Shown here piece after piece: positions 1 through 64,000 of a stretch of DNA of 64,000 nucleotides. Source of the stretch: Periweissella cryptocerci (GTDB taxonomy: Bacteria; Bacillota; Bacilli; Lactobacillales; Lactobacillaceae); contig NZ_CP037940.1 of assembly GCF_004358325.1 (NCBI RefSeq), positions 372,001 to 436,000 of the forward strand, written 5' to 3'. The number at the start of each line of letters is the position of its first letter. Within the stretch, counting starts at the first letter, position 1. The position numbers were made by a program, and so were the translations under genes. The notes beneath the pieces were generated by a model. The model did not search any database. It was not told where the DNA came from and saw only the letters and a program-made list of their open reading frames with translations.

Positions 1-2
1 AA

Positions 3-2330
3 CCTACGACAGTTGAATACTCGTCAGACGTGAAAGTGACTACTGAAAATAACCTACCGTCTGAAGTTCAAGTAAATAACGCACCAGAAGTTACTTCACT
101 CGACAGCACAAAGACACAACAAGAAAATACCACCAAAGCTGCATCACCAGTAAAAGAAAAAGGCCCTCGAAACGGTAGCGGTGATGTCCATCATGGCGCT
201 TTCACCAAAGCTGACTTTACCTTTGATAGTGCTGGGACAACGATTACTGGTTTCAGTTCAACATTTACCAGCGGTGATTATAAAAACTGGGATGGTGTAT
301 TAACATTCGCACCGGAATTATCAGACGTTATCGGAATTGGTGCGAGTGCCTTTGCCTCAAAAGCTATCGACTCGGTTGATTTTTCCAATCTAACTGAATT
401 ACAAAAAATGGGTGATTCCGCTTTTGCTGGAACTAGCATCGAGACTCTTAATTTACGACCATTACGTAATCTACAGACTATTGGTGATGGTGCCTTTGTT
501 ATTACTAATTTGACCAATGTTTTATTTGATAATCCAAACTTAACTTCGATTGGTAACAACGCATTTTATAATGCCACAAATCTGACCACCATTGATTTTA
601 GTTCTCTCATTAGCTTGCAACAAATTGGCAGATCAGCCTTTTTCAACTGTACAAACCTACAATCCGTTATTTTTGACGATTTGCCTGCACTTACATCGAT
701 TGGGCTCCAAGCCTTTTCTCAGTGTATTAATTTAGAAACTTTTAAATTTGATAATTTGGATACTTTAACAACAATTAGTGATAATGCTTTTTTTCAATGT
801 AAAAAACTTAACACGCCAAATTTTGATAATTTACAAGCCTTAGTCTCGATTGGTAAAGAGGCCTTTAATCAATGTAATGCGTTCAAAACAATTAAACTAG
901 AACACCTTCAAAGCCTAACTAGTATCGGAATTAATGCATTTGCTTCTTGTACTAGTATGGAAAGTATCCAGATTATTGATTTACCTAAACTAACAACGCT
1001 GGCGGCACAAGCTTTTAATAATAATCCGAATGTAAAATCAATTGAAGTCGATAACCTCCCATTATTAACTTCAATTCCAAATGATGTTTTCTATGGTTGT
1101 ACTAGTGCGGAAAGCTTGACACTGACCAACATGCCGGCTTTATTAAGTATTGGGAATCACGCATTTTATAACTTCCATGCTTTAACACAGATTAACGTCG
1201 ATGACCTTAATGCTAGTTTGAATATTAATTCAACTGCATTCGATTCAGTTAAAAATAACGGGATTGTACGGCCAACAAATATCGGTAATGCTTTAATCAC
1301 TGCGCAAAAATTCGTCGATTCTATCAACAGTTGGAATGGCTACTATCAAAATGATAGTACTTGGAAAATTGCCGGTACCGTGTCGCACAAATATCTCGAT
1401 CAATTTGACCATGAAATCACAGTAGATATTAATAACGAGCCCATTACACCATGGACTCAATGGGGGTTAATTAATGATCAATACGACGCCCCAAGTGCAC
1501 CGCTGATTGCTGGATATGGTGAACCTGTGTTAGAATCTGGTACGCTAAATGGCGCCATGACTGGTGGCCCCCAAGAAATTATCTACCGTTACCAAGCTTT
1601 ACCGCTCGCTGCTCAAACCGTTACGATTTATCGGGTTGACACTAACGGTGTTGAAATTGAGGATCCCGAAACTATTGATGGAACTGTTGATGATGACCTC
1701 GACTTAACTCCCAAAGGCTATGACAACTATGATTTCACAGAACTGTATGGCAGTGATTTGCCCGGTACCAGCGCACGCCTTGTTCCCGATTTAAACTGGC
1801 TCCGTGCTGATGAGTTAGCAAATACAACGCTCAAGCTTGGCGCTAACAACGGTCGCAGTTACAAATTTGTCTACACAGCCAAGTCAACTGGCGGCGATAC
1901 TACCCCTGGTACTGGCCCGAACATCATTCCTGGCGACAACACGGATACCTCGACCCCAGACGGCAAACCAACGCCGACACCGGACAATACTACGCCCGAG
2001 ACTGACTTAAATCCCGGCAAATTGCCAAGTTCCGGTGATAGTACCGATGAACCGACTGCGCAACCAAATGTTAGTAAGGTACCTAGTAAAAATCCGAGTG
2101 CTTCCAATAAACGACCAAATCACCTACCCGGTTCTGGCGGCAACACTACTGGTACTAACCGCACAACTGACTTAAGCGCCCCTACTGCGGCAAATAACAA
2201 CGCACAACCAACGACTGGGACTTTGCCAAAAGCCGGTAGTCGTGAAAATTCGGCACCGCGGACACTTGGGTTGCTGTTACTCACTACAATTCTTGGTTGG
2301 TTTGCTTTTATTAAACGCCGTCAATCATAA
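3..2330 (+). CDS. LRR (BspA-type) cell-wall-anchored surface protein, 5' end outside window
   Basis: The frame is open to the left window edge, so this is the C-terminal part of a longer protein; the GTG at 30 is not a convincing start. About residues 90-400 after base 30 are tandem BspA-like leucine-rich repeats of about 23 residues (recurring LxxIGxxAFxxCxxL-like units). Next comes a MucBP-like segment (from about QTVTIYRVDTNG), then a Pro/Thr/Ser-rich wall-spanning stretch. The C-terminus has a sorting signal: LPKAG, a hydrophobic helix (TLGLLLLTTILGWFAFI) and the tail KRRQS. LPKAG is a variant of LPxTG. The protein is probably exported and anchored by sortase, acting in adhesion or host/particle contact (inference from BspA-family proteins). 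An inverted-repeat terminator follows at 2387. Confidence 0.85.
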   Translation, partial: PTTVEYSSDVKVTTENNLPSEVQVNNAPEVTSLDSTKTQQENTTKAASPVKEKGPRNGSGDVHHGAFTKADFTFDSAGTTITGFSSTFTSGDYKNWDGVLTFAPELSDVIGIGASAFASKAIDSVDFSNLTELQKMGDSAFAGTSIETLNLRPLRNLQTIGDGAFVITNLTNVLFDNPNLTSIGNNAFYNATNLTTIDFSSLISLQQIGRSAFFNCTNLQSVIFDDLPALTSIGLQAFSQCINLETFKFDNLDTLTTISDNAFFQCKKLNTPNFDNLQALVSIGKEAFNQCNAFKTIKLEHLQSLTSIGINAFASCTSMESIQIIDLPKLTTLAAQAFNNNPNVKSIEVDNLPLLTSIPNDVFYGCTSAESLTLTNMPALLSIGNHAFYNFHALTQINVDDLNASLNINSTAFDSVKNNGIVRPTNIGNALITAQKFVDSINSWNGYYQNDSTWKIAGTVSHKYLDQFDHEITVDINNEPITPWTQWGLINDQYDAPSAPLIAGYGEPVLESGTLNGAMTGGPQEIIYRYQALPLAAQTVTIYRVDTNGVEIEDPETIDGTVDDDLDLTPKGYDNYDFTELYGSDLPGTSARLVPDLNWLRADELANTTLKLGANNGRSYKFVYTAKSTGGDTTPGTGPNIIPGDNTDTSTPDGKPTPTPDNTTPETDLNPGKLPSSGDSTDEPTAQPNVSKVPSKNPSASNKRPNHLPGSGGNTTGTNRTTDLSAPTAANNNAQPTTGTLPKAGSRENSAPRTLGLLLLTTILGWFAFIKRRQS

Positions 2331-2386
2331 GTCATTGTTTTGTTAGTGCTTAGGTTAACTGAGCGTAAGTTTTAATATGAATACGA

Positions 2387-2429
2387 AAATGACCCGCATT
2401 CTCCTTTTAAGGTAGAACGCGGGTCATTT
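2387..2429. terminator. Bidirectional hairpin terminator with conserved CTCCTT core (HP1)
   Basis: The arms AAATGACCCGC and GCGGGTCATTT enclose ATTCTCCTTTTAAGGTAGAA. It lies between the convergent LRR protein gene and the secreted protein gene. The inner TTCTCCTT..AAGGTAGAA is shared with hairpins at 33916, 54020, 59626 and 63888, while the outer arms differ. Confidence 0.75.
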
Positions 2430-2482
2430 GTTGTGGGGCTGAATTTAGTTTATTGTTCCAAAGTTAGATTATTTACCAATAG

Positions 2483-3055
2483 TTATTGTAACCAATCTAC
2501 ATATTGTTTTTTCCCAAAATACTTAATAATAACCTTTTTCATTTTCTTCTTAGTTTGAGCGTTCTTGTTGCCATAATCATTACCGTAGCCAAATGCATGC
2601 TTTTTACCGTACTTTTTCGCAATCGATTTGTTTCTAAAATTGTACTGAATACTTCCATTTCCATTATCACCAAGTTGGTAAGTTGTATAACTCACGACAA
2701 CCTTATAATATTTACCACTAACTTTAACCTTAGTTAACACATTCATACCTTGGTGTGTCGATGCACCACCACCAATACTATAACCAGTTTTACCATGAAA
2801 TTTCTCCCTCCAACACGAAACAACATTGTACCCCTGCTCATTGATAAACCATAATTTTGCCGGCACTTCGTCTTTGTATAAACCGCCGTTATCATCTTCA
2901 GATTTAGGAACCCATGAGTACCAAGTACCACGCATGGATTTTGGTGTTGAATCATGCCCATCTGAATTAGCTGACACACTAGTTACTGCGATTGAGCTTA
3001 GCGTAATCGTAAGTAACGTTGTCATAATAACTTTAACTACTATATTGATTTTCAT
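2483..3055 (-). CDS. Small secreted protein of unknown function
   Basis: The protein has about 190 residues and a clear Sec signal peptide: positive start (MKINIVVK), hydrophobic core, and a cleavage-like SVSAN at about residues 28-32. The mature part begins with a Thr/Trp motif (RGTWYSW), is rich in Gly, Lys and Tyr, and has a very basic C-terminus. I do not recognise a catalytic motif; RGTWYSW-type openings recur in small secreted lactobacillal proteins of unknown role. The longest ORF starts at 3064, but its ATG touches AAGGAG (3065-3070) with no spacer. The second ATG at 3055 has a 9-nt spacer and starts directly at the signal peptide, so it is preferred. Confidence 0.75.
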   Translation of the reverse strand: MKINIVVKVIMTTLLTITLSSIAVTSVSANSDGHDSTPKSMRGTWYSWVPKSEDDNGGLYKDEVPAKLWFINEQGYNVVSCWREKFHGKTGYSIGGGASTHQGMNVLTKVKVSGKYYKVVVSYTTYQLGDNGNGSIQYNFRNKSIAKKYGKKHAFGYGNDYGNKNAQTKKKMKKVIIKYFGKKQYVDWLQ

Positions 3056-3070
3056 ACGATTCATCTCCTT

Positions 3071-3384
3071 ACTTAAAAGCTACTTGTACATATTTAGTAA
3101 CCGAAAAATATTGTATACGTCAAAACTACTAAAAAACGCCAACCAAAAAGCTATCACCACTAATGGCAACATCTTCCCGTTGACGTATAACTTACTATTT
3201 AATTTATCCCTAACTGTATTTTACCAAATATGTCTTGAATACCTTTTGATTAGTCCTATTAATTTACTACTACATGACTTACTATTTCAGTCCGCATTTT
3301 TTAAATAATGAAAAGTTATGAACTACTCGCTTAAATATACTAATATTAACTATTTTTTCGTTTATCAAATCCATCAGTTCTTTT
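3071..3384. other. Gene-free AT-rich spacer upstream of the secreted protein gene
   Basis: I see no convincing gene or RNA here. The stretch should contain the minus-strand promoter of the secreted protein gene; TTGACG near 3120 (reverse strand) followed after 17 nt by TTACTA is a weak candidate. Confidence 0.4.
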
Positions 3385-3780
3385 GGCTATATTTATTCTA
3401 GCGCGGAATTGCCGTTTCTGTCCTTTTCAATTATCTAATTACCGCGGTTCTATTGTTAGTGTTATTTTTCCATGCACTGCGGTCTGTGATTGAAAACCGC
3501 TTTTCACTAGTTTGAGCATTATTCCTAACTAACGGAGTGCCAGTAAATTGCTTGGCGGGCGCAGCCTTTACACCGCGACTGGGGTGATATGTATGAAATA
3601 CATGTCGCCGCTGAGGATGAGATGAGGAGTCTTAGGAATTTATTCCTTAGACTCCCAGCTTGTCCGAACCTCCCAAGACCGCACTTTGGCTTGGGAGGTT
3701 GCTTCCAGCGTGGTGCGCCAAGTAATTTACTGGCACGCAGTGGCCAAGTTTATTCAATCCCACGTCAGACGGAATAGAGT
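3385..3780 (+). repeat. Structured intergenic repeat, copy A (type 1)
   Basis: The left end is TTTTGGCTATATTTATTCTAGCG..GGAATT. The reverse complement of the right end is TTTTGGACTCTATTCCGTCTGACGTGGGATT, so the ends are imperfect inverted repeats. Inside, GTGCCAGTAAATTGCTTGGCG is complementary, apart from one G-T wobble, to the distal CGCCAAGTAATTTACTGGCAC. Between them are hairpins GATATGTAT/ATACATGTC, GTCTTAGGAAT/ATTCCTTAGAC and CCTCCCAAG/CTTGGGAGG. No gene is recognised inside. It lies between the rpsN terminator and the secreted protein gene. Confidence 0.9.
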
Positions 3781-3820
3781 CCAAAATAGAACCGTTCTTT
3801 TTCAATAATCCCGACAACAC

Positions 3821-3854
3821 AAAAACACCAACCAATTTAACAAACTGGTCGGTG
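3821..3854 (-). terminator. Rho-independent terminator of rpmG-rpsN
   Basis: On the minus strand CACCGACCAGTTTG and AAATTGGTTGGTG pair and are followed by TTTTTG. It lies 24 bp after the rpsN stop. Confidence 0.8.
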
Positions 3855-3877
3855 CTTCTAAATTGTATTGAGTTAGC

Positions 3878-4147
3878 TTACCAAGAAGCTTTTTGAACAC
3901 CAGGAATTTGACCCTTGTGAGCCAATTGGCGGAAGTTCAAACGGCTCATACCGAACTTACGCATGTAGGCGTGAGGACGGCCGTCGAGCCAGTCACGGTT
4001 GTGCACACGTACTGGTGAAGCGTTACGTGGAAGCTTTGACAAGCCAACGTAGTCGCCAGCAGCCTTCAATTCAGCGCGCTTAGCAGCATACTTTGCAACA
4101 GTTGCTTCAATCTTCTTTGCTTTAGCAATCTTTGATTTCTTAGCCAT
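3878..4147 (-). CDS. rpsN: 30S ribosomal protein S14, zinc-independent form
   Basis: The protein has 89 residues, ends in the conserved C-terminal S14 segment ([27 protein letters not shown], read in part), and lacks the CxxC pairs of the short zinc-binding S14, so it is the long C-minus form. It assembles into the 30S head next to S3 and S19. Its Shine-Dalgarno AAGGAGG lies inside the last codons of rpmG and only two bases separate the genes, so the two are co-transcribed and probably coupled. In many Firmicutes the C-minus paralogues replace zinc-binding forms under zinc limitation; whether this applies here depends on paralogues outside the window. Confidence 0.97.
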
Positions 4148-4149
4148 TT

Positions 4150-4299
4150 TTACTTAACCTCCTTGAAAATAGTAACCTTACGCAACTTTGGTGAATACTT
4201 CTTTAATTCCAAACGGTCGGGATTGTTACGACGGTTCTTTGAAGTGAGGTAGAGACGTTCGCCGGTTTCGGCTGCTTCTAAAACGATATTTACGCGCAT
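4150..4299 (-). CDS. rpmG: 50S ribosomal protein L33, zinc-independent form
   Basis: This is a 49-residue [23 protein letters not shown], then [20 protein letters not shown], then KVTIFKEVK. It matches L33 throughout and has no cysteine, so it is a C-minus L33 that cannot bind zinc. It is the first gene of an rpmG-rpsN transcript from the promoter at 4397-4424. L33 binds near the E site of the 50S subunit. The pairing of two C-minus ribosomal genes under one promoter resembles zinc-stress ribosomal operons. Confidence 0.95.
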
Positions 4300-4396
4300 T
4301 GTATACTCCAGTTTCTAAAATGAATTTATTTGTGTCCTAACAGGACGATTTATTTAGTGGTGCTTTATTATTTGCTTAGTCAATTTAACAAGATTT

Positions 4397-4424
4397 AGTA
4401 TAACACACTCCTTACAAAATGTAA
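4397..4424 (-). promoter_or_regulatory. Promoter of rpmG-rpsN with overlapping inverted repeat
   Basis: On the minus strand there is TTACAT, a 16-nt spacer and TATACT. The -35 lies inside the inverted repeat CTTACATTTTGTAAG (4411-4425), a possible operator. It does not match the AdcR (TTAACYRGTTAA) or Bacillus Zur consensus. Confidence 0.6.
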
Positions 4425-4473
4425 GCATAATTATTGAATTAATCTAAAAACTTCCCACATTAACTTATTGCCG

Positions 4474-5235
4474 TTATTTTCGTTCCCATTTTAGTGCAAG
4501 ATAACCCACCGCATCAATCAATAAAAACAACGTTAAACCTAATAAGCTTAAGACAACGACCGCCCCATACATCGTTGGGTAGTCCATTCGTTGCCAAGCA
4601 TCCATGATAAAGTAGCCCATCCCCCACTGTGTTCCGTACGTTTCCGCGAAAAACAGCACGCTGATTGCAATCCCGAGTGACACCCGGCTTGCCGATAATA
4701 AAGCATAGGCACTCGCTGGCAGCGTAATGTGTTTAAATTGTTGCCATTGATTAGCGCGCAAGACGCCGTAAATATTATATAGATTATCGGGAATGTTTTT
4801 GACGGCGTCACGGACCGCTAAGACGACTTGCGGAAAAATAATTAAAATTATTAATAATATTTTAGAGCTTTCCCCTAATCCAAATAATACCATCAAAATC
4901 GGTAAGAGCGCTAATTTAGGAATCGGGTATGTTAGGTAGATAATTGGATCAAATAAACGATTCGCCCATTTATTCCGCCCCATCCAAACACCAAGTCCAA
5001 ACCCTAGTATTAGCGAAATAACTAGCCCGCTAATAACTCGTAACAGACTAACGCCAACATGCTTTAATACTTGGTCTTCCCCAAACAGCGTCGGAAATGC
5101 CTGCACCACGGCTAACGGTGTTGGCAGCATCACTTTGTTAAATATTTGCGCGGCAACTGTCCACAAAACGACAAGTACAATTGTAGCAAATAATAGACTC
5201 ACCATTTTATTACCGAAGCGTTTAACCATTGCCAA
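4474..5235 (-). CDS. ABC transporter permease, SsuC/TauC (NitT) type
   Basis: The protein has 253 residues with about six membrane segments. The cytoplasmic loop near residues 155-190 carries the coupling (EAA-like) region of the binding-protein-dependent permease family (LPASAYALLSASRVSLGIAI follows it). It is the last gene of a three-gene importer; its start overlaps the ATPase gene end by 14 bp. Relatives import sulfonates, taurine, nitrate or thiamine precursors. The substrate cannot be told from sequence: no sulfonate, thiamine or riboflavin genes or riboswitches are adjacent. Confidence 0.9.
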   Translation of the reverse strand: MAMVKRFGNKMVSLLFATIVLVVLWTVAAQIFNKVMLPTPLAVVQAFPTLFGEDQVLKHVGVSLLRVISGLVISLILGFGLGVWMGRNKWANRLFDPIIYLTYPIPKLALLPILMVLFGLGESSKILLIILIIFPQVVLAVRDAVKNIPDNLYNIYGVLRANQWQQFKHITLPASAYALLSASRVSLGIAISVLFFAETYGTQWGMGYFIMDAWQRMDYPTMYGAVVVLSLLGLTLFLLIDAVGYLALKWERK

Positions 5236-5929
5236 TCACCGCCTTCAACCGTGCCACTAAATCTGCTTCTTGCTCAGGATGTGTAATCATTTCGGCTCCA
5301 GTTGGTGTCAGCACGAGAATTTGCTGTCCGAGCAAGATTGCTTCCTGAATATCATGTGTAATGAACAACGTCGTGCCGGGCTTCATTTGCCACGTATCCA
5401 TGAACAATGTTTGAATTTGTTCGCGTGTATTTGTATCCAATGCTGAAAATGGTTCATCCATCAATAGGACATCAGCAGCCACCGCAAACCCACGGGCCAA
5501 ACTTACCCGCTGTTGTTGTCCGCCACTCATTTCATGGGGATACTTCGTTTTTAAGTCCATAATCGACAATTTTTCAAACAGCTGCGTAATTACTGTTTGA
5601 TTGATTGGCTGTTTGGTGATTTTTAAAGCATTTATAACTGCTTGCGTAGCTGTTTCCCAGGGCAACAAGCCGTAATCTTGTGGTACGAGTGCCATGACGT
5701 GTTCTTTTGGGATAAATGGCTGACCATTTAAAGTCATCGTGCCACTTGCGAAATCACGTAGCCCGGCCACGACATTCAAAAGTGTTGTTTTACCCACGCC
5801 GGATGCACCGATAATCGTTGTGATTTGTCCCACTGGAAATGTAACCGAAAAATCCGCCAAGATTTTTTTCTTGTCGGAATTTACGGTAATATTATTTAAT
5901 TGTAAGTTTGCATTATTTAAAGTAGACAT
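5222..5929 (-). CDS. ABC transporter ATP-binding protein, SsuB/TauB type
   Basis: The protein has 235 residues. Walker A is GASGVGKT (residues 41-48), the Q-loop lies near VPQDYGLLPWE, the signature is MSGGQQQRVSLARG, Walker B is VLLMDEPFSALD, and the switch histidine is in FITHD. It powers the importer with the permease downstream and the lipoprotein upstream, overlapping both genes (14 bp and 17 bp). The three genes form one transcription and translation unit. Confidence 0.95.
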   Translation of the reverse strand: MSTLNNANLQLNNITVNSDKKKILADFSVTFPVGQITTIIGASGVGKTTLLNVVAGLRDFASGTMTLNGQPFIPKEHVMALVPQDYGLLPWETATQAVINALKITKQPINQTVITQLFEKLSIMDLKTKYPHEMSGGQQQRVSLARGFAVAADVLLMDEPFSALDTNTREQIQTLFMDTWQMKPGTTLFITHDIQEAILLGQQILVLTPTGAEMITHPEQEADLVARLKAVIGNG

Positions 5930-6944
5930 CGCTTAACACATCTTTTGCTTTCAGATTTTTCTTCAATAAACCCTTACTCTTGGCCCAGCTAAACGCATCA
6001 TCAATGTCTTTAGCACTAATTTGACTAGCTTTAGGGAACTTATCAATCTTAATTTTGTTGGTTAATTTTGCCGGGAAGCCGACATTTTTAACTAACATTG
6101 CGCGATACTTCGCCACCTGCTTGGGGTCGTTGCGGTTATTGTTGATTTGGTTAACCGCTTGATCATAGGCTTTGTAAAATCCTTGAATCGCCGCTTTCTT
6201 AGCGCTAATTGTCTTAGCTGGAAAACCAATGATAAATGGATTCAAGCCAATTTTTGTCGTTGAGTCAATCACATGTTGCCCATCAGCTTCGCCCATCGTG
6301 ATGAATGGTTCGGGTAAGACAGCAGCACTCGCTTTACCGGAATTCAACAATTCCAGCCGTGCTGGCACTGGAGGCACGTCCAACATTTTAACATCACTTT
6401 CTTTCATGCCAGCCGCGGCTAACATTTTTACAGTCGCGTATTCAATCCCACCATTTTTAGCGATAATGACAGATTTGCCTTTCAAATCCTTGATTGAATT
6501 GACGCCCCCAATCCGATCGACCATCTTCCCGTTTTTATCGCTGATGCTTGTGCCACCATCAGCTACTAAATCAAATTGGTCGTGCGTTGTTGACGTGACT
6601 TTCACATCCATTCCGCCTTGCTCGTAAATTGCCAACGCAATCACGTCAGAAATCACACCATCTACTTTACCAGCTTGAAATGCCGCATCGCGATCCTTGG
6701 CTGACTTAAACGGCTCAATCTCAATTTTGACCCCATTTTGCTTATCGAGCCCTTCGTTAGCCGCAACTAGCAAAGGTAAATTATCAGTTGACGGCATGAC
6801 CCCTAACTTCACCGTTTGTAGTTTATTATCACCTGATTTTGTATCCTTTGAATTGGTGTTACCACAACCAGCTAATACCAAGGTTGCAGCTAAAGCAACT
6901 ACAACTCCACCCAAAATTTTCTTCATATCCATTTTCCCCATCAT
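5913..6944 (-). CDS. ABC transporter substrate-binding lipoprotein, NitT/TauT family
   Basis: This is a periplasmic-binding-protein-like lipoprotein. The signal sequence MKKILGGVVVALAATLVLAG ends in the lipobox LAGC, and the mature protein has an NMT1/SsuA-type fold (VKLGVMPSTDNLPLLVAANEG near the start, then a DGVISD motif). It delivers ligand to the permease encoded downstream. The first ATG (6944) has no Shine-Dalgarno. GGGG lies 9 nt before the ATG at 6926, which begins exactly at MKKIL, so the real start may be 6926. The ligand is unknown. Confidence 0.9.
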   Translation of the reverse strand: MMGKMDMKKILGGVVVALAATLVLAGCGNTNSKDTKSGDNKLQTVKLGVMPSTDNLPLLVAANEGLDKQNGVKIEIEPFKSAKDRDAAFQAGKVDGVISDVIALAIYEQGGMDVKVTSTTHDQFDLVADGGTSISDKNGKMVDRIGGVNSIKDLKGKSVIIAKNGGIEYATVKMLAAAGMKESDVKMLDVPPVPARLELLNSGKASAAVLPEPFITMGEADGQHVIDSTTKIGLNPFIIGFPAKTISAKKAAIQGFYKAYDQAVNQINNNRNDPKQVAKYRAMLVKNVGFPAKLTNKIKIDKFPKASQISAKDIDDAFSWAKSKGLLKKNLKAKDVLSDVYFK

Positions 6945-7066
6945 AATAAATTATTTACACATTTAATTTTATCGTTCAATTATTAACATGTATAGGTCAA
7001 CTTCGCATTATTCATGAAAAAATCACAAATTAACGGTAGCTGGAATCCTTTCTCCAACAAAAAAAC

Positions 7067-7112
7067 GGTTCGCAAGCTACCTCATCTTTACAAGCAAGGT
7101 AACTCGCGAACC
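7067..7112 (-). terminator. Terminator of the 7198-8528 gene pair
   Basis: On the minus strand GGTTCGCGAGTTACC and GGTAGCTTGCGAACC pair and are followed by GTTTTTTT. It separates this pair from the ABC importer, whose promoter must lie within 6945-7066. Confidence 0.8.
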
Positions 7113-7197
7113 ATTTAACGTGGCGCAAAATATTTTTCAATCGGTAGCCAACCACTACCAAGACTAGTAATGAAAATGTTTGCCTTTTGATACTCGT

Positions 7198-7584
7198 CTA
7201 CTCAAAATAATGCCGGTTTTTCGTGTATGGTTCAATTTCATACTGCGAAGTTTCTAGCCAGTGATTTTGTTCAGGTGTAAAAAATTGACCAATCATCGTC
7301 CGGACAATTTCGGTATCTGAAACCACCCGAATTAATCCAGTTGCTTCGTGGACGACACTCCAAAAATTAGTTTTCGTCACTGGTACCGCATTGTAAGCTG
7401 GCCAACTTTCAAGATAGGACGCAACTTGACTTTGTAGTTCATGCGGTTCAACAGCTAAATCGCTGCCATACAGCTTTCCATCAATCGTCAACCAGATGGC
7501 TTGGGCCATTTCATCAACTAGGTGCAAATCATGTGCTTGCGCCCACTTAGCGAATTCATCGGTGTCATATAATGGATAACTCAT
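7198..7584 (-). CDS. Hypothetical protein, coupled to the upstream gene
   Basis: The protein has 128 residues, is acidic, and has no signal peptide or membrane segment. It is rich in Trp, Tyr and His, and I recognise no motif. Its ATG overlaps the upstream stop as TAATG, indicating translational coupling, so the two products probably act together. A terminator follows directly. Confidence 0.7.
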   Translation of the reverse strand: MSYPLYDTDEFAKWAQAHDLHLVDEMAQAIWLTIDGKLYGSDLAVEPHELQSQVASYLESWPAYNAVPVTKTNFWSVVHEATGLIRVVSDTEIVRTMIGQFFTPEQNHWLETSQYEIEPYTKNRHYFE

Positions 7585-8528
7585 TATTTCGTTGCTCCTG
7601 TAAGTTGTTGTTTCAGAGCAATCAGCCCCACTTGACTCAATTTACCGGTTTTTGTTTCGGTATCAATACTTTCAAATAATTCCGAAGCCTGCAACCATGC
7701 CAGCGTCACTTGATCCCCAATTGCTTCTTCAGTCACTAGGTTTAAATCAACAATATGTTGGTTTTGCTTGGCTGAACCGTGATTTGACAATACCACAATT
7801 TGGACGTTGCCTTCACTCGTACGAATATCAACGTACCAGTTGGCATTTGTTGCATAGCGTTTGACGCTCAAGTTCACGCCAACCATTTCACCATCGACTT
7901 CATATTCCAAACCTTCAACCAATTCATCGGCTTGGGCTTTAAGTTCAGCCGGGAAACTAGGTAATTTTACGCCGGGGGCCTTACTTGTATCAGGTGAGTT
8001 TTTACCAAGGTCTGGATTATCCCGCAATTGCTTATCACGGTCAAAATTAAAACGTGAATACCCACCAGTTGGGCGATTTAAAACAAAACCAGCTAATGTA
8101 TTAGCTTGACGCTTTTTATTTAACTCAATGCCAAGTTCCAACCGGACGTAGTCAATAAAATCTGGGCTGAACTGATAAGCATCTTTAGTTACTGGTCGCC
8201 CATTCGCAGATTCACCGCCCTTTTCCATATAAAATGCGTGTTTCACAATCATATTCGCATTCAACAAGAAACGCATTACATCTTGATTGTTTGATGATAA
8301 CGCAATAAACTCATCAGCTAGCAATGCTTTTACTGGTACCGATAATTCATTTTGCAATTCAACATCTTCACTAATGTCTTTACCAGCTGGCACACTAGGA
8401 TCTACTAAGTTAACTTTCCAATTTCCGTTTGCATAACGTGAAAACATCAAGTTGAATTCTGCATCTTTATAGCGATATGTAACAGCTGCCTCTTCCCCAA
8501 ATTGTTTAGCAAATTCTTGTAAGTCCAT
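7584..8528 (-). CDS. Hypothetical cytoplasmic protein
   Basis: The protein has 314 residues, is acidic and soluble. Two similar-looking beta-rich halves (near residues 15-80 and 205-280, each with xVxRYxxxxxWxVxxxxxxx) flank a middle segment with a Pro-rich linker (about residues 175-200). This hints at a duplicated domain, but I do not recognise the family. It is the first gene of a two-gene unit, with Shine-Dalgarno GAGGGAGA before the ATG. The pepF terminator lies upstream. Confidence 0.7.
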   Translation of the reverse strand: MDLQEFAKQFGEEAAVTYRYKDAEFNLMFSRYANGNWKVNLVDPSVPAGKDISEDVELQNELSVPVKALLADEFIALSSNNQDVMRFLLNANMIVKHAFYMEKGGESANGRPVTKDAYQFSPDFIDYVRLELGIELNKKRQANTLAGFVLNRPTGGYSRFNFDRDKQLRDNPDLGKNSPDTSKAPGVKLPSFPAELKAQADELVEGLEYEVDGEMVGVNLSVKRYATNANWYVDIRTSEGNVQIVVLSNHGSAKQNQHIVDLNLVTEEAIGDQVTLAWLQASELFESIDTETKTGKLSQVGLIALKQQLTGATK

Positions 8529-8570
8529 CTCATTCTCCCTCTCAGTGTTGTTCGTTATCTCTATTCTATC

Positions 8571-8611
8571 AAAAAAAGCCTTCCAATCGATGAAAACCGA
8601 TTGAAAAGCTT
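8571..8611 (-). terminator. Terminator of pepF
   Basis: On the minus strand AAGCTTTTCAATCG pairs fully (with G-U) with CGATTGGAAGGCTT and is followed by TTTTT. Confidence 0.85.
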
Positions 8612-8648
8612 GCGATTATTTATATTCTTTAGCACTAATAAGCAAAAA

Positions 8649-10454
8649 TTACCCAATTAATGCTTCTAATTCATTTAGGCGTTCTTCAAAAACCTTAAAT
8701 GCTTCTTCAAGGTAATCAGGTTTAGTCATATCCACACCGGCCTGCTTCATAACTTCGATTGGGAAGTCTGAGTTACCAGCCTTCAAGTATGTCTTATAAG
8801 CATCAACTGCCCCATCAACACCTGTTGTGATATTATGCGCCAATGTTGTGGCTGCTGACATCCCCGTTGCATATTGGAACACGTAGTAATTGTAGTAGAA
8901 GTGGGGAATCCGTGCCCATTCTAAGGCAATTGCATCATCAAATTCAAGCGCTGGACCGTAGTAACGCTTGTTCAAGTCCGCATAGAAAGCACTCATTGTG
9001 TCCGCCGTCAATGGCGCACCAGCAGCATCTTCTGCGTGAATCCAGTGTTCAAATTCCGCAAATTGAGTTTGACGGAAGACCGTGCCCTTAAATCCATCAA
9101 GGTAGTGGTTCAAAACATACGCCCGAACCTTAGGATCAGTTTGGGTCTTCAACAAATAATCAGTCAAAATATTTTCATTTGATGTTGACGCAATTTCAGC
9201 CAAGAAGATTGTGTAATCACCATATTGTACTGGTTGATTGTGACGTGTGTAATATGAGTGCACTGAGTGTCCCATTTCGTGAACTAACGTGAACAAGTTA
9301 TCTAAATTATCTTGCCAGTTCAATAAAATGTATGGGTCAGTATCATATGCACCACCAGAATATGCACCAGAACGCTTACCCTTGTTTTCAACTACATCAA
9401 TCCAGCGGTTGTCGAACGCTTCTTGGACAATCGCCAAGTAATCGTCACCCAATGGCTTAAGCGCTTGAAGGGCTTCAGCTTTGGCTGCTTCGTAATCATA
9501 TGATAATGAAGCTTCACCAGTGATTGGCGTGTATAAATCATATGTGTGTAATTCATCAAGTTGTAAGACCTTTTTACGCAAAGCCACATAACGGTGTAAC
9601 AGTGGTAAATGATCATTAACTTGGGCAACTAGAGTTTCAAAAACCGTTTCTGGAATAGTTGTCGCAGCCAAAGCAGATTGGCGTGCTGAATCATAGTTAT
9701 GCACTGAAGCTAAATAATTGTGCCCATGCGTGTGTTGTGACAACGTTGAAGCAAACGTGTGTTGGAATTGGTCATATGTGGCATACAACGTATCAAACGC
9801 TTGCTTACGAACCTTACGATCAGTTGATTCTAAGTGCTTTGAATAAACCCCGTTTGATAACTCAACATCATTGCCATCCTCATCTTGAACAATCCCAAAC
9901 TTTAAGTCAGCATTATCTAAAACTCCGAATGTATTTTGTGATGCGTCAAAAATATCGGTCGCGCCCGCTAATAATTTTTCTTCGCTAGGGCTTAACACAT
10001 GTCCACGTGCTTGTGTAATTTGGTCAAAGAAGTGCGTATATTTAGCTAATTCGGCATTTTCTGCAAGGAATCCCGCTAAGGTTGTAGGTTCGATACCAAT
10101 CACTTCGGGTTCAAAGAAAGCAATCGCGCCACTCACCTTAGCCCACAAAGCCCCAGCTTGAGCATTATAACCTTGATACTTTGAGTTAGCCGTATCTTGG
10201 TCAGATTTCATTGACGCATACACGTAAATTTTTTCAATCTTACGCGTTAATTCCAATAGCGCCTTCGTTGCGTCTAACAATGTTGCTGCAGAGTTAGCTA
10301 ATGTACCAGCGTATTTGGCAACATCGCTAAACGTTGCTTCGACAGCTTGGTATTCAGCTTCCCAAGCTTCATCGGTACTATAAATTTTTGCCAAATCCCA
10401 GGTTTGTGATTCAGGAAGTTCTTCTCGGAGTGGTAATTGCTTTACTTCTGACAT
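8649..10454 (-). CDS. pepF: Oligoendopeptidase F
   Basis: This is an M3B family zinc metallopeptidase of 601 residues, the usual PepF length. The zinc site HEMGH is at residues 392-396 with the downstream glutamate region (FLAEIASTSNE). It cleaves oligopeptides of roughly 7-17 residues in the cytoplasm. The start has GGAGG with a 6-nt spacer. It lies 66 bp downstream of coiA, an arrangement conserved in lactobacilli and bacilli, and ends at its own terminator. Confidence 0.97.
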   Translation of the reverse strand: MSEVKQLPLREELPESQTWDLAKIYSTDEAWEAEYQAVEATFSDVAKYAGTLANSAATLLDATKALLELTRKIEKIYVYASMKSDQDTANSKYQGYNAQAGALWAKVSGAIAFFEPEVIGIEPTTLAGFLAENAELAKYTHFFDQITQARGHVLSPSEEKLLAGATDIFDASQNTFGVLDNADLKFGIVQDEDGNDVELSNGVYSKHLESTDRKVRKQAFDTLYATYDQFQHTFASTLSQHTHGHNYLASVHNYDSARQSALAATTIPETVFETLVAQVNDHLPLLHRYVALRKKVLQLDELHTYDLYTPITGEASLSYDYEAAKAEALQALKPLGDDYLAIVQEAFDNRWIDVVENKGKRSGAYSGGAYDTDPYILLNWQDNLDNLFTLVHEMGHSVHSYYTRHNQPVQYGDYTIFLAEIASTSNENILTDYLLKTQTDPKVRAYVLNHYLDGFKGTVFRQTQFAEFEHWIHAEDAAGAPLTADTMSAFYADLNKRYYGPALEFDDAIALEWARIPHFYYNYYVFQYATGMSAATTLAHNITTGVDGAVDAYKTYLKAGNSDFPIEVMKQAGVDMTKPDYLEEAFKVFEERLNELEALIG

Positions 10455-10520
10455 GTGTTGCCTCCATTTATCTCGTTAATGATAATATAGTAACACAAAA
10501 ATGAGAAAAGCATGGCAAAT

Positions 10521-11633
10521 TTATTCACTTTTCTTTAATCCCGCTATTTTTAATTGGTAATCTGGGTACCACACAGGATGTCGATTTAAACGAATATGCG
10601 TCGCTGAAATTGGTTCAATAATATTTTGTTGAATCAACGCTTGCCAAAAGTTGCGCACAATCAGCTGTTTGGTCGGCAACAAACTACTCTGGCCATCCGG
10701 ATACCAATCACTTGGTTGTAGTAATTTATTCAATAATTGTGCATTCGCAATGCGCTCCCCGGGCCGATATTTTTGCAATTCAAGTAGAAACTTGGCGCGC
10801 CACAAACTATGTGGCATTTTCAACCCAATTGGTAATTGTACTTTGGGATGCGCTAACCAAGTAACGCCACCCAAATGGCAATGTTGCTGATACGCTACCT
10901 GTTGTAAATATTTAGTGAAACCACGATTTTGACTGACTAGTTGCTGTAATTTTAAGGCTGCTTTTAACCGTAAACTCGTGCCAATTGTCACGGTCTCCTG
11001 TTTTTGATAGATTGCCACCATTAACTCACGATATTCTGTTAAATTCGTGGCATACGTAATATTCTTTTCGCGTTTTTGAAAATCCGGTTGTGCGATATTC
11101 CCCCATAAGCAAAAGCGACGGTGCGTGTTTTCCCAAAATAATACAAATGGCTGCCCATGCAATGGCACTGTCATAAATTTTGCCAAGGTTGGATTAGTCA
11201 TTTTACGATTTACATACGTACTGCCCAAGATCCACAATACTTGGATTCCCTGTTGTCGGTACCCTGCTGTCCGCTGTCTTAATTTTGCCAAACTAATTGC
11301 ACTGCATTGGTATTCAATTGCTAATAATTTGCCATTAGGTTTCTTAACTAATAAATCTGGTCGTTGGCTGATAGCTGGTAAAGTTGCTTCAAGCTGCACT
11401 TCATATTCCGCTGCAAAGAAATCACGTAGTTGAATTTTTCCTTGTAAATGCTCATTTGTCTCACCTTCACTAAAAGTTTCACAGCGTGCACCACTTAAAT
11501 GAGCAAAATGCGGCGCTTTAATTACCCCGCGTTTCAACATTACCGTACACTTACACCCCGGACAAAAATATTTATTTTCTGCTACGGCAAAATTTGCTTC
11601 AATTAATTGATTATCCATTTTCGCAATATACAT
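10521..11633 (-). CDS. coiA: Competence protein CoiA
   Basis: The protein has 370 residues. The N-terminal zinc-ribbon-like part contains CPGC (residues 24-27) and HFAH. It is followed by the nuclease-like domain of the CoiA family, with Asp in RPDLLV and Glu in LAIEYQC (restriction-endonuclease-like D..ExQ core), and a helical C-terminus. CoiA promotes recombination of incoming single-stranded DNA during natural transformation. GGGAG lies 7 nt before the ATG. The IS1182-type element sits only about 96 bp upstream, between it and mecA. Confidence 0.92.
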   Translation of the reverse strand: MYIAKMDNQLIEANFAVAENKYFCPGCKCTVMLKRGVIKAPHFAHLSGARCETFSEGETNEHLQGKIQLRDFFAAEYEVQLEATLPAISQRPDLLVKKPNGKLLAIEYQCSAISLAKLRQRTAGYRQQGIQVLWILGSTYVNRKMTNPTLAKFMTVPLHGQPFVLFWENTHRRFCLWGNIAQPDFQKREKNITYATNLTEYRELMVAIYQKQETVTIGTSLRLKAALKLQQLVSQNRGFTKYLQQVAYQQHCHLGGVTWLAHPKVQLPIGLKMPHSLWRAKFLLELQKYRPGERIANAQLLNKLLQPSDWYPDGQSSLLPTKQLIVRNFWQALIQQNIIEPISATHIRLNRHPVWYPDYQLKIAGLKKSE

Positions 11634-11699
11634 AAGCTAACTCCCTAGATTTATTTTTGGGTAACCTACTCATAGGTCCTCAAGAATAAACTACGTATT

Positions 11700-11728
11700 T
11701 TTTTACGGGTCTTGCGAAAAAAATGCAA
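11700..11728 (-). promoter_or_regulatory. Possible coiA promoter at the IS junction
   Basis: On the minus strand there is TTGCAT, a 17-nt spacer and TAAAAA. The -35 ends two bases from the IS left end (11730), so this could be a native promoter or one formed by the insertion. No competence box was found. Confidence 0.35.
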
Positions 11729-11755
11729 AAAAGGGGCTGGGACATAACTCCAGAC

Positions 11756-11805
11756 AAAAAAAGAGCTTATCCAAGCGCTGAAAAGCGTGCGGTTAAGCTC
11801 TTTTT
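11756..11805. terminator. Left IS hairpin
   Basis: AAAAAGAGCTTA and TAAGCTCTTTTT flank an inner AGCGC..GCG stem. It lies between the left IS end and the transposase remnant and is likely a terminator in both directions. Confidence 0.7.
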
Positions 11806-11886
11806 AGTATAATTATATGTAAAGATAACGCTGTAACAGCAACGTTATCAAGTCGGTCGTCCCTTATTCACAGTGAGGTATTCCCT

Positions 11887-13440
11887 ATGAAAAATTATAA
11901 CATGAACCAAATCATGTTGGATATTCCAACGGCTTATGAACCTGATAAAAATCATGTGGCACACTACATTAACGAATTAGTTGAGGACATGGACGTAACT
12001 ATCTTCTATACTACTGGTCGACCACTTGAGTATGATCCACCGATAATGAATGAAACTAGTTTTTATTCGCAATATACCCGTGGCGTGCGTAGCGGTCGGC
12101 GGATTGCCGAGTTTCGCCCAAGAAACATTATTGCGATGTGGCTGACTCAAGAAGCACAAGCCATCATATCGCACAAATTAAATCGTTTCCGAGTGTCAGA
12201 CTTGTCAGGAAGCCATGATTAGCTCGGCGTTTTCGCGTTTCACCAAATTAACTTCACGAACAAGGATATATTGATGATGTAATCTATATTGACGGTACCA
12301 AAATTTTAGCGGATGCCAACAAGTTCAGTTTTGTGTGGAAGAAAAACACAATTCGTTTCGATAAAATGAATACCGTCAAAGCTCAACAATTAATTCAAGA
12401 TATTATGGCAGAACAACAATCATTACAGTTACCAGAATATACTGATTTGTCAGTTGAAGAATTAGACGATGTGATTGCGCACCTAGAATCGTACTTAGCA
12501 AAACAAGAACAACAAGTCGTAGCTACACAGAAAGTGTCGCCTAACCCCGCAAAACAAGCGCGCCGTAATACTAAAAAGCACCTTAATAAGGCTGAACATA
12601 TTCGTGACAAAAAGCTAGCGTATCAACACCAAATGGAAACTTATAATGAACGCAATAGCTATTCCAAGACTGATACTGACGCTACTTTCATGCGGGTTAA
12701 AGAAGATTACATGCAGAATGGTCAATTGAAACCAGCCTATAATTTACAAATCGCCACCAACGCTCAATTTGTCTTAGGCTATGGAATTTTCCAAAATCCA
12801 ACTGATACGCGTACGTTGATGCCTTTTGTTGATCAACTTAAACAATACGAAACGTTGGGTTCAACGATTGTCGCAGATGCCGGATATGGTTCGGAAAGTA
12901 ATTATCGGCAACTCGAAGATGAATACCCAGCTACTACAGTGCTGATTCCATACGGCACAATGTTAAAAGAAACCAGCAAAAAGTGGCAGACCGATGAACG
13001 GAAAGTCATGAATTGGAATTACTGTGCGGAAGATGACTATTATGTGGACCCACGAAACGTTAGATTTAATTTTAAACATCTAAGTAAACGAACTGATAAA
13101 TACGGATTCGTTCGTGACTTTAAAGTTTATGAAGCTGAAGCTCAGACGGAAAATTTAGAAGATATTGCGGCTGCGTTAACGCCCTAAAAGGATATTACGG
13201 AGAAAAATTACAGTGAATCCGGCATTTGAATATCATAAAGCGAAAATTAGAAGTGAGTTTTCAAAAGAAGAAAACCAAGCCATCTACGCCCAACGAAAGA
13301 TTGACGTAGAATCGGTTTTCGGCAGATTGAAAGCTTATTTTGGGTTCACTCGCTTCTCGGTCAGAGGGATCGAGCGCGTGAAACGTGAAGTTGGAATCGC
13401 CTTGATGGCAATGAACATGAAGAAATTGGCCACTATATGA
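11887..13440 (+). pseudogene. IS1182 family transposase, broken into three frames
   Basis: Three adjacent reading frames together cover one DDE transposase. 11887-12222 is the N-terminal DUF772-like part (NIIAMWLTQ). 12333-13187 is the middle part (the frame is open from about 12240, with IDGTKILADANKFSFVWKKN) with the catalytic-domain piece IVADAGYGSESN. 13213-13440 is the C-terminal part (VFGRLKAYFGFTRFSVRGI). The breaks near 12200-12240 and at 13187 (TAA in ACGCCCTAAAAGG) are small frameshifts. The product is not expected to be functional. Confidence 0.88.
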
Positions 13441-13470
13441 GGACTTTTCGTGAGTAAACAATATATACAT

Positions 13471-13520
13471 AAAAAATAGGCCTCAAGATTTCAAAAAACG
13501 AAATCTTGAGGCCTATTTTT
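13471..13520. terminator. Right IS hairpin, probably terminating mecA
   Basis: AAAAAATAGGCCTCAAGATTTC pairs (in part shown) with GAAATCTTGAGGCCTATTTTTT. On the minus strand it lies about 40 bp after the mecA stop. Since the IS starts 5 bp after that stop, it is the first terminator mecA transcripts meet. Confidence 0.75.
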
Positions 13521-13559
13521 TTATAACGAGCTAAGGTTTTGTCCCAGCCCCTTTCTATA

Positions 13560-14318
13560 CTACTTAAAGTAATACCGTGCTAATTCTAGCGCCGTATTTT
13601 CCATGATACGTGTTCCGTGTTCAGCCAAGACATCTGCTGAAACTTCAGAAACTTCAGCAAATTCAAGGACAACTGCAGTATCATTTTTCATTTGTTCGTC
13701 AGTGATTTCATCTGCGAAGAACACCAATTCAAGGTAATAAGCACCATTGTATTGGAACAAATTACTAATACCACTTTCCAAACGTAATTCCTTCGCAATT
13801 GCCAAGAAATCTTCAAAATCAGCTAACTTAAACACTAAGCGACGTTTAGCGGTTTCGCCATTTGCTAATGCAGCTGAAACTTCATCCTCATCATCAGCAA
13901 TTTTTGTGCGCCGTTGATCAGTAAACTGTTCAACCTGCTTCGTTGAATCTGGATAAACTGCGGATTCATCACTATCCGTTGCTTGTAGTTGCGCCAGTAA
14001 ATCAGCGGGAACATCATCAGCAACTTCATCATGGTTCGCTTGTTCACCCATTTGGAACATCTCTTCAAAACTGTCAGTGTTCACATTTTTAGAAATAAAC
14101 AATTCCAAGCCGCCACGATTAGGCATCACTTGAAAAGTAACTTGTTCATTCTCTTCAAAATCATGGTCTGTATCAACCTCTTCAAGAATATCATAGAAAA
14201 ACGCTTCAATATTGTCTTGCTTGCTGATTAAGTCAATAATTGAAATTCCACGTTCCTCGAGATCTTCACGGCCCAGGCTAACGCGAATTGTATTTTCATT
14301 AATGCGTTCTTTTTCCAT
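13560..14318 (-). CDS. mecA: Adaptor protein MecA
   Basis: The protein has 252 residues. The N-terminal substrate-binding domain begins MEKERINENTIRVSLGREDL. An acidic linker spans about residues 95-155. The C-terminal ClpC-binding domain starts near RRLVFKLADFEDFLAIAKEL. MecA delivers substrates such as ComK, ComX or other regulators to ClpCP. It lies in the minus-strand block spx-mecA-coiA-pepF, now interrupted after mecA by an IS. It has its own promoter (14381-14408). Confidence 0.95.
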   Translation of the reverse strand: MEKERINENTIRVSLGREDLEERGISIIDLISKQDNIEAFFYDILEEVDTDHDFEENEQVTFQVMPNRGGLELFISKNVNTDSFEEMFQMGEQANHDEVADDVPADLLAQLQATDSDESAVYPDSTKQVEQFTDQRRTKIADDEDEVSAALANGETAKRRLVFKLADFEDFLAIAKELRLESGISNLFQYNGAYYLELVFFADEITDEQMKNDTAVVLEFAEVSEVSADVLAEHGTRIMENTALELARYYFK

Positions 14319-14380
14319 AACCGAGCCACATCCTTTCTACACCACGCAACATGGTGAATCAAAATACCTACTACCCTTAC

Positions 14381-14408
14381 ATTTTACTAACTTTTAATTA
14401 ATAATCAA
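14381..14408 (-). promoter_or_regulatory. mecA promoter
   Basis: On the minus strand there is TTGATT, a 16-nt spacer and TAAAAT, about 63 bp before the mecA start. Confidence 0.6.
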
Positions 14409-14504
14409 GCAATCCAAGCTTAAACAACAAAATTAATTCATTTCAGTTGCAATTTATTTTTATATACCGACTTATTGCCATCATTTTGAATTATCGTTTC
14501 CAAC

Positions 14505-14537
14505 AAAAAAGGTTGTCGAAATTACATCTACCAACCT
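14505..14537 (-). terminator. Terminator of spx
   Basis: On the minus strand AGGTTG and CAACCT flank a 16-nt loop and are followed by TTTTTTG. It starts about 25 bp after the spx stop. Confidence 0.7.
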
Positions 14538-14561
14538 ATTTGCACCATTATTTAGCTTTTG

Positions 14562-14966
14562 TTAGGCAAAATCTTGAAACAATTGGGCGTGTTTGAGTTC
14601 GTTTTTTCGAACTTCGCGTGGCAAGAAGCGACGAATTTCATCCTCATTGTATCCAACTTGTAATCGTTTGTCGTCCAACATAATTGGGCGCTTTAACAAA
14701 GCTGGGTTCTTTTGGATCATTTCGATTAAACGACCTAATGGTAAATCATCAAGTTGTACGTGCATATCAGTAAACACTTTTGAACGCGTTGAAATAATTT
14801 CTTCCGTACCATCTTCTGTCATGCGTAATACATTTTTGATTTCTTCTTTTGTTAAGGGGTTTTTAAAAATATTTCGTTCTGAAAAGGGAATATCGTGTTC
14901 TTCGAGCCAAATTCGTGCTTTACGACACGAAGTGCAACTTGGTGAACTATATAATGTTACTGTCAT
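14562..14966 (-). CDS. spx: Transcriptional regulator Spx
   Basis: This is an ArsC/Spx family protein of 134 residues with the redox switch CTSC at residues 11-14 and the RPIM motif of Spx near residue 90. Spx binds the RNA polymerase alpha C-terminal domain and activates thiol-stress genes; it is degraded by ClpXP with YjbH, encoded at 58932 in this window. AGGAGG with a 9-nt spacer marks the ATG at 14966; the longer ORF from 14987 starts upstream of that site and is rejected. The gene is monocistronic with its own promoter and terminator. Confidence 0.95.
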
Positions 14967-15043
14967 AAAAGGTTGCCTCCTAAGCATTTACAATTTTTAA
15001 TATTAATTGCTTGCATATTTTTTAGTTTTATCTTACTAAACCT

Positions 15044-15072
15044 ATTATATACAGTTAATACTAAAAATGTAA
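15044..15072 (-). promoter_or_regulatory. spx promoter
   Basis: On the minus strand there is TTACAT, a 17-nt spacer and a perfect TATAAT about 78 bp before the spx ATG, leaving a 5' leader of about 70 nt. Confidence 0.7.
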
Positions 15073-15223
15073 CCCCTTCCAAATTGTGAACATTATACTT
15101 TTTTAATTTTAAATCGTGCGCTTTCTGATTATGTGTCAATTAACGAAAGACAATTAGACCGTTTTCGTAAAATAGGTATTGTGTTTGTAACGCATTTGCA
15201 ATATTACTCCTTGTAAATTGCGC

Positions 15224-15245
15224 AAAAACTTCACATGTGTGAAAG
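15224..15245 (-). terminator. Terminator of the MBL hydrolase gene
   Basis: On the minus strand the palindrome TTCACACATGTGAA is followed by AGTTTTTG, 16 bp after the stop codon. Confidence 0.6.
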
Positions 15246-15260
15246 CACCCCTCATTTTTT

Positions 15261-16001
15261 CTACAGCAAAATTTCTAACTTCCGTTGCACATTCATCACT
15301 TTTACCTCTGAGCCCGCACTAATTTGGGCTTCATTAACTAATTGAGCCAAACTACCGGTTTGTGGCAGATGCGTTAAATACAAGCGTTTAACCTGGGCTT
15401 CTTTGGCTAATGCCCCTGCCTCAGTTGAAGTTAGATGCCAGCGTTCACCCGTTTTATCGGCAAAAAAATTGGTATCCGCCAATAATACTTCTGCACCCTT
15501 ACTAAATTCCGCTAATTCTGGAATCACCGCCGTATCTGCTGTGTAAACCAATTCATTCGGATTATTCGCCTCCTGAATTCGGACTGCAAATGTGGTTACT
15601 GGGTGCTTAGTTTGTAAAAAGGTCAGTTTCAATGGCCCAAGTTGCAAGTGTGACGTAGCATCATAAGGCATTTTTTGCGTTGAATTAGGCCAATCAAGAC
15701 TATTGAAATTAACACTATCCGCTGGATTACCATATATTGGTAACAACGGTTGTTTCTTTTCACCGGGGGCTAATTGCCAATAATGCTTTAGGACCCCGAC
15801 ATCCGCAATGTGGTCGGCGTGATAATGTGTCAAGAGCACCGCATCAAGTTGGAGCGGGCTCATTATTTCTTCCAATACCAGTAATGTGCCACTACCGGCA
15901 TCCAATAATAGATGATAATCACCACTCTCAATTAAAAAACCGCTGGTGCCAATTCCGTTAGCTGGATAACCACCATAGTATCCTAACACAGTAATTTTCA
16001 T
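15261..16001 (-). CDS. MBL-fold metallohydrolase, YhfI/RNase Z-like
   Basis: The protein has 246 residues. The metallo-beta-lactamase motif THYHADH (H59, H61, D63, H64) follows a glycine-rich start (MKITVLGYYGG) typical of the RNase Z-like/YhfI group. Further metal ligands are a His in TKHPVT, Asp in YTADT, and His in LTHL. Members are phosphodiesterases or broad hydrolases; the substrate is unknown. It is shorter than true RNase Z (about 310 residues) and lacks its exosite arm, so tRNA 3' processing is unlikely. It is monocistronic and divergent from the HmoB-like gene. Confidence 0.88.
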   Translation of the reverse strand: MKITVLGYYGGYPANGIGTSGFLIESGDYHLLLDAGSGTLLVLEEIMSPLQLDAVLLTHYHADHIADVGVLKHYWQLAPGEKKQPLLPIYGNPADSVNFNSLDWPNSTQKMPYDATSHLQLGPLKLTFLQTKHPVTTFAVRIQEANNPNELVYTADTAVIPELAEFSKGAEVLLADTNFFADKTGERWHLTSTEAGALAKEAQVKRLYLTHLPQTGSLAQLVNEAQISAGSEVKVMNVQRKLEILL

Positions 16002-16151
16002 TTTTTGTACTCACTTTCCATCTTTTTTCATAATTTTAGTCTATACTAGCCCTAAAGACAAATCCTTAGACGTAATTCAATCATCCAAGGATTTGAATTA
16101 TTTGGGGCCGTCTGGGCTGCCAAAAACACGCAATATTGGGAGGAAACAAAC

Positions 16152-16655
16152 ATGATTCGACAATTACATGTAACATATGGTTCAAAACAAATTTTAAATC
16201 AAATTCGGGCTAACTATCCAGAACGTCATTTATTAGTACTTTCACCAAGTACCTCTTCACTTGATAACTTGCAAATGCTTGACGTTTCTGGTGAAGAAAA
16301 CATTTTCAGTTCTGGTGTCAGCTATGACATCGTTAATTACCATGGTACTCCTAATTGGCGTGGTTTCTTCAACTACACTTTCATTACGATTAATCCTGAT
16401 CGGAAACCAGTCTTTGATAAATTGATTGAACAATGGTTTAACCAAGATAAACCAGAAGGCATGATTGCTGCCCTTGTCCTCCGCAAACACGGTGACGCAT
16501 CTAATGACTATGTTGTCTTAACAACCTGGCAAATGCCACAACAATGGCGTCGTTGGAAGTCTTCAGATAATTATTTCTTTAAACCATATGCTAACGAAGC
16601 ATACATTAACTTACATGAAACTAATTATGAATTCCAACAAGAATTCATCAAATAA
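16152..16655 (+). CDS. HmoB-like antibiotic-biosynthesis monooxygenase domain protein
   Basis: The protein has 167 residues, and its length and pattern resemble Bacillus HmoB (166 residues). An N-terminal segment (LHVTYGSKQIL) is followed by the ABM ferredoxin-like domain (FNYTFITINPDRKPVFDKLI), then VVLTTWQ and WRRWKSSDNY. HmoB degrades haem in vitro; a haem role here is inference. The start has GGGAGG with a 9-nt spacer. A perfect bidirectional terminator follows. Confidence 0.7.
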   Translation: MIRQLHVTYGSKQILNQIRANYPERHLLVLSPSTSSLDNLQMLDVSGEENIFSSGVSYDIVNYHGTPNWRGFFNYTFITINPDRKPVFDKLIEQWFNQDKPEGMIAALVLRKHGDASNDYVVLTTWQMPQQWRRWKSSDNYFFKPYANEAYINLHETNYEFQQEFIK

Positions 16656-16660
16656 AGCAA

Positions 16661-16694
16661 AAAGGATTCGCATGATGACGCGAATCCTTTTTTT
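16661..16694. terminator. Bidirectional terminator between the HmoB-like gene and proS
   Basis: AAAGGATTCGC and GCGAATCCTTT flank ATGATGAC, with A and T runs on both sides. It serves both convergent genes. Confidence 0.9.
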
Positions 16695-16697
16695 ATT

Positions 16698-19717
<3,020 letters not shown>

Positions 19718-19738
19718 TAACTTGTCCTCCCAAACTTT

Positions 19739-20539
19739 TTAGTGAATAACGCCCAACAAGAAAAGAACTGGTAAGACAATTAAAAGACTATCAAAACGAT
19801 CTAAGATACCACCGTGACCTGGTAAAATTTTACCTGAGTCCTTAACGTTATAGTAACGCTTCAAAGCAGATTCAATCAAATCACCAAATTGCCCAGCGAT
19901 TGATGCAAACAACGCAATGACAAGCATCACTGGGAAACTGTAAACTTGGACAGCTGGGAAAACTAATAAGTAAATTGCCGAAACAATTACTGAAACTACG
20001 GTCCCCCCAATTGAACCTTCCCATGTCTTGTTTGGACTAATACGTGGAGCAAGCTTGTGCTTCCCTAACGCACGCCCAATCATGTATGCACCTGAATCTG
20101 TAATCCAAACGATCAACAAAGCGAAGAACAACGTAGCTAAGCTCATTGTCCGGGCGGCCATGAAGAATTGGAAACCTAAACCAATGTAGAGCATTGATAA
20201 AGTAATCACCCCTGCGTCATCAAAAGTAAAATGATTCCGACTCAGAACTGTGTGGAACAGCATCAAGAGGACAAAGATGTACAACAATGATGATTGGTGT
20301 AAAAACATTGGTAAGTGTTCGTTATCCCACAAGCTACGTGGCAATACCATTACAACTACCCCAATATTACTGATAATGGTTTCAAATGAAATCAACAATT
20401 TCTTGCGCATAATCAAAATTTCATCAAGCGCAACCACCGCCATCAGTGCTACCAAAATTTGTAATGGTAAATGTCCGATAATCAAAAGCGGAATGAAGAC
20501 AGCTAAGGCAACCACCGCTGTAATAACACGAGTTTTCAT
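19739..20539 (-). CDS. cdsA: Phosphatidate cytidylyltransferase
   Basis: This is a 266-residue polytopic membrane protein with about eight helices. The C-terminal CDP-diglyceride synthase signature is intact: SALKRYYNVKDSG followed by PGHGGILDRFDS. It makes CDP-diacylglycerol from CTP and phosphatidic acid, the branch point for phosphatidylglycerol and cardiolipin. It lies 22 bp downstream of uppS, so lipid carrier and phospholipid synthesis are co-expressed. Confidence 0.97.
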   Translation of the reverse strand: MKTRVITAVVALAVFIPLLIIGHLPLQILVALMAVVALDEILIMRKKLLISFETIISNIGVVVMVLPRSLWDNEHLPMFLHQSSLLYIFVLLMLFHTVLSRNHFTFDDAGVITLSMLYIGLGFQFFMAARTMSLATLFFALLIVWITDSGAYMIGRALGKHKLAPRISPNKTWEGSIGGTVVSVIVSAIYLLVFPAVQVYSFPVMLVIALFASIAGQFGDLIESALKRYYNVKDSGKILPGHGGILDRFDSLLIVLPVLFLLGVIH

Positions 20540-20561
20540 GATAATTTTTCTCCAATTAATA

Positions 20562-21332
20562 TTATTTAGTTAAGCCACCAAATCGCCGATCACGATTTTG
20601 GAAGGTTTTTAAGGCTGATTTGAACACTTGCACGTCAAACTCTGGCCAGTGTTGATCTACAAATACAAATTCGCTATATGCGATTTGCCAGAGCAAAAAA
20701 TTACTAATTCGCTGTTCGCCACTTGTCCGAATTAACAATTCTGGATCAGCATATTCGCCCAATGGCGCCGTCATCATCGCCTGACTGATTGTCGCTTCAT
20801 CGATTTGCGCTGGTTCAAGTTCCCCACGCTTCACTTGATTGGCAAGTTCTTGCATCCCGGTAACAATTTCAGCACGACTGCCGTAATTCAAAGCAAAGTT
20901 CAAGACCATTCCTGTATTAGTTTTGGTCTGTTCCATTGCATCGAACACCGCTTTTTGGGTACTCTTTGGCAACTGATCGGTATAGCCCATCACTTCCACA
21001 CGAATATTATTCTTAATTAAATCTGGCACGAAACTATCAAAAAAGGCCGCCGGCAAATCCATCAAATAATTAACTTCATCTTCTGGGCGTTTCCAATTCT
21101 CCGTTGAAAATGCATATAAAGTTAAGACTTTAATTCCCAAGTCACTGGCAACCATCGTAATCTTCTTAACCGTATTCATGCCCTCTTTGTGTCCAGCCAC
21201 TCGTGGTAGGTGACGCTTTTGGGCCCAGCGCCCGTTCCCATCCATAATAATAGCGACATGCTTAGGAATCCGCGTCATATCTAAATCATCTGAAACTACT
21301 TGATTTTGATTCTTCTTTTTAAATGAAAACAC
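20562..21332 (-). CDS. uppS: Undecaprenyl diphosphate synthase (isoprenyl transferase)
   Basis: The protein has 256 residues. The cis-prenyltransferase motif IIMDGNGRWAQKR carries the catalytic Asp31. The C-terminal binding segment RTSGEQRISNFLLWQIAYSE is conserved. It condenses eight isopentenyl diphosphates onto farnesyl diphosphate to make the C55 wall carrier; isopentenyl diphosphate comes from the mevalonate operon at 46.6-50.8 kb. The start is GTG, with GGAGG and a 6-nt spacer. It is the first gene of the operon; upstream is a 1.3-kb block of structured repeats. Confidence 0.97.
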   Translation of the reverse strand: MFSFKKKNQNQVVSDDLDMTRIPKHVAIIMDGNGRWAQKRHLPRVAGHKEGMNTVKKITMVASDLGIKVLTLYAFSTENWKRPEDEVNYLMDLPAAFFDSFVPDLIKNNIRVEVMGYTDQLPKSTQKAVFDAMEQTKTNTGMVLNFALNYGSRAEIVTGMQELANQVKRGELEPAQIDEATISQAMMTAPLGEYADPELLIRTSGEQRISNFLLWQIAYSEFVFVDQHWPEFDVQVFKSALKTFQNRDRRFGGLTK

Positions 21333-21493
21333 AATACACCTCCGTATGTTACTCAGCTCTAAATTTTACCATAATTGCTACCCATTTAGCACATTTGAGC
21401 GTAAATATTATATAAATGCAATCGAAAAAAGTGGTTATTATTGCTAATCCCAGTTCCAACAGATTGTCCACCACCATTTGATAATTGGAAAAA

Positions 21494-21790
21494 GAGTTCT
21501 ATTCCGTCTGACGTGGGATTGAATAAAATTGGCCACTACGCGCCGGCAAATTACTTGGCGCACCACGCTGGAAGCAGCCTCCCAAGCCAAAGTGCGGTCT
21601 TGGTCGGTTCGGACAAGTTGGGAGTCTAAGGAATAAATTCCTAAGACTCCTCATCTTATCCTCAGCGACGATATGTGTTACACACGTATCGCCCCAGTCG
21701 CGGTGTAAAGTCTGCGACCGCCAAGCAATTTGCCGGCACTCCGTTAGTTAGTAATAATTTTCAAACTAGCAAAAAGCAATCGTTGTGAGC
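21494..21790 (-). repeat. Structured intergenic repeat, copy B (type 1, reverse)
   Basis: Read on the minus strand it has the right end CCCACGTCAGACGGAATAGAA, the closing stem GTGCCGGCAAATTGCTTGGCG paired with CGCCAAGTAATTTGCCGGCG, and the inner hairpins of copy A. Its far end is not recognisable beyond about 21790, where copy C follows in the opposite orientation. Confidence 0.85.
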
Positions 21791-21827
21791 TGAAGTTCGT
21801 TGAAAACCAATTGAGCCGCTAAAAAAA

Positions 21828-22575
21828 GGCTAAATTTTTTCTAGCGTGGAATTTGGATATGTGTCTCAGATTGATTCCCACTACGAGGCTGGAACCAGTC
21901 TGGACACCGTGATGGGAGACAAGCATTTGAAGCCACAGTGCGGTCTTCAAATGTTTGCGAAGCTTGGTTCGCTAACGCGCTAACCATCTTCACAAATCCA
22001 TAATCAGTAACAAAGCCCGTTACTGATTATGCCATCACGGTGCGAGCTAAAGTCCAGCCCGGTTCCAGCCTCTTCGTTAATTTGAGCAGACAACCAAACT
22101 GGTAATATGCCGTAATCCTTGTCGCTGTGGATTTAGCGGTAATCAATAGTTCAACGCTCATCTAGCGGAGTGACTGAAAATCACATTGTGGCCGCCAGGC
22201 TTTACACCGAAATGGGACAAACGTGACACCACGTGTCGGGTTTGTCGCTGAGGGTAGAGCCGACCGGCCTTATTTGTCCAGCGTAGCTACAAATGTGAGC
22301 AGTCTTTTGGCTTTAGCCATTAGACTGCCAGCTATCCCGAATTGCCCAAGACAGACATTCAGCCTGGAAGGCTAATCTAATCGGGTTTTGATTAGATTCA
22401 GTTGTTTGTTGCAAACAAACTGCTGGAATGTTTTGCGTTGCCGTACCTCAGGCATAAGCAAGCGGCTTGGGCATGTGCTTCCATCTCGGTGCACAATGTG
22501 ATTTCCAGGCACGCAGTGGCATCATACATCTCATCACATTTTATAAATTCCACGTCAGACGGAATAGAGCCAAAC
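21828..22575 (+). repeat. Structured intergenic repeat, copy C (type 2 plus extra branched module)
   Basis: This is the largest copy, about 750 bp. The left end is GGCTAAATTTTTTCTAGCG and the right end CCACGTCAGACGGAATAGAGC. The first half is the type 2 cloverleaf: GAGGCTGGAACCAGTCTGGA against TCCAGCCC..GGTTCCAGCCTC, with hairpins CATTTGAAG..CTTCAAATG and CATAATCAGTAAC..GTTACTGATTATG. The second half is bounded by CACATTGTG..CACAATGTG and holds more hairpins, including TCTAATC..GATTAGA and GTTTGTTGCAAACAAAC. No coding capacity is recognised. Confidence 0.88.
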
Positions 22576-22591
22576 AAAAGTACAGAAATGA

Positions 22592-22613
22592 GAATCCGAC
22601 GTCAAACGGAATA
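22592..22613 (+). repeat. Solitary right-end remnant of the structured repeat
   Basis: AATCCGACGTCAAACGGAATAG closely resembles the right end of copies A-D and lies 20 bp after the end of copy C, with no element body attached. Confidence 0.6.
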
Positions 22614-22615
22614 GA

Positions 22616-22650
22616 CAAAAAAAGCCGGAATAATTAAATTCCAACTTTTT
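22616..22650 (-). terminator. Terminator of prpC-prkC
   Basis: On the minus strand AGTTGGAAT and ATTCCGGCT pair over nine bases (with G-U) around TTAATT and are followed by TTTTTTT. Confidence 0.75.
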
Positions 22651-22660
22651 TGTATTTACA

Positions 22661-24661
22661 TTATTCATTGCCGTCTTTAGTTTGACTTGATTCGGTAACA
22701 CTAGTGCTATCAGCTGCTGGTGTACTACTGCTACTGTCCTCGTCATCATTGGAACTAGCTGGTTCTTCTTTCTTTGGTGCGCCACTTGAGACTATCACAC
22801 TCACTGAATCACCCTGAATAACTTGATGTCCTGACACTGGTGATTGGTCAATTACGTGGTTTTTAGCAACATCTTCTGACTTTTCATATTTAACAATTAA
22901 AGTCAATTTGTTGTTTTTTGCCCATTTTTTCGCATTTGTCAAAGACATACCCTTCAAACTAGTCACAGGAATCTTCTTTGGCCCTGTCGAAGTAGTTACT
23001 TGCATCGTATCACCGGCAATTGCTGTCTTACCAGCCGTGATGCTTTGCTTGATAATTTTGCCTTCTGCGACTGATTCTGAAGATTCTGAATCAGGTTGTA
23101 AAATTTTGATATTATTTTCGTTTGCCCAATTATAAAAATCAGCCGTCGTTTTGCCCTTAAAGTCTGGCACGGTAATTTTCTTTGGTCCTGAGCTAACAGT
23201 AAAGGTTACGGTCGTTCGTTCAGGATCCACCCGCTTCTCAGCGTTCACATCTTGACTAAGAATTACCCCTTCAGGAACAGAATCAGAATCTTGTTGCTTT
23301 TCTTTGACTTTGAAGCCTTTTTTCTTCAAAGTGCTAGCGACACTGCTGTATTTTTCGTTTGAATAATCACCAAAACGCAGCAATTTACGACCCGCAGATA
23401 CCAGAATATTTACCGTCGCACCCTTTTTTAATTCACTATTAAATTTAGGGTCAGAGGAAATAACTCTACCAGACTCAACCGTTTGGGAAGTCGTCTTAGT
23501 AATCGTTCCAACTTTAAGTCCGTTATCTTGAATCAAAGCGACGGCATTCTCTTGTGTCTTACCAACTAAGTTTGGTACTGAAGCGTTCATCCCCTTGATA
23601 ACAAAGTAACTTGTTAACCCACCGGCAAGTAATATTACCAAAATAATTGAAAAAATCCACAATCCTTTATGGCTTTTCTTTTTATCTTGCATCACGTCAT
23701 CAACCGTTTTAGGCTCGGCTGATTCAATTGGGCTAATTGGCTTAGGAATGCTAGTTGCATCTTGAATATCGCCAACCGGAATAATCTTAGTGGCTGTATC
23801 ATTTTGACTCGTTGGTACAAAGACTGGTTCGTCAGCTCGGGTTGGTAACAGAGACGTCCGCAAATCATCACCCATCTCATCAACTGAATTATAGCGATCA
23901 GCTGGATCCTTGGCAGTTGCCTTTAAGACAACATTTTCCATCGCTTGGGGAATGCGTGAATCATACGCACGGACAGATGGCATTTCATCTTGTGAATGCT
24001 TTAATGCCACGGCTACGGCATTTTCACCTTCAAATGGCACGCGTCCCGTCAGCATTTCATACAAAATAATCCCTAATGAATATACATCTGATTTGTCAGT
24101 AGCCATTCCACCGCGTGCTTGTTCTGGTGATAAATAGTGTACTGAACCCAAAATTGTATTGGTTTGGGTCATTGCTTTTTCAGAACGTGAGGTTGCAATC
24201 CCAAAATCAGAAATCTTCGCATTCCCTTGTTTATCAATTAAGATATTTTGGGGCTTTAGGTCACGGTGAATGATCCCACCAGCGTGAGCAGCACTAACTG
24301 CCGACAGGACCTGTTCCATCATATCTATCACGCGTTGATGTGATATTGGGAAATTAGTTTGTATATATGTCTTCAAATCCATGCCGTCGACATATTCCAT
24401 CACCAAATATTGAATGCCTTGATCTTCACCGAAGTCATACATTGAAACGATATTGGGGTGCACTAATTCCGTCGCTGCCATCGCTTCACGTTGGAAACGG
24501 CGAATTGTGTTATCGTCAGTGGCTAAATCAAGCCGTAAAGTTTTTAGTGATACATCGCGGTCCAAAATTAAATCGTGGGCCAAATAAACGTTGGCCATGC
24601 CACCTTCACCCAGTGCACGAACTATTTGATAACGACCGCCTACTAATTGATTGGGCATCAT
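22661..24661 (-). CDS. prkC: Membrane Ser/Thr protein kinase with PASTA repeats
   Basis: The protein has 666 residues. The N-terminal Hanks-type kinase has GEGGMANVYLA (residues 18-28), Lys40, HRDLKPQN and DFG. A juxtamembrane region and one membrane helix lie near residues 340-362. Four extracellular PASTA repeats (about 365-640) bind muropeptides or lipid II, and a Ser-rich tail (SSNDDEDSSSSTPAADSTS) follows. It senses wall state and phosphorylates division and wall proteins. Its ATG overlaps the stop of prpC by 4 bp, so kinase and phosphatase are coupled. It is also called stkP or pknB. Confidence 0.97.
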   Translation of the reverse strand: MMPNQLVGGRYQIVRALGEGGMANVYLAHDLILDRDVSLKTLRLDLATDDNTIRRFQREAMAATELVHPNIVSMYDFGEDQGIQYLVMEYVDGMDLKTYIQTNFPISHQRVIDMMEQVLSAVSAAHAGGIIHRDLKPQNILIDKQGNAKISDFGIATSRSEKAMTQTNTILGSVHYLSPEQARGGMATDKSDVYSLGIILYEMLTGRVPFEGENAVAVALKHSQDEMPSVRAYDSRIPQAMENVVLKATAKDPADRYNSVDEMGDDLRTSLLPTRADEPVFVPTSQNDTATKIIPVGDIQDATSIPKPISPIESAEPKTVDDVMQDKKKSHKGLWIFSIILVILLAGGLTSYFVIKGMNASVPNLVGKTQENAVALIQDNGLKVGTITKTTSQTVESGRVISSDPKFNSELKKGATVNILVSAGRKLLRFGDYSNEKYSSVASTLKKKGFKVKEKQQDSDSVPEGVILSQDVNAEKRVDPERTTVTFTVSSGPKKITVPDFKGKTTADFYNWANENNIKILQPDSESSESVAEGKIIKQSITAGKTAIAGDTMQVTTSTGPKKIPVTSLKGMSLTNAKKWAKNNKLTLIVKYEKSEDVAKNHVIDQSPVSGHQVIQGDSVSVIVSSGAPKKEEPASSNDDEDSSSSTPAADSTSVTESSQTKDGNE

Positions 24662-25404
24662 TGTGCTCTTACCTCTTCTCCACGTTCCATTAATAGAACT
24701 GTTATGTTATCGCGCCCCCCAGCTTGATTTGCTTTTAAAATTAATTCTTCAACTTTTTCTTCAAGTGTCATTTGCGACATCAAAATTACCGAAATTTGAG
24801 CATCTGTCACTAAGTTTGTCAGCCCATCTGTCGCTAATAAAATTATATCGCCTGGATATGTTGCATACGTACTCGTATCCAAGACCGCTTCATCGTTGAC
24901 CCCTAGCCATCGTGTGATGACATTTTTATCAGGATGTAACCGTGCATCTTCTGGCGCAATCTTCCCCTCTTGAACTAACTGATTAACCAACGAATGGTCA
25001 GTTGTTAATTGACGAAAAGTGCCGTCATGCAAAAGATAGCCCCGTGAATCACCAATATTTGCCATCAAAACTTCATCCTCAAAAATCATGGCTGATACTA
25101 GTGTCGTTGCCATCCCTTGTAAGTCACGAAAACGTTGTGACGCTTCAAGAATTGCCGCATTTTCCGCTAGGACTTGATCCATCAACCAAGTCTTTGCTTC
25201 GGCTGATGATGCAATTTCAGTTAACTCCCATTGATTACCAAGATGTAAGACCGCCATCGTTGAGGCAACATCCCCAGCCGCTTGACCACCAACACCATCG
25301 GCAACCACTGCAAATTTATAACCTTTTTGATTTTTAAAAGTACCGACAAAATCTTGATTGGTTTCACGAATCGTGCCGATATCTGATTGAAATGCTACTT
25401 TCAT
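24658..25404 (-). CDS. prpC: PP2C-type protein phosphatase
   Basis: This is a 248-residue PPM-family phosphatase. Metal-binding motifs are ADGVGGQAAGD near residue 36, NIGDSRGYLL, TTDHS and GGRDNITVLL. It removes phosphate from Ser/Thr substrates of the kinase encoded directly downstream, with which it overlaps by ATGA. The order phosphatase then PASTA kinase is the usual Firmicutes arrangement. Confidence 0.96.
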   Translation of the reverse strand: MKVAFQSDIGTIRETNQDFVGTFKNQKGYKFAVVADGVGGQAAGDVASTMAVLHLGNQWELTEIASSAEAKTWLMDQVLAENAAILEASQRFRDLQGMATTLVSAMIFEDEVLMANIGDSRGYLLHDGTFRQLTTDHSLVNQLVQEGKIAPEDARLHPDKNVITRWLGVNDEAVLDTSTYATYPGDIILLATDGLTNLVTDAQISVILMSQMTLEEKVEELILKANQAGGRDNITVLLMERGEEVRAQ

Positions 25405-25560
25405 TCACTTTACTCCCTTGAATAAGCGTTACAAATTGTATTTTACCCTAAAAAGGTGCAAGCATTGTCATTTCGTTGAAAATTTCATAAAAAAAACATA
25501 AAAACCATCACTCATCGCTAAGTAACGGTTTAAAAGTAATTTATCTATATTAATTAAAGA

Positions 25561-26292
25561 TTAAAGTTCATCACGCTTATCGTCAACTGTTTCTTTGATA
25601 GTTTCAGCTTTTTCTTCAACTACCGCTTGTGCATCAGCAACTTTATCGGTCACAGCATCACTAGCTTTGTCAGCAACGGTTTCAGCTAATTGATCATCAC
25701 CGTCTTTTTTGTTCAAGTTTTTCAACTTATCCCAAAAGCCAGCTTTGTTCTCATCAACAACTTCCTTAGCATCTTCAAGGCTGTCTTGTACAGCTTCAAC
25801 CTTATCAGTGACACCATCAGTAGCTGTTTCTACTGCGTCATCAATATCATCCAATGGTAAATCAGCATCACTAATATCTAAATCAATATCGTCTGAAAAA
25901 TCGTCTTGCAAATCCGCAAAACCATCTGCTAATGAACTGCCTTCTTGTTTACCAAGCTTGTCTTTCACGTCATCAACTGCGCCACGGGCTTTTTCAGTGT
26001 AGTCATTAGCCATTGTTTGGGCCTTTTCAGCAAGGTCACGCGCTTTTTCGGCTAAGTCAGCATACTTATCAGATGCTTCACTCTTGTGTTCCTTAACAGT
26101 GTCACGGGCATCTTCAACTGCATCAGTTGCGTAGTAAGCGTAGTCAATTGCCTTATCGCGCATATCTTCAGCCTTATCACGAGCCTTATTGATTAATTCT
26201 TCTTGCTTTTCAGGGGTGAGTGACTTAAATGCTACAAATGCGGCAGCACCACCAACGGCTAATCCAGCTAAAAATCCAAGTGTTTTTGACAT
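25561..26292 (-). CDS. YtxH domain coiled-coil envelope protein
   Basis: The protein has 243 residues. The N-terminal YtxH segment (GFLAGLAVGGAAAFVAFKSLTP) is a glycine-rich hydrophobic helix that probably sits in the membrane. It is followed by a highly charged, Ala/Asp/Lys-rich amphipathic repeat region (KARDKAEDMRDKAIDYAYY and similar) predicted as a long coiled coil, resembling apolipoprotein or LEA-like proteins. YtxH proteins are often linked to general stress. It lies 84 bp downstream of the DUF948 gene and is probably co-transcribed. Confidence 0.85.
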   Translation of the reverse strand: MSKTLGFLAGLAVGGAAAFVAFKSLTPEKQEELINKARDKAEDMRDKAIDYAYYATDAVEDARDTVKEHKSEASDKYADLAEKARDLAEKAQTMANDYTEKARGAVDDVKDKLGKQEGSSLADGFADLQDDFSDDIDLDISDADLPLDDIDDAVETATDGVTDKVEAVQDSLEDAKEVVDENKAGFWDKLKNLNKKDGDDQLAETVADKASDAVTDKVADAQAVVEEKAETIKETVDDKRDEL

Positions 26293-26376
26293 ATTTTGAT
26301 TCCTCCTAATGTTTAACGGTTATCATTTACTTATCGAATCTACAATTGTAACTTTGACTTACAATGGCTCGCCATT

Positions 26377-26778
26377 TTATTCTTTGTCAGCTTTGTCAGC
26401 CTTGCGACTCTTGTAGCGATCCATGGCTGACTTTGAAACCTTAGCTGCCAATGAGACACCGGGTGCTTTCTTTGCACCGTTACCAACACGGGCAGTCAAG
26501 TTACGTGTTGCTGTGTTTAAATCTGATACTGAAGTACCTAAATCGGCAATTGCCGTGAATGCTGGGTCAATAGTTTTTACTTTACCATTAACGTCTAAAA
26601 GTAATTCGTTGGCGCTTGCCATAATTTCTTCAGCTTCACGTGAAATTTGATCCACGTCCTTGGTAATCACACCTAAGCTTTTTGTCATACGTAACAAGAA
26701 AGTTCCAATAAATAATACCAAAAGTAAAAATGCAATTGCTGCAATCAAGCCAGCAATTTGGCCACCTGTAAAGGTCAT
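26377..26778 (-). CDS. DUF948 domain membrane protein
   Basis: The protein has 133 residues, with an N-terminal membrane helix (IAGLIAAIAFLLLVLFIGTF) followed by the DUF948 region (LGVITKDVDQISREAEEIMA), which looks helical and amphipathic, and a basic tail. DUF948 and YtxH proteins are commonly encoded together in Firmicutes and treated as general-stress envelope proteins. AGGAGG lies before the ATG. Its promoter overlaps a cre-like site. Confidence 0.85.
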   Translation of the reverse strand: MTFTGGQIAGLIAAIAFLLLVLFIGTFLLRMTKSLGVITKDVDQISREAEEIMASANELLLDVNGKVKTIDPAFTAIADLGTSVSDLNTATRNLTARVGNGAKKAPGVSLAAKVSKSAMDRYKSRKADKADKE

Positions 26779-26812
26779 GTTGTTTCCTCCAATTAATTTT
26801 ATTGTTAAGAAA

Positions 26813-26842
26813 AGTTTAACATTCTAATGTAAGCGTTTCAAT
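26813..26842 (-). promoter_or_regulatory. Promoter of the DUF948-YtxH pair with overlapping cre-like site
   Basis: On the minus strand there is TTGAAA, a 17-nt spacer and TAAACT. ATTGAAACGCTTACA (26828-26842) matches the cre consensus WTGNAANCGNWNNCW except for one base and covers the -35, so CcpA repression is possible. Confidence 0.5.
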
Positions 26843-26957
26843 TAGAAAGAACTGAAGAAAGTGTGAAGATTTAGTCAATTGCTATAGGAAATCCGTTAAT
26901 ACCTGAACATCCTAAACTTAACGATTCTGTCTATCATTGTCAAATAGAATTTCTCCT

Positions 26958-26986
26958 TTGATAATACTGTGATTTATCGCTATAAT
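26958..26986 (+). promoter_or_regulatory. Promoter of the 27025 gene
   Basis: TTGATA, a 17-nt spacer and a perfect TATAAT, followed 38 bp later by the ATG. Confidence 0.75.
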
Positions 26987-27024
26987 TAACTCAATCAAAA
27001 TACAGAAAAGTTCAGGTATTATCC

Positions 27025-27546
27025 ATGCTCGTAATTAATGCTTCAAAAATTTTATCAGCGCACGTTAAAGTACCCAAAGCAGCTGCAGTTCCAGCTGGTA
27101 CAACGCCAGTCATCAGTTGGCATGCCGATTTCTTTAGTAAGGACGGCGTATATTACTACGTCTTAGTAAACGATGCCAACCCGCTTGAAACAATTGCATT
27201 GTACAATCCTGCCCCACTTGAATACGAAGCACTGGCTCAAAATGCTGCCGAACGAATTGCTCGTTATTACGCGCAAATCCAAAACAAGGCCGCTTTTGAT
27301 ACCTTTCAAGAAGGCTCACGTGAAATCTTGATTGTTTCAGATTCTAACAAAAACAACTTCAAAGATGTCGATGAAAAAGTTAAAGGTGTTAAACACCAAC
27401 TTCGTGGCCAAGTTGCTAATCAAGAACCCGCGGCACCTAAATTCAACGGAAAAAATGCCGTAACTCAATTGGCTGACAAAAATGCCCGTAAATTTTACGG
27501 TAGCTTGATGACCCACGCCGTGCATAAGAATACCAAGGGAAAATAA
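27025..27546 (+). CDS. Hypothetical protein, possibly DUF6933-like
   Basis: The protein has 173 residues, is soluble, with a basic C-terminus. The opening segment (MLVINASKIL) and WHADFF..VYYYVLVNDANPLETIALYN resemble the WHAN..LLFVND pattern I associate with DUF6933, whose function is unknown; the match is only by eye. It has its own strong promoter, is monocistronic, and ends at a perfect hairpin. I see no obvious Shine-Dalgarno before the ATG. Confidence 0.75.
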   Translation: MLVINASKILSAHVKVPKAAAVPAGTTPVISWHADFFSKDGVYYYVLVNDANPLETIALYNPAPLEYEALAQNAAERIARYYAQIQNKAAFDTFQEGSREILIVSDSNKNNFKDVDEKVKGVKHQLRGQVANQEPAAPKFNGKNAVTQLADKNARKFYGSLMTHAVHKNTKGK

Positions 27547-27575
27547 ACCCTATTGGTTAACAAATTATCATAAAA

Positions 27576-27607
27576 AAAGGTTGAGAAATATTCTCAACCT
27601 TTTTTTA
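27576..27607. terminator. Bidirectional terminator
   Basis: AGGTTGAGAA and TTCTCAACCT form a perfect hairpin between an A run and a T run, shared by the convergent 27025 gene and the methyltransferase gene. Confidence 0.9.
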
Positions 27608-27620
27608 CATGCTGAATAAC

Positions 27621-29003
27621 TCATTCATCATTTGAATTTTGTGTCGTCGCAGCTAAAAACCGCAAGCCTTTTGGATAAAAATTCTTGAGCGTTGCTCCGA
27701 CCACCTTCGCAAAACCAAAGCCGTTATCATTGATAACAACTTCATACCAGCCATTACCATCTACAGGTGCGGTAGCTAAACTAACCGTATCACCATGGAC
27801 ATAATTCGCCCATTGTTGATCATCGATGACGACCGTTTTCTTAACCTGACTTGGTTGCAATGCAAGTCCTAGAGCCAAACTCGGTTCAAAACGTTTCTTC
27901 TTGTATGTACCAAGATGCAAACCAGGTCGCATAATTGACAAGTGGCCAAAATCCGCCATTTGCGATGGCACACAATACAATTGGTCGCCAAAAGTTAACA
28001 ATGTACCAACCATTGGAACTAATAAATTGTCATTAGCAAAATCTTGCCATAGTACAATTTGTTCTTTAGTCAAATTCGTTTTAACTGGTTTTAATTTTTG
28101 CTCAGTTGCTGTCTCATCATGCCAACGCATTTTGGCAACAAAGTGGCCTTCACCATTCATATGATGTGGAAATAGCCGTGCTGTCTTCGTCAATTCCGGA
28201 TTACCATCAGCCCATTCTGGTCGACCGTCATCCATTCCGACCGGCTTTTCAATTGGTAACAGTTCAAGTTGCGGATAAGTTGCTAACAACCATGCAATCA
28301 TTTGTTCATCTTCTTCTGGCGCAAACGTACACGTTGAATAGATTAACTCGGCATCTGGTTTTAGCATTTTAACCGCTTCGGCCAGAATCGTTCGCTGTAA
28401 CGCCGCGCACTTGGCAGGATAATCTTCATCCCAATATTGCATCGCAGCCGGATCTTTGCGAAACATCCCTTCACCAGAACATGGTGCATCAACTACAATC
28501 CGATCAAAAAAGCCTGGTAACTGTTGGGCCAACCGTTCTGGGCTTTCATTAGTTACAACCGCATTTGAAATCCCAAAGCGCTCAACATTTTCTGTTAAAA
28601 CCTGCGCCCGCTTTTTGAATATTTCATTGGACACTAAAAGACCTTCCTGCCGCATAAAACTAGCCAAATGTGTCGTCTTACCACCTGGAGCAGCTGAAAG
28701 ATCCAAAACTATTTCACCAGGATGTGGGTGCGCCACTTCGCCAACAAACATCGCACTTGGTTCTTGTGAATAGACCATCCCACTTGCATGATCAATCGAA
28801 TGTCCATTAACTTGGCCGTAATGACCAAACTCAGTGTATGTAACGCTTCCGTCATCAGGCGTCGTAGCTGGCTTATTATTTTCCTTCAAAGGATTAACAC
28901 GATATCCTTTTTGGACAGGGGCATCAAAAGACGCAAAAAAAGCCGGTGCTTGCTCACCGAGTAATCTCGTATATTTCTCAATAAAACCTGTTGGTAATTG
29001 CAT
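27621..29003 (-). CDS. RsmF/NOP2-type rRNA cytosine-C5 methyltransferase
   Basis: The protein has 460 residues and belongs to the RsmB/NOP/Sun family. The SAM-binding motif DLSAAPGGKTTHLA, the motif VDAPCSGEGMFRKD and the catalytic-cysteine motif YSTCTFAPEEDE are all present, followed by a C-terminal PUA-like RNA-binding part. It should methylate a cytosine in 16S or 23S rRNA. The longest ORF starts at 29060 in a 34-bp tandem repeat; AAGGGAAG with a short spacer supports the ATG at 29003 (MQLPTGFIEKY). Confidence 0.92.
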   Translation of the reverse strand: MQLPTGFIEKYTRLLGEQAPAFFASFDAPVQKGYRVNPLKENNKPATTPDDGSVTYTEFGHYGQVNGHSIDHASGMVYSQEPSAMFVGEVAHPHPGEIVLDLSAAPGGKTTHLASFMRQEGLLVSNEIFKKRAQVLTENVERFGISNAVVTNESPERLAQQLPGFFDRIVVDAPCSGEGMFRKDPAAMQYWDEDYPAKCAALQRTILAEAVKMLKPDAELIYSTCTFAPEEDEQMIAWLLATYPQLELLPIEKPVGMDDGRPEWADGNPELTKTARLFPHHMNGEGHFVAKMRWHDETATEQKLKPVKTNLTKEQIVLWQDFANDNLLVPMVGTLLTFGDQLYCVPSQMADFGHLSIMRPGLHLGTYKKKRFEPSLALGLALQPSQVKKTVVIDDQQWANYVHGDTVSLATAPVDGNGWYEVVINDNGFGFAKVVGATLKNFYPKGLRFLAATTQNSNDE

Positions 29004-29020
29004 TGTAACTTCCCTTCGCA

Positions 29021-29100
29021 TTTCATAAACTTGGTAACCCGGATGGCCTTCGTATTTCATGAATTCGGTAACCCGAACGGCCTTTGTATTTCATGAATTT
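29021..29100. repeat. 34-bp tandem repeat upstream of the methyltransferase gene
   Basis: Units at 29021-29054 and 29055-29088 share TTTCAT, GGTAACCCG and GGCCTT; a partial third unit is at 29089-29100. 34 is not a multiple of three, so this is not a coding repeat. Confidence 0.8.
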
Positions 29101-29261
29101 AACAACTCAGACAGCGTCCTTAAAAAGTCGGTTAACTTTTTTCTAAAAAATATTATAGCGAAAAGTCTCGTAATTTAACACTGCTATCTGACGACTTATG
29201 GTAAAATGTGATGAATTATTTATTCAACATATGTACATACGACGGGAAGAGGCAAATAAAC

Positions 29262-30071
29262 ATGGATCGCAAATTAATCGCCATCGACTTGGATGGTACA
29301 ACATTAAATGACAACAGCAAAATTTCACTACGTACCAAAGAAGTCTTACAGAAAGCGCAAAACGCCGGCCATATTATCTCAATTGTAACTGGTCGTCCCT
29401 ATCGCATTTCTGGTAACTACTATGAAGAACTCGGTTTGAAAACCCCGATGATTAATTTCAATGGTGCGTTGGGCCATATGCCAAATCAAGAATGGGATAA
29501 AGAATATGGTTACACGGTCCGCAAAGATATTACCTTTGATTTGATGGAAAACCACGCTGATTTTGGCATCGAAAATGTTGTTGCTGAAGATAAATTGCAC
29601 AGTTGGGTCAATGCGAGTGACCACGTTGTCCCCGCAAACTTGACCGCCTTTTTCCCAAAAGCAACACCACTTAATCGCACAAGTATGCAGGTTAACCCCA
29701 ACTCAGTTATCCTGTTCTTAAGTGCTCACCAAAACCGTGATGCAGTTAAGGCGCGCTTACTTGAACGTTACGGTAGCGAAATCACCGTCAATGTTTGGGG
29801 TGGTCCTGATCCCATTTTGGAAGTTTCACCACGCGGAATTGAAAAGGCAGTCGGAGTTGATTTCTTATCGTACCTTTATGGTATCCGCCGTAACGATATT
29901 TTAGCTTTCGGCGATGAATCAAATGATTACACGATGTTGTCATATGCAGGTTGGGGTGTTGCAATGAAAAACGGGACTGAAATTGCCCGCTCACTGGCCA
30001 AAGATGTCACCGCAAAAACCAACGATGAAGATGGTATGGCTGACTATATCGAAAAGTATCTTAGTCTATAG
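29262..30071 (+). CDS. Cof-type HAD-superfamily phosphatase
   Basis: The protein has 269 residues. HAD motif I is DLDGTTLND near residue 9, motif II is SIVTGRPY, a Lys/Gly-containing PRGIEKAVG segment follows, and motif IV is FGDESNDYTML. The large C2-type cap is typical of the Cof/YcsE group, which acts on sugar phosphates, FMN or pyridoxal phosphate; the substrate is not predictable. The ORF extends to 29208, but GGGAAGAGG precedes the ATG at 29262, which matches the family start. Confidence 0.93.
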   Translation: MDRKLIAIDLDGTTLNDNSKISLRTKEVLQKAQNAGHIISIVTGRPYRISGNYYEELGLKTPMINFNGALGHMPNQEWDKEYGYTVRKDITFDLMENHADFGIENVVAEDKLHSWVNASDHVVPANLTAFFPKATPLNRTSMQVNPNSVILFLSAHQNRDAVKARLLERYGSEITVNVWGGPDPILEVSPRGIEKAVGVDFLSYLYGIRRNDILAFGDESNDYTMLSYAGWGVAMKNGTEIARSLAKDVTAKTNDEDGMADYIEKYLSL

Positions 30072-30099
30072 TGGGCTAACTGTTTGAAAAAATTCATTA

Positions 30100-30148
30100 A
30101 CGGCTCGATTTCTACCTTATTGAAAAAAGGTGAAATCGGGCTTTTTTA
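30100..30148 (+). terminator. Terminator, reverse-orientation member of the CTCCTT-like hairpin group (HP6)
   Basis: GCTCGATTTCTACCTT and AAGGTGAAATCGGGC pair, followed by TTTTTT. The inner TTCTACCTT..AAGG resembles the reverse complement of the shared core of the hairpin at 2387. Confidence 0.8.
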
Positions 30149-30245
30149 TTTCTTTCCTCATTACTACCAAAAGTAAACTATTGGCACTGTTCACCCTGAG
30201 GTGGCGTATACTTAAAACAAAATACACGTAAAGGAAGTATCTAAA

Positions 30246-31385
30246 ATGGATGCAGCAACTAGTTTCTTACAAGAATTAATTCGCATTAATACTGCCAATG
30301 ATCATGAGGCACTGATTGCCCAGGCAATTGCAGATAAATTGGCCGAGCATCACATCGAAAGCCAAATAATCGAATACGCCCCTGGTCGAAGTAACTTAAT
30401 CGCAGAAATTGGCTCCCAAAATAGCCAACCCGTTATCGCCCTCACTGGTCATATGGATACAGTCTTGACCGGTGATATTACTACTTGGGAACATAATCCG
30501 TTTGGTGGCGAAATTGTAGCTAACAAAATGTATGGTCGTGGGACTGCCGACATGAAATCCGGTTTAGTGGCGATGCTCTTTGCCTTTATCAAATTACACG
30601 AAAATGCGGCCTCATTAAGTGGGCGTGTTCGGTTAATTTTCACGATTGGCGAAGAAAATGGTGCCCAAGGTTCACATCAACTAACTGAACTGGGATATGT
30701 TGATGACATCGACGCAATGATTGTTGGTGAACCAACTGATGGTCAAATCGTCTATGCGCATAATGGTTCATATAATTACACTATCGAATCCGTCGGTAAA
30801 CAAGTGCACTCTTCAATGCCGGAACTCGGTATCAATGCGTTGACCAATGTCGTTAAATATCTCAATATTGAACCCCAACTTTTTACTGCTGCCCTACCTC
30901 ACCCTGATTTAGGACCAGTAGTTCATTCAGTGACGATGCTCCACAGCGGTGAACAAATCAATAACATTCCCGCCCAAGCGACATTGCGTGGCAATATTCG
31001 GCCGGTACCAACTTTCAACAATGATCAAGTAACTGAACGCATTACCGCAGCAATTGCAGCGCTTAATCAGGAACCTGGTGTCCATTTAGAATTCACGGTT
31101 GATCATAGTTTTTGGCCCGTGGCCACTGCTACCGATGCCAAATTAGTTCAAGTGGCCCAACAAGCTTACGGTCACATTTTCAATGAACCAGCTACCCTTT
31201 CAGTAATTCATGGTGCCACTGATGCCTCTGAATTCGTCTTAAGCCCCCATAAATTCGACGTCGTTGTCATGGGACCTGGGCCTTGGAGTCAAGCACATAT
31301 GGTCGATGAATATGTCGACTTGGAACAATTTGAAAAAATGATTGATACCTACGTCACCATTATTGAATTCTATTTTTCAATGTAA
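30246..31385 (+). CDS. M20 family deacylase/peptidase (ArgE/DapE-like)
   Basis: The protein has 379 residues. Zinc-binding motifs are GHMDTV and GRGTADMKSG, the catalytic pair is GEENGAQG, a dimerisation domain sits in the middle, and the final His is near VMGPGPWSQAHMVDEY. Family members remove acyl groups from amino acids (succinyl-diaminopimelate, acetylornithine) or cleave dipeptides. No lysine or arginine genes are nearby, so the substrate is open. The ATG has AAGGAAG upstream. It is monocistronic. Confidence 0.9.
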   Translation: MDAATSFLQELIRINTANDHEALIAQAIADKLAEHHIESQIIEYAPGRSNLIAEIGSQNSQPVIALTGHMDTVLTGDITTWEHNPFGGEIVANKMYGRGTADMKSGLVAMLFAFIKLHENAASLSGRVRLIFTIGEENGAQGSHQLTELGYVDDIDAMIVGEPTDGQIVYAHNGSYNYTIESVGKQVHSSMPELGINALTNVVKYLNIEPQLFTAALPHPDLGPVVHSVTMLHSGEQINNIPAQATLRGNIRPVPTFNNDQVTERITAAIAALNQEPGVHLEFTVDHSFWPVATATDAKLVQVAQQAYGHIFNEPATLSVIHGATDASEFVLSPHKFDVVVMGPGPWSQAHMVDEYVDLEQFEKMIDTYVTIIEFYFSM

Positions 31386-31431
31386 CCGCCAAAGATGACA
31401 CGTATCGCGGAAATTGCGGCTATCTCGAGCA

Positions 31432-31485
31432 CAGTAAAAAAGCACTTATTCACGCCGACAATGGCAGAATAAGTGCTTTTTGTTA
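31432..31485. terminator. Bidirectional terminator between the M20 gene and rbsK
   Basis: AAAAAGCACTTATTC and GAATAAGTGCTTTTT form a perfect 15-bp stem between the convergent genes. Confidence 0.9.
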
Positions 31486-31493
31486 TTTACAAA

Positions 31494-32417
31494 TTAATTT
31501 TCAAAAGCTGCTTTAACTTGATCGTAATTTGGAATTGATGGTAATGCACCTGCACCTTGAACCGTAATTGATGAAGCGCGGTTTGAGAAACGGATTGCTT
31601 CAACAATGTTACTCAAATCAAGTTCAAGTTGTGATGACAACGTACCAATGAAGGTATCACCAGCAGCCGTTGTATCAACCGCATTAACTTTGAAAGCGTC
31701 AACGAAGCCAGCACCATTAACAGTACTGTAGTAAGCTCCACGAGCACCAACTGTGATAATCAAGTTAGGTACACCAAGTTCGCGGAACTTACGGGCGTTG
31801 GCTTCCATTGAAGCATCGTCAGTCACTTCAATTCCCGTAATAATTTCGGCTTCAGTTTCATTAGGAATAATCAAATCAGTCAAACCTAATAATTCAGCTG
31901 GAATTCCCTTGTGCGCTGGTGCAGGATTCAAAATTGTAAAGACCCCATTTTGTTTAGCTAATTCAAATGCTTTAGCTGTAACATCAAGTGGTGTTTCAAA
32001 TTGAGCAACTAATACGTCTGCTGATGTGATGGCTTCACTGGCAGTTTCAATATCTGCAACAGTCAACGCTTGATTAGCACCACCGTGAATTAAGATAGTG
32101 TTACTACCATCGTCTTCGAGCATGATGTAAGCAGCACCGGTACCAGTTTCGGTCATCTTTTTGATATGGGTTGTGTTAACTTTGTTATCGGCCATTGCTT
32201 CAAACATCATAATACCATTTTGGTCTTCACCAATTGCACCGACAAATTGGGTCAATGCGCCCATTCGTGCGGCTGCAACGGCTTGGTTGGCACCCTTACC
32301 ACCAGGAGCGGTTGTAGCGTCGTGCATCGCCATCGTTTCGCCTTGCTTTGGTAAACGGGGAATATGCAAAATTGCATCTGCATTCAAACTGCCCAGAACT
32401 GTAACTTTACGTGTCAT
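31494..32417 (-). CDS. rbsK: Ribokinase
   Basis: This is a PfkB-family kinase of 307 residues. The N-terminal GSLNAD motif and the sugar-binding GGKGANQAVAAARMG are present, and the C-terminal DTTAAGDTFIG carries the catalytic Asp (more usual is DTTGAGD). It phosphorylates D-ribose at C5, feeding the pentose phosphate/phosphoketolase pathway. It stands alone: no rbsD, rbs transporter or rbsR is adjacent. AAGGAG lies 8 nt before the ATG. Confidence 0.93.
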   Translation of the reverse strand: MTRKVTVLGSLNADAILHIPRLPKQGETMAMHDATTAPGGKGANQAVAAARMGALTQFVGAIGEDQNGIMMFEAMADNKVNTTHIKKMTETGTGAAYIMLEDDGSNTILIHGGANQALTVADIETASEAITSADVLVAQFETPLDVTAKAFELAKQNGVFTILNPAPAHKGIPAELLGLTDLIIPNETEAEIITGIEVTDDASMEANARKFRELGVPNLIITVGARGAYYSTVNGAGFVDAFKVNAVDTTAAGDTFIGTLSSQLELDLSNIVEAIRFSNRASSITVQGAGALPSIPNYDQVKAAFEN

Positions 32418-32590
32418 AAATCTGACTCCTTCTTATCCGCACTTTTCGTGCACTAAATTTATTAATAAGCTTACCATAATTTTACCGATCGTTGTTATTT
32501 TCAGACTGAATAACATGGCTTTTTCATGAAAAATTACCGATATAGCGCCCTTCACAAGATATATTCACAGCTTTTTCACAAAAAATACGA

Positions 32591-32626
32591 TATAATTAAA
32601 ATACATAGTAAGCGCTTACATATAAT
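32591..32626 (+). promoter_or_regulatory. cre site and -10 elements upstream of the sortase-domain lipoprotein
   Basis: A TATAAT at 32591-32596 is followed by the palindrome GTAAGCGCTTAC (cre-like, 32606-32620, one mismatch to WTGNAANCGNWNNCW) and a second TATAAT at 32621-32626. No convincing -35 was found. A CcpA site placed here would act as a block near the transcription start. Confidence 0.5.
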
Positions 32627-32683
32627 ATTTGGGGAAATATGAGACAGTTATCGCTAATTAATAAAAACATGGAGGGATTTGTC

Positions 32684-33448
32684 ATGAAAAAACGACTATT
32701 GCTAGTACCAATAATCGCAGTTGGTCTCCTAATTAGCTGCGGTCAATCGCAAGCCACTAACAAACAACCTGAACAAAAACAAGCAACCTCACAATCAAGT
32801 TCGTCAATTAAAAAAACTGCTCCCAGTTCTTCAAGTTCCCAAGTTGCTGCGCAGTCTTCTAGCACCCCTGTAACAAAGCAAGCTACTTCGACCCAAACAG
32901 AAGAGATTGATGTACCAATCACACGCACAGCGGCTCGCAATCACTACCAAAAACCTAAGGGAAAACACGTTAGCGCATCATACAACAATAAATACATGGC
33001 CCACGTAGTTTCCCGTGCACGGACAAACGATGAAGAACGTAGTGCCCGCGCCGTAACAAAAAAACGCAAAGATACAATCACCATCAAAGGTCACGTAATC
33101 CCATGGAAACTTGACCACAGTGCCAAAGCGGCCCCCGCTGATGAAGTTGGTGCATGGTTTGGTTCTGGCTCAACAACTGATGGCAAGACCACTCACTTTA
33201 TTGGGCACAACCCTGGGGTCTTTAGTCCGGTTATGCACTTGAAGAAAGGCGATGCCATTACGGTCGTCGATAAAAAAGATCACAAGCGCGTGTATCACGT
33301 TACCAAAGTCATTGACATGTATGATTGGGGTCTTGATGTTAGAACTAAAAAGAATGAAGACTACCAAATTCTCGAAGCCCCCGGTGAACGCATCACCTTA
33401 CAAACATGTATCACAGAAACAATTAATCGCGTCGTCTTTGCAAAATAA
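32684..33448 (+). CDS. Lipoprotein with a sortase domain
   Basis: The protein has 254 residues. The signal MKKRLLLVPIIAVGLLISCG has a lipobox-like LISC, so it is probably lipid-anchored. A Ser/Thr/Gln-rich linker (about residues 25-85) follows. The C-terminal domain has the sortase catalytic triad in order and spacing: His175 (FIGHN), Cys242 (TLQTC) and Arg249 (NRVV). It may join or cleave wall proteins. The ORF extends to 32639, but GGAGGG precedes the ATG at 32684. Sortases normally use a membrane helix, so a lipid anchor is unusual. The stop is followed at once by repeat copy D. Confidence 0.8.
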   Translation: MKKRLLLVPIIAVGLLISCGQSQATNKQPEQKQATSQSSSSIKKTAPSSSSSQVAAQSSSTPVTKQATSTQTEEIDVPITRTAARNHYQKPKGKHVSASYNNKYMAHVVSRARTNDEERSARAVTKKRKDTITIKGHVIPWKLDHSAKAAPADEVGAWFGSGSTTDGKTTHFIGHNPGVFSPVMHLKKGDAITVVDKKDHKRVYHVTKVIDMYDWGLDVRTKKNEDYQILEAPGERITLQTCITETINRVVFAK

Positions 33449-33449
33449 T

Positions 33450-33918
33450 TTGGCCCTATTCCGTTTGACATGGAATTGAATAAGATGTGATGTGATGTGA
33501 TGTATGATGCCACTGCGTGACTGAAAATCACATTGTGCACCGAAATGGAAGCACAATGTGATTTTCAGTCACTCCGCTAGATAAGCGTGAAATTATTGAT
33601 TACCGCTAAACTTGCAGCGACAAGGATTATGGCATATTACTAGTCAGACTGCCTACTCAAACTAACGAAGAGGCTGGAAACAGGCTGGACTTTAGCTCGC
33701 ACCGTGATGGCATAATCAGTAACGGGTTTCGTTACTGATTATGGATTTGTGAAGATGGTTACCGCGTTAGCGAACCAAGCTTCGCAAACATTTGAAGACC
33801 GCACTGTGGCTTCAAATGCTTGTCTTCCATCACGGTGTCCAGACTGGTTCCAGCCTCGTAGTGGGATTCAATCTGAGACACGTATCCAAATCCCACGATA
33901 GAAAAAAATAGCCAAAAT
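33450..33918 (-). repeat. Structured intergenic repeat, copy D (type 2, reverse)
   Basis: The ends are TTGGCCCTATTCCGTTTGACA and CCCACGATAGAAAAAAATAGCC. It holds the type 2 cloverleaf: GAGGCTGGAAACAGGCTGGA against TCCAGACTGGTTCCAGCCTC, CACCGTGATGG/CCATCACGGTG, and three inner hairpins. It also has one simple stem, GTGACTGAAAATCACATTGTG against CACAATGTGATTTTCAGTCAC, which corresponds to the base of the extra branch in copy C. A GATGT microsatellite lies near 33485. It begins right after the lipoprotein stop. Confidence 0.9.
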
Positions 33919-33961
33919 AAGCCTGATTTCTCCTTATCATAAGGTCGAAATCAGGCTTATT
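33916..33961. terminator. Bidirectional hairpin with conserved CTCCTT core (HP2)
   Basis: AATAAGCCTGATTTC and GAAATCAGGCTTATT form a perfect 15-bp stem around TCCTTATCATAAGGTC. It overlaps the end of repeat copy D and lies between convergent genes. Confidence 0.85.
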
Positions 33962-34131
33962 AATTTGTGGCAACAGAATTCCCTTTAAGAAAAAAGCACG
34001 GCATGATTCGCATTAAATGTTTATCTGGCTGGAATTTTGTATATACCAAACCACAGCAAAACAAATTAATTGCATGTTGCAAAATACCGTTGTTTCAGCC
34101 TTAATCCATTGCAAAGAAATTACACTATTTT
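33962..34131. other. Short gene-free spacer
   Basis: I see no gene or clear regulatory element between the hairpin and the stop codon of the dUTPase-like gene. Confidence 0.5.
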
Positions 34132-34671
34132 TTAATAGTCTGCTGCTAAACGCGCTTCGTTTTTTTCGTTTTTCTTCACAAAAGCAGTTTGAATCTCATC
34201 TTCAGTGAACCCTAATTCGACAAGACCTAATTTTATGAATGAATGCCACGCATGTGCGTAATCTTGTTGGTTCTTACGATGATATGCGCTCCACAACATC
34301 GTCTTGATACCAATATAATGCGCGTTCAAATCACGCTTTGGCATCCGGGCGATCTTTTGCAATTCATCTTCTTCGAGAACAACCAAATGTGTCCATTGCT
34401 CCGTCAACGCCAACCATAAAAACATGTCCATCGCGTCAACATATTCTTCCAGTAAAGTTTCCGCGAGCGTCATGTCTGCTTGTGCTTTACCTTTATGTGT
34501 TTTCCACGTTTTGAACCATTCAGCTGTATTGGCAATTTCAGCTAATTCAACATCAAGCGCAACATAGACAGTATTACGTAAATCAGCTGGCTTTTGATGA
34601 ATCTGCTTAACATATGCAATATCTTGGTTAAGCTTGCGTGATAAGCGGAGTAATTCTGTTAAATCAAGCAT
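34132..34671 (-). CDS. Dimeric (all-alpha) dUTPase-like protein
   Basis: The protein has about 179 residues. ALDVELAEIANTAEWFKTWK followed by LLEEYVDAMDMFLWLAL matches the ExxE..EExxD helices of the all-alpha NTP pyrophosphatase (dimeric dUTPase, MazG-related) family, so it may hydrolyse dUTP or a related nucleotide. This is by-eye recognition. The start is taken at ATG 34671 (AGGGAG, 8-nt spacer); GTG 34680 and ATG 34677 are too close to the site. It is the last gene of three that overlap each other, the other two unknown. Confidence 0.7.
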   Translation of the reverse strand: MLDLTELLRLSRKLNQDIAYVKQIHQKPADLRNTVYVALDVELAEIANTAEWFKTWKTHKGKAQADMTLAETLLEEYVDAMDMFLWLALTEQWTHLVVLEEDELQKIARMPKRDLNAHYIGIKTMLWSAYHRKNQQDYAHAWHSFIKLGLVELGFTEDEIQTAFVKKNEKNEARLAADY

Positions 34672-35752
34672 TGTCATCACTCCCTACACTAGGCATAAGA
34701 ACTTCAACATTCACTGTCGCGGCAGCCGTTGTTGGCTTTGTCGTTTCAACCGTGGCAATTCCTTCATCCTCAACTTCAGTTGGTTGATCTGGTGCCAAAT
34801 TATCCATTCCAAAAATTAACGGATTAGACATAATTTCCAATTGTTTACGATCACGTAAATACCATGCCCGAATGAAGTCATAGTCCATTAAGATATCTAA
34901 CCATGAAAGTAAATTGTTGTCATCGGTAACTTCAAGATGCCATTCATCACGACCGGTCGCTGCATGAGTTTGCATAATATCAATCATCGTCCCATCATGT
35001 AAGGCCATGTGAGCGCCGATACCGCGCTTGGCATTTTGCATGATGTAATCAGACTCAGCTGAAAGCACAAACAACTTATCCAAGACGCCAGCTGCGAGTT
35101 CAGGTGCCGTAACCTCATAGTGATAGCCGTTAGTGATTTCCAGAATATTGTAGTCCACCATGAATCCAAAGTCTGATTCAAGGAATTGGGCAAACTCCAT
35201 TAAGGTATGCACGGCGGTCATCAATTTAGCCGCACTCGCTTGCTTACGTAGTTTCACAATAAACAAATTAGTAATATCACGGCTATTAAAGAACAATTGC
35301 TTGCGTTCTAAGTTCAAGTAGAACAAACGGTTACCAGAATCAACTTCCGTAAAGAAAGCACCCCCGTTACCGTCGTTGACAATTGTAAATTGGAAACGCG
35401 CCAACGTGTCAGCCCCTTCAAGGAACAAACCAAGTTCTTCGTGATCTTGCGCGCTAGCAAGGCTGAACTTATCAATATTGTGAATTTCCAATAAACGTGT
35501 CATGAACAAGAGGTACCAGTCACTCATGTTGTACTGGTGTGGAAATGTGATCATGTTCGTGTCTAGCTTAAATGTAAACAACGTATTAGCCGCTTGCAAC
35601 AATTCAACAGGACTTTGCGTTACAAGTAATTGGTCAACCCATTGCGTGAAAATAATCCCATTTTGCAAGCCTTGCTTAATTTCTTCGTTGTATCCAACCA
35701 AACTCAAGCTTGGTGAAATGCCGCCTGGCAAATTTTCTTTTTCATTAGCCAT
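34664..35752 (-). CDS. Hypothetical protein, middle gene of an unknown three-gene operon
   Basis: The protein has 362 residues from ATG 35752 (AGGGGG, 9-nt spacer; the ORF itself reaches 35779). It is soluble, with no signal or membrane helix. Mixed alpha/beta composition with several aromatic clusters (YNMSDWYLLFMTRLLEIHNI, LSWLDILMDYDFIRAWYL) is followed by a disordered Thr/Glu-rich tail. No family is recognised. It overlaps the upstream gene by 8 bp and the dUTPase-like gene by 8 bp, so the three are translated together. Confidence 0.75.
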   Translation of the reverse strand: MANEKENLPGGISPSLSLVGYNEEIKQGLQNGIIFTQWVDQLLVTQSPVELLQAANTLFTFKLDTNMITFPHQYNMSDWYLLFMTRLLEIHNIDKFSLASAQDHEELGLFLEGADTLARFQFTIVNDGNGGAFFTEVDSGNRLFYLNLERKQLFFNSRDITNLFIVKLRKQASAAKLMTAVHTLMEFAQFLESDFGFMVDYNILEITNGYHYEVTAPELAAGVLDKLFVLSAESDYIMQNAKRGIGAHMALHDGTMIDIMQTHAATGRDEWHLEVTDDNNLLSWLDILMDYDFIRAWYLRDRKQLEIMSNPLIFGMDNLAPDQPTEVEDEGIATVETTKPTTAAATVNVEVLMPSVGSDDNA

Positions 35753-36632
35753 TGTATGCTTCCCCCTCTGCTTGTGCATTGATCAAGTATTGAATGTAAT
35801 CTTGATACAATGTCCGCGTCCGTTCTTCAAAGTTAGCAAAACTACCAAACTGATCATTAATACTCTTTTGTTCATACATCAAAATTGTATCTTCTTTTGA
35901 GTAGAAGAGGATTTCGTCATTATTTTGTGAAATGATGTCGTGCGCGCGGTTCGCTTTTTCATCTTCATCTTGTAATTTAGTTAATTTCTTAACTAATTCT
36001 TCACGTTGTTCTTTGGCCTTACCGCCATTAAACAAGCCACCACGGGTATTGTTGGCTTCATCAATTTCAGTTCGTAAACGCGCTTTTTCATTATCTCGGA
36101 CATTTTGGTTATCAATTAATTTTTGCAAGGCTTCGTTAGCTCGGGTAACATCTTCAATATTACTTGAATTATAACGTAGCCCTTCTGCTGCTAAGGTAAC
36201 TGACTTGCTGAGCTTACCATATTCAACTTCATCAAAAATGAATTGCAAATCCAATGCATCAAGCAAGCCAAACTTCCGCCGATCCCACCAGTTACCAAAG
36301 AAGATTTCAAACACACCTTTTTCATTTTCTTTGTAGTAAAAGAACGGAAATTCAACTGACAGATAATCGATTAATTTTTGGGCTAAGAAATGGCTCAATT
36401 CAGGATGGATATTGTAAACCATTTCTGCTAAATCGGCGTTGCCATCAGCATGAATGCCACGGATTAATTTGTTGTAGTGGGCGCTCTTTAGTAATTCATA
36501 AACTAGGCGATCATCATGATTTTGTAGCGCCTCTTTTAAAGTTTCCAGGTAACTAATTTTTGCATCTAATTTTCCAACCAGTTCGGGATGGACTGTTGGT
36601 TGTTCTGTTGCCAAGTATTCTTCAGTAGCCAT
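35745..36632 (-). CDS. Hypothetical protein with central coiled coil
   Basis: The protein has 295 residues. The N-terminal helical part (about 1-130) includes an FFGNWWDRRKFGLLDALDLQ segment. A charged coiled coil spans about residues 165-245 (ARLRTEIDEANN, KEQREELVKKLTKLQDEDEK), and a short C-terminal domain follows. There are no membrane segments. GGGGAG with a 6-nt spacer precedes the ATG. It is the first gene of the three-gene unit. The family is unknown to me; the coiled coil suggests a scaffold or complex partner. Confidence 0.75.
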   Translation of the reverse strand: MATEEYLATEQPTVHPELVGKLDAKISYLETLKEALQNHDDRLVYELLKSAHYNKLIRGIHADGNADLAEMVYNIHPELSHFLAQKLIDYLSVEFPFFYYKENEKGVFEIFFGNWWDRRKFGLLDALDLQFIFDEVEYGKLSKSVTLAAEGLRYNSSNIEDVTRANEALQKLIDNQNVRDNEKARLRTEIDEANNTRGGLFNGGKAKEQREELVKKLTKLQDEDEKANRAHDIISQNNDEILFYSKEDTILMYEQKSINDQFGSFANFEERTRTLYQDYIQYLINAQAEGEAYNG

Positions 36633-36856
36633 AATTTGCTCCCCATGTTTTATATTCTTATCTTTTATAATACCAAGAAATCGTACCTAAGACTTAGTGG
36701 TTTAACACTTCTTAAGATTCTAAATGTGATATTCGTAATTTATTCACATATTGCTCATAAATCACCCCTTATTTACACCAATAAGTATGCGATACTTAAT
36801 CTATGCCTTAATTTTCATCCTGATTAAACTTTAAGACACAAGGAGTGATTAGCATT

Positions 36857-37285
36857 ATGCAAAATTCTAACGATATCATCTCACCAATCAAAAGCATCGA
36901 AATTTTTACAACCGATGCCATTGTTGGCTTAACAATTAATTACGAAAATAACCAGATTGAACATTTTGGTGTCGAAACGCCATCTAGCTCAATCATGCTA
37001 CTTGAAGCTGGTACTTACCTTGAAAGCATCACGGTCTGGCAACAAAGCCACAACAATGAAGTGCCCACTATGACCGGTTTGGCCCTCACAAGTTCAGATG
37101 GCACACAAATCATGCGAGGCACCCAAGTTGGCAAATTTTCCACATACGAACAACCAAATCACATCATTTCACGATTGGCTGCTGAATACGTGGACACAGC
37201 GCTCGCAAACTTATCAATGATTACATATCAACCGCTCGTTGCTATTACTGCCCGCGCAAGTGAAAAATTAGCTTTAGTTATCTAA
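36857..37285 (+). CDS. Possible jacalin-like/beta-prism domain protein
   Basis: The protein has 142 residues and no signal peptide. The succession of beta-strand motifs (IKSIEIFTTDAIVGLTINYE, then HFGVE, LLEAGTYLESITVWQ, MTGLALTSSDGTQIMRGTQV) resembles the jacalin/beta-prism repeat pattern, with a Gly-Leu-x-Val-x-Tyr strand and an L..GEYL-like turn. Sugar binding is a guess. The ORF begins at GTG 36845, which overlaps its own AAGGAG; the ATG at 36857 with an 11-nt spacer is more likely. It is monocistronic. Confidence 0.6.
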   Translation: MQNSNDIISPIKSIEIFTTDAIVGLTINYENNQIEHFGVETPSSSIMLLEAGTYLESITVWQQSHNNEVPTMTGLALTSSDGTQIMRGTQVGKFSTYEQPNHIISRLAAEYVDTALANLSMITYQPLVAITARASEKLALVI

Positions 37286-37306
37286 TCGCTACTATTGCCA
37301 ACGACA

Positions 37307-37496
37307 ATGGCTATAGTTTTTCTAACGTGGAATTGTCGTTTCTGGCCTTTTCAACCATCGAATTACTGAGGTTCTATTGTCAATGTTTGTTCATACTACT
37401 GCAGCCTGTGGTTGATAACTGTTTTCGCTAGTCTGAGCATTATTCCCAACTAACGGAGTGGTCAATTTTATTCCACGCTAAAATAAATAGAGTCAT
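37307..37496 (+). repeat. Structured intergenic repeat, copy E (short deletion form of type 1)
   Basis: It starts GGCTATAGTTTTTCTAACGTGG and keeps the left body of type 1 (CGTTTCTGGCCTTTTCAACC, ACTAACGGAGTG). It then jumps to ATTCCACGCTAAAATAAATAG, whose reverse complement looks like a second left end. All inner hairpins are lost. Confidence 0.8.
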
Positions 37497-37504
37497 TATT
37501 CAAA

Positions 37505-37547
37505 GTAAAAGGAGCTAAGACGATTTTTTGTCCTAGCTCCTTTTTGC
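37505..37547. terminator. Terminator of gmk-rpoZ (bidirectional)
   Basis: AAAAGGAGCTAAGAC and GTCCTAGCTCCTTTT pair with T runs on both strands, 12 bp after the rpoZ stop. Confidence 0.85.
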
Positions 37548-37558
37548 TTTTGCTATTC

Positions 37559-37798
37559 TTACTTAGCTTTGCTTGCCTTGGCAGCTTCTGCAATTGCATC
37601 AGTACCAGGTTCGATGATTACATCGCCAGCTTCAATTTCTTCAAGTGCTTGACCAATCGTCTTCACTGAATCGAAATGTTCTTGGGTAGGTGCGGCACCT
37701 GCTTCAAGTTCGTGAGCGCGCTTTGATGCTAATGAAATCAATTTGTAACGTGAATCCACGTTTTCAAGTAATTTGTCTACTGATGGGTATAAAATCAT
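37559..37798 (-). CDS. rpoZ: RNA polymerase omega subunit
   Basis: The protein has 79 residues. [20 protein letters not shown] and ASKRAHEL are the omega signature that wraps the beta-prime C-terminus. It helps RNA polymerase assembly. Its ATG overlaps the gmk stop by 4 bp. In many Firmicutes priA follows; here repeat copy E and a convergent gene follow instead. Confidence 0.96.
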
Positions 37799-38415
37799 TT
37801 TCCTAAGTCTCCAATCATTTCGTTGTATTCTGGCATTACGCGCACAACCCGTAAGCGTTCAGCGCGAATAATATCTTTAATTCGTTCAACTGCCAATTCT
37901 ACTTCATCGTTAACGACTGCGTAATCGTAATTTTCCATCATCTTGATTTCAGAGATGGCCGTTTCGATCCGTTTTTCGATAACTTCCGCAGAATCAGTTC
38001 CCCGACCAACAAGTCGGTTCTTTAATTCTTTTAAATCTGGGGGCGTCAAAAAGATGTACACACCGGTTGGCATCTTTTCGCGAACTTGCATGGCTCCTTG
38101 GACTTCAATTTCCAAGAACACATCATGACCTTCGTCCAATGTTTTGTTGATGTACTTAATAGGTGTGCCATAGTAGTTATCAACGTATTGGGCGTATTCA
38201 AGCATACCGCCATTCGCAATTTCTTCTTCAAATTCAGTCTTGGTAACAAAATGGTAATCAACCCCATTTTCTTCGCCTACCCGTGGTGAGCGCGTAGTCA
38301 TTGAGACTGAATATACAAAATCGTTGCCACCTTGATCAAAAATTGCCTTACGTACTGTTCCTTTACCAACCCCAGAAGGGCCGGAGAGCACGATGAGCAT
38401 GCCGCGTTTCGCCAT
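37795..38415 (-). CDS. gmk: Guanylate kinase
   Basis: The protein has 206 residues. The P-loop is GPSGVGKGT, the GMP-binding region [18 protein letters not shown], and the lid region [14 protein letters not shown]. It converts GMP to GDP with ATP and is thus linked to (p)ppGpp metabolism. It forms an operon with rpoZ. Confidence 0.98.
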
Positions 38416-38480
38416 GACGCAAATCCTCCATTTTTACTTCAAATATATTCTACTATCTTAGCACAATCCACCTATACTGA

Positions 38481-39080
38481 CTATGCCAAAGTATCCAAAC
38501 GGGTTAATAATTCATCAATTTGACGTTTAGTCGCCGCAATTGACTGTGAATTATCAATCACCACATCCGCCAACTTAACTTTTTCCGCTAGCGCCAATTG
38601 CGATTGAATTCGTTGTTTGGCGGCCGCGCTATCCAAAGCATCTCGCTGCATTAGCCTTTGCAGTTGTAACTCGCTCGTCACGTTAACTACGACTAACAAA
38701 TCAACATTATCGCGGTAGCCCGCTTCAATCAAGACTGGTGCATCAAGCACAATTACCTTCGCACCTGCCGCGCGATATTGAGCTTCTAACTTTTCAATTC
38801 TTTGATGGATAAATGGCTGAATTATTGCATTTAATTTATCCAAATCAGTTTGGTGGCCAAAAACAATGGCTCCCAATGCCTGCCGATTTAATGTATTATC
38901 CGCATGCAATACCGCCGGACCAAACGTGGTGACAATTTCAGCTAAGGCCGGTTGCCCAGGTTCAACCACTTCACGTGCGACAATATCCGCATCAATAATG
39001 GTTAAACCTTTTTCACGTAAATAATTACTAACTGTCGATTTACCACTAGCAATTCCGCCGGTTAATCCAATGATTATCAT
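38481..39080 (-). CDS. coaE: Dephospho-CoA kinase
   Basis: The protein has 199 residues. The P-loop is GLTGGIASGKST at its N-terminus, with DADIVAREVV and the LLVVVNV..RLMQRD lid. It catalyses the last step of coenzyme A synthesis. The ATG at 39080 has AGGGAG with a 5-nt spacer; the longer frame to 39119 is rejected. It follows mutM in the polA-mutM-coaE order usual in lactic acid bacteria. Confidence 0.96.
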   Translation of the reverse strand: MIIIGLTGGIASGKSTVSNYLREKGLTIIDADIVAREVVEPGQPALAEIVTTFGPAVLHADNTLNRQALGAIVFGHQTDLDKLNAIIQPFIHQRIEKLEAQYRAAGAKVIVLDAPVLIEAGYRDNVDLLVVVNVTSELQLQRLMQRDALDSAAAKQRIQSQLALAEKVKLADVVIDNSQSIAATKRQIDELLTRLDTLA

Positions 39081-39131
39081 ATCTGCTCCCTTTATTACAT
39101 GTAAAAAGGACGTTAACATCCACCTATGCCA

Positions 39132-39965
39132 TTATTCGTGAATGACTTGGCACTTTGGACAATACGTTGTGCCACGCTGGGCGACCTTGATTTTCACCAA
39201 CGGCGTGCCACATCGCATGCACGGTTCGCCAGCACGGCCATACGCTTGTAATTCATTTTGAAATGAACCCGCCTCGCCAAAAGCATTTGTATATGAGTGG
39301 ACCGTCGTTCCATGGTGTTCTGTCGCGCGCGCTAATTCATCAATAATGTTACGTCGTAGAGCCGTAATTTCCGCCAATGTCACCGTATCAACGGGTTGCT
39401 CCGGATGAATTTTTGTTTGCCACAATACTTCATCGACGTAAATATTCCCCAAACCCGCCAGATTACTTTGATCCAACAAAAATGGTTTAATGATTTTACG
39501 ACTTTTAGCCATAATTTGTTGTAAGTAGGCAACTGTTAAATCAGCATCCGTTGGTTCTGGCCCCATCTTACGAATTCCCGGTACTAATTCCGTTTCCGTT
39601 CCGGTTTTAACTAACTGCATCCGCCCAAATTTGCGGGTGTCCATATACCATAAATCAATTTGTTCATCTAAATGAAAGACGACACAAACGTGTTTTTCCA
39701 GTGGTTCATCAACTGGTACTGTGTAGTATTTGCCTTCCATGCGTAAATGACTAACCAACGTCAGATTATCACTCAAGCGAAACAGCAAAAATTTTCCCCG
39801 CCGCTCAATATCTTCAATTGTGCGCCCGCGTAAGATTAACTTAGCCGCTTCGTTGTCGCCTTCAATCGTTTTTGGCCAAATAATATCAACACTTTGGATT
39901 GTTTTTCCTTTTACTAATCGGAGCAAGCCGCGTCGCACCGTTTCAACTTCAGGTAATTCGGGCAT
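39132..39965 (-). CDS. mutM: Formamidopyrimidine-DNA glycosylase
   Basis: The protein has 277 residues. It begins MPELPEVETVRRGL: the catalytic Pro2 and Glu3 need this exact start, so ATG 39965 is chosen over 39983. Lys near SHLRMEGKYY and the C-terminal zinc finger (CMRCG..CPKC) are intact. It excises 8-oxoguanine and formamidopyrimidine and nicks the abasic site. It lies 75 bp downstream of polA; the two act in base excision repair. Confidence 0.97.
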   Translation of the reverse strand: MPELPEVETVRRGLLRLVKGKTIQSVDIIWPKTIEGDNEAAKLILRGRTIEDIERRGKFLLFRLSDNLTLVSHLRMEGKYYTVPVDEPLEKHVCVVFHLDEQIDLWYMDTRKFGRMQLVKTGTETELVPGIRKMGPEPTDADLTVAYLQQIMAKSRKIIKPFLLDQSNLAGLGNIYVDEVLWQTKIHPEQPVDTVTLAEITALRRNIIDELARATEHHGTTVHSYTNAFGEAGSFQNELQAYGRAGEPCMRCGTPLVKIKVAQRGTTYCPKCQVIHE

Positions 39966-40040
39966 CTCATCACATCCCTTCACACATATTTTTATTTAGC
40001 TGCCACTATTTGCCTTAAACAAGCTTAACAAATGCGCTAA

Positions 40041-42713
40041 TTACTTAGCATCGTACCATGTTAAACCATGGTGACTTTCGACTTTCAATGGTACATCTAA
40101 TTGAACCGCTGAGTCCATCACTTTGGGAATCAAGGTAGTTAATTTTTCGATTTCAGCCTTAGGCGCTTCAAATATCAATTCATCGTGTACTTGTAATAGC
40201 ATCGTGGTCTCTAGCCCCTCTGCTTCTAAAACTGCTTCCATTTTGATCATGGCAATCTTAATAATATCTGCGGCTGATCCTTGAATTGGCGTGTTCATCG
40301 CCGTTCGTTCGGCAAATCCGCGTAAATTAAAGTTGCGCGAGTTAATTTCTGGCAAGTAACGGCGCCGATTTGATAACGTTTCAACATAGCCATTCGCTTT
40401 GGCTTCCGTAATCACGTTTTCTGTCCACGCCTTTACTCCAGGATATTCTTCAAAGTACCGATCAATAATGCCTTTAGCTTCTTTACGCGAAACCCCGATA
40501 CTCTGGCTTAAGCCATAATCAGAAATTCCATAGACAATCCCAAAGTTAACCGCCTTCGCCTTACGACGCATCAAACCATCGACTTCTTGTTCTGGTGTTA
40601 AGCCAAAAATACGACGGGCAGTCGCCGCGTGGATATCTTCATCATCACGAAAGGCGGCTTGCAAATGTTCATCCCCAGTAATGTGTGCTAACACGCGCAG
40701 TTCAATTTGTGAGTAGTCAGCCCCAAAGATTTCCCAATCTGGATGGCTAGGCACGAAGGCTTGCCGAATTTTGCGACCTTCTTCTAAACGAACTGGAATA
40801 TTTTGCAAGTTAGGATCAACTGATGAGAGCCGGCCAGTTTGCGTCAATGTTTGCAGGTAACGGGTGTGCACCTTTGAATCGGTACTATGCACGACCTTTA
40901 ACAAGCCATCAATATATGTTTGTTGGAGCTTAGCGACTTGCCGATATTCAAGAATTGCTTCGACAATCGGAGCTTGCGCGGCTAATTGTTCTAACACATC
41001 GACTGCGGTAGAGTAACCTGTTTTGGTCTTTTTTATAACTGGTAAGCCCATTTTTTCAAAGAGCACTTCACCTAGTTGTTTTGGTGATTGAATGTTAAAT
41101 TCTTCACCGGCTTGGCGATAAATCGATTGCTCTAATTCGCTTAAGCGCTCAACTAACTTACTGCCCTGTTCTTGCAGGCGTTGCGTATCGACCGTAATTC
41201 CGGCAATTTCCATTTTTGCCAAAACAAACGTTAATGGTAACTCAATTTCATTATAGAGTGGTAATTGTTCATGCTCATTTAAGCGATTAAAGATTTTTTC
41301 ACGTAATAAATCAATCGCATTGGCTTTGTGAACTAAGTGTTCAAAATAAATATTATCATCTGCGGGAATGGCGTATTTGGCACCTTTACCATAAACTTCT
41401 TCATCAGTTTCTACATCGTAAAATTCATGCTCGTGGGCTAGTGCCCCAAGGTCATTATTATTTTCATTAGTATCGACTAAATATGATGCCAATAGTAAAT
41501 CAAAATCCGTGCCGGCCAACGTAATACCTAAGCGATTCAACAATACATAAGTTGCTTTGGCATTGAAGACGTTCTTTTTGATTAAGTTATCTTCCAGCAA
41601 ATCACGGAAAGCGGGCATTAATAGTAATTCAACTGAACGACTAACATAATAACCTTGTTCCGCATTACCAACTACAAAACCAACCATCTCAGAAATATGA
41701 TAATTTTCAGCTGGGGTTTCAATATAAACCGCCACATCCCCGCTTAATTGGCTAATTTCTGCCAAATTATCGGCAGTCACTTCCGTATACTTAAGCACTT
41801 TTTGTGGTTCTTTGGTCGTTTCCATATGACCTTGGGATTTTAATTTGGCTAATTGTTGCTTGAAGTCTAAATTTTGATAAAACGGAATAATCGCTTCATA
41901 ATCCGGACCTTTGTACGCGATATCATCAATTCCAACTTCAAGCGGTGCTTCCGTCCGAATCGTGGCCAAGTCTTGCGACATGAAGGCATTTTCCTTGTCG
42001 TTAATCAAATTTTCCTTCATTTTTGATTTCTTCAATTCGTCAACGTGGTCATACAAATTTTCCAAGGTACCCCATTCATTCAATAACTTAATTGCTGTTA
42101 CTGGACCAATTTTAGTTACCCCAGGATAGTTATCCGCGGTATCGCCGGTTAACGCCTTCATATCAATAATTTGGTGTGGTGTTAACCCATCATACTTCTC
42201 AGCCACGTGTGCGGGCGTGTAATTCTCAACTTCGGTGACGCCTTTGATTGTGACCACCACCGTTGTGTTTTCGGTTGCAAGTTGCGTTAAATCCTTATCA
42301 CCGGTAATAATGGTAACTTGCATGCCGTCAGCTTCACCTTGGCGCGCCAACGTTCCAATAATATCATCAGCTTCATAATCGACTAATTCATACGACTTAA
42401 TCCCATGTAACTCAACCATTTCCCGTAAATATGGGAATTGTTCTGACAATTCAGGCGGCGTCTTTGAACGGCCACCTTTATAATCATCATACTTATCCGT
42501 CCGTAATGTCCGCTTACCAGCATCCCAAGCGACGAGCGCATAATCTGGTTGCATTGGATCAACGATCGTATCTAAAAAATTATTAAATGCGACTAATGCA
42601 TTAGTATGGAGCCCATCATGGCTAATCATGCGATCGAGCTGGTTATGCATTGCAAAAAATGCTCTGAACGCCAAGCTATTCCCGTCAATTAATAAAAGTT
42701 GTTTTTTTACCAT
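40041..42713 (-). CDS. polA: DNA polymerase I
   Basis: The protein has 890 residues. The 5'-3' exonuclease domain begins LLLIDGNSLAFRAFFAM and has ITGDKDLTQL. The central 3'-5' exonuclease-like domain lacks the metal-binding acids: the DxE position reads YIE in VAVYIETPAE. Proofreading is therefore probably absent, as in other Firmicutes. The polymerase domain carries DYSQIELRVLAH, RRKAKAVNFGIVYGIS and QVHDELIFEAP. It removes RNA primers and fills repair gaps. AAGGGG lies 8 nt before the ATG. It is the first gene of polA-mutM-coaE. Confidence 0.98.
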   Translation of the reverse strand: MVKKQLLLIDGNSLAFRAFFAMHNQLDRMISHDGLHTNALVAFNNFLDTIVDPMQPDYALVAWDAGKRTLRTDKYDDYKGGRSKTPPELSEQFPYLREMVELHGIKSYELVDYEADDIIGTLARQGEADGMQVTIITGDKDLTQLATENTTVVVTIKGVTEVENYTPAHVAEKYDGLTPHQIIDMKALTGDTADNYPGVTKIGPVTAIKLLNEWGTLENLYDHVDELKKSKMKENLINDKENAFMSQDLATIRTEAPLEVGIDDIAYKGPDYEAIIPFYQNLDFKQQLAKLKSQGHMETTKEPQKVLKYTEVTADNLAEISQLSGDVAVYIETPAENYHISEMVGFVVGNAEQGYYVSRSVELLLMPAFRDLLEDNLIKKNVFNAKATYVLLNRLGITLAGTDFDLLLASYLVDTNENNNDLGALAHEHEFYDVETDEEVYGKGAKYAIPADDNIYFEHLVHKANAIDLLREKIFNRLNEHEQLPLYNEIELPLTFVLAKMEIAGITVDTQRLQEQGSKLVERLSELEQSIYRQAGEEFNIQSPKQLGEVLFEKMGLPVIKKTKTGYSTAVDVLEQLAAQAPIVEAILEYRQVAKLQQTYIDGLLKVVHSTDSKVHTRYLQTLTQTGRLSSVDPNLQNIPVRLEEGRKIRQAFVPSHPDWEIFGADYSQIELRVLAHITGDEHLQAAFRDDEDIHAATARRIFGLTPEQEVDGLMRRKAKAVNFGIVYGISDYGLSQSIGVSRKEAKGIIDRYFEEYPGVKAWTENVITEAKANGYVETLSNRRRYLPEINSRNFNLRGFAERTAMNTPIQGSAADIIKIAMIKMEAVLEAEGLETTMLLQVHDELIFEAPKAEIEKLTTLIPKVMDSAVQLDVPLKVESHHGLTWYDAK

Positions 42714-42827
42714 TTATTTACCCCTTATCGTACTTACAACATCTTCTGACCGATTGCTGTCGTACACTTCATCAATTCATCTGTCTGTATCATTTTACCC
42801 TATTTCAGGTAGGCATACCCATTAAAA

Positions 42828-42862
42828 AAATCGTATGTTCACAAACAGTTCACATACGATTA
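42828..42862 (-). terminator. Terminator of dinG beyond two repeat elements
   Basis: On the minus strand ATCGTATGT and ACATACGAT flank GAACTGTTTGTGA and are followed by TTTTTTT. It lies about 760 bp after the dinG stop, with copies G and F between. Confidence 0.75.
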
Positions 42863-42867
42863 TATAT

Positions 42868-43221
42868 GGCTAAATTTTTTCTAGCATGGAATTTGGATAT
42901 GTGTCTCAGCTTGATTCCCACTACGAGGCTGGAAACAGTCTGGACACCGTGATGGAAGACAAGCATTTGAAGCCACAGTGCGGTCTTCAAATGTTTGCGA
43001 AGCTTGGTTCGCTAACGCGGTAACCATCTTCACAAATCCATAATCAATAACGAAACCCGTTAATGATTATGCCATCACGGCGCAAGCTAAAGTCCAGCCT
43101 CTTCGTTAGTTCGAGTAGGCAGTCTGACTAGTAATATGCCGTAATCCTGGTCGCTGCAAGTTTAGCGGTAATCATACATCTCATCACATTTTATAAATTA
43201 CACGTCGGACGAAATAGCGCC
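42868..43221 (+). repeat. Structured intergenic repeat, copy F (type 2)
   Basis: The left end is GGCTAAATTTTTTCTAGCATGG and the right end ACACGTCGGACGAAATAGCGCC. The cloverleaf is the same as copy D, but the closing stem is shortened (GAGGCTGGAAACAGTCTGGA against TCCAGCCTC). It joins directly to copy G. Confidence 0.88.
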
Positions 43222-43595
43222 GTTATTGTGGGCTTGTCGTTTCTGTACTTTTCAATCACCCAATTACTGAGATTTTATTATCAGGGTTGGTTTTTTCATG
43301 CTACTGTGACCTGCTTTTCACTAGTTTGAGCATTATTCCGAACTAACGGAGTGGCGGTAAATTGCTTGGCGGGCGCAGCCTTTACACCACAACTGGGGTG
43401 ATATGTGTGAAACACATGTCACCGCTGAGGATGAGATGAGGAGTCTTAGGAATTTATTCCTTAGGCTCCCAGCTTATCCGAACCTCCCAAGACCGCACTT
43501 TGGCTTGGGAGGTTGCTTCCAGCGTGGTGCGCCAAGTAATTTATCGGCACGTAGTGACCAATTTTGTTCAACCCCACGTCAGACAGAATAGCGCC
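43222..43595 (+). repeat. Structured intergenic repeat, copy G (type 1)
   Basis: The body is as copy A: GTGGCGGTAAATTGCTTGGCG against CGCCAAGTAATTTATCGGCAC, with hairpins GATATGTGT/ACACATGTC and CCTCCCAAG/CTTGGGAGG, and right end CCCACGTCAGACAGAATAGCGCC. The left end is eroded where it joins copy F. Confidence 0.88.
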
Positions 43596-43616
43596 ATTCT
43601 AAATACTGAACCACTG

Positions 43617-46421
43617 CTATTCTGTTGGTTTATTAGCATCAAAGAATTTCCGTGCGCTTTTGGCAAGCTCGCTACTAGCAATTTCGCTAACTGGTAACTC
43701 ATTAGGCAATGCGTTTTGCATCGTTTTTCCATATTGCTTGGTCACAATTCGGGCATCTAAGATAACTGCCAGTCCAATATCGTCTGGTGATCGCAGTAAC
43801 CGTCCAATCCCCTGCCGCAATTGTAAAATGGCTTTTGGTAGCGCCAAGCTAAAGAACGGATTACGCTTTTGTTGCTCCATCCATTCATTTTGGGCGCGCA
43901 CGACAATCGAATCTGGTGACTCAAATGGCAACCGGGTTATCACGAGCAATTCGAGTTGTTCGGCTGGCAAATCAATTCCTTCCCAGAAACTGCTCGTTCC
44001 AAGTAATACCGAATTATTTTCATCTTTAAAGCGCCGCAAGACTTTTGTCCGGGTACCAGTGACCCCTTGTGCTAAAATATTGAACTCATTCAACCGTTCG
44101 TCCGCTTGTAATAAGTGGGTGACCTGTTCAATTGTTTGCAACGAGTTAAACAGAATTAGCGCCTTTTTATGTGTTCCTAACAAGAGACCACTAATCTGAC
44201 GCGCTAAATAATCCGTGTACAAAAAGTGATTGGTTTCACTTGGATTAGGTGCATCCTTTGCAATTAATAACTGGGCATGGTTTGCATAATCAAAGACTTC
44301 CTTAAAGCGCTTCGTGGCGACCATGTTTTTATCTAAATTCAATTGATCATAGATATATTGTGACCGGGCTGAACTAAACAAAGTTGCCCCTACGAAAACT
44401 GGTACCTTGAAGTACGGATACAGATTGCGGGTAAAATAATCCTTCGTCGTAATTAAGGCACCGCTCAAAATCAAATTACTGGTATCGTTTTGCACTGCTT
44501 CGGATAACCAAAAAACTGACGATTCCGGATAATCTGCTAATTGACCACGTAAATCAATCAACGTCGCCATCCCTTCATCTAGAGCAACCATCGCCCGAAT
44601 AAATTCCGCCAGCAAAACGCGGTCATTTGCTAGCCAACGCCCACTTTCATCATTGAAAATTTGTTGTAAATTGCCAAAATGTTGGTGAATTTCATTTGTG
44701 CTGGCGATTAATGCATTGATTAATTCACCATGATGGCTCAAAAAAGTCACTAATGACTCATTTGTCAGTCGCCGTTCATAGACACCGTGCACTGGCGCGA
44801 GCTTCACATTCAATAAGAAACTACGATATAACAACGTTTGCAGCCGATTGATGCCATCGCTTAACTGACGGAGGTTATCGCGCAAACTATTCAATTCGCG
44901 ACGCCCTGCGGCGATATTATCAAACAACTCAGTTAAATCACGACCATGGCTATTTTGAATTAAGACTTCGAGGTTGTGGACTTGTCCTAAAACCCACCGG
45001 AAACGCAATTGCTTTCGGGAAACATGCAACACATCACTAGGTAAGTGTTGGGCTTCATCCACCACCAAATACGGTTCATTCTTAAACTCATTTGCGTGTT
45101 TAGCTAAATAAGCATGGTTTACAATTACAAATTGGGCGTGTTTACGCGCATGTTGTAGCCGTGAATAAAAATCATAGGCGCCAAACTGTTGATTAACCCG
45201 CGTTGAATGGTGGGTAATTTGATCACGAAAAGCCGGACTTAATGAGCCAATTTGGAGTTCATCTAAATCCCCAGTCGTCGTCTGCGTTAACCATACTAAG
45301 AGCCGCATTTTCGTGAATTGTAAAGCAAAGTTTTGATCATCAGTCATTAAACTGCGCTTAAACCGCACTAAATCAAGATAATGGTGTTGGCCTTTGACCA
45401 CAACCACACTTGGTGTAAAAGTTAATAACGCATCAAGTTGCTCGGTGATTACATTAGCCAACTGATTTTGTAATAATTTCGTCGCAGTTGAAATTACCAC
45501 TTGTTCTTCACCACCCGCTAAATATGCCATCGGTAACAAATACCCCAAGCTTTTACCTAGTCCAGTTGGCGCTTCTAACAACAGTGGCTTAGCATTTTCG
45601 TGCGTAAAATTGTTATAAATTACGTTCATGAACTTCGCTTGTTCACCCCGGTAACTTAATTGATTCCCATAAAGTTTTGTTTTTTCTTTTTTCGTACTTG
45701 GGAACTTTACCTGTGTTTCATTTTTGCCTAAATCATCGCGCAATTTTTGTAAGGCCAAGCCATCAACAATCACCAAATCACTCGCTAAAGCGGGATTATG
45801 CCGTTCGACGATATCTAAAGCCGTCACGATGACTTCGGCCGTTTGCCGGGGTAGCTCAATTGGCAATTGCTTTAACGCTAATAAAGTCACTAACGGTAAT
45901 TGTTTAGCTAAGTTAAATAGCTTAATAAACAGCTCTCCGGTGGCGCGGGCATCCGAATCTGCTCGATGGGGATGAATGTGTTCAATCCCTAACAACTGCG
46001 TCAAATCAGCTAACCGATACCCTGGTGCGCTTGGTAGCAAAATTTGCGCCAATGGGACCGTATCTACCCCCGCAATGTTTAATGGATCCAAACCAATCCG
46101 TTCAAATTCACTATTCAAAAATGGCAAATCAAAATTAATATTATGCGCCACAAACACCGTATTTTGTAATTGGTGCCAAAGCGTTAGTGCCACATCATCA
46201 AAAACCGGCGCACTTGCTAACATTGCTGGTGTTAGCGCCGTTAATCGTTGCACCGCTTCAGGAATCGGATGCTCTGGATTAATATTGGTTGCAAATGTGT
46301 TCACAATTTTATTGTTCTGCACAAATACCGCACCAATTTGCATAATGCGATCGCCTTCTTTGCTATTGGTACCGGTTGTTTCAATGTCAACAACGGCAAA
46401 TATTTGGTCTTTTGCAAACAC
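43617..46421 (-). CDS. dinG: DinG-type helicase with N-terminal DnaQ-like exonuclease
   Basis: The protein has 934 residues. The exonuclease domain has DIETTG (12-17), HNINFDLPFL and HRADSDARA, keeping the DEDDh acids. The XPD/DinG-like helicase has Walker A APTGLGKS (284-291), the DEAQH box (455-459), TSSFWEGIDLP and the arginine motif RQGIGRLLR. The whole protein contains no cysteine, so the iron-sulphur cluster of E. coli DinG is absent, as in Staphylococcus DinG, which works as a nuclease. It probably acts in DNA repair. The start is GTG (AGAGGAAA upstream). Confidence 0.93.
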   Translation of the reverse strand: MFAKDQIFAVVDIETTGTNSKEGDRIMQIGAVFVQNNKIVNTFATNINPEHPIPEAVQRLTALTPAMLASAPVFDDVALTLWHQLQNTVFVAHNINFDLPFLNSEFERIGLDPLNIAGVDTVPLAQILLPSAPGYRLADLTQLLGIEHIHPHRADSDARATGELFIKLFNLAKQLPLVTLLALKQLPIELPRQTAEVIVTALDIVERHNPALASDLVIVDGLALQKLRDDLGKNETQVKFPSTKKEKTKLYGNQLSYRGEQAKFMNVIYNNFTHENAKPLLLEAPTGLGKSLGYLLPMAYLAGGEEQVVISTATKLLQNQLANVITEQLDALLTFTPSVVVVKGQHHYLDLVRFKRSLMTDDQNFALQFTKMRLLVWLTQTTTGDLDELQIGSLSPAFRDQITHHSTRVNQQFGAYDFYSRLQHARKHAQFVIVNHAYLAKHANEFKNEPYLVVDEAQHLPSDVLHVSRKQLRFRWVLGQVHNLEVLIQNSHGRDLTELFDNIAAGRRELNSLRDNLRQLSDGINRLQTLLYRSFLLNVKLAPVHGVYERRLTNESLVTFLSHHGELINALIASTNEIHQHFGNLQQIFNDESGRWLANDRVLLAEFIRAMVALDEGMATLIDLRGQLADYPESSVFWLSEAVQNDTSNLILSGALITTKDYFTRNLYPYFKVPVFVGATLFSSARSQYIYDQLNLDKNMVATKRFKEVFDYANHAQLLIAKDAPNPSETNHFLYTDYLARQISGLLLGTHKKALILFNSLQTIEQVTHLLQADERLNEFNILAQGVTGTRTKVLRRFKDENNSVLLGTSSFWEGIDLPAEQLELLVITRLPFESPDSIVVRAQNEWMEQQKRNPFFSLALPKAILQLRQGIGRLLRSPDDIGLAVILDARIVTKQYGKTMQNALPNELPVSEIASSELAKSARKFFDANKPTE

Positions 46422-46640
46422 GTACTTTCCTCTCAGCTCTATAATATATGTACAATTTTTATCTTACTGTCTTCTATTTTATCAAATATTCGTTAAAAGT
46501 TCAGGTAAACCGGTGCGAAATGTGGTCAGTCCCTGCTAGATGCTGTATGATAATGGTTAGCTATTTATAAAAAGAACTATTAAATTACGTGCTGGAACGA
46601 CTCAGTAACAACGTTAGTTCAAGGATGAAGGAAAATTTCT

Positions 46641-47612
46641 ATGTTAAATGAAGGTATCGGTCATAGCCATGCAAAAGCAATATTAATGGGTGAACATTCA
46701 GTTGTTTATGGTGAACCCGCCATTGCCCTACCCTTAAAAAATATCGATATGACCGTGACAATCACCGTGCGCAGTGATCAACAACAATTGATTCATAGTA
46801 AGTACTATGAAGGCACTTTACGTGATTTAGCAGGTAGTTATGAAGGTATCCGCCAATTAATCATGCGTTTGTTAACGCAATTTAACGCTAATGACTTAGG
46901 CTTCGACTTGCGCTTTGCCAGTAAAATTCCACAAGAACGTGGCATGGGCTCATCGGCGGCCACTTCAATTGCGATTATTCGTGCGTTTTACCAACTCTTT
47001 GAAACTAAATTAGACACTAAAACTTTACGGCATTTAGCCAATATCGAAGAATCAATTACCCACGGCTCGCCAAGTGGGATTGATGCGGCGACAACAAGCT
47101 CATCAGATCCAATTTTTTTCATTAAAAATAAAGAACTCACGCCCTTTAAAATTGATATTCCCGGTTACCTTGTAATTGCGGATACCGGCGTGATGGGTCA
47201 AACCGGTCTTGCTGTCAGTTCAGTGCGGCGCCTTTTTGACGAAGAACCTTCAAGCACGCGGCGCTTGATCTCAAATCTGGGGCAAGCGGCCATCGAAGCT
47301 AAACAAGCCCTCCAAGATGGCGATGTTGAGCAACTTGGTGATCTTATGAATAAAGCCCATGGATACTTGCACGCCCTAGGGGTCTCGCATCCTCACTTGG
47401 AAACGCTTGTGAAAACTGCTTTAAAAAACGGGGCTTTGGGTGCAAAACTAACTGGCTCAGGAATTGGTGGTAGCATCATTGCTTTAGCTAAAGACTTGCA
47501 TGATGCCAAGCGCATTGCTAAAGCCCTCATCGCAGCTGGTGCCAAGGAATACTGGATTAGCCCATTAAGCGCCGACTCACAAGCGGAAGCTACTGAGTAT
47601 TCAAGTTTATAA
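46641..47612 (+). CDS. mvk: Mevalonate kinase
   Basis: This is a GHMP kinase of 323 residues. The N-terminal KAILMGEHSVVYG, the ATP loop GMGSSAATS, and C-terminal GAKLTGSGIGG are all conserved. It phosphorylates mevalonate at C5. It is the first gene of a four-gene mevalonate operon; HMG-CoA synthase and reductase must be encoded elsewhere. Confidence 0.97.
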   Translation: MLNEGIGHSHAKAILMGEHSVVYGEPAIALPLKNIDMTVTITVRSDQQQLIHSKYYEGTLRDLAGSYEGIRQLIMRLLTQFNANDLGFDLRFASKIPQERGMGSSAATSIAIIRAFYQLFETKLDTKTLRHLANIEESITHGSPSGIDAATTSSSDPIFFIKNKELTPFKIDIPGYLVIADTGVMGQTGLAVSSVRRLFDEEPSSTRRLISNLGQAAIEAKQALQDGDVEQLGDLMNKAHGYLHALGVSHPHLETLVKTALKNGALGAKLTGSGIGGSIIALAKDLHDAKRIAKALIAAGAKEYWISPLSADSQAEATEYSSL

Positions 47613-47666
47613 TCTCGCGGAACCAATTAGTCATCCAGATGCATGAAATACGAGGTAATTTAACCA

Positions 47667-48644
47667 ATGACAAATAAAAGTACCGCTCGGGCCCACACCA
47701 ATATTGCTTTGATTAAATATTGGGGGAAAGCCAACCAAGAATTGATTATCCCAACTAATGATAGCCTCTCATTGACCCTTGACCAATTTTATACGGATAC
47801 AACGGTCGAATTTGATGCCAATTTAAACGGTGACCAATTAGTACTCAATAACCAACTGATTACTGGTAAAATGGCTACGAAAACTTCGGCATTTTTAGAT
47901 CTTATTCGCAACATGGCTAGCATTGACACCCCAGCAAAAATCACTAGTATCAACCATGTCCCAACGGCGGCTGGTTTAGCTTCATCGGCTAGCGCATTTG
48001 CTGCCCTGGCTGCTGCGGGAAGTGATGCGGCTGGTTTAGCATTATCGCGGACTGAGCTTTCGCGTTTAGCCCGCCGTGGTTCAGGATCCGCAACTCGCTC
48101 AATTTTTGGGGGCTTTGCGGAATGGATTGCTGGTGATAGTGATGCCAACTCGTACGCGCAACCATTTCAAGAAAATGTTACTATGGACATTCAGATGCTG
48201 ACGGTTGTCGTTGACGCCACTGAGAAAAAAATTGGCAGCCGTGCTGGTATGCAACATGCCCTAAGCACTTCACCATTTTTTAAAACGTGGGTTACTGAAT
48301 CTGCTAAGGATCTCGTAACAATTAAAGAAGCCATTAAACGCGCTGATTTTGCCACGATTGGCGAAATCGCCGAAAACAACGCCCTCCAAATGCATGCGAT
48401 TAACTTGAGCGCAAAGCCAGGTTTTACATACTTTAATGGCGCAACCATTCAACTTTTAAATATTGTCCAGGAATTGCGACAACAAGGGATCCCCGCTTAC
48501 GCAACCATGGATGCGGGACCAAATGTCAAAATCATTTCACAAAGTACTGACACTGAAACGATTAGTAATGCAATCAAGTCGGTCTTCCCAACTGTCACCC
48601 TCGAAGTTGCTAAACCCGGTCCTGGCATCAGCTTTTTAAATTAA
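47667..48644 (+). CDS. mvaD: Diphosphomevalonate decarboxylase
   Basis: The protein has 325 residues. The N-terminal ARAHTNIALIKYWGK, the phosphate loop AAGLASSASAFAALA and the catalytic Asp in TMDAGPNVK are conserved. It makes isopentenyl diphosphate from mevalonate diphosphate with ATP. It lies between mvk and pmk, with gaps of 54 and 10 bp. Confidence 0.97.
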   Translation: MTNKSTARAHTNIALIKYWGKANQELIIPTNDSLSLTLDQFYTDTTVEFDANLNGDQLVLNNQLITGKMATKTSAFLDLIRNMASIDTPAKITSINHVPTAAGLASSASAFAALAAAGSDAAGLALSRTELSRLARRGSGSATRSIFGGFAEWIAGDSDANSYAQPFQENVTMDIQMLTVVVDATEKKIGSRAGMQHALSTSPFFKTWVTESAKDLVTIKEAIKRADFATIGEIAENNALQMHAINLSAKPGFTYFNGATIQLLNIVQELRQQGIPAYATMDAGPNVKIISQSTDTETISNAIKSVFPTVTLEVAKPGPGISFLN

Positions 48645-48654
48645 GGAATATTCT

Positions 48655-49749
48655 ATGCAAATTAAAATACCAGGAAAACTCTATATTGGTGGTGAATATG
48701 CCGTCGTCGAACCCGGTCAGTTAGCCGTCCTTGTGGCTGTTGACCGGTTTGTGTTTGCGGACATTCAAGAAAGCCAATTTGGCGAAATTATGTCAACCCA
48801 GTTACCTGAACACGTCGTCAACTGGACTTTCATGAACGACCAAATTATGATCCACGTTGATTCTGACATGGAATTTATTGCGGCCGCTTTGAAAGTCACC
48901 TACAATTACTTCAAAATCCACAACTGGCAATTTCAACCGTTCCACCTTGTAATTGATAGTCAGTTAACCGCCGACAACGGTAACAAATTTGGTCTTGGTA
49001 GCTCAGCAGCTGTTTCGGTCGCAATTGTTAAAGCAATTTTGGCTTTTCACCAGATTGTCTTACCACCGATGGCCCAATTTAAGTTAGCGGCACTTGCTCA
49101 TTACGCCGTCCAAAAAAATGGCTCCCTGGGGGATGTTGCCACTAGTGTCTACACTGGTTGGTTATCGTACAATTCACCTGACCGTAATTGGTTGATGGCC
49201 CAAACCGATGATTTATTGGACGCCACTCTTGTTGATCAAGACTGGCCCGAATTAAACATTCAAGCCTTACCAACCCCAAATAACGTTCAATTATTAGTCG
49301 GCTGGACTGGTACCCCTGCCAAAACGGATAAATTAGTCGATCAAGTTGCCAAAGTCGCCGGCAAAGATACCTATCGCGACTTCATCATGGCATCGCAAGC
49401 TTCAGTCGCGATGCTAGTGAATGGTTTACTGGCAAATGACTTTGATGCAATCAAACGGGGGATTGCCCTCAATCGTGAGTTCTTGCTTGGCTTAAGCGAA
49501 CAAGCCCACATGACGATTGAAACTGACCTGTTGAAACAATTGGTTGAGATAACCGTAGCGGCTGGTGGCGCAGCAAAAACTTCCGGTGCCGGCTTTGGTG
49601 ATAATGGGATTGCGCTTATTAATAGTGATATTGATGGCGACCAGATTTTAGCCCAATGGCAAAGTGCTGGTATTATTCCCCTTAATTTACACCCTTACAC
49701 TGAGCCCACCACAATTACTACTGAAACACCAGAAAGTGAGGAAGCCTAA
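48655..49749 (+). CDS. pmk: Phosphomevalonate kinase
   Basis: This is a GHMP kinase of 364 residues. IPGKLYIGGEYAVVEPGQLA begins the protein, GLGSSAAVSVA is the ATP loop, and KTSGAGFGDNGIAL is the C-terminal motif. It forms mevalonate diphosphate. The stop overlaps the fni start (TAATG), giving translational coupling. It is also called mvaK2. Confidence 0.96.
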   Translation: MQIKIPGKLYIGGEYAVVEPGQLAVLVAVDRFVFADIQESQFGEIMSTQLPEHVVNWTFMNDQIMIHVDSDMEFIAAALKVTYNYFKIHNWQFQPFHLVIDSQLTADNGNKFGLGSSAAVSVAIVKAILAFHQIVLPPMAQFKLAALAHYAVQKNGSLGDVATSVYTGWLSYNSPDRNWLMAQTDDLLDATLVDQDWPELNIQALPTPNNVQLLVGWTGTPAKTDKLVDQVAKVAGKDTYRDFIMASQASVAMLVNGLLANDFDAIKRGIALNREFLLGLSEQAHMTIETDLLKQLVEITVAAGGAAKTSGAGFGDNGIALINSDIDGDQILAQWQSAGIIPLNLHPYTEPTTITTETPESEEA

Positions 49750-50780
49750 TGGAATCTGCCCATGCCCATCGTAAAGATGAACATTTAACAATTGCTGAAG
49801 TCCAAATGCGTAAAAACGGTTTAGTTGAAAACTTTAATGATATTCGTTTAATTCATAATGGCTTACCTGAATTGGCAGTCAATGAGGTTAGTATCGCTAC
49901 CACGCTACCAGACTTTAAGCTTGATACCCCTTTCTACATTGAAGCAATGACTGGTGGTTCAGAAAAAACCGGCAAAATTAATCAACAGCTCGCGCAAGTG
50001 GCTAAAGAAACGGGCATTGCGATGGCGGTTGGCTCAGAATCAATTGCGCTAAAAGATCCAGCAGCGCGCGCATCGTTTGAAGTTGTCCGCCAAGAAAATC
50101 CGGATGGCTTCATCCTTGCCAATATTGGTGCTGGTCACCCCGCACAACATGCACAACAAGTAATCGACCTTATTGGCGCAAACGCCTTAGAAGTCCACAT
50201 CAATACCGCTCAAGAAATCGTTATGCCAGAAGGCGATCGTAATTTTCATTGGCTAGAAAGTATCGCTGATATCGTCGCAAATGTTAACGTCCCAGTGATT
50301 GTTAAAGAAGTCGGCTTTGGCATGAGCCAAACCACTTTGCAGATGCTAAATGAAATTGGCGTTAAATATGTTAACGTTGGTGGCCGTGGCGGGACTAATT
50401 TTGCGGCGATTGAAAATCAACGTAACCATAATGAAGACTACAGCTATTTATTGGATTGGGGTCAGACAACGACTGAATCCCTCTTGGAAGCGCGGCTCGC
50501 CGACACGCCACTCAACATTTTAGCCACTGGTGGCATCCAAAACCCGCTTGATATTTTGAAAGCACAAGTGTTAGGTGCTAAAATGGTCGGCGTGGCTGGT
50601 CATTTCTTACACACCCTCCTAAACGATAAACAAGACGGCTTACTCAATGAAATCATCATCTGGCAAAAACAATTGCATGAATTATATGCCTTAGTTGGCG
50701 CTGCTAACGAAAACGAACTTGCTGACGTTGATTATGTCATGAGTGCTGAACTCGAAAGCTTTGCGCGTCAACGAATGTAG
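49749..50780 (+). CDS. fni: Type 2 isopentenyl-diphosphate isomerase
   Basis: This is an FMN-dependent TIM-barrel enzyme of 343 residues: RKDEHLTIAEV at the start, EAMTGGSEKTGKIN, NIGAGHPAQH, and GGRGGTNFAAIE near the flavin phosphate site. It interconverts isopentenyl and dimethylallyl diphosphate, feeding polyprenyl synthesis including UppS. It is the last gene of the mevalonate operon and is followed by a strong terminator. Confidence 0.97.
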   Translation: MESAHAHRKDEHLTIAEVQMRKNGLVENFNDIRLIHNGLPELAVNEVSIATTLPDFKLDTPFYIEAMTGGSEKTGKINQQLAQVAKETGIAMAVGSESIALKDPAARASFEVVRQENPDGFILANIGAGHPAQHAQQVIDLIGANALEVHINTAQEIVMPEGDRNFHWLESIADIVANVNVPVIVKEVGFGMSQTTLQMLNEIGVKYVNVGGRGGTNFAAIENQRNHNEDYSYLLDWGQTTTESLLEARLADTPLNILATGGIQNPLDILKAQVLGAKMVGVAGHFLHTLLNDKQDGLLNEIIIWQKQLHELYALVGAANENELADVDYVMSAELESFARQRM

Positions 50781-50800
50781 TATGCTTTTAACACACACCA

Positions 50801-50852
50801 AATAGCCCCGCTGCCATATCATTGAGATAATTAGCAGCGGGGTTATTTTTTT
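50801..50852 (+). terminator. Terminator of the mevalonate operon
   Basis: AATAGCCCCGCTG and CAGCGGGGTTATT pair and are followed by TTTTT, 21 bp after the fni stop. Confidence 0.9.
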
Positions 50853-50875
50853 GCGACTGGAACATAATTCCAAAC
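50853..50875 (+). repeat. Solitary IS1182-like end
   Basis: GCGACTGGAACATAATTCC resembles the IS end at 11733 (GGGGCTGGGACATAACTCC) but no element follows. It abuts repeat copy H. Confidence 0.5.
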
Positions 50876-50883
50876 TTTTTTTT

Positions 50884-51246
50884 GCTCTATTCCGTCTGAC
50901 GTGGAATTTATATGAGATGAGATGTATGATGCCACTAAACTTCTTGCAGCGACAAGGATTACGGCATATTACTAGTCATAATGCCTACGCAAACTAACGA
51001 AGAGGCTGGAAACAGGCTGGACTTTAGCTTGCACCGTGATGGCATAATCAGCAACGGGTTTCGTTACTGACTATGGATTTGTGAAGATGGTTACCGCGTT
51101 AGCGAACCAAGCTTCGCAAACATTTGAAGACCGTACTGTGGCTTCAAATGCTTGTCTTCCATCACGGTGTCCAGACTGGTTCCAGCCTCGTAGTGGGAAT
51201 CAATCTGAGACACATATCCAAATTCCACGCTAGAAAAAATTTAGCC
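50884..51246 (-). repeat. Structured intergenic repeat, copy H (type 2, reverse)
   Basis: The ends are GCTCTATTCCGTCTGACGTGG and CCACGCTAGAAAAAATTTAGCC. The cloverleaf is complete: GAGGCTGGAAACAGGCTGGA against TCCAGACTGGTTCCAGCCTC, CACCGTGATGG/CCATCACGGTG, and three inner hairpins. It lies between the convergent fni and flavodoxin genes. Confidence 0.9.
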
Positions 51247-51269
51247 CTTGTTTTTACTTTAATCCAAAC

Positions 51270-51716
51270 TTAGCCATTAACTTTTGCAAGTAGCGCCATT
51301 ACAAAAGCATCTAACTTTTCAACATCTTTAGCATTTGGGCTCAGGTTTATTTTTACGTTTTCAGCGCCTTTGGTTGCCTTAGTCTTAGCTAGTGTGGCAT
51401 CGAATTTATCAACGGCTACGCCAAAATCATCGCCGTAATAAGTGTCACCAGAACCCGCAACACCGTAGACCACCCCACTCAAATCAGCGGTTTCTAGATC
51501 ATCAAAGAAATCCATCCCTTCTTCAGGCAATGAACCCTTATCATAAGTGTATGGTACGAGAACGACGATATCGTAATCACTTAGTTCATCCACTTCGCTA
51601 ATCGAAATTTCTTCCTTATCAACTTCAACATCGTGATCCTCAAAACCTTCCACAATAATATCGGCAACATCTTCATTATTACCAGTAATTGTGGCAAAGA
51701 TAACTTTTGCTTTCAA
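51270..51716 (-). CDS. Flavodoxin
   Basis: The protein has 148 residues from a TTG start at 51716, which has AGGAGG with an 8-nt spacer; the longer ORF to 51746 lacks a site. The FMN phosphate loop is ATITGNNED (normally TGTGNTE), and VPYTYDKGSLPEEGMDFFDD and VAGSGDTYYGDDF form the isoalloxazine loops. It is very acidic, as usual for an electron carrier. Possible partners are a flavodoxin-dependent isoprenoid or ribonucleotide enzyme; none is encoded beside it. I see no terminator other than repeat copy H. Confidence 0.92.
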   Translation of the reverse strand: MKAKVIFATITGNNEDVADIIVEGFEDHDVEVDKEEISISEVDELSDYDIVVLVPYTYDKGSLPEEGMDFFDDLETADLSGVVYGVAGSGDTYYGDDFGVAVDKFDATLAKTKATKGAENVKINLSPNAKDVEKLDAFVMALLAKVNG

Positions 51717-51933
51717 ATTCCAAAACCTCCTATTTTTTTGACTCATTTGGATTAATATTACTCAAAATTTCCTTGGAGTACAACTCTTTTAACTTACGAG
51801 TAAATTTTACTAGTATTTTGATATGTGACCATCTATACTTCATAAAAAGATTTACAAATTGTAAGTCTTTGGTTCAACCTACTGGCTAACAGCCGTCATG
51901 ATTCCCGCACACAAATAAAGGATGGTGATTATC

Positions 51934-52242
51934 ATGAAACAGCCAATCGTAGCCACACTTTCTTTGCTTTTCCTTGGTTTTGTTCTTTGGGCATTGCCGA
52001 CGCAGACCGAGGACCCACCGACGACAGATAGTGTCGCCGTCAAAGCATTCCCAGCAGTTGCCAATGCCGTCCAACTTGGTGAAACGCACTTTCACTCCGT
52101 TCATTTATCATTAATTGATCAATACGGCTTACCGGTGATTAAAATTTCACCATTGCCAGCTACCATGCATATTGAACACATTGAAATCGAAGAAGTGGCA
52201 AAACATATTCGTGCCAGAAAGGAAAGTGATTTTGTTGTCTAA
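51934..52242 (+). CDS. Small protein with N-terminal membrane/signal helix, unknown
   Basis: The protein has 102 residues. MKQPIVATLSLLFLGFVLWA is one hydrophobic helix, followed by an extracytoplasmic part rich in His, Ile and acidic residues (HIEHIEIEEVAKHI). No family is recognised. The ORF extends to ATG 51922, which overlaps its own AAGGA site; ATG 51934 is preferred. A hairpin terminator follows. Confidence 0.55.
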   Translation: MKQPIVATLSLLFLGFVLWALPTQTEDPPTTDSVAVKAFPAVANAVQLGETHFHSVHLSLIDQYGLPVIKISPLPATMHIEHIEIEEVAKHIRARKESDFVV

Positions 52243-52260
52243 CGTGAATAATACCAGGTC

Positions 52261-52297
52261 GGGATTGAGTACAATTATGTATTCAATCCCTTTTTTA
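52261..52297 (+). terminator. Terminator of the 51934 gene
   Basis: GGGATTGA and TCAATCCC flank a 14-nt loop and are followed by TTTTTT. Confidence 0.85.
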
Positions 52298-52313
52298 GTG
52301 GCTCGACATATTT

Positions 52314-52677
52314 GAGCTTTATTCCGTCTGACGTGGGATTTATAAAATGCGATGAGATACATGATGCCACTAAACTTCTTGCGGCGACAAAGATTACGGC
52401 ATATTACTAGTCAGAATGCTACGCAAACTAACGAAGAGGCTGGAACCAGTCTGGACTTTAGCTCGCACCGTGATGGCATAATCAGTAACGGGTTTCGTTA
52501 CTGATTATGGATTTGTGAAGATGGTTACCGCGTTAGCGAACCAAGCTTCGCAAACATTTGAAGACCGCACTGTGGCTTCAAATGCTTGTCTTCCATCACG
52601 GTGTCCAGACTGGTTCCGGCCTCGTAGTGGGAATCAATCTGAGACACATATCCAAATTCCACGCTAGAATAAATATG
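52314..52677 (-). repeat. Structured intergenic repeat, copy I (type 2, reverse)
   Basis: The ends are GCTTTATTCCGTCTGACGTGGG and CCACGCTAGAATAAATATG. The sequence is very similar to copy H, including CATAATCAGTAACGGGTTTC and its partner. It lies between two plus-strand genes, just before the promoter region of the SHOCT gene. Confidence 0.9.
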
Positions 52678-52751
52678 ATACATTCACATCAATTTCAAAT
52701 GTAAATGTTATAATACAAGTAATCTCAAGTAAGAAAGGAAATTTTACTAAT

Positions 52752-53456
52752 ATGACACTTTTTAATTTAAACGGCCTCAACCCTCACGGTAGCATCCACA
52801 TTGACCCCGAGGGCAACTTACGCGATTCAATCATGAATGACGATTTCGTCCAATCTAAAACCCGCTTTGAAAATTTTGATGCTTTGTTGGATTTCATGAA
52901 TTTATCACAAGAAGATTTTGTCCAAGCGGTTAACGCTGAAAACCACTTATATGACGACACAATTGCTGATATTACTGAATTTCCAACTTTGCGTCGCTTT
53001 GTTGGTTCAGCAGTCGCAACCTACACCAAGACGCAGTTGCAAGATGCCCTCTCAGGCGTTAAGGACGATTTGAAGAATACCCTTAAGGATATCAATATCC
53101 CTGGTTTCCCATTCAATATGACGAACCAAGACCCTGAAACCGCTGCTAACTATGAAAATTCAACGACTTCTGAATTGCATGAGGATTTATCAGGTTTATA
53201 CGACGATCTTGAAGCCCTTGACGATGAAATCGCTGAGCATGAAGTCGCCTTAGCTGACATGCAGACGCAACGTGAATCACTCGTTGAACACATTGAAGAA
53301 ATGCGGACCCAACTCGACCAACGTCAAGACGAATCTAGCACTGATGCAACAGACGCCGATGAAGCCTTAACGACCCTCCGTCGTCAGTTTGCTAAAGGCA
53401 AAATCGATGAAGCCGAATATCGCCGTCGTCGTGACATTTTAACTGAAGATAAATAA
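52752..53456 (+). CDS. Coiled-coil protein with C-terminal SHOCT domain
   Basis: The protein has 234 residues. The N-terminal part is of unknown fold, with an acidic coiled coil at about 140-200 (DLSGLYDDLEALDDEIAEHE). The C-terminal SHOCT-like motif LTTLRRQFAKGKIDEAEYRR RRDIL occurs in many bacterial membrane and stress proteins as an oligomerisation module. There is no membrane helix. AAAGGAAA lies about 10 nt before the ATG, and a TATAAT lies at 52709-52714 without a clear -35. Confidence 0.75.
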   Translation: MTLFNLNGLNPHGSIHIDPEGNLRDSIMNDDFVQSKTRFENFDALLDFMNLSQEDFVQAVNAENHLYDDTIADITEFPTLRRFVGSAVATYTKTQLQDALSGVKDDLKNTLKDINIPGFPFNMTNQDPETAANYENSTTSELHEDLSGLYDDLEALDDEIAEHEVALADMQTQRESLVEHIEEMRTQLDQRQDESSTDATDADEALTTLRRQFAKGKIDEAEYRRRRDILTEDK

Positions 53457-53510
53457 TTGCTTAAAAAAGAGTGCAATCAAAGGTGCTTTTCCGCCTTTTG
53501 TCACACTCCC

Positions 53511-53549
53511 AAAAATGAGAATTCCGTCTGACGTGGAATTCTCATTTTT
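53511..53549. terminator. Hairpin terminator built from a structured-repeat end
   Basis: AAAAATGAGAATTCC and GGAATTCTCATTTTT form a perfect 15-bp stem. The loop and inner stem spell ATTCCGTCTGACGTGGAATT, identical to the outer end of copies H and I. Confidence 0.85.
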
Positions 53550-53559
53550 TATATCTACA

Positions 53560-54023
53560 TTGCTTTAAGAATACTCATGTACCACGTAATATACCTTAGG
53601 CACTATTTGAGCACATCACAAAATCAACGACTGTTTTTTTAGTCTGAGAATTACTACTAACTAACGGAGTGCCGGCAAATTGCTTGGCGGGCGCAGCCTT
53701 TACACCGCGACTGGGGGAATATGTGTGAAGCACATATTTCCGCTGAAGATGAGATGAGGAGTCTTGGGGATTTATCCCCTAGAGTCCCAGCTTATCTGAA
53801 CCTCACAAGACAGACATCCAGCCTGCAAGGCTAATCTAATCGCGTTAGGATTAGATTCAGTATTTTGTGAAACAAAATGCTGGGATGTTTTGCGTTGCCG
53901 GTTCGCAGGCATAAGCACAGACTGGCTTGGGAGGTTGCTTCCAGCGTGGTGCGTCAAGTAATTTGCTGGCACGTAGTGACCAAGTTTTATTCAATTCCAC
54001 GTCAGACGAATTAGAGCCAAAAT
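53560..54023 (+). repeat. Structured intergenic repeat, copy J (type 1 with extra branch)
   Basis: The closing stem GTGCCGGCAAATTGCTTGGCG pairs with CGTCAAGTAATTTGCTGGCAC. The hairpins are as copy A, but an extra module of about 115 bp sits inside the CCTCACAAG..CTTGGGAGG hairpin, containing TCTAATC..GATTAGA, ATTTTGTGAAACAAAAT and GCCTGC..GCAGGC stems. The left body differs from copy A and is shared with copy K (CTTTAAGAATACTCATGTAC). The right end is CCACGTCAGACGAATTAGAGCC. Confidence 0.88.
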
Positions 54024-54065
54024 GGCCCGGTTTCTCCTTTACTAAGGTAGGAACCGGGCCATTTG
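54019..54065. terminator. Bidirectional hairpin with conserved CTCCTT core (HP3)
   Basis: AAATGGCCCGGTTTC and GAACCGGGCCATTT enclose TCCTTTACTAAGGTAG. It abuts the right end of copy J, between convergent genes. Confidence 0.85.
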
Positions 54066-54166
54066 TGTAAAGCAACTGAATTCTACTCGCAGCTAACCAA
54101 TATCGGCACTAGCTACGGCGGTTATTCAAATCACTTATTTTTAATAATTGCAAAATTTTACTAATT

Positions 54167-54742
54167 TTATCCGTGTTTTTTAGTCAAACGACCAATTAAT
54201 GATTTAATTCGCGATTCGCCATTACTTGGACGAACCTTAACTTTACCTTTTTTGCTAGCTTGCTTGGCATAGCCTTTAGCATCTGCGTATTTTTGTAATT
54301 TACCCAATTCAAATTCATCACCATTATTAACTGCGATTACTGAGTAGAAGTACAATTCTTCTGGTTTTACAAATGTTTCATTACTTTCATCGATGGTACT
54401 TGCTAATAATGTTATCTTTTTTAATGTGTATTCATCTGAGTTAGTCGTGCGCATGCGCCCATGATCATCTTTAAACTTACGCTTATACGTACCGACATAA
54501 CCCTTTAAGCGGATTTTTGACCCCCGTTGTAACTTCATCCCCACTAATAGGTGATAAAATTCGGGATTCGTTTTTAACCATAAATGTGTCGAGATGAAGT
54601 GACCATTTTGATCATGCACATCTTCAACCAAAATTCGCTTTTGCTTATCAATTACGCGGTAAACTCCGGTAACTTCAATCTCCTGCCCAAAAAGCTCAGA
54701 CAGATATAGTCTAACTTTATATTTTTCACGTGTTACGACCAA
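54167..54742 (-). CDS. Hypothetical protein, possibly OB-fold
   Basis: The protein has 191 residues and is basic. Alternating short strands (VTGVYRVIDKQKRILVEDVH, GSKIRLKGYVGTYKRKFKDD) suggest a small beta-barrel such as an OB-fold, followed by a basic tail (KQASKKGKVKVRPSNGES). Nucleic-acid binding is only an inference. The start is TTG with GGGGAA upstream; the frame is last in the relQ-nadK-rluD-mgtE row, 35 bp after mgtE. Confidence 0.65.
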   Translation of the reverse strand: MVVTREKYKVRLYLSELFGQEIEVTGVYRVIDKQKRILVEDVHDQNGHFISTHLWLKTNPEFYHLLVGMKLQRGSKIRLKGYVGTYKRKFKDDHGRMRTTNSDEYTLKKITLLASTIDESNETFVKPEELYFYSVIAVNNGDEFELGKLQKYADAKGYAKQASKKGKVKVRPSNGESRIKSLIGRLTKKHG

Positions 54743-54777
54743 TTTGCTTATTCCCCTTTTTTGTTTATGTCTCTATT

Positions 54778-56160
54778 TTAATGTTGATTGACGAAATTTG
54801 AAAGAAATATCTGTGCAATTGAAAAATAAATTAATACTGACGTCAAATCAGATAAGGTTGAGATAAATGGTCCCGAGGCAACTGCGGGATCGACACCAAT
54901 TTTATTCATCCCCATCGGAATCAATGAGCCAGCTAAATTCGCGACGGTGATAGCTGCCATCATCGAAATCCCGATTGCTAATCCCAAAAACCAATTAGCT
55001 TTCCAGAATCCGACAATCAAGAAAATCGTCACACCAGTAATCACCCCAATCAGTAATCCAATCGTGATTTCAGTCAAGATGACCTTCCACAGCGGATTTT
55101 CCTCGTTTAAGGCAATCTTTCTTACCGCGACGGCCAGTGATTGCGTCCCAGCATTCCCAGCCGTCCCAGTAATTAGTGAAATGAACACTGCTAAAATTGC
55201 AGCTTGTGAAACTAATGCTTCATAGTGTGAAATTAGTGAAGCTGTCGACATTCCTAAAAATAACAGCGCAATCAACCACGGCAAGCGTTTTTTAGCAGCG
55301 GCAAGCGGGCTAATATCGACAATCTCCACGTCAACCCCGGCCAAACCAGAGTAATCACTAGCGGCTTCTTCATCAATAACGTCCACAATATCATCAATGG
55401 TAATAATCCCAATCATATGATTCGCATGATCGGTAACTGGCAGCGCCATAAAATCATAATCCCGCATGGTCATGGCAACGTCTTCTTGATCATCAGCAGG
55501 ATGGGCCGCAATCACCCGTGTATTGGTAATTTCGGTAATCGGCAACGCATCTGGATGCGTTAATAAATCTCGCAATGATACGACACCGACTAACTGCTCG
55601 GCCTCATCTACCACGTATAGATAAAAGATTGTTTCGGCTTCATTGGCTTCTTTTTTGACATACTGCATCGCTTCACCAACCGTGTAGTTGGGATCAATTG
55701 CCAAATACTCAGTCGCCAACAACGCCCCGGCAGTCTCATCATCATACTCAATCAGCTGTCTTAATTCGTTGGCATCGTCTTTGGGCATTAAACTCAGATA
55801 TGTCGCTACCTCATCGGCGTCCATCTCACCTAAGATATCGGCCACGTTATCCGTAAACATTTTATTCAAGATATGCGTGGCATGCCGTGGTGACATTTCT
55901 TCCAGCAGTTCGCTGATAGCGGCTGGTTCTTCCTCTAAGGCATCGAAAACTTCTGCTAACTCATCATCCGTTAAAATACCAATAACGACGTGACGCGTCT
56001 CAGGTGCCAAATCATAGTATATTTGGGCTTGCTCATACGAGTGTAGTTCTAGGAAGGCTTCCTTAAATTCTACCAAACGTTGATTAGCAACTAAATCCGC
56101 TAATTGCGTCGTTTGATTTTCAATTTCTTCGCGAATTTCATCCATTCCTGATGCCCCCAT
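54778..56160 (-). CDS. mgtE: Magnesium transporter MgtE
   Basis: The protein has 460 residues. The N-terminal superhelical domain is followed by a CBS pair (about residues 140-265; GIITIDDIVDVIDEEAA) that senses magnesium. The five-helix pore domain has TGTAGNAGTQSLAVAVR and the family C-terminal PFISTLSDLTSVLIYF. It is a homodimeric Mg2+ channel. It starts 5 bp after the rluD-like gene; ATG 56145 (GGGGG, 8-nt spacer) is an alternative start. No Mg2+ riboswitch is visible because it is inside an operon. Confidence 0.96.
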   Translation of the reverse strand: MGASGMDEIREEIENQTTQLADLVANQRLVEFKEAFLELHSYEQAQIYYDLAPETRHVVIGILTDDELAEVFDALEEEPAAISELLEEMSPRHATHILNKMFTDNVADILGEMDADEVATYLSLMPKDDANELRQLIEYDDETAGALLATEYLAIDPNYTVGEAMQYVKKEANEAETIFYLYVVDEAEQLVGVVSLRDLLTHPDALPITEITNTRVIAAHPADDQEDVAMTMRDYDFMALPVTDHANHMIGIITIDDIVDVIDEEAASDYSGLAGVDVEIVDISPLAAAKKRLPWLIALLFLGMSTASLISHYEALVSQAAILAVFISLITGTAGNAGTQSLAVAVRKIALNEENPLWKVILTEITIGLLIGVITGVTIFLIVGFWKANWFLGLAIGISMMAAITVANLAGSLIPMGMNKIGVDPAVASGPFISTLSDLTSVLIYFSIAQIFLSNFVNQH

Positions 56161-56165
56161 CTTAC

Positions 56166-57047
56166 TTATTCCAATAGTACGCGCATATCCTCTGGTAATG
56201 GTGACGTAAATTCGTGCTTTTCACCCGTGAATGGATCATCAAAGCTAAAATAATATGCGTGTAACGCTTGGCGGGTGATTCCCAACTCAAGTGTTCCACC
56301 ATAAATATCGTCACCCAACAATGGATGGTTCAAATGACTAAAGTGCACGCGAATTTGGTGCGTCCGACCAGTATGCAATTGAATTTGCACCCACGTTGCA
56401 TGCGTGCCCCGTTCTTTAACCCAGTACTCGGTTTGTGATTCCCGACCATCTTCACGAACTTCCCGACGAATAAAATCGTCATCTTTACGCCCAATTGGTA
56501 AATCAATCATGCCATGATCTTGCTCAACGATTCCACTGACAATTGCATAATACCGTTTATCAATGCTATGCGTTTGTAGCTGCTTATCCATCATCGCATG
56601 CGCGAAACGGTGTTTAGCGACTAACACCAATCCCGACGTAAACCGATCCAAACGCGTCACAATATGTGGTACTAAATCCGTCGCTCCAGCTTGCTTCAAG
56701 TGCCCTTTTACGCGGTTAACGAGCGTGTCTTCACGATCCGCATGTCCTGGCACAGTAGTCAAGCCAGCCGGTTTATTAACGACGATAAAATTAGCATCTT
56801 CGTAAATAATATCCAACTCACCATAACTAGTTGCTACTAAATCATTATCCAGTTCAGGTGGCATAATAACTGTTACTTCATCATTTTCTTGTAACCAATC
56901 AACCGTTCGTCCATGCACGCCATTCACTAAGATATCGCCACCATTATGTTTAATTTGCGTAAACATTCGGTGACTAACCCCATGCGTGCCTAAAAATGAT
57001 TTGACCTTTTGTTCTTGATCATTATCTTTACGCCAAGTAAATTCCAT
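56166..57047 (-). CDS. RluA-family pseudouridine synthase
   Basis: The protein has 293 residues. The catalytic motif is HIVTRLDRFTSGLVL (usual RLDRDTSG, here Phe in place of the second Asp of that motif; the catalytic Asp of RLD is kept), then KRYYAIVSG and GRTHQIRVHF. It probably modifies uridines in 23S rRNA (RluD/YjbO group). It follows nadK in the order relQ-nadK-rluD conserved in Bacillus and lactobacilli. Confidence 0.93.
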   Translation of the reverse strand: MEFTWRKDNDQEQKVKSFLGTHGVSHRMFTQIKHNGGDILVNGVHGRTVDWLQENDEVTVIMPPELDNDLVATSYGELDIIYEDANFIVVNKPAGLTTVPGHADREDTLVNRVKGHLKQAGATDLVPHIVTRLDRFTSGLVLVAKHRFAHAMMDKQLQTHSIDKRYYAIVSGIVEQDHGMIDLPIGRKDDDFIRREVREDGRESQTEYWVKERGTHATWVQIQLHTGRTHQIRVHFSHLNHPLLGDDIYGGTLELGITRQALHAYYFSFDDPFTGEKHEFTSPLPEDMRVLLE

Positions 57048-57112
57048 ATTTTACCTTCATAATTGTCTTAAGTTCAGAAAGCCAGCTGGCAATCATTTCG
57101 CAATATTATCAT

Positions 57113-57916
57113 CTAATCTTCAATGCGCCCAATAAAGGATTCATTGACGCGGTGCCAAAATTCATTGTGGCGATATTCGGCAAACGCGATTTTTTCTTTG
57201 GCCACATGGTACTCAATTTCCTTAACCGGTCGTTCAGCAACGACTTGTTGATCATACATGACCATCAAATTAACCGAATCTTCAGGGACAATCCGGATGG
57301 TTTCGTCTGAAGCAATCACTAGTGGCGAACCTAACGTCCGAAACACCTGATTATTGATTGAGGCCATTTCAGCTAACTGGAGTGCTTCCAACCGTGGATG
57401 TAACACCGCCCCACCAATCGCCTTATTATAGGCAGTTGAACCAGTTGGGGTACTAACTGATAGCCCATCGCCTCGGAAACGCTCAAATAATTCGCCGCCC
57501 AAATAAACGTCAGCGACCATCGTCCCCGATACCTTCTTCACTGTGCTTTCGTTCAAGGCTAATATATCGGCCACTGAGTCATCATCCGCAAAGTGAATTT
57601 TACCAGCTAATAATGGGTATTCAACCTTTTGTGCCGTATCATGTACCAGTGAATCCACTAACTCGTTGATTTCGTATTCACGCCAGTCGGTATAAAATCC
57701 TAGGTGCCCCGTGTGTAACCCGACAAACCGGACACGATCCAATTGAAATCGATATTTTTGAAAAGCTCCCAGTAATGAGCCGTCCCCACCAACACTGATG
57801 ACAATATCTGGTTCCAAATTATCAATTGTTATATGCTGATCCAGCAGTAATTTTTCCAACCGGTTACGTACTCGAATCGATTCTTGACTTGAATTACCGT
57901 GTAAGCCGACTTTCAT
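57113..57916 (-). CDS. nadK: NAD kinase
   Basis: The protein has 267 residues. The GGDG motif (ISVGGDGSLLGAFQ), the NE-containing ALNESTVKK and STPTGSTAYNKAIGG are conserved. It makes NADP from NAD. It begins 5 bp after relQ, with AAGGAAG upstream, and shares its transcript. Confidence 0.97.
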   Translation of the reverse strand: MKVGLHGNSSQESIRVRNRLEKLLLDQHITIDNLEPDIVISVGGDGSLLGAFQKYRFQLDRVRFVGLHTGHLGFYTDWREYEINELVDSLVHDTAQKVEYPLLAGKIHFADDDSVADILALNESTVKKVSGTMVADVYLGGELFERFRGDGLSVSTPTGSTAYNKAIGGAVLHPRLEALQLAEMASINNQVFRTLGSPLVIASDETIRIVPEDSVNLMVMYDQQVVAERPVKEIEYHVAKEKIAFAEYRHNEFWHRVNESFIGRIED

Positions 57917-57921
57917 CTATT

Positions 57922-58539
57922 TCACGCTTCCTTATCTCGCTGCGCTGCTGCGTCGTGAATTTCCGCCCGGATTTCAGACATCTCTTGGTCTAATTTAAAG
58001 GCCGCATCCGCAGCTCGTTCCAACCGTTCACTCAGTTCAGGCGTGAAAACACCATCATATTTATAATTTAAAGAGTGTTCAATTGTCGCCCAAAAATTCA
58101 TCGCCATGGTGCGCACTTGAATTTCGGCCAATATTTTCTTTTCACCGGTCACCATTTGAACTGGGTATTCAATCACAATATGATATGACCGATACCCTGA
58201 TGGTTTGGCATTCGTCACATAGTCGCGTTCTTCTAAAATCGTCATGTCGGTGCGTTTACGCAAAATATCAACAACTTGATAAATATCGTCAACAAATTGC
58301 GTCATAATCCGCACACCCGCAATATCTTGCAAATCTTGTTCAATTCGGTCCTCGGCAATATGCCGGCGCACTAATTTTTCTTGAATACTTTCAACCGGCT
58401 TAACTCGGCCAGTCACAAACTCAATTGGGGTTTGGTCATTATCAATTGCAAATTGTGGCCGTAAACCCCGAAATTTAACTTTTAATTCATCAACTGCCTG
58501 TTCGTATGGTAGTAAAAAACTATTCCAATCTTCAATCAT
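57922..58539 (-). CDS. relQ: Small alarmone synthetase RelQ (GTP pyrophosphokinase)
   Basis: The protein has 205 residues. It is a RelA/SpoT synthetase domain without hydrolase: KFRGLRPQF, DIAGVRIMTQFVDDIY, KPSGYRSYHIVIEYP and AEIQVRTMAMNFWATIEH. It forms (p)ppGpp from ATP and GDP/GTP, and acts as a tetramer in relatives. AGGAGGGG with a 4-nt spacer marks ATG 58539; the ORF to 58644 is rejected. It is the first gene of relQ-nadK-rluD-mgtE. Confidence 0.96.
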   Translation of the reverse strand: MIEDWNSFLLPYEQAVDELKVKFRGLRPQFAIDNDQTPIEFVTGRVKPVESIQEKLVRRHIAEDRIEQDLQDIAGVRIMTQFVDDIYQVVDILRKRTDMTILEERDYVTNAKPSGYRSYHIVIEYPVQMVTGEKKILAEIQVRTMAMNFWATIEHSLNYKYDGVFTPELSERLERAADAAFKLDQEMSEIRAEIHDAAAQRDKEA

Positions 58540-58694
58540 GTTACCCCTCCTCTTATTCGATGGATTCGGATGCCCGCACGGTTTGGGGTTAGCATAAATA
58601 CCAATACCCCGTCGGTTCCTCACTAATTTTATTCCAGCGAGCACGCCTCATCGGCTCCTCACTTTATCATTTTTGGCATAAACATCACCTATAA

Positions 58695-58703
58695 ATTATA
58701 CCA
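58695..58703 (-). promoter_or_regulatory. Extended -10 promoter of the relQ operon
   Basis: On the minus strand TGGTATAAT is an extended -10, about 155 bp before the relQ ATG, leaving a long leader. No good -35 was found. Confidence 0.4.
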
Positions 58704-58931
58704 CTTTGAATAAGCAAAATGCTTGTCCTAAACCGGCTACAGCGTTAATTATTTCAAAAAAATTGTTACAAATTTTAATGAGAATTTTCTTAGCAAGCAA
58801 AATACTGTTCGTTTGATTATTCGAGTGCTAAACTAGTCTTTGGGTCAACAAAAGTACGCACATTTTTAACGCGTTACTTGCTGCTACCAGCCAATATATT
58901 AGGGAATATATCCAAAGGAGGAAGTCCAGTA

Positions 58932-59543
58932 GTGTTAGAAATTTTTCACTTCATTAACCCACTGCAAATGGAAAGCATGACTGCTGAAAAGCATTTACTA
59001 ACCAAAACCGCAGCCTTAAAAACGAAAACAAACTATAAATTCATTCCAATGAATAATTTACAAGTCGTCAATAGTTATTTTGCAACAAGTGATCAAGAAG
59101 CATCACTTGCTAATCGTAATAAGATAGCCCAATTGCTCTATCAAATTAGTACCGATTACGAAGCCATGGCCTTCCAAGGTCAACGTAAAGCACGCCAATT
59201 TTTATTGGCATTACAAACTGCTTTGCTAGTTAATCAACAACCTTACTCATCAGCATTAGTAATTGGGATTGCCGATGACTTAAATACCGACGTTGCAATG
59301 TTTCAAGAAGATCGTAGCGCACCGGCAACTGCCCAGATTGTTCGCGCTAATCAACAATTAGCAACTGAAATGGGTGTCGCTTCAACACCAAGCGCAATTT
59401 TATTTGATTACGACCGCTTCGACTATGGCCTAATCATTGATGATTTTGATGAAGTGCGCCTAGCTGAGTTTTTCAATGAACATAGCTTACAACCTCGCGA
59501 AAAAATTGCCCGGCCGAACATATTACGCGTCGTCGGCCGCTAA
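58932..59543 (+). CDS. yjbH: Spx-degradation adaptor YjbH, cysteine-less DsbA-like
   Basis: The protein has 203 residues and a DsbA-like (DUF953/YjbH) fold: LEIFHFINPLQ at the start and GVASTPSAILFD with the cis-proline-like loop near the C-terminus. In Bacillus the start has a CxxC (DPLCPEC); here the same place reads NPLQMES, so no redox pair remains. It presents Spx to ClpXP; spx is at 14562. The start is GTG 58932 with AGGAGG at 10 nt; the frame to 58878 is rejected. It is divergent from relQ, the gene order known from Bacillus. Confidence 0.85.
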   Translation: MLEIFHFINPLQMESMTAEKHLLTKTAALKTKTNYKFIPMNNLQVVNSYFATSDQEASLANRNKIAQLLYQISTDYEAMAFQGQRKARQFLLALQTALLVNQQPYSSALVIGIADDLNTDVAMFQEDRSAPATAQIVRANQQLATEMGVASTPSAILFDYDRFDYGLIIDDFDEVRLAEFFNEHSLQPREKIARPNILRVVGR

Positions 59544-59594
59544 AAACAAAAACAGAATATGTGGCAGCAAACAGCTAGCACATTCAAAAAAAAT

Positions 59595-59621
59595 CGAGGC
59601 TAGGACGTAACTTGTCCAGCC
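59595..59621 (+). repeat. Solitary IS1182-like end / possible yjbH terminator
   Basis: GAGGCTAGGACGTAACTTG resembles the IS end at 11733. It also folds as GGCTAGGAC..GTCCAGCC, so it may terminate yjbH. No element body follows. Confidence 0.5.
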
Positions 59622-59625
59622 ACAA

Positions 59626-59667
59626 AATAAGCCGGATTTCTCCTGTAAGGTAGAAATCTGGCTTATT
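59626..59667. terminator. Bidirectional hairpin with conserved CTCCTT core (HP4)
   Basis: AATAAGCCGGATTTC and GAAATCTGGCTTATT (one G-T) enclose TCCTGTAAGGTA. It lies just left of repeat copy K. Confidence 0.85.
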
Positions 59668-59678
59668 GATGTGGAACT

Positions 59679-60184
59679 GTCATTTCTGGACTTTTGCTTA
59701 AGAATACTCACATACCACGGAATATACCTTAAGCACTAGTTTGATTCCATCACGAAACCAGCAATAGCTAGTTTGCTTGAATCTGCCCCACAACGACTAT
59801 TTTTTACTAGTTTGAGCATTATTACGAACTAACGGAGTGCCGGCAAATTACTTGGCGGGCGCAGCCTTTACACCGCGACTGGGGGGAATATGTGTGCAGC
59901 ACATATTTCCGCTGAGGATAAGATGAGGAGTCTTAGGAATTTATTCCTTAGAGTCCCAGCTTGTCCGAACCGACCAAGACAGACATCCAGCCTGCAAGGC
60001 TAATCTAATCGCGTTAGGATTAGATTCAGTATTTTGTGAAACAAAATGCTGGGATGTTTTGCGTTGCCGGTTCGTAGGCATAAGCACAGACTGGCTTGGA
60101 AGGTTGCTTCCAGCGCGGTGCGCCAAGTAATTTGCCGGCACGGAGTTGCCCATTTTGAGCATTTTATATTGCAGAGAGCCAAAA
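59679..60184 (+). repeat. Structured intergenic repeat, copy K (type 1 with extra branch)
   Basis: It is close to copy J. The closing stem GTGCCGGCAAATTACTTGGCG pairs perfectly with CGCCAAGTAATTTGCCGGCAC. The hairpin branch with TCTAATC..GATTAGA and ATTTTGTGAAACAAAAT is present. The right end has lost the CACGTCAGACGG motif and keeps only AGAGCCAAAA. Confidence 0.88.
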
Positions 60185-60222
60185 CATCGCAATTACTCAA
60201 AACTGAGCAATTGCGATGTTTT
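60181..60222. terminator. Long hairpin terminator of the purine permease gene
   Basis: AAAACATCGCAATTACTCA pairs with TGAGCAATTGCGATGTTTT with one mismatch. It starts 5 bp after the permease stop (minus strand). Confidence 0.85.
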
Positions 60223-60226
60223 ATTA

Positions 60227-61690
60227 TTAAAGAATTGCTAACATAACGAAATTCATTAAAAAGAAGAACGTAATAATCCAAATAACTGGACTGATTTCAT
60301 TCCACTTGCGTGATGCTAATTTCACAACAATGTAGAAAATAAAGCCCGCTGCAATCCCGTATGAAATTGAGTAAGAAAAGGCCATGAAGATTGAGGTAAA
60401 GAACGCTGGAATTGCAATTTCAACATCATCCCAGTCAATTTGGCGGAATTCATTCATCATCATAATCCCCACCATTACTAAGATTGGTGCGGTTGCAACG
60501 CCGGGCACAACATTAATCAATGGTGCCGCAAATGATGAAAGTAAAAAGCCAATTGCGACCACAACTGAAGTCAAACCAGTCCGACCACCAGCTTGAATAC
60601 CGGTCGCTGATTCAATGAATGTAGTAACATTTGTGGTCCCAGTCAAGCCAGCAACCATCGTCCCAAATGTATCCGCAACTAAACCACGATCCATCTTCGA
60701 CTTAAAGCCTTCACCTTCATAAAACTCCTTGATGTCGGCTTCACTGAAGATACCAGATTGAATCCCGGTACCAATAAATGTTCCCACGGCATCAAACAAT
60801 CCACTCAGTCCCATTGAAAGTACGACCAAGATTACCACAACAACACTGTGAACCGAGGTAAACATGCTCCATAATCCATCTGGTCCAACGCCGGCGCCAA
60901 AAACCTTACCTAGTTCACCAAATGCATGGAACAATGAGTCAGACTTAGCAATGTGTGTGTTTGTCACACCCATTGGAATCCCAATAATTGTCGTTGCAAT
61001 AACGGAAATTAAAAAGGCTCCTTTTATTTTAGCAACTACTAAGATTAACAATAGTACGAAACCAATTAGGGCTAAAAGTACCGTTGGATTATTGAAAGTT
61101 GCAATTTCAGGGGTGACCGAGCCATTCCCCAAAATCGAGTTAATTCCATGTGGTGCACTCACTGCTTGTCCTGCATGGTAGGCTTTGTCATTCAAAGTCA
61201 CAATGTTGCCACCGTCGACAATGAAGTTTAAAAAGCCCGCATTTTTCAAACCGATATAAGCAATGAAAACACCAATCCCGGCCGCAATTGCGTGTTTCAA
61301 TTGATCAGGAATACTCTTGACAATGATTGAACGCACCTTTGATAAAGTGATAATCACGTCAATCAAACCCACTAAGAACACCACGCCAAGCGCTTGCTTC
61401 CACGTATAGCCAAAAGCAAACACAATCGTATAAGTGAAGAACGCTTGCATCCCAATTGAAGGCGCGAGTGCGTATGGCAAGTTTGCAAACAATCCCATGA
61501 TTAACGTACCGACCACCGCCGTAATGATTGTGGCCAGGAATACCCCTTGATTGGGCATGCCGGTTAATGAAAGAATGGCTGGATTCAAGAAAATAATATA
61601 AGCCATGGCAACAAAAGTAGTAATCCCAGCAACAACTTCAGTCCGGACTGTTGTTTTGTTTGCACTGAGTTTAAAGAAATTTTCTAACAC
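60227..61690 (-). CDS. NCS2 family purine (guanine/hypoxanthine or adenine) permease
   Basis: The protein has 487 residues with 12-14 membrane segments. TTVRTEVVAGITTFVAMAYI and AGLTGTTNVTTFIESATGIQ AGGRTGL are family signatures of the AzgA-like NCS2 group (PbuG/PbuO/AdeP); the exact base is not predictable. It imports purine bases with protons. The start is GTG 61690 (GGAGG, 6-nt spacer); the ORF to 61714 is rejected. A leader with an apparent transcription attenuator lies upstream. Confidence 0.93.
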   Translation of the reverse strand: MLENFFKLSANKTTVRTEVVAGITTFVAMAYIIFLNPAILSLTGMPNQGVFLATIITAVVGTLIMGLFANLPYALAPSIGMQAFFTYTIVFAFGYTWKQALGVVFLVGLIDVIITLSKVRSIIVKSIPDQLKHAIAAGIGVFIAYIGLKNAGFLNFIVDGGNIVTLNDKAYHAGQAVSAPHGINSILGNGSVTPEIATFNNPTVLLALIGFVLLLILVVAKIKGAFLISVIATTIIGIPMGVTNTHIAKSDSLFHAFGELGKVFGAGVGPDGLWSMFTSVHSVVVVILVVLSMGLSGLFDAVGTFIGTGIQSGIFSEADIKEFYEGEGFKSKMDRGLVADTFGTMVAGLTGTTNVTTFIESATGIQAGGRTGLTSVVVAIGFLLSSFAAPLINVVPGVATAPILVMVGIMMMNEFRQIDWDDVEIAIPAFFTSIFMAFSYSISYGIAAGFIFYIVVKLASRKWNEISPVIWIITFFFLMNFVMLAIL

Positions 61691-61803
61691 GAGAGGCCTC
61701 CAAAATAATTGCATTTCAATTTAGCTACCGCCTGGCGCTAAATCAATGTAAGTTAGCTCGTGCTCGTCAAAGCCGTGTCACCATTCATAAATTTAAATAA
61801 AAA

Positions 61804-61903
61804 GACCCCGAATGATTTTGTATTAGCTACAAAATCACTCAGAGTCCACACTAAAATACACAAATGGAATCTGAGTCTGTGGCGAAACACGTTAACGACT
61901 CAG
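61804..61903 (-). promoter_or_regulatory. Attenuator-like leader of the purine permease gene
   Basis: On the minus strand there is first a hairpin CTGAGTC..GACTCAG (61871-61903). Then comes an 18-bp terminator stem (61804-61846: GACTCTGAGTGATTTTGT with ACAAAATCATTCGGGGTC, G-U allowed) followed by TTTTTATTT. ACTCAGA of the first hairpin can instead pair with TCTGAGT in the terminator arm, giving mutually exclusive folds. The classical purine riboswitch core was not found. Confidence 0.6.
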
Positions 61904-62018
61904 TTTGTCCTCACTATTGAGAACACGCTGATGGTTCAAATAATATGTTAACAACATTAACTGCATTGTTACTGGAAGTCAAGTAGATTCTAAACATAAT
62001 GGGCTCACCATTTATGGA

Positions 62019-62663
62019 CTACTTAACTTTGTCTTTTTTGAAATATCGTTTCCCATCCCAATATAGCGCAATAAAATAAATTACGACTAGGATAAAAAAT
62101 AATAAAAATGCTTGGGCAAAGAAATTTTCTGGCAACACATTAATAATTGGATCTTGCGCTGGATAGAATTCCCAATCGTTATTCCGAAAAAGAATTTCAT
62201 GAAACTTAATGAAAAATGCTTGAAAATTCATTAGCATCATCGCAACTAAAAAAATGATTACTGCCAAAATAATTTGCATTGGTCGAATCAACCGCCACTG
62301 TTGCTCGCGTTGATGTAAAGACCGTACCAAGCGCCAAGCCGGCCAAGCCGACACAATTAAGATTACGTAGTTAGCTAAAAATAAATGCTTCACATCGCGA
62401 AAATGATGTAATCCATCCACCGAATCCTTGAAGTCGCTCATTTTCAATTCAGTGACCCAAGGATAATTCAAGTACGCAAGTAACTGGTGATAATTAAGCA
62501 TCATTTGCTTGAGAGTAATATTTGCCAAATGCAACAGCTTACCGTCTTGAATATTCAATTGGTATAGCCACGTACTATTAATCGTGATAGCCACACTCAA
62601 GGTGATTCCAAATAAAATCAATGCCACCCACTGCCAAAAATTTTTAAACTTCCCAATCGTCAA
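62019..62663 (-). CDS. TIGR01906 family integral membrane protein
   Basis: The protein has about 214 residues and four membrane helices. A short extracellular loop after helix 1 and a second large loop (FRNNDWEFYPAQDPIINVLP) match the pattern of the TIGR01906 family, of unknown function. The ORF extends to 62714 and would overlap the HAD gene by 71 bp; TTG 62663 (GAGG, 9-nt spacer) places the start just before helix 1 and is preferred. It is coupled to the HAD gene upstream, a pairing I know from other lactic acid bacteria. Confidence 0.8.
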   Translation of the reverse strand: MTIGKFKNFWQWVALILFGITLSVAITINSTWLYQLNIQDGKLLHLANITLKQMMLNYHQLLAYLNYPWVTELKMSDFKDSVDGLHHFRDVKHLFLANYVILIVSAWPAWRLVRSLHQREQQWRLIRPMQIILAVIIFLVAMMLMNFQAFFIKFHEILFRNNDWEFYPAQDPIINVLPENFFAQAFLLFFILVVIYFIALYWDGKRYFKKDKVK

Positions 62664-63420
62664 GAGTTTCAACCTCGTGTGTTGGCTTGTTAGTGACTTG
62701 CGCAATATCTGCATGCGTCGAAATTCCGGTATACGTCAGCAAGGTTGCCATACCTGCATTAATCCCGGCTTGAATATCTGTGTTGTAATTGTCACCAACC
62801 ATCACGACTTCGTCAGCTTGCAGGCCAATTTTTTTGAGTGCATACTCAATAATTGTCGCTCGCGGTTTACCAATTTCAAACGGTTCAACCCCCGTCGCGT
62901 AACGAACTAAAGCGTTCAATGATCCCGCCCCTGGCACTAATCCACGTTCATTCGGGATATTCGTATCCATGTTAGTCGCAATGTATTTTGCCCCATTCCG
63001 AATTGCGAGGGTTGCCGTTTCAAACATCGCATAAGTGGCTTGCATGTCCATCCCCACCACCACATACGCTGGATCAACTTCACTCAATTCAAAACCAGCA
63101 TCGACTAGTGCCGTCTTCAAACCTGATTCACCAATCGCGTAGACCCGTCGGTTACCATCTACTGGCGTAATCGAATCCAAATAATCAGCAGTTGCGAGCG
63201 CAGAAGAATATACTTGCTCCGGTGTAGTTTTGATATCGTGATTGTTCGTCAAGTTTGCGGCCACATATTCTGGTGTCCGTGTCGAATTATTAGTCACAAA
63301 CAAGTACGGAATTCCCGCCGCCTGTAAACGTTCAATAAAGCGCCGTCCCGTAGGCATTTGATTTTTGCCTTCATAGATGGTCCCATCCAAATCAATAAAA
63401 TATCCCTTATATTTCGTCAT
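62644..63420 (-). CDS. HAD-IIA phosphatase (NagD/TIGR01457 type)
   Basis: The protein has 258 residues. Motif I is FIDLDGTIYEGK (residues 8-19), motif II FVTNNSTRT, a KPRATIIEYAL segment follows, and motif IV is MVGDNYNTDIQAG. The C2 cap is of the NagD type. Substrates of relatives are nucleotide or sugar phosphates. It is the first gene of a pair with the membrane protein. Confidence 0.93.
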   Translation of the reverse strand: MTKYKGYFIDLDGTIYEGKNQMPTGRRFIERLQAAGIPYLFVTNNSTRTPEYVAANLTNNHDIKTTPEQVYSSALATADYLDSITPVDGNRRVYAIGESGLKTALVDAGFELSEVDPAYVVVGMDMQATYAMFETATLAIRNGAKYIATNMDTNIPNERGLVPGAGSLNALVRYATGVEPFEIGKPRATIIEYALKKIGLQADEVVMVGDNYNTDIQAGINAGMATLLTYTGISTHADIAQVTNKPTHEVETLDDWEV

Positions 63421-63470
63421 TCTCTTTACTCCTAAATGATATTGCTTATAACTAATCGGCTTCTAAAAAC

Positions 63471-63870
63471 GGTTATATTTTTTTCTAGCGTGGAATTGTT
63501 GTTTCTGTACTTTTTCAATCAGCAAATTACTGAGGCTCTGTTGTCAGTGTTTTTTCCATACTACTACGGCCTATGGTGGTAACTGTTTTTCGCTAGTTAC
63601 ATTATTCCTACTAACGGAGTGCCGGTAAATTACTTGGCGGGCGCAGCCTTTACACCGCGACTGGGGTGATATGTGTGCAACACATGTCGCCGCTGAGGAT
63701 GAGATGAGGAGTCTAGGGAATTTATTCCCATAGAGTCCCAGCTTATCCGAGTTGTTCAAGACCGCACTTTGGCTTGAACATGTGCTTCCAGCGCGGTGCG
63801 CCAAGTAATTTACTGGCACGCAGTGGCCGATTTTATTCAATCCCACGTCAGACAAAATAGCGCCCTAAAA
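63471..63870 (+). repeat. Structured intergenic repeat, copy L (type 1)
   Basis: The left end is GGTTATATTTTTTTCTAGCG and the right end CCCACGTCAGACAAAATAGCGCC. The closing stem GTGCCGGTAAATTACTTGGCG pairs with CGCCAAGTAATTTACTGGCAC. Hairpin GTTCAAG..CTTGAAC replaces the CCCAAG..CTTGGG of copies A and G, with both arms changed. Confidence 0.9.
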
Positions 63871-63871
63871 G

Positions 63872-63887
63872 CCACTGGGGACATAAG
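63872..63887 (+). repeat. Solitary IS1182-like end
   Basis: CCACTGGGGACATAAG resembles the IS end GGCTGGGACATAAC and lies between copy L and a hairpin. Confidence 0.4.
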
Positions 63888-63934
63888 ATAAGCCTGATTT
63901 CTCCTTATTATAGTAAAGTTGAAATCAGGCTTAT
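63888..63934. terminator. Hairpin with conserved CTCCTT core (HP5)
   Basis: ATAAGCCTGATTTC and GAAATCAGGCTTAT enclose TCCTTATTATAGTAAAGTT. The outer arms are the same as the hairpin at 33916. Confidence 0.8.
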
Positions 63935-63938
63935 TAAC

Positions 63939-63963
63939 AAAAAGGCTTCCGGCCGGGGAAGCC
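63939..63963 (-). terminator. Terminator of a minus-strand gene beyond the window
   Basis: On the minus strand GGCTTCC and GGAAGCC flank CCGGCC and are followed by TTTTTG, implying a gene ending to the right of 64000. Confidence 0.65.
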
Positions 63964-64000
63964 CGACGAATTCAAGTACTCTGCTTGGAAACCTTATGTC

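Follow-up and report, generated by a model that had tools for sequence, protein, structure and literature searches.

The 64-kb window (the whole stretch of the Periweissella cryptocerci chromosome that was analysed, 64,000 nucleotides) contains twelve copies of a large intergenic element, and all twelve were found again at the positions given by an earlier sequence-only reading, with a total length of 4.9 kb. The longest and closest repeats among them reach 356 nt at 92% identity, which is far past chance. The copies are as follows, the strand being that of the ends.

3385..3781, plus strand: type A with both ends; RNA core at 3570-3715 (plus)
21495..21810, minus strand: type A, left end worn; RNA core at 21561-21706 (minus)
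21828..22571, plus strand: composite of B and C; B core at 21905-22043 (minus, 51 bits), C part at about 22160-22550 (plus, 27 bits)
33450..33918, minus strand: type B; core at 33699-33837 (plus), in the opposite sense to the ends
37307..37494, plus strand: core-less derivative of type A, about 190 bp; no model match
42868..43221, plus strand: type B, between polA and dinG; core at 42945-43083 (minus)
43222..43597, plus strand: type A, in tandem with the type B element at 42868..43221; core at 43384-43529 (plus)
50883..51246, minus strand: type B; core at 51031-51169 (plus); flanking 8-mers agree at 7 of 8 positions
52314..52682, minus strand: type B; core at 52465-52603 (plus)
53560..54018, plus strand: type A with a C-type segment; core at 53702-53847 (plus)
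59679..60182, plus strand: type A with a C-type segment; core at 59870-60016 (plus)
63471..63864, plus strand: type A with both ends; core at 63652-63798 (plus)

The sequence-only reading had taken the copies to be a single family of structured elements with related ends. The ends are indeed common to all types, but the bodies fall into at least three kinds (A, B and C). Type A elements are about 395 bp long and type B elements about 355-470 bp, with common ends and differing interiors; body C occurs joined to A or B, with B at 21828-22571 and as a segment in A at 53560 and 59679. A structured body had been ascribed to every copy, and in this the reading went too far: the copy at 37307-37494 has no structured core by the covariance model. 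Its break points lie near short AGTG repeats (by eye), and several pieces of like size occur in the sampled stretches described below. The terminal motif proved real, since the genome contains 149 instances of GGCTCTATTCCGTCTGACGTGGRATT when up to 3 mismatches are allowed, and 0 of a backwards control; the right end is better preserved than the left. A hairpin with a T tail at 53515-53552 looks by eye as if built from the right-end sequence of the element, as though an end had turned into a terminator.

The abundance of the family was estimated from 60 evenly spaced 20-kb stretches plus the window, together 1.264 Mb or 42% of the 3.02-Mb chromosome. Matches to the twelve window copies (blastn) form 138 clusters in this sample and amount to 44,905 bp, or 3.55% of the sampled DNA; extrapolated from the 42% sample, the genome would hold about 330 copies, making up some 3.5% of its DNA. 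When one type A copy was used as a blastn query against its own genome, 343 first-look candidates appeared, and the 40 that were scored all show 84-100% identity; one further short piece matches this query at 78%. The 11 of the 138 clusters that score below 80 bits were excluded, and the later counts refer to the remaining 127. The chromosome, at 3.02 Mb, is larger than those of four genus mates (1.8-2.0 Mb), and the elements together with insertion sequences (IS) form part of the difference.

None of the 127 sampled elements lies within a gene, by simple gene calls that excluded reading frames largely contained in the elements. This bears out the view that all copies are intergenic, and copies inside genes, which that reading had named as a mark of a known IS derivative, did not appear in the sample. 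It had also placed many copies between convergent genes. Among the 112 elements with two called neighbours (the other 15 of 127 lie at edges of sampled stretches), only 30 are in convergent gaps, with 75 in co-directional and 7 in divergent ones; counted per gap, however, convergent gaps are the most often struck (30 of 108, versus 75 of 742 co-directional and 7 of 110 divergent gaps). Of 85 elements, 44 have a terminator-like hairpin pointing at them on the right and 14 have one on the left; at random intergenic points the figures are 60 of 300 (p about 3e-8 for the right flank) and 25 of 300, respectively.

The origin of the ends is indicated by a resident insertion sequence. An ISL3 transposase domain is matched at 22 places in the genome, many of them broken. 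One IS of about 1.53 kb is present at six loci (L032, L034, L035, L037, L040 and L043) that are 97-99% alike, with the transposase frame intact in three (L032, L034 and L035). Its protein belongs to the ISL3 family (PF01610; NF033550 at 249 and 244 bits, with a cut-off of 180). The left end of the IS, GGCTGTATTTTTTTTAGCGTGGGATT, and its right end, GGCTCTATTCCGTCTGACGTGGG (also written as CCCACGTCAGACGGAATAGAGCC), are close to the left and right ends of the elements, each being identical to the typical element end at 24 of 26 positions as counted by eye. A search for an IS with the same ends, which the sequence-only reading had recommended, thus succeeded within the same genome, and the IS shares both of the two different ends. 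No element match lies within the IS in the four IS copies that fall in sampled stretches. A second group of ISL3-domain IS, with ends GGCTCTATACTTTTTACTG, is mostly broken (L031, L033, L036, L038, L039, L041-L042 and L045-L049).

Both ends were recognised in 85 of the 127 elements, using loose end patterns that place some boundaries wrongly. At these fixed boundaries the flanking 8-mers agree at 8 of 8 positions in 15 of the 85 elements, at 7 of 8 in 7 and at 6 of 8 in 9, whereas mispaired flanks never agree at 8 of 8, and agree at 7 of 8 in 0.4% and at 6 of 8 in 2.1%; because misplaced boundaries hide some repeats, the number of duplications is a lower bound. An 8-bp repeat also flanks the IS copy L034 (by eye). 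An empty site was sought in one gap, that between polA and dinG, and it is vacant in all four genus mates: 25-47 nt separate the matched parts there, compared with 903 nt here, where two elements lie at 42868-43597. The elements have no transposase gene of their own, the longest ATG open reading frame having a median of 35 and a maximum of 80 amino acids in 32 elements of 370-450 bp. The proposal that these are MITE-like elements moved by a transposase encoded elsewhere is therefore supported by the ISL3 IS sharing both ends, by the 8-bp duplications and by the empty site. Sequence alone could hardly lend stronger support to mobility by means of ISL3 ends, and the resident IS would supply the movement in trans.

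The orientation of the elements follows DNA replication. Origin and terminus are marked by two switches in GC skew, one near 1.6 Mb and the other between the contig ends. Judged by their ends, 103 of the 127 elements are oriented to match their replichore (p 7e-13; 71 of 91 type A and 32 of 36 type B), a bias with which gene direction and terminators are in part confounded. Where the directions of the two neighbours cancel, namely in convergent and divergent gaps, 28 of 37 match (p 0.003); the co-directional gaps offer just three elements on the strand that opposes replication, one of which matches the replichore. A pattern search of the whole genome agrees, with 59 of the 73 forward right ends listed falling in the second replichore (counted from the list), and 6 of 7 right ends of the IS type are oriented the same way by our own reading of the loci. 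The second ISL3-domain group, with GGCTCTATACTTTTTACTG ends, shows by eye no bias of the kind seen in the first group. Strict orientation by the adjoining terminator was considered and rejected: elements in the minority orientation have the terminator on the left more often than on the right (7 versus 3), and elements without a terminator still match the replichore by 23:5. The strand carrying the RNA motif behaves differently from the ends: in the sampled genome, 28 of 37 type A copies have it one way relative to replication and 21 of 24 type B copies have it the other way. Since A and B cores face opposite ways while the ends keep one orientation, the bias belongs to the ends.

Replisome-coupled transposition would produce the end orientation observed, and by analogy ISL3 may transpose in this way. 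Orientation bias linked to replication has been described for Tn7 (through TnsE), IS200/IS605 and other families, and has been tied to the sliding clamp (PMC5371812). Insertion orientation follows replication in those systems as it does here, but their transposases are different ones.

The interior of the elements has the properties of a structured RNA. RNAalifold gives -75.5 kcal/mol for 72 type A cores on one strand versus -38.7 on the other, and -80.4 versus -70.5 kcal/mol for 26 type B cores, where the better strand is opposite to the ends; the predicted fold of the type B RNA strand is only modestly better than that of its complement. The type A fold contains 486 G-U cells versus 26 A-C cells. 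Pairs were counted in 54 of the 72 type A cores, 17 being left out as duplicates or for insertions relative to the consensus and one for a large deletion. The structure drawn from the consensus pairs in 96.9% of 2,699 cells, versus 34-47% when the structure is slid along the sequence. This percentage favours the structure because the structure was derived from the same, related copies, and changes on both sides of a pair are the better test: such changes occur in 14 of 50 pairs and in 115 cells, versus a mean of 33.6 after shuffling, and none of 500 shuffles reaches the observed number. The stem of the last hairpin is the weakest kept, with 89% of cells paired in this genome.

Recent changes, defined as alleles in at most 3 copies, point the same way. 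Those that hit Watson-Crick pairs yield G-U over A-C by 35:14 in type A (p 0.004) and 28:8 in type B (p 0.001). At unpaired sites in type A, C>T stands at 0.61 per C and G>A at 0.76 per G, a pattern with no bias matching the G-U excess; the corresponding values per site in type B are 0.85 and 0.61, and this lean may account for part of the G-U count in B. On these comparisons, conservation of the body as an RNA on one strand is well supported for type A and less strongly supported for the rest. The plan of the module spans about 140-200 nt: a closing stem bears three hairpins, and the last of these has a stem that covaries freely and ends in the tip AGACCGNACUUYGGCU. A pseudoknot joining the last loop to the junction (ACUUU with AAAGU) does not hold generally, as judged by eye. 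A scan of one copy found neither a promoter nor a terminator above chance. The core is missing from some elements. Across the copies, variant forms of the three hairpins combine in many ways (by eye), as if recombination had swapped hairpins between elements.

Types A and B appear to be two arrangements of one module. A covariance model built from type A alone (R1, with rough E-values) detects the type B body in all five window copies that have it, at 42-52 bits. In A the model matches the strand of the ends (6 of 6) and in B the other strand, and by these matches the module is inserted between the ends in both senses. R1 does not establish the C body, which scores 27 bits, because the antisense strands of type A copies score equally, at up to 27 bits; C is linked to A and B through repeats D8 and D11. 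The remark that size and branching go far past ordinary MITEs was apt, in that the body is a conserved, covarying, RNA-like module that is also present in other genera.

Relatives in other genomes were sought by model and by motif. Among 396 other Lactobacillaceae genomes, with 7 candidates scored per genome, R1 gave matches at E<=1e-3 in 10, all weak at 30-39 bits; the best 10 R1 alignments outside this genome all hold the same last hairpin. The tip pattern AGACCGNACTTYGGCT occurs in 47 of 397 Lactobacillaceae genomes including this one (46 of 396 others), with 97 copies in this genome and 72, 63 and 39 in the richest others, while a control pattern occurs in 3 genomes, once in each. It is found in 8 of 40 genera, this one counted, one having a single copy and seven having multiple copies in a genome. 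Because the tip itself is the search pattern, its constancy is not evidence; only its abundance relative to the control is. Outside the family there were no tip matches in 247 genomes from other families of the order, where the control matched once in each of two. A scan for one 18-nt variant of the tip with organisms named returned 21 stretches, 17 of them from Lactobacillaceae, namely Levilactobacillus (7 species), Lactiplantibacillus (4 species) and one metagenome-assembled genome labelled Lactobacillus; the other 4 are unrelated, a number that fits chance. Within its own genus the element was found in none of four genus mates, whether by DNA query, by R1 or by motif.

From the foreign matches, 82 distinct copies (79 loci, with 71 distinct 32-mers; loci L116-L128 and L158-L160 left out) were folded. 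The five outer pairs of the last-hairpin stem are standard in 94.6% of cells, versus 48.4% after shuffling of the arms (maximum 55.2% in 500 shuffles), and are made up of many pair types. G-U again exceeds A-C, by 23:7 (p 0.005), and 57 of 82 copies have a lower folding energy on the motif strand than on the complement, compared with 100 of 217 control windows. In one genus (g4), 18 of 24 extracted copies, selected for the same overall shape, share 40 predicted pairs, 25 of which changed on both sides in at least one sequence, a count that stands without a shuffled control. Single-sequence folds of the foreign bodies give more than one multibranched plan, in three rough groups of 33, 20 and 29 copies. 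As these predictions have it, a multibranched fold keeps its last hairpin constant, but not every helix.

The foreign elements also differ in their ends. In genome G348 of genus g4 they are mostly about 320 bp long and have inverted-repeat ends CTRAAGGTTGAAAG, which match 238 + 244 times (482 in all) at no more than one mismatch, versus one match for a control. Exact flanking repeats of 7, 8 or 9 bp (5, 6 and 3 cases) border 14 of 23 distinct paired elements, versus at most 0.6% for each length in mispaired flanks, and 3 of the 23 hold the exact tip. An ISL3 source for the CTRAAGGTTGAAAG ends is excluded, the G348 genome having no ISL3 transposase match; the IS that owns these ends was not found for G348. 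With other ends in a genome without ISL3, and with its inverted position in type B, the module behaves as a conserved cargo that changes vehicles.

Carriage by phages or by plasmids found no support in the searches made. No viral contig held either of two 18-nt motif variants, and no plasmid matched one copy each of types A and B or two foreign elements, with the exception of a partial match covering 25% of a G348 element in a Limosilactobacillus reuteri plasmid (NZ_CP030091.1). This match (locus L256) is 83% identical and includes the position of the last hairpin; an IS30-family transposase gene ends about 230 bp upstream of it.

No described family was recognised in the sources searched. No Rfam entry was found: Rfam 15 gives no match in the window at the gathering score, and none in the two stretches of element searched at E<=1. 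The only hit in seven foreign loci, searched at E<=0.1, is an L13 leader outside the matched core. No description of these elements was found in the open-access literature. An older survey of stem-loop repeat families covers Lactobacillus johnsonii (PMC2267715). ISL3-family MITEs resemble the present elements in sharing ends with a resident ISL3 IS, in their 8-bp duplications, in having no transposase gene and in being intergenic; the present elements differ in having two distinct ends, in being mostly 350-750 bp long and in carrying a conserved covarying RNA-like body unlike the interior of the IS. BOX, RUP, bcr1, Correia (NEMIS) and ERIC are likewise multi-copy intergenic bacterial elements with stem-loops, some of them modular and transcribed, but they have other sequences and other hosts. 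GOLLD, ROOL, OLE and HEARO are also large and multibranched, some being carried on mobile DNA; we take these RNAs to be among the Rfam models, and they differ from the present family in that it has no Rfam match. IS200/IS605 elements have characteristic ends and make no target duplication, which does not fit the 8-bp duplications seen here. Membership in REP/RAYT or IS200/IS605, with hairpin ends and no duplication, is contradicted by these duplications together with the ends shared with ISL3. We know of no report in which different terminal repeats enclose one and the same RNA body across several genera.

We think it probable that these are non-autonomous transposons moved by ISL3 and carrying a conserved structured RNA as cargo. 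The resident ISL3 transposase would act in trans on the two shared ends and make 8-bp duplications, mostly in AT-rich gaps past the 3' ends of genes, and capture of the target is probably coupled to the replication fork, which would fix the orientation of the ends. The ends would enclose an RNA module of about 140-200 nt that selection keeps as RNA on one strand, a cargo common to several Lactobacillaceae genera and set between at least two kinds of transposon ends. Its transcript may bind a conserved host factor through the hairpin tip, and this would aid persistence of the element rather than serve the host.

Several other readings account for parts of the evidence. MITEs are usually seen as inert hitchhikers, and an ordinary MITE family, whose interior is a palindrome-rich passenger without function spread by the IS, would be expected to show the shared ends, 8-bp duplications, empty site, intergenic position and core-less copies. 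We nevertheless consider this quite unlikely, because it leaves unexplained the abundant 16-nt tip on covarying stems across genera, the excess of G-U over A-C among recent changes and the presence of the same module behind different ends. A benefit to the host is unlikely in our judgment, although a cis element such as a terminator, an RNA stabiliser or an anti-polarity signal, spread by the transposon, would suit the location at 3' ends of genes and beside terminator-like hairpins (right 44 of 85 versus 60 of 300, left 14 of 85 versus 25 of 300). Type A cores are mostly antisense to the adjoining genes, the folded strand of most A copies running against the prevailing direction of the genes, whereas B cores are mostly sense; with opposite senses in A and B no single cis role fits, and the scanned copy has no terminator above chance.

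The structure might instead act as DNA, as a cruciform or single-strand fold at the fork that is recognised by the transposase or a host nuclease. Hairpin-rich elements with replication-linked orientation are what this would predict, and in DNA G-T mispairs are milder than A-C, so that G-T would be tolerated for that reason. However, the folded strand lies in opposite ways relative to the fork in A (28 of 37) and B (21 of 24) while the ends stay constant; orientation thus does not follow the folded strand, and a role as DNA seems rather improbable. That the covariation arose by mutation, through template switching in quasi-palindromes with one arm correcting the other, is suggested by the long stems and, by eye, by the many combinations of hairpin variants. 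This mechanism predicts neither the G-U preference nor the constant loop, both of which are seen, and the unpaired sites leave the bias in A unexplained, although those in B lean slightly toward it; we regard it as very unlikely.

If ISL3-moved transposons do carry a conserved RNA cargo, a further and more tentative step, which we hold to be possible but somewhat doubtful, is that the module represents an unrecognised class of selfish structured RNA in Lactobacillaceae. Such RNAs would be multibranched, would bind a host factor by the tip, and would reach up to hundreds of copies per genome between unrelated transposon ends, with a vehicle that changes by genus. In that case they would be the bacterial equivalent of SINEs, which also combine a host-binding RNA with borrowed enzymes. 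The elements constitute a mobile family, absent from Rfam, with an RNA-like module that appears to be under structural constraint on one strand. The two-ended design and the replichore orientation offer a natural data set for studying transposition coupled to the fork in ISL3 elements, and the constant tip is a direct handle for finding a bound factor. At a density of about 3.5% of this genome, the elements are numerous enough to matter for gene expression and genome size.
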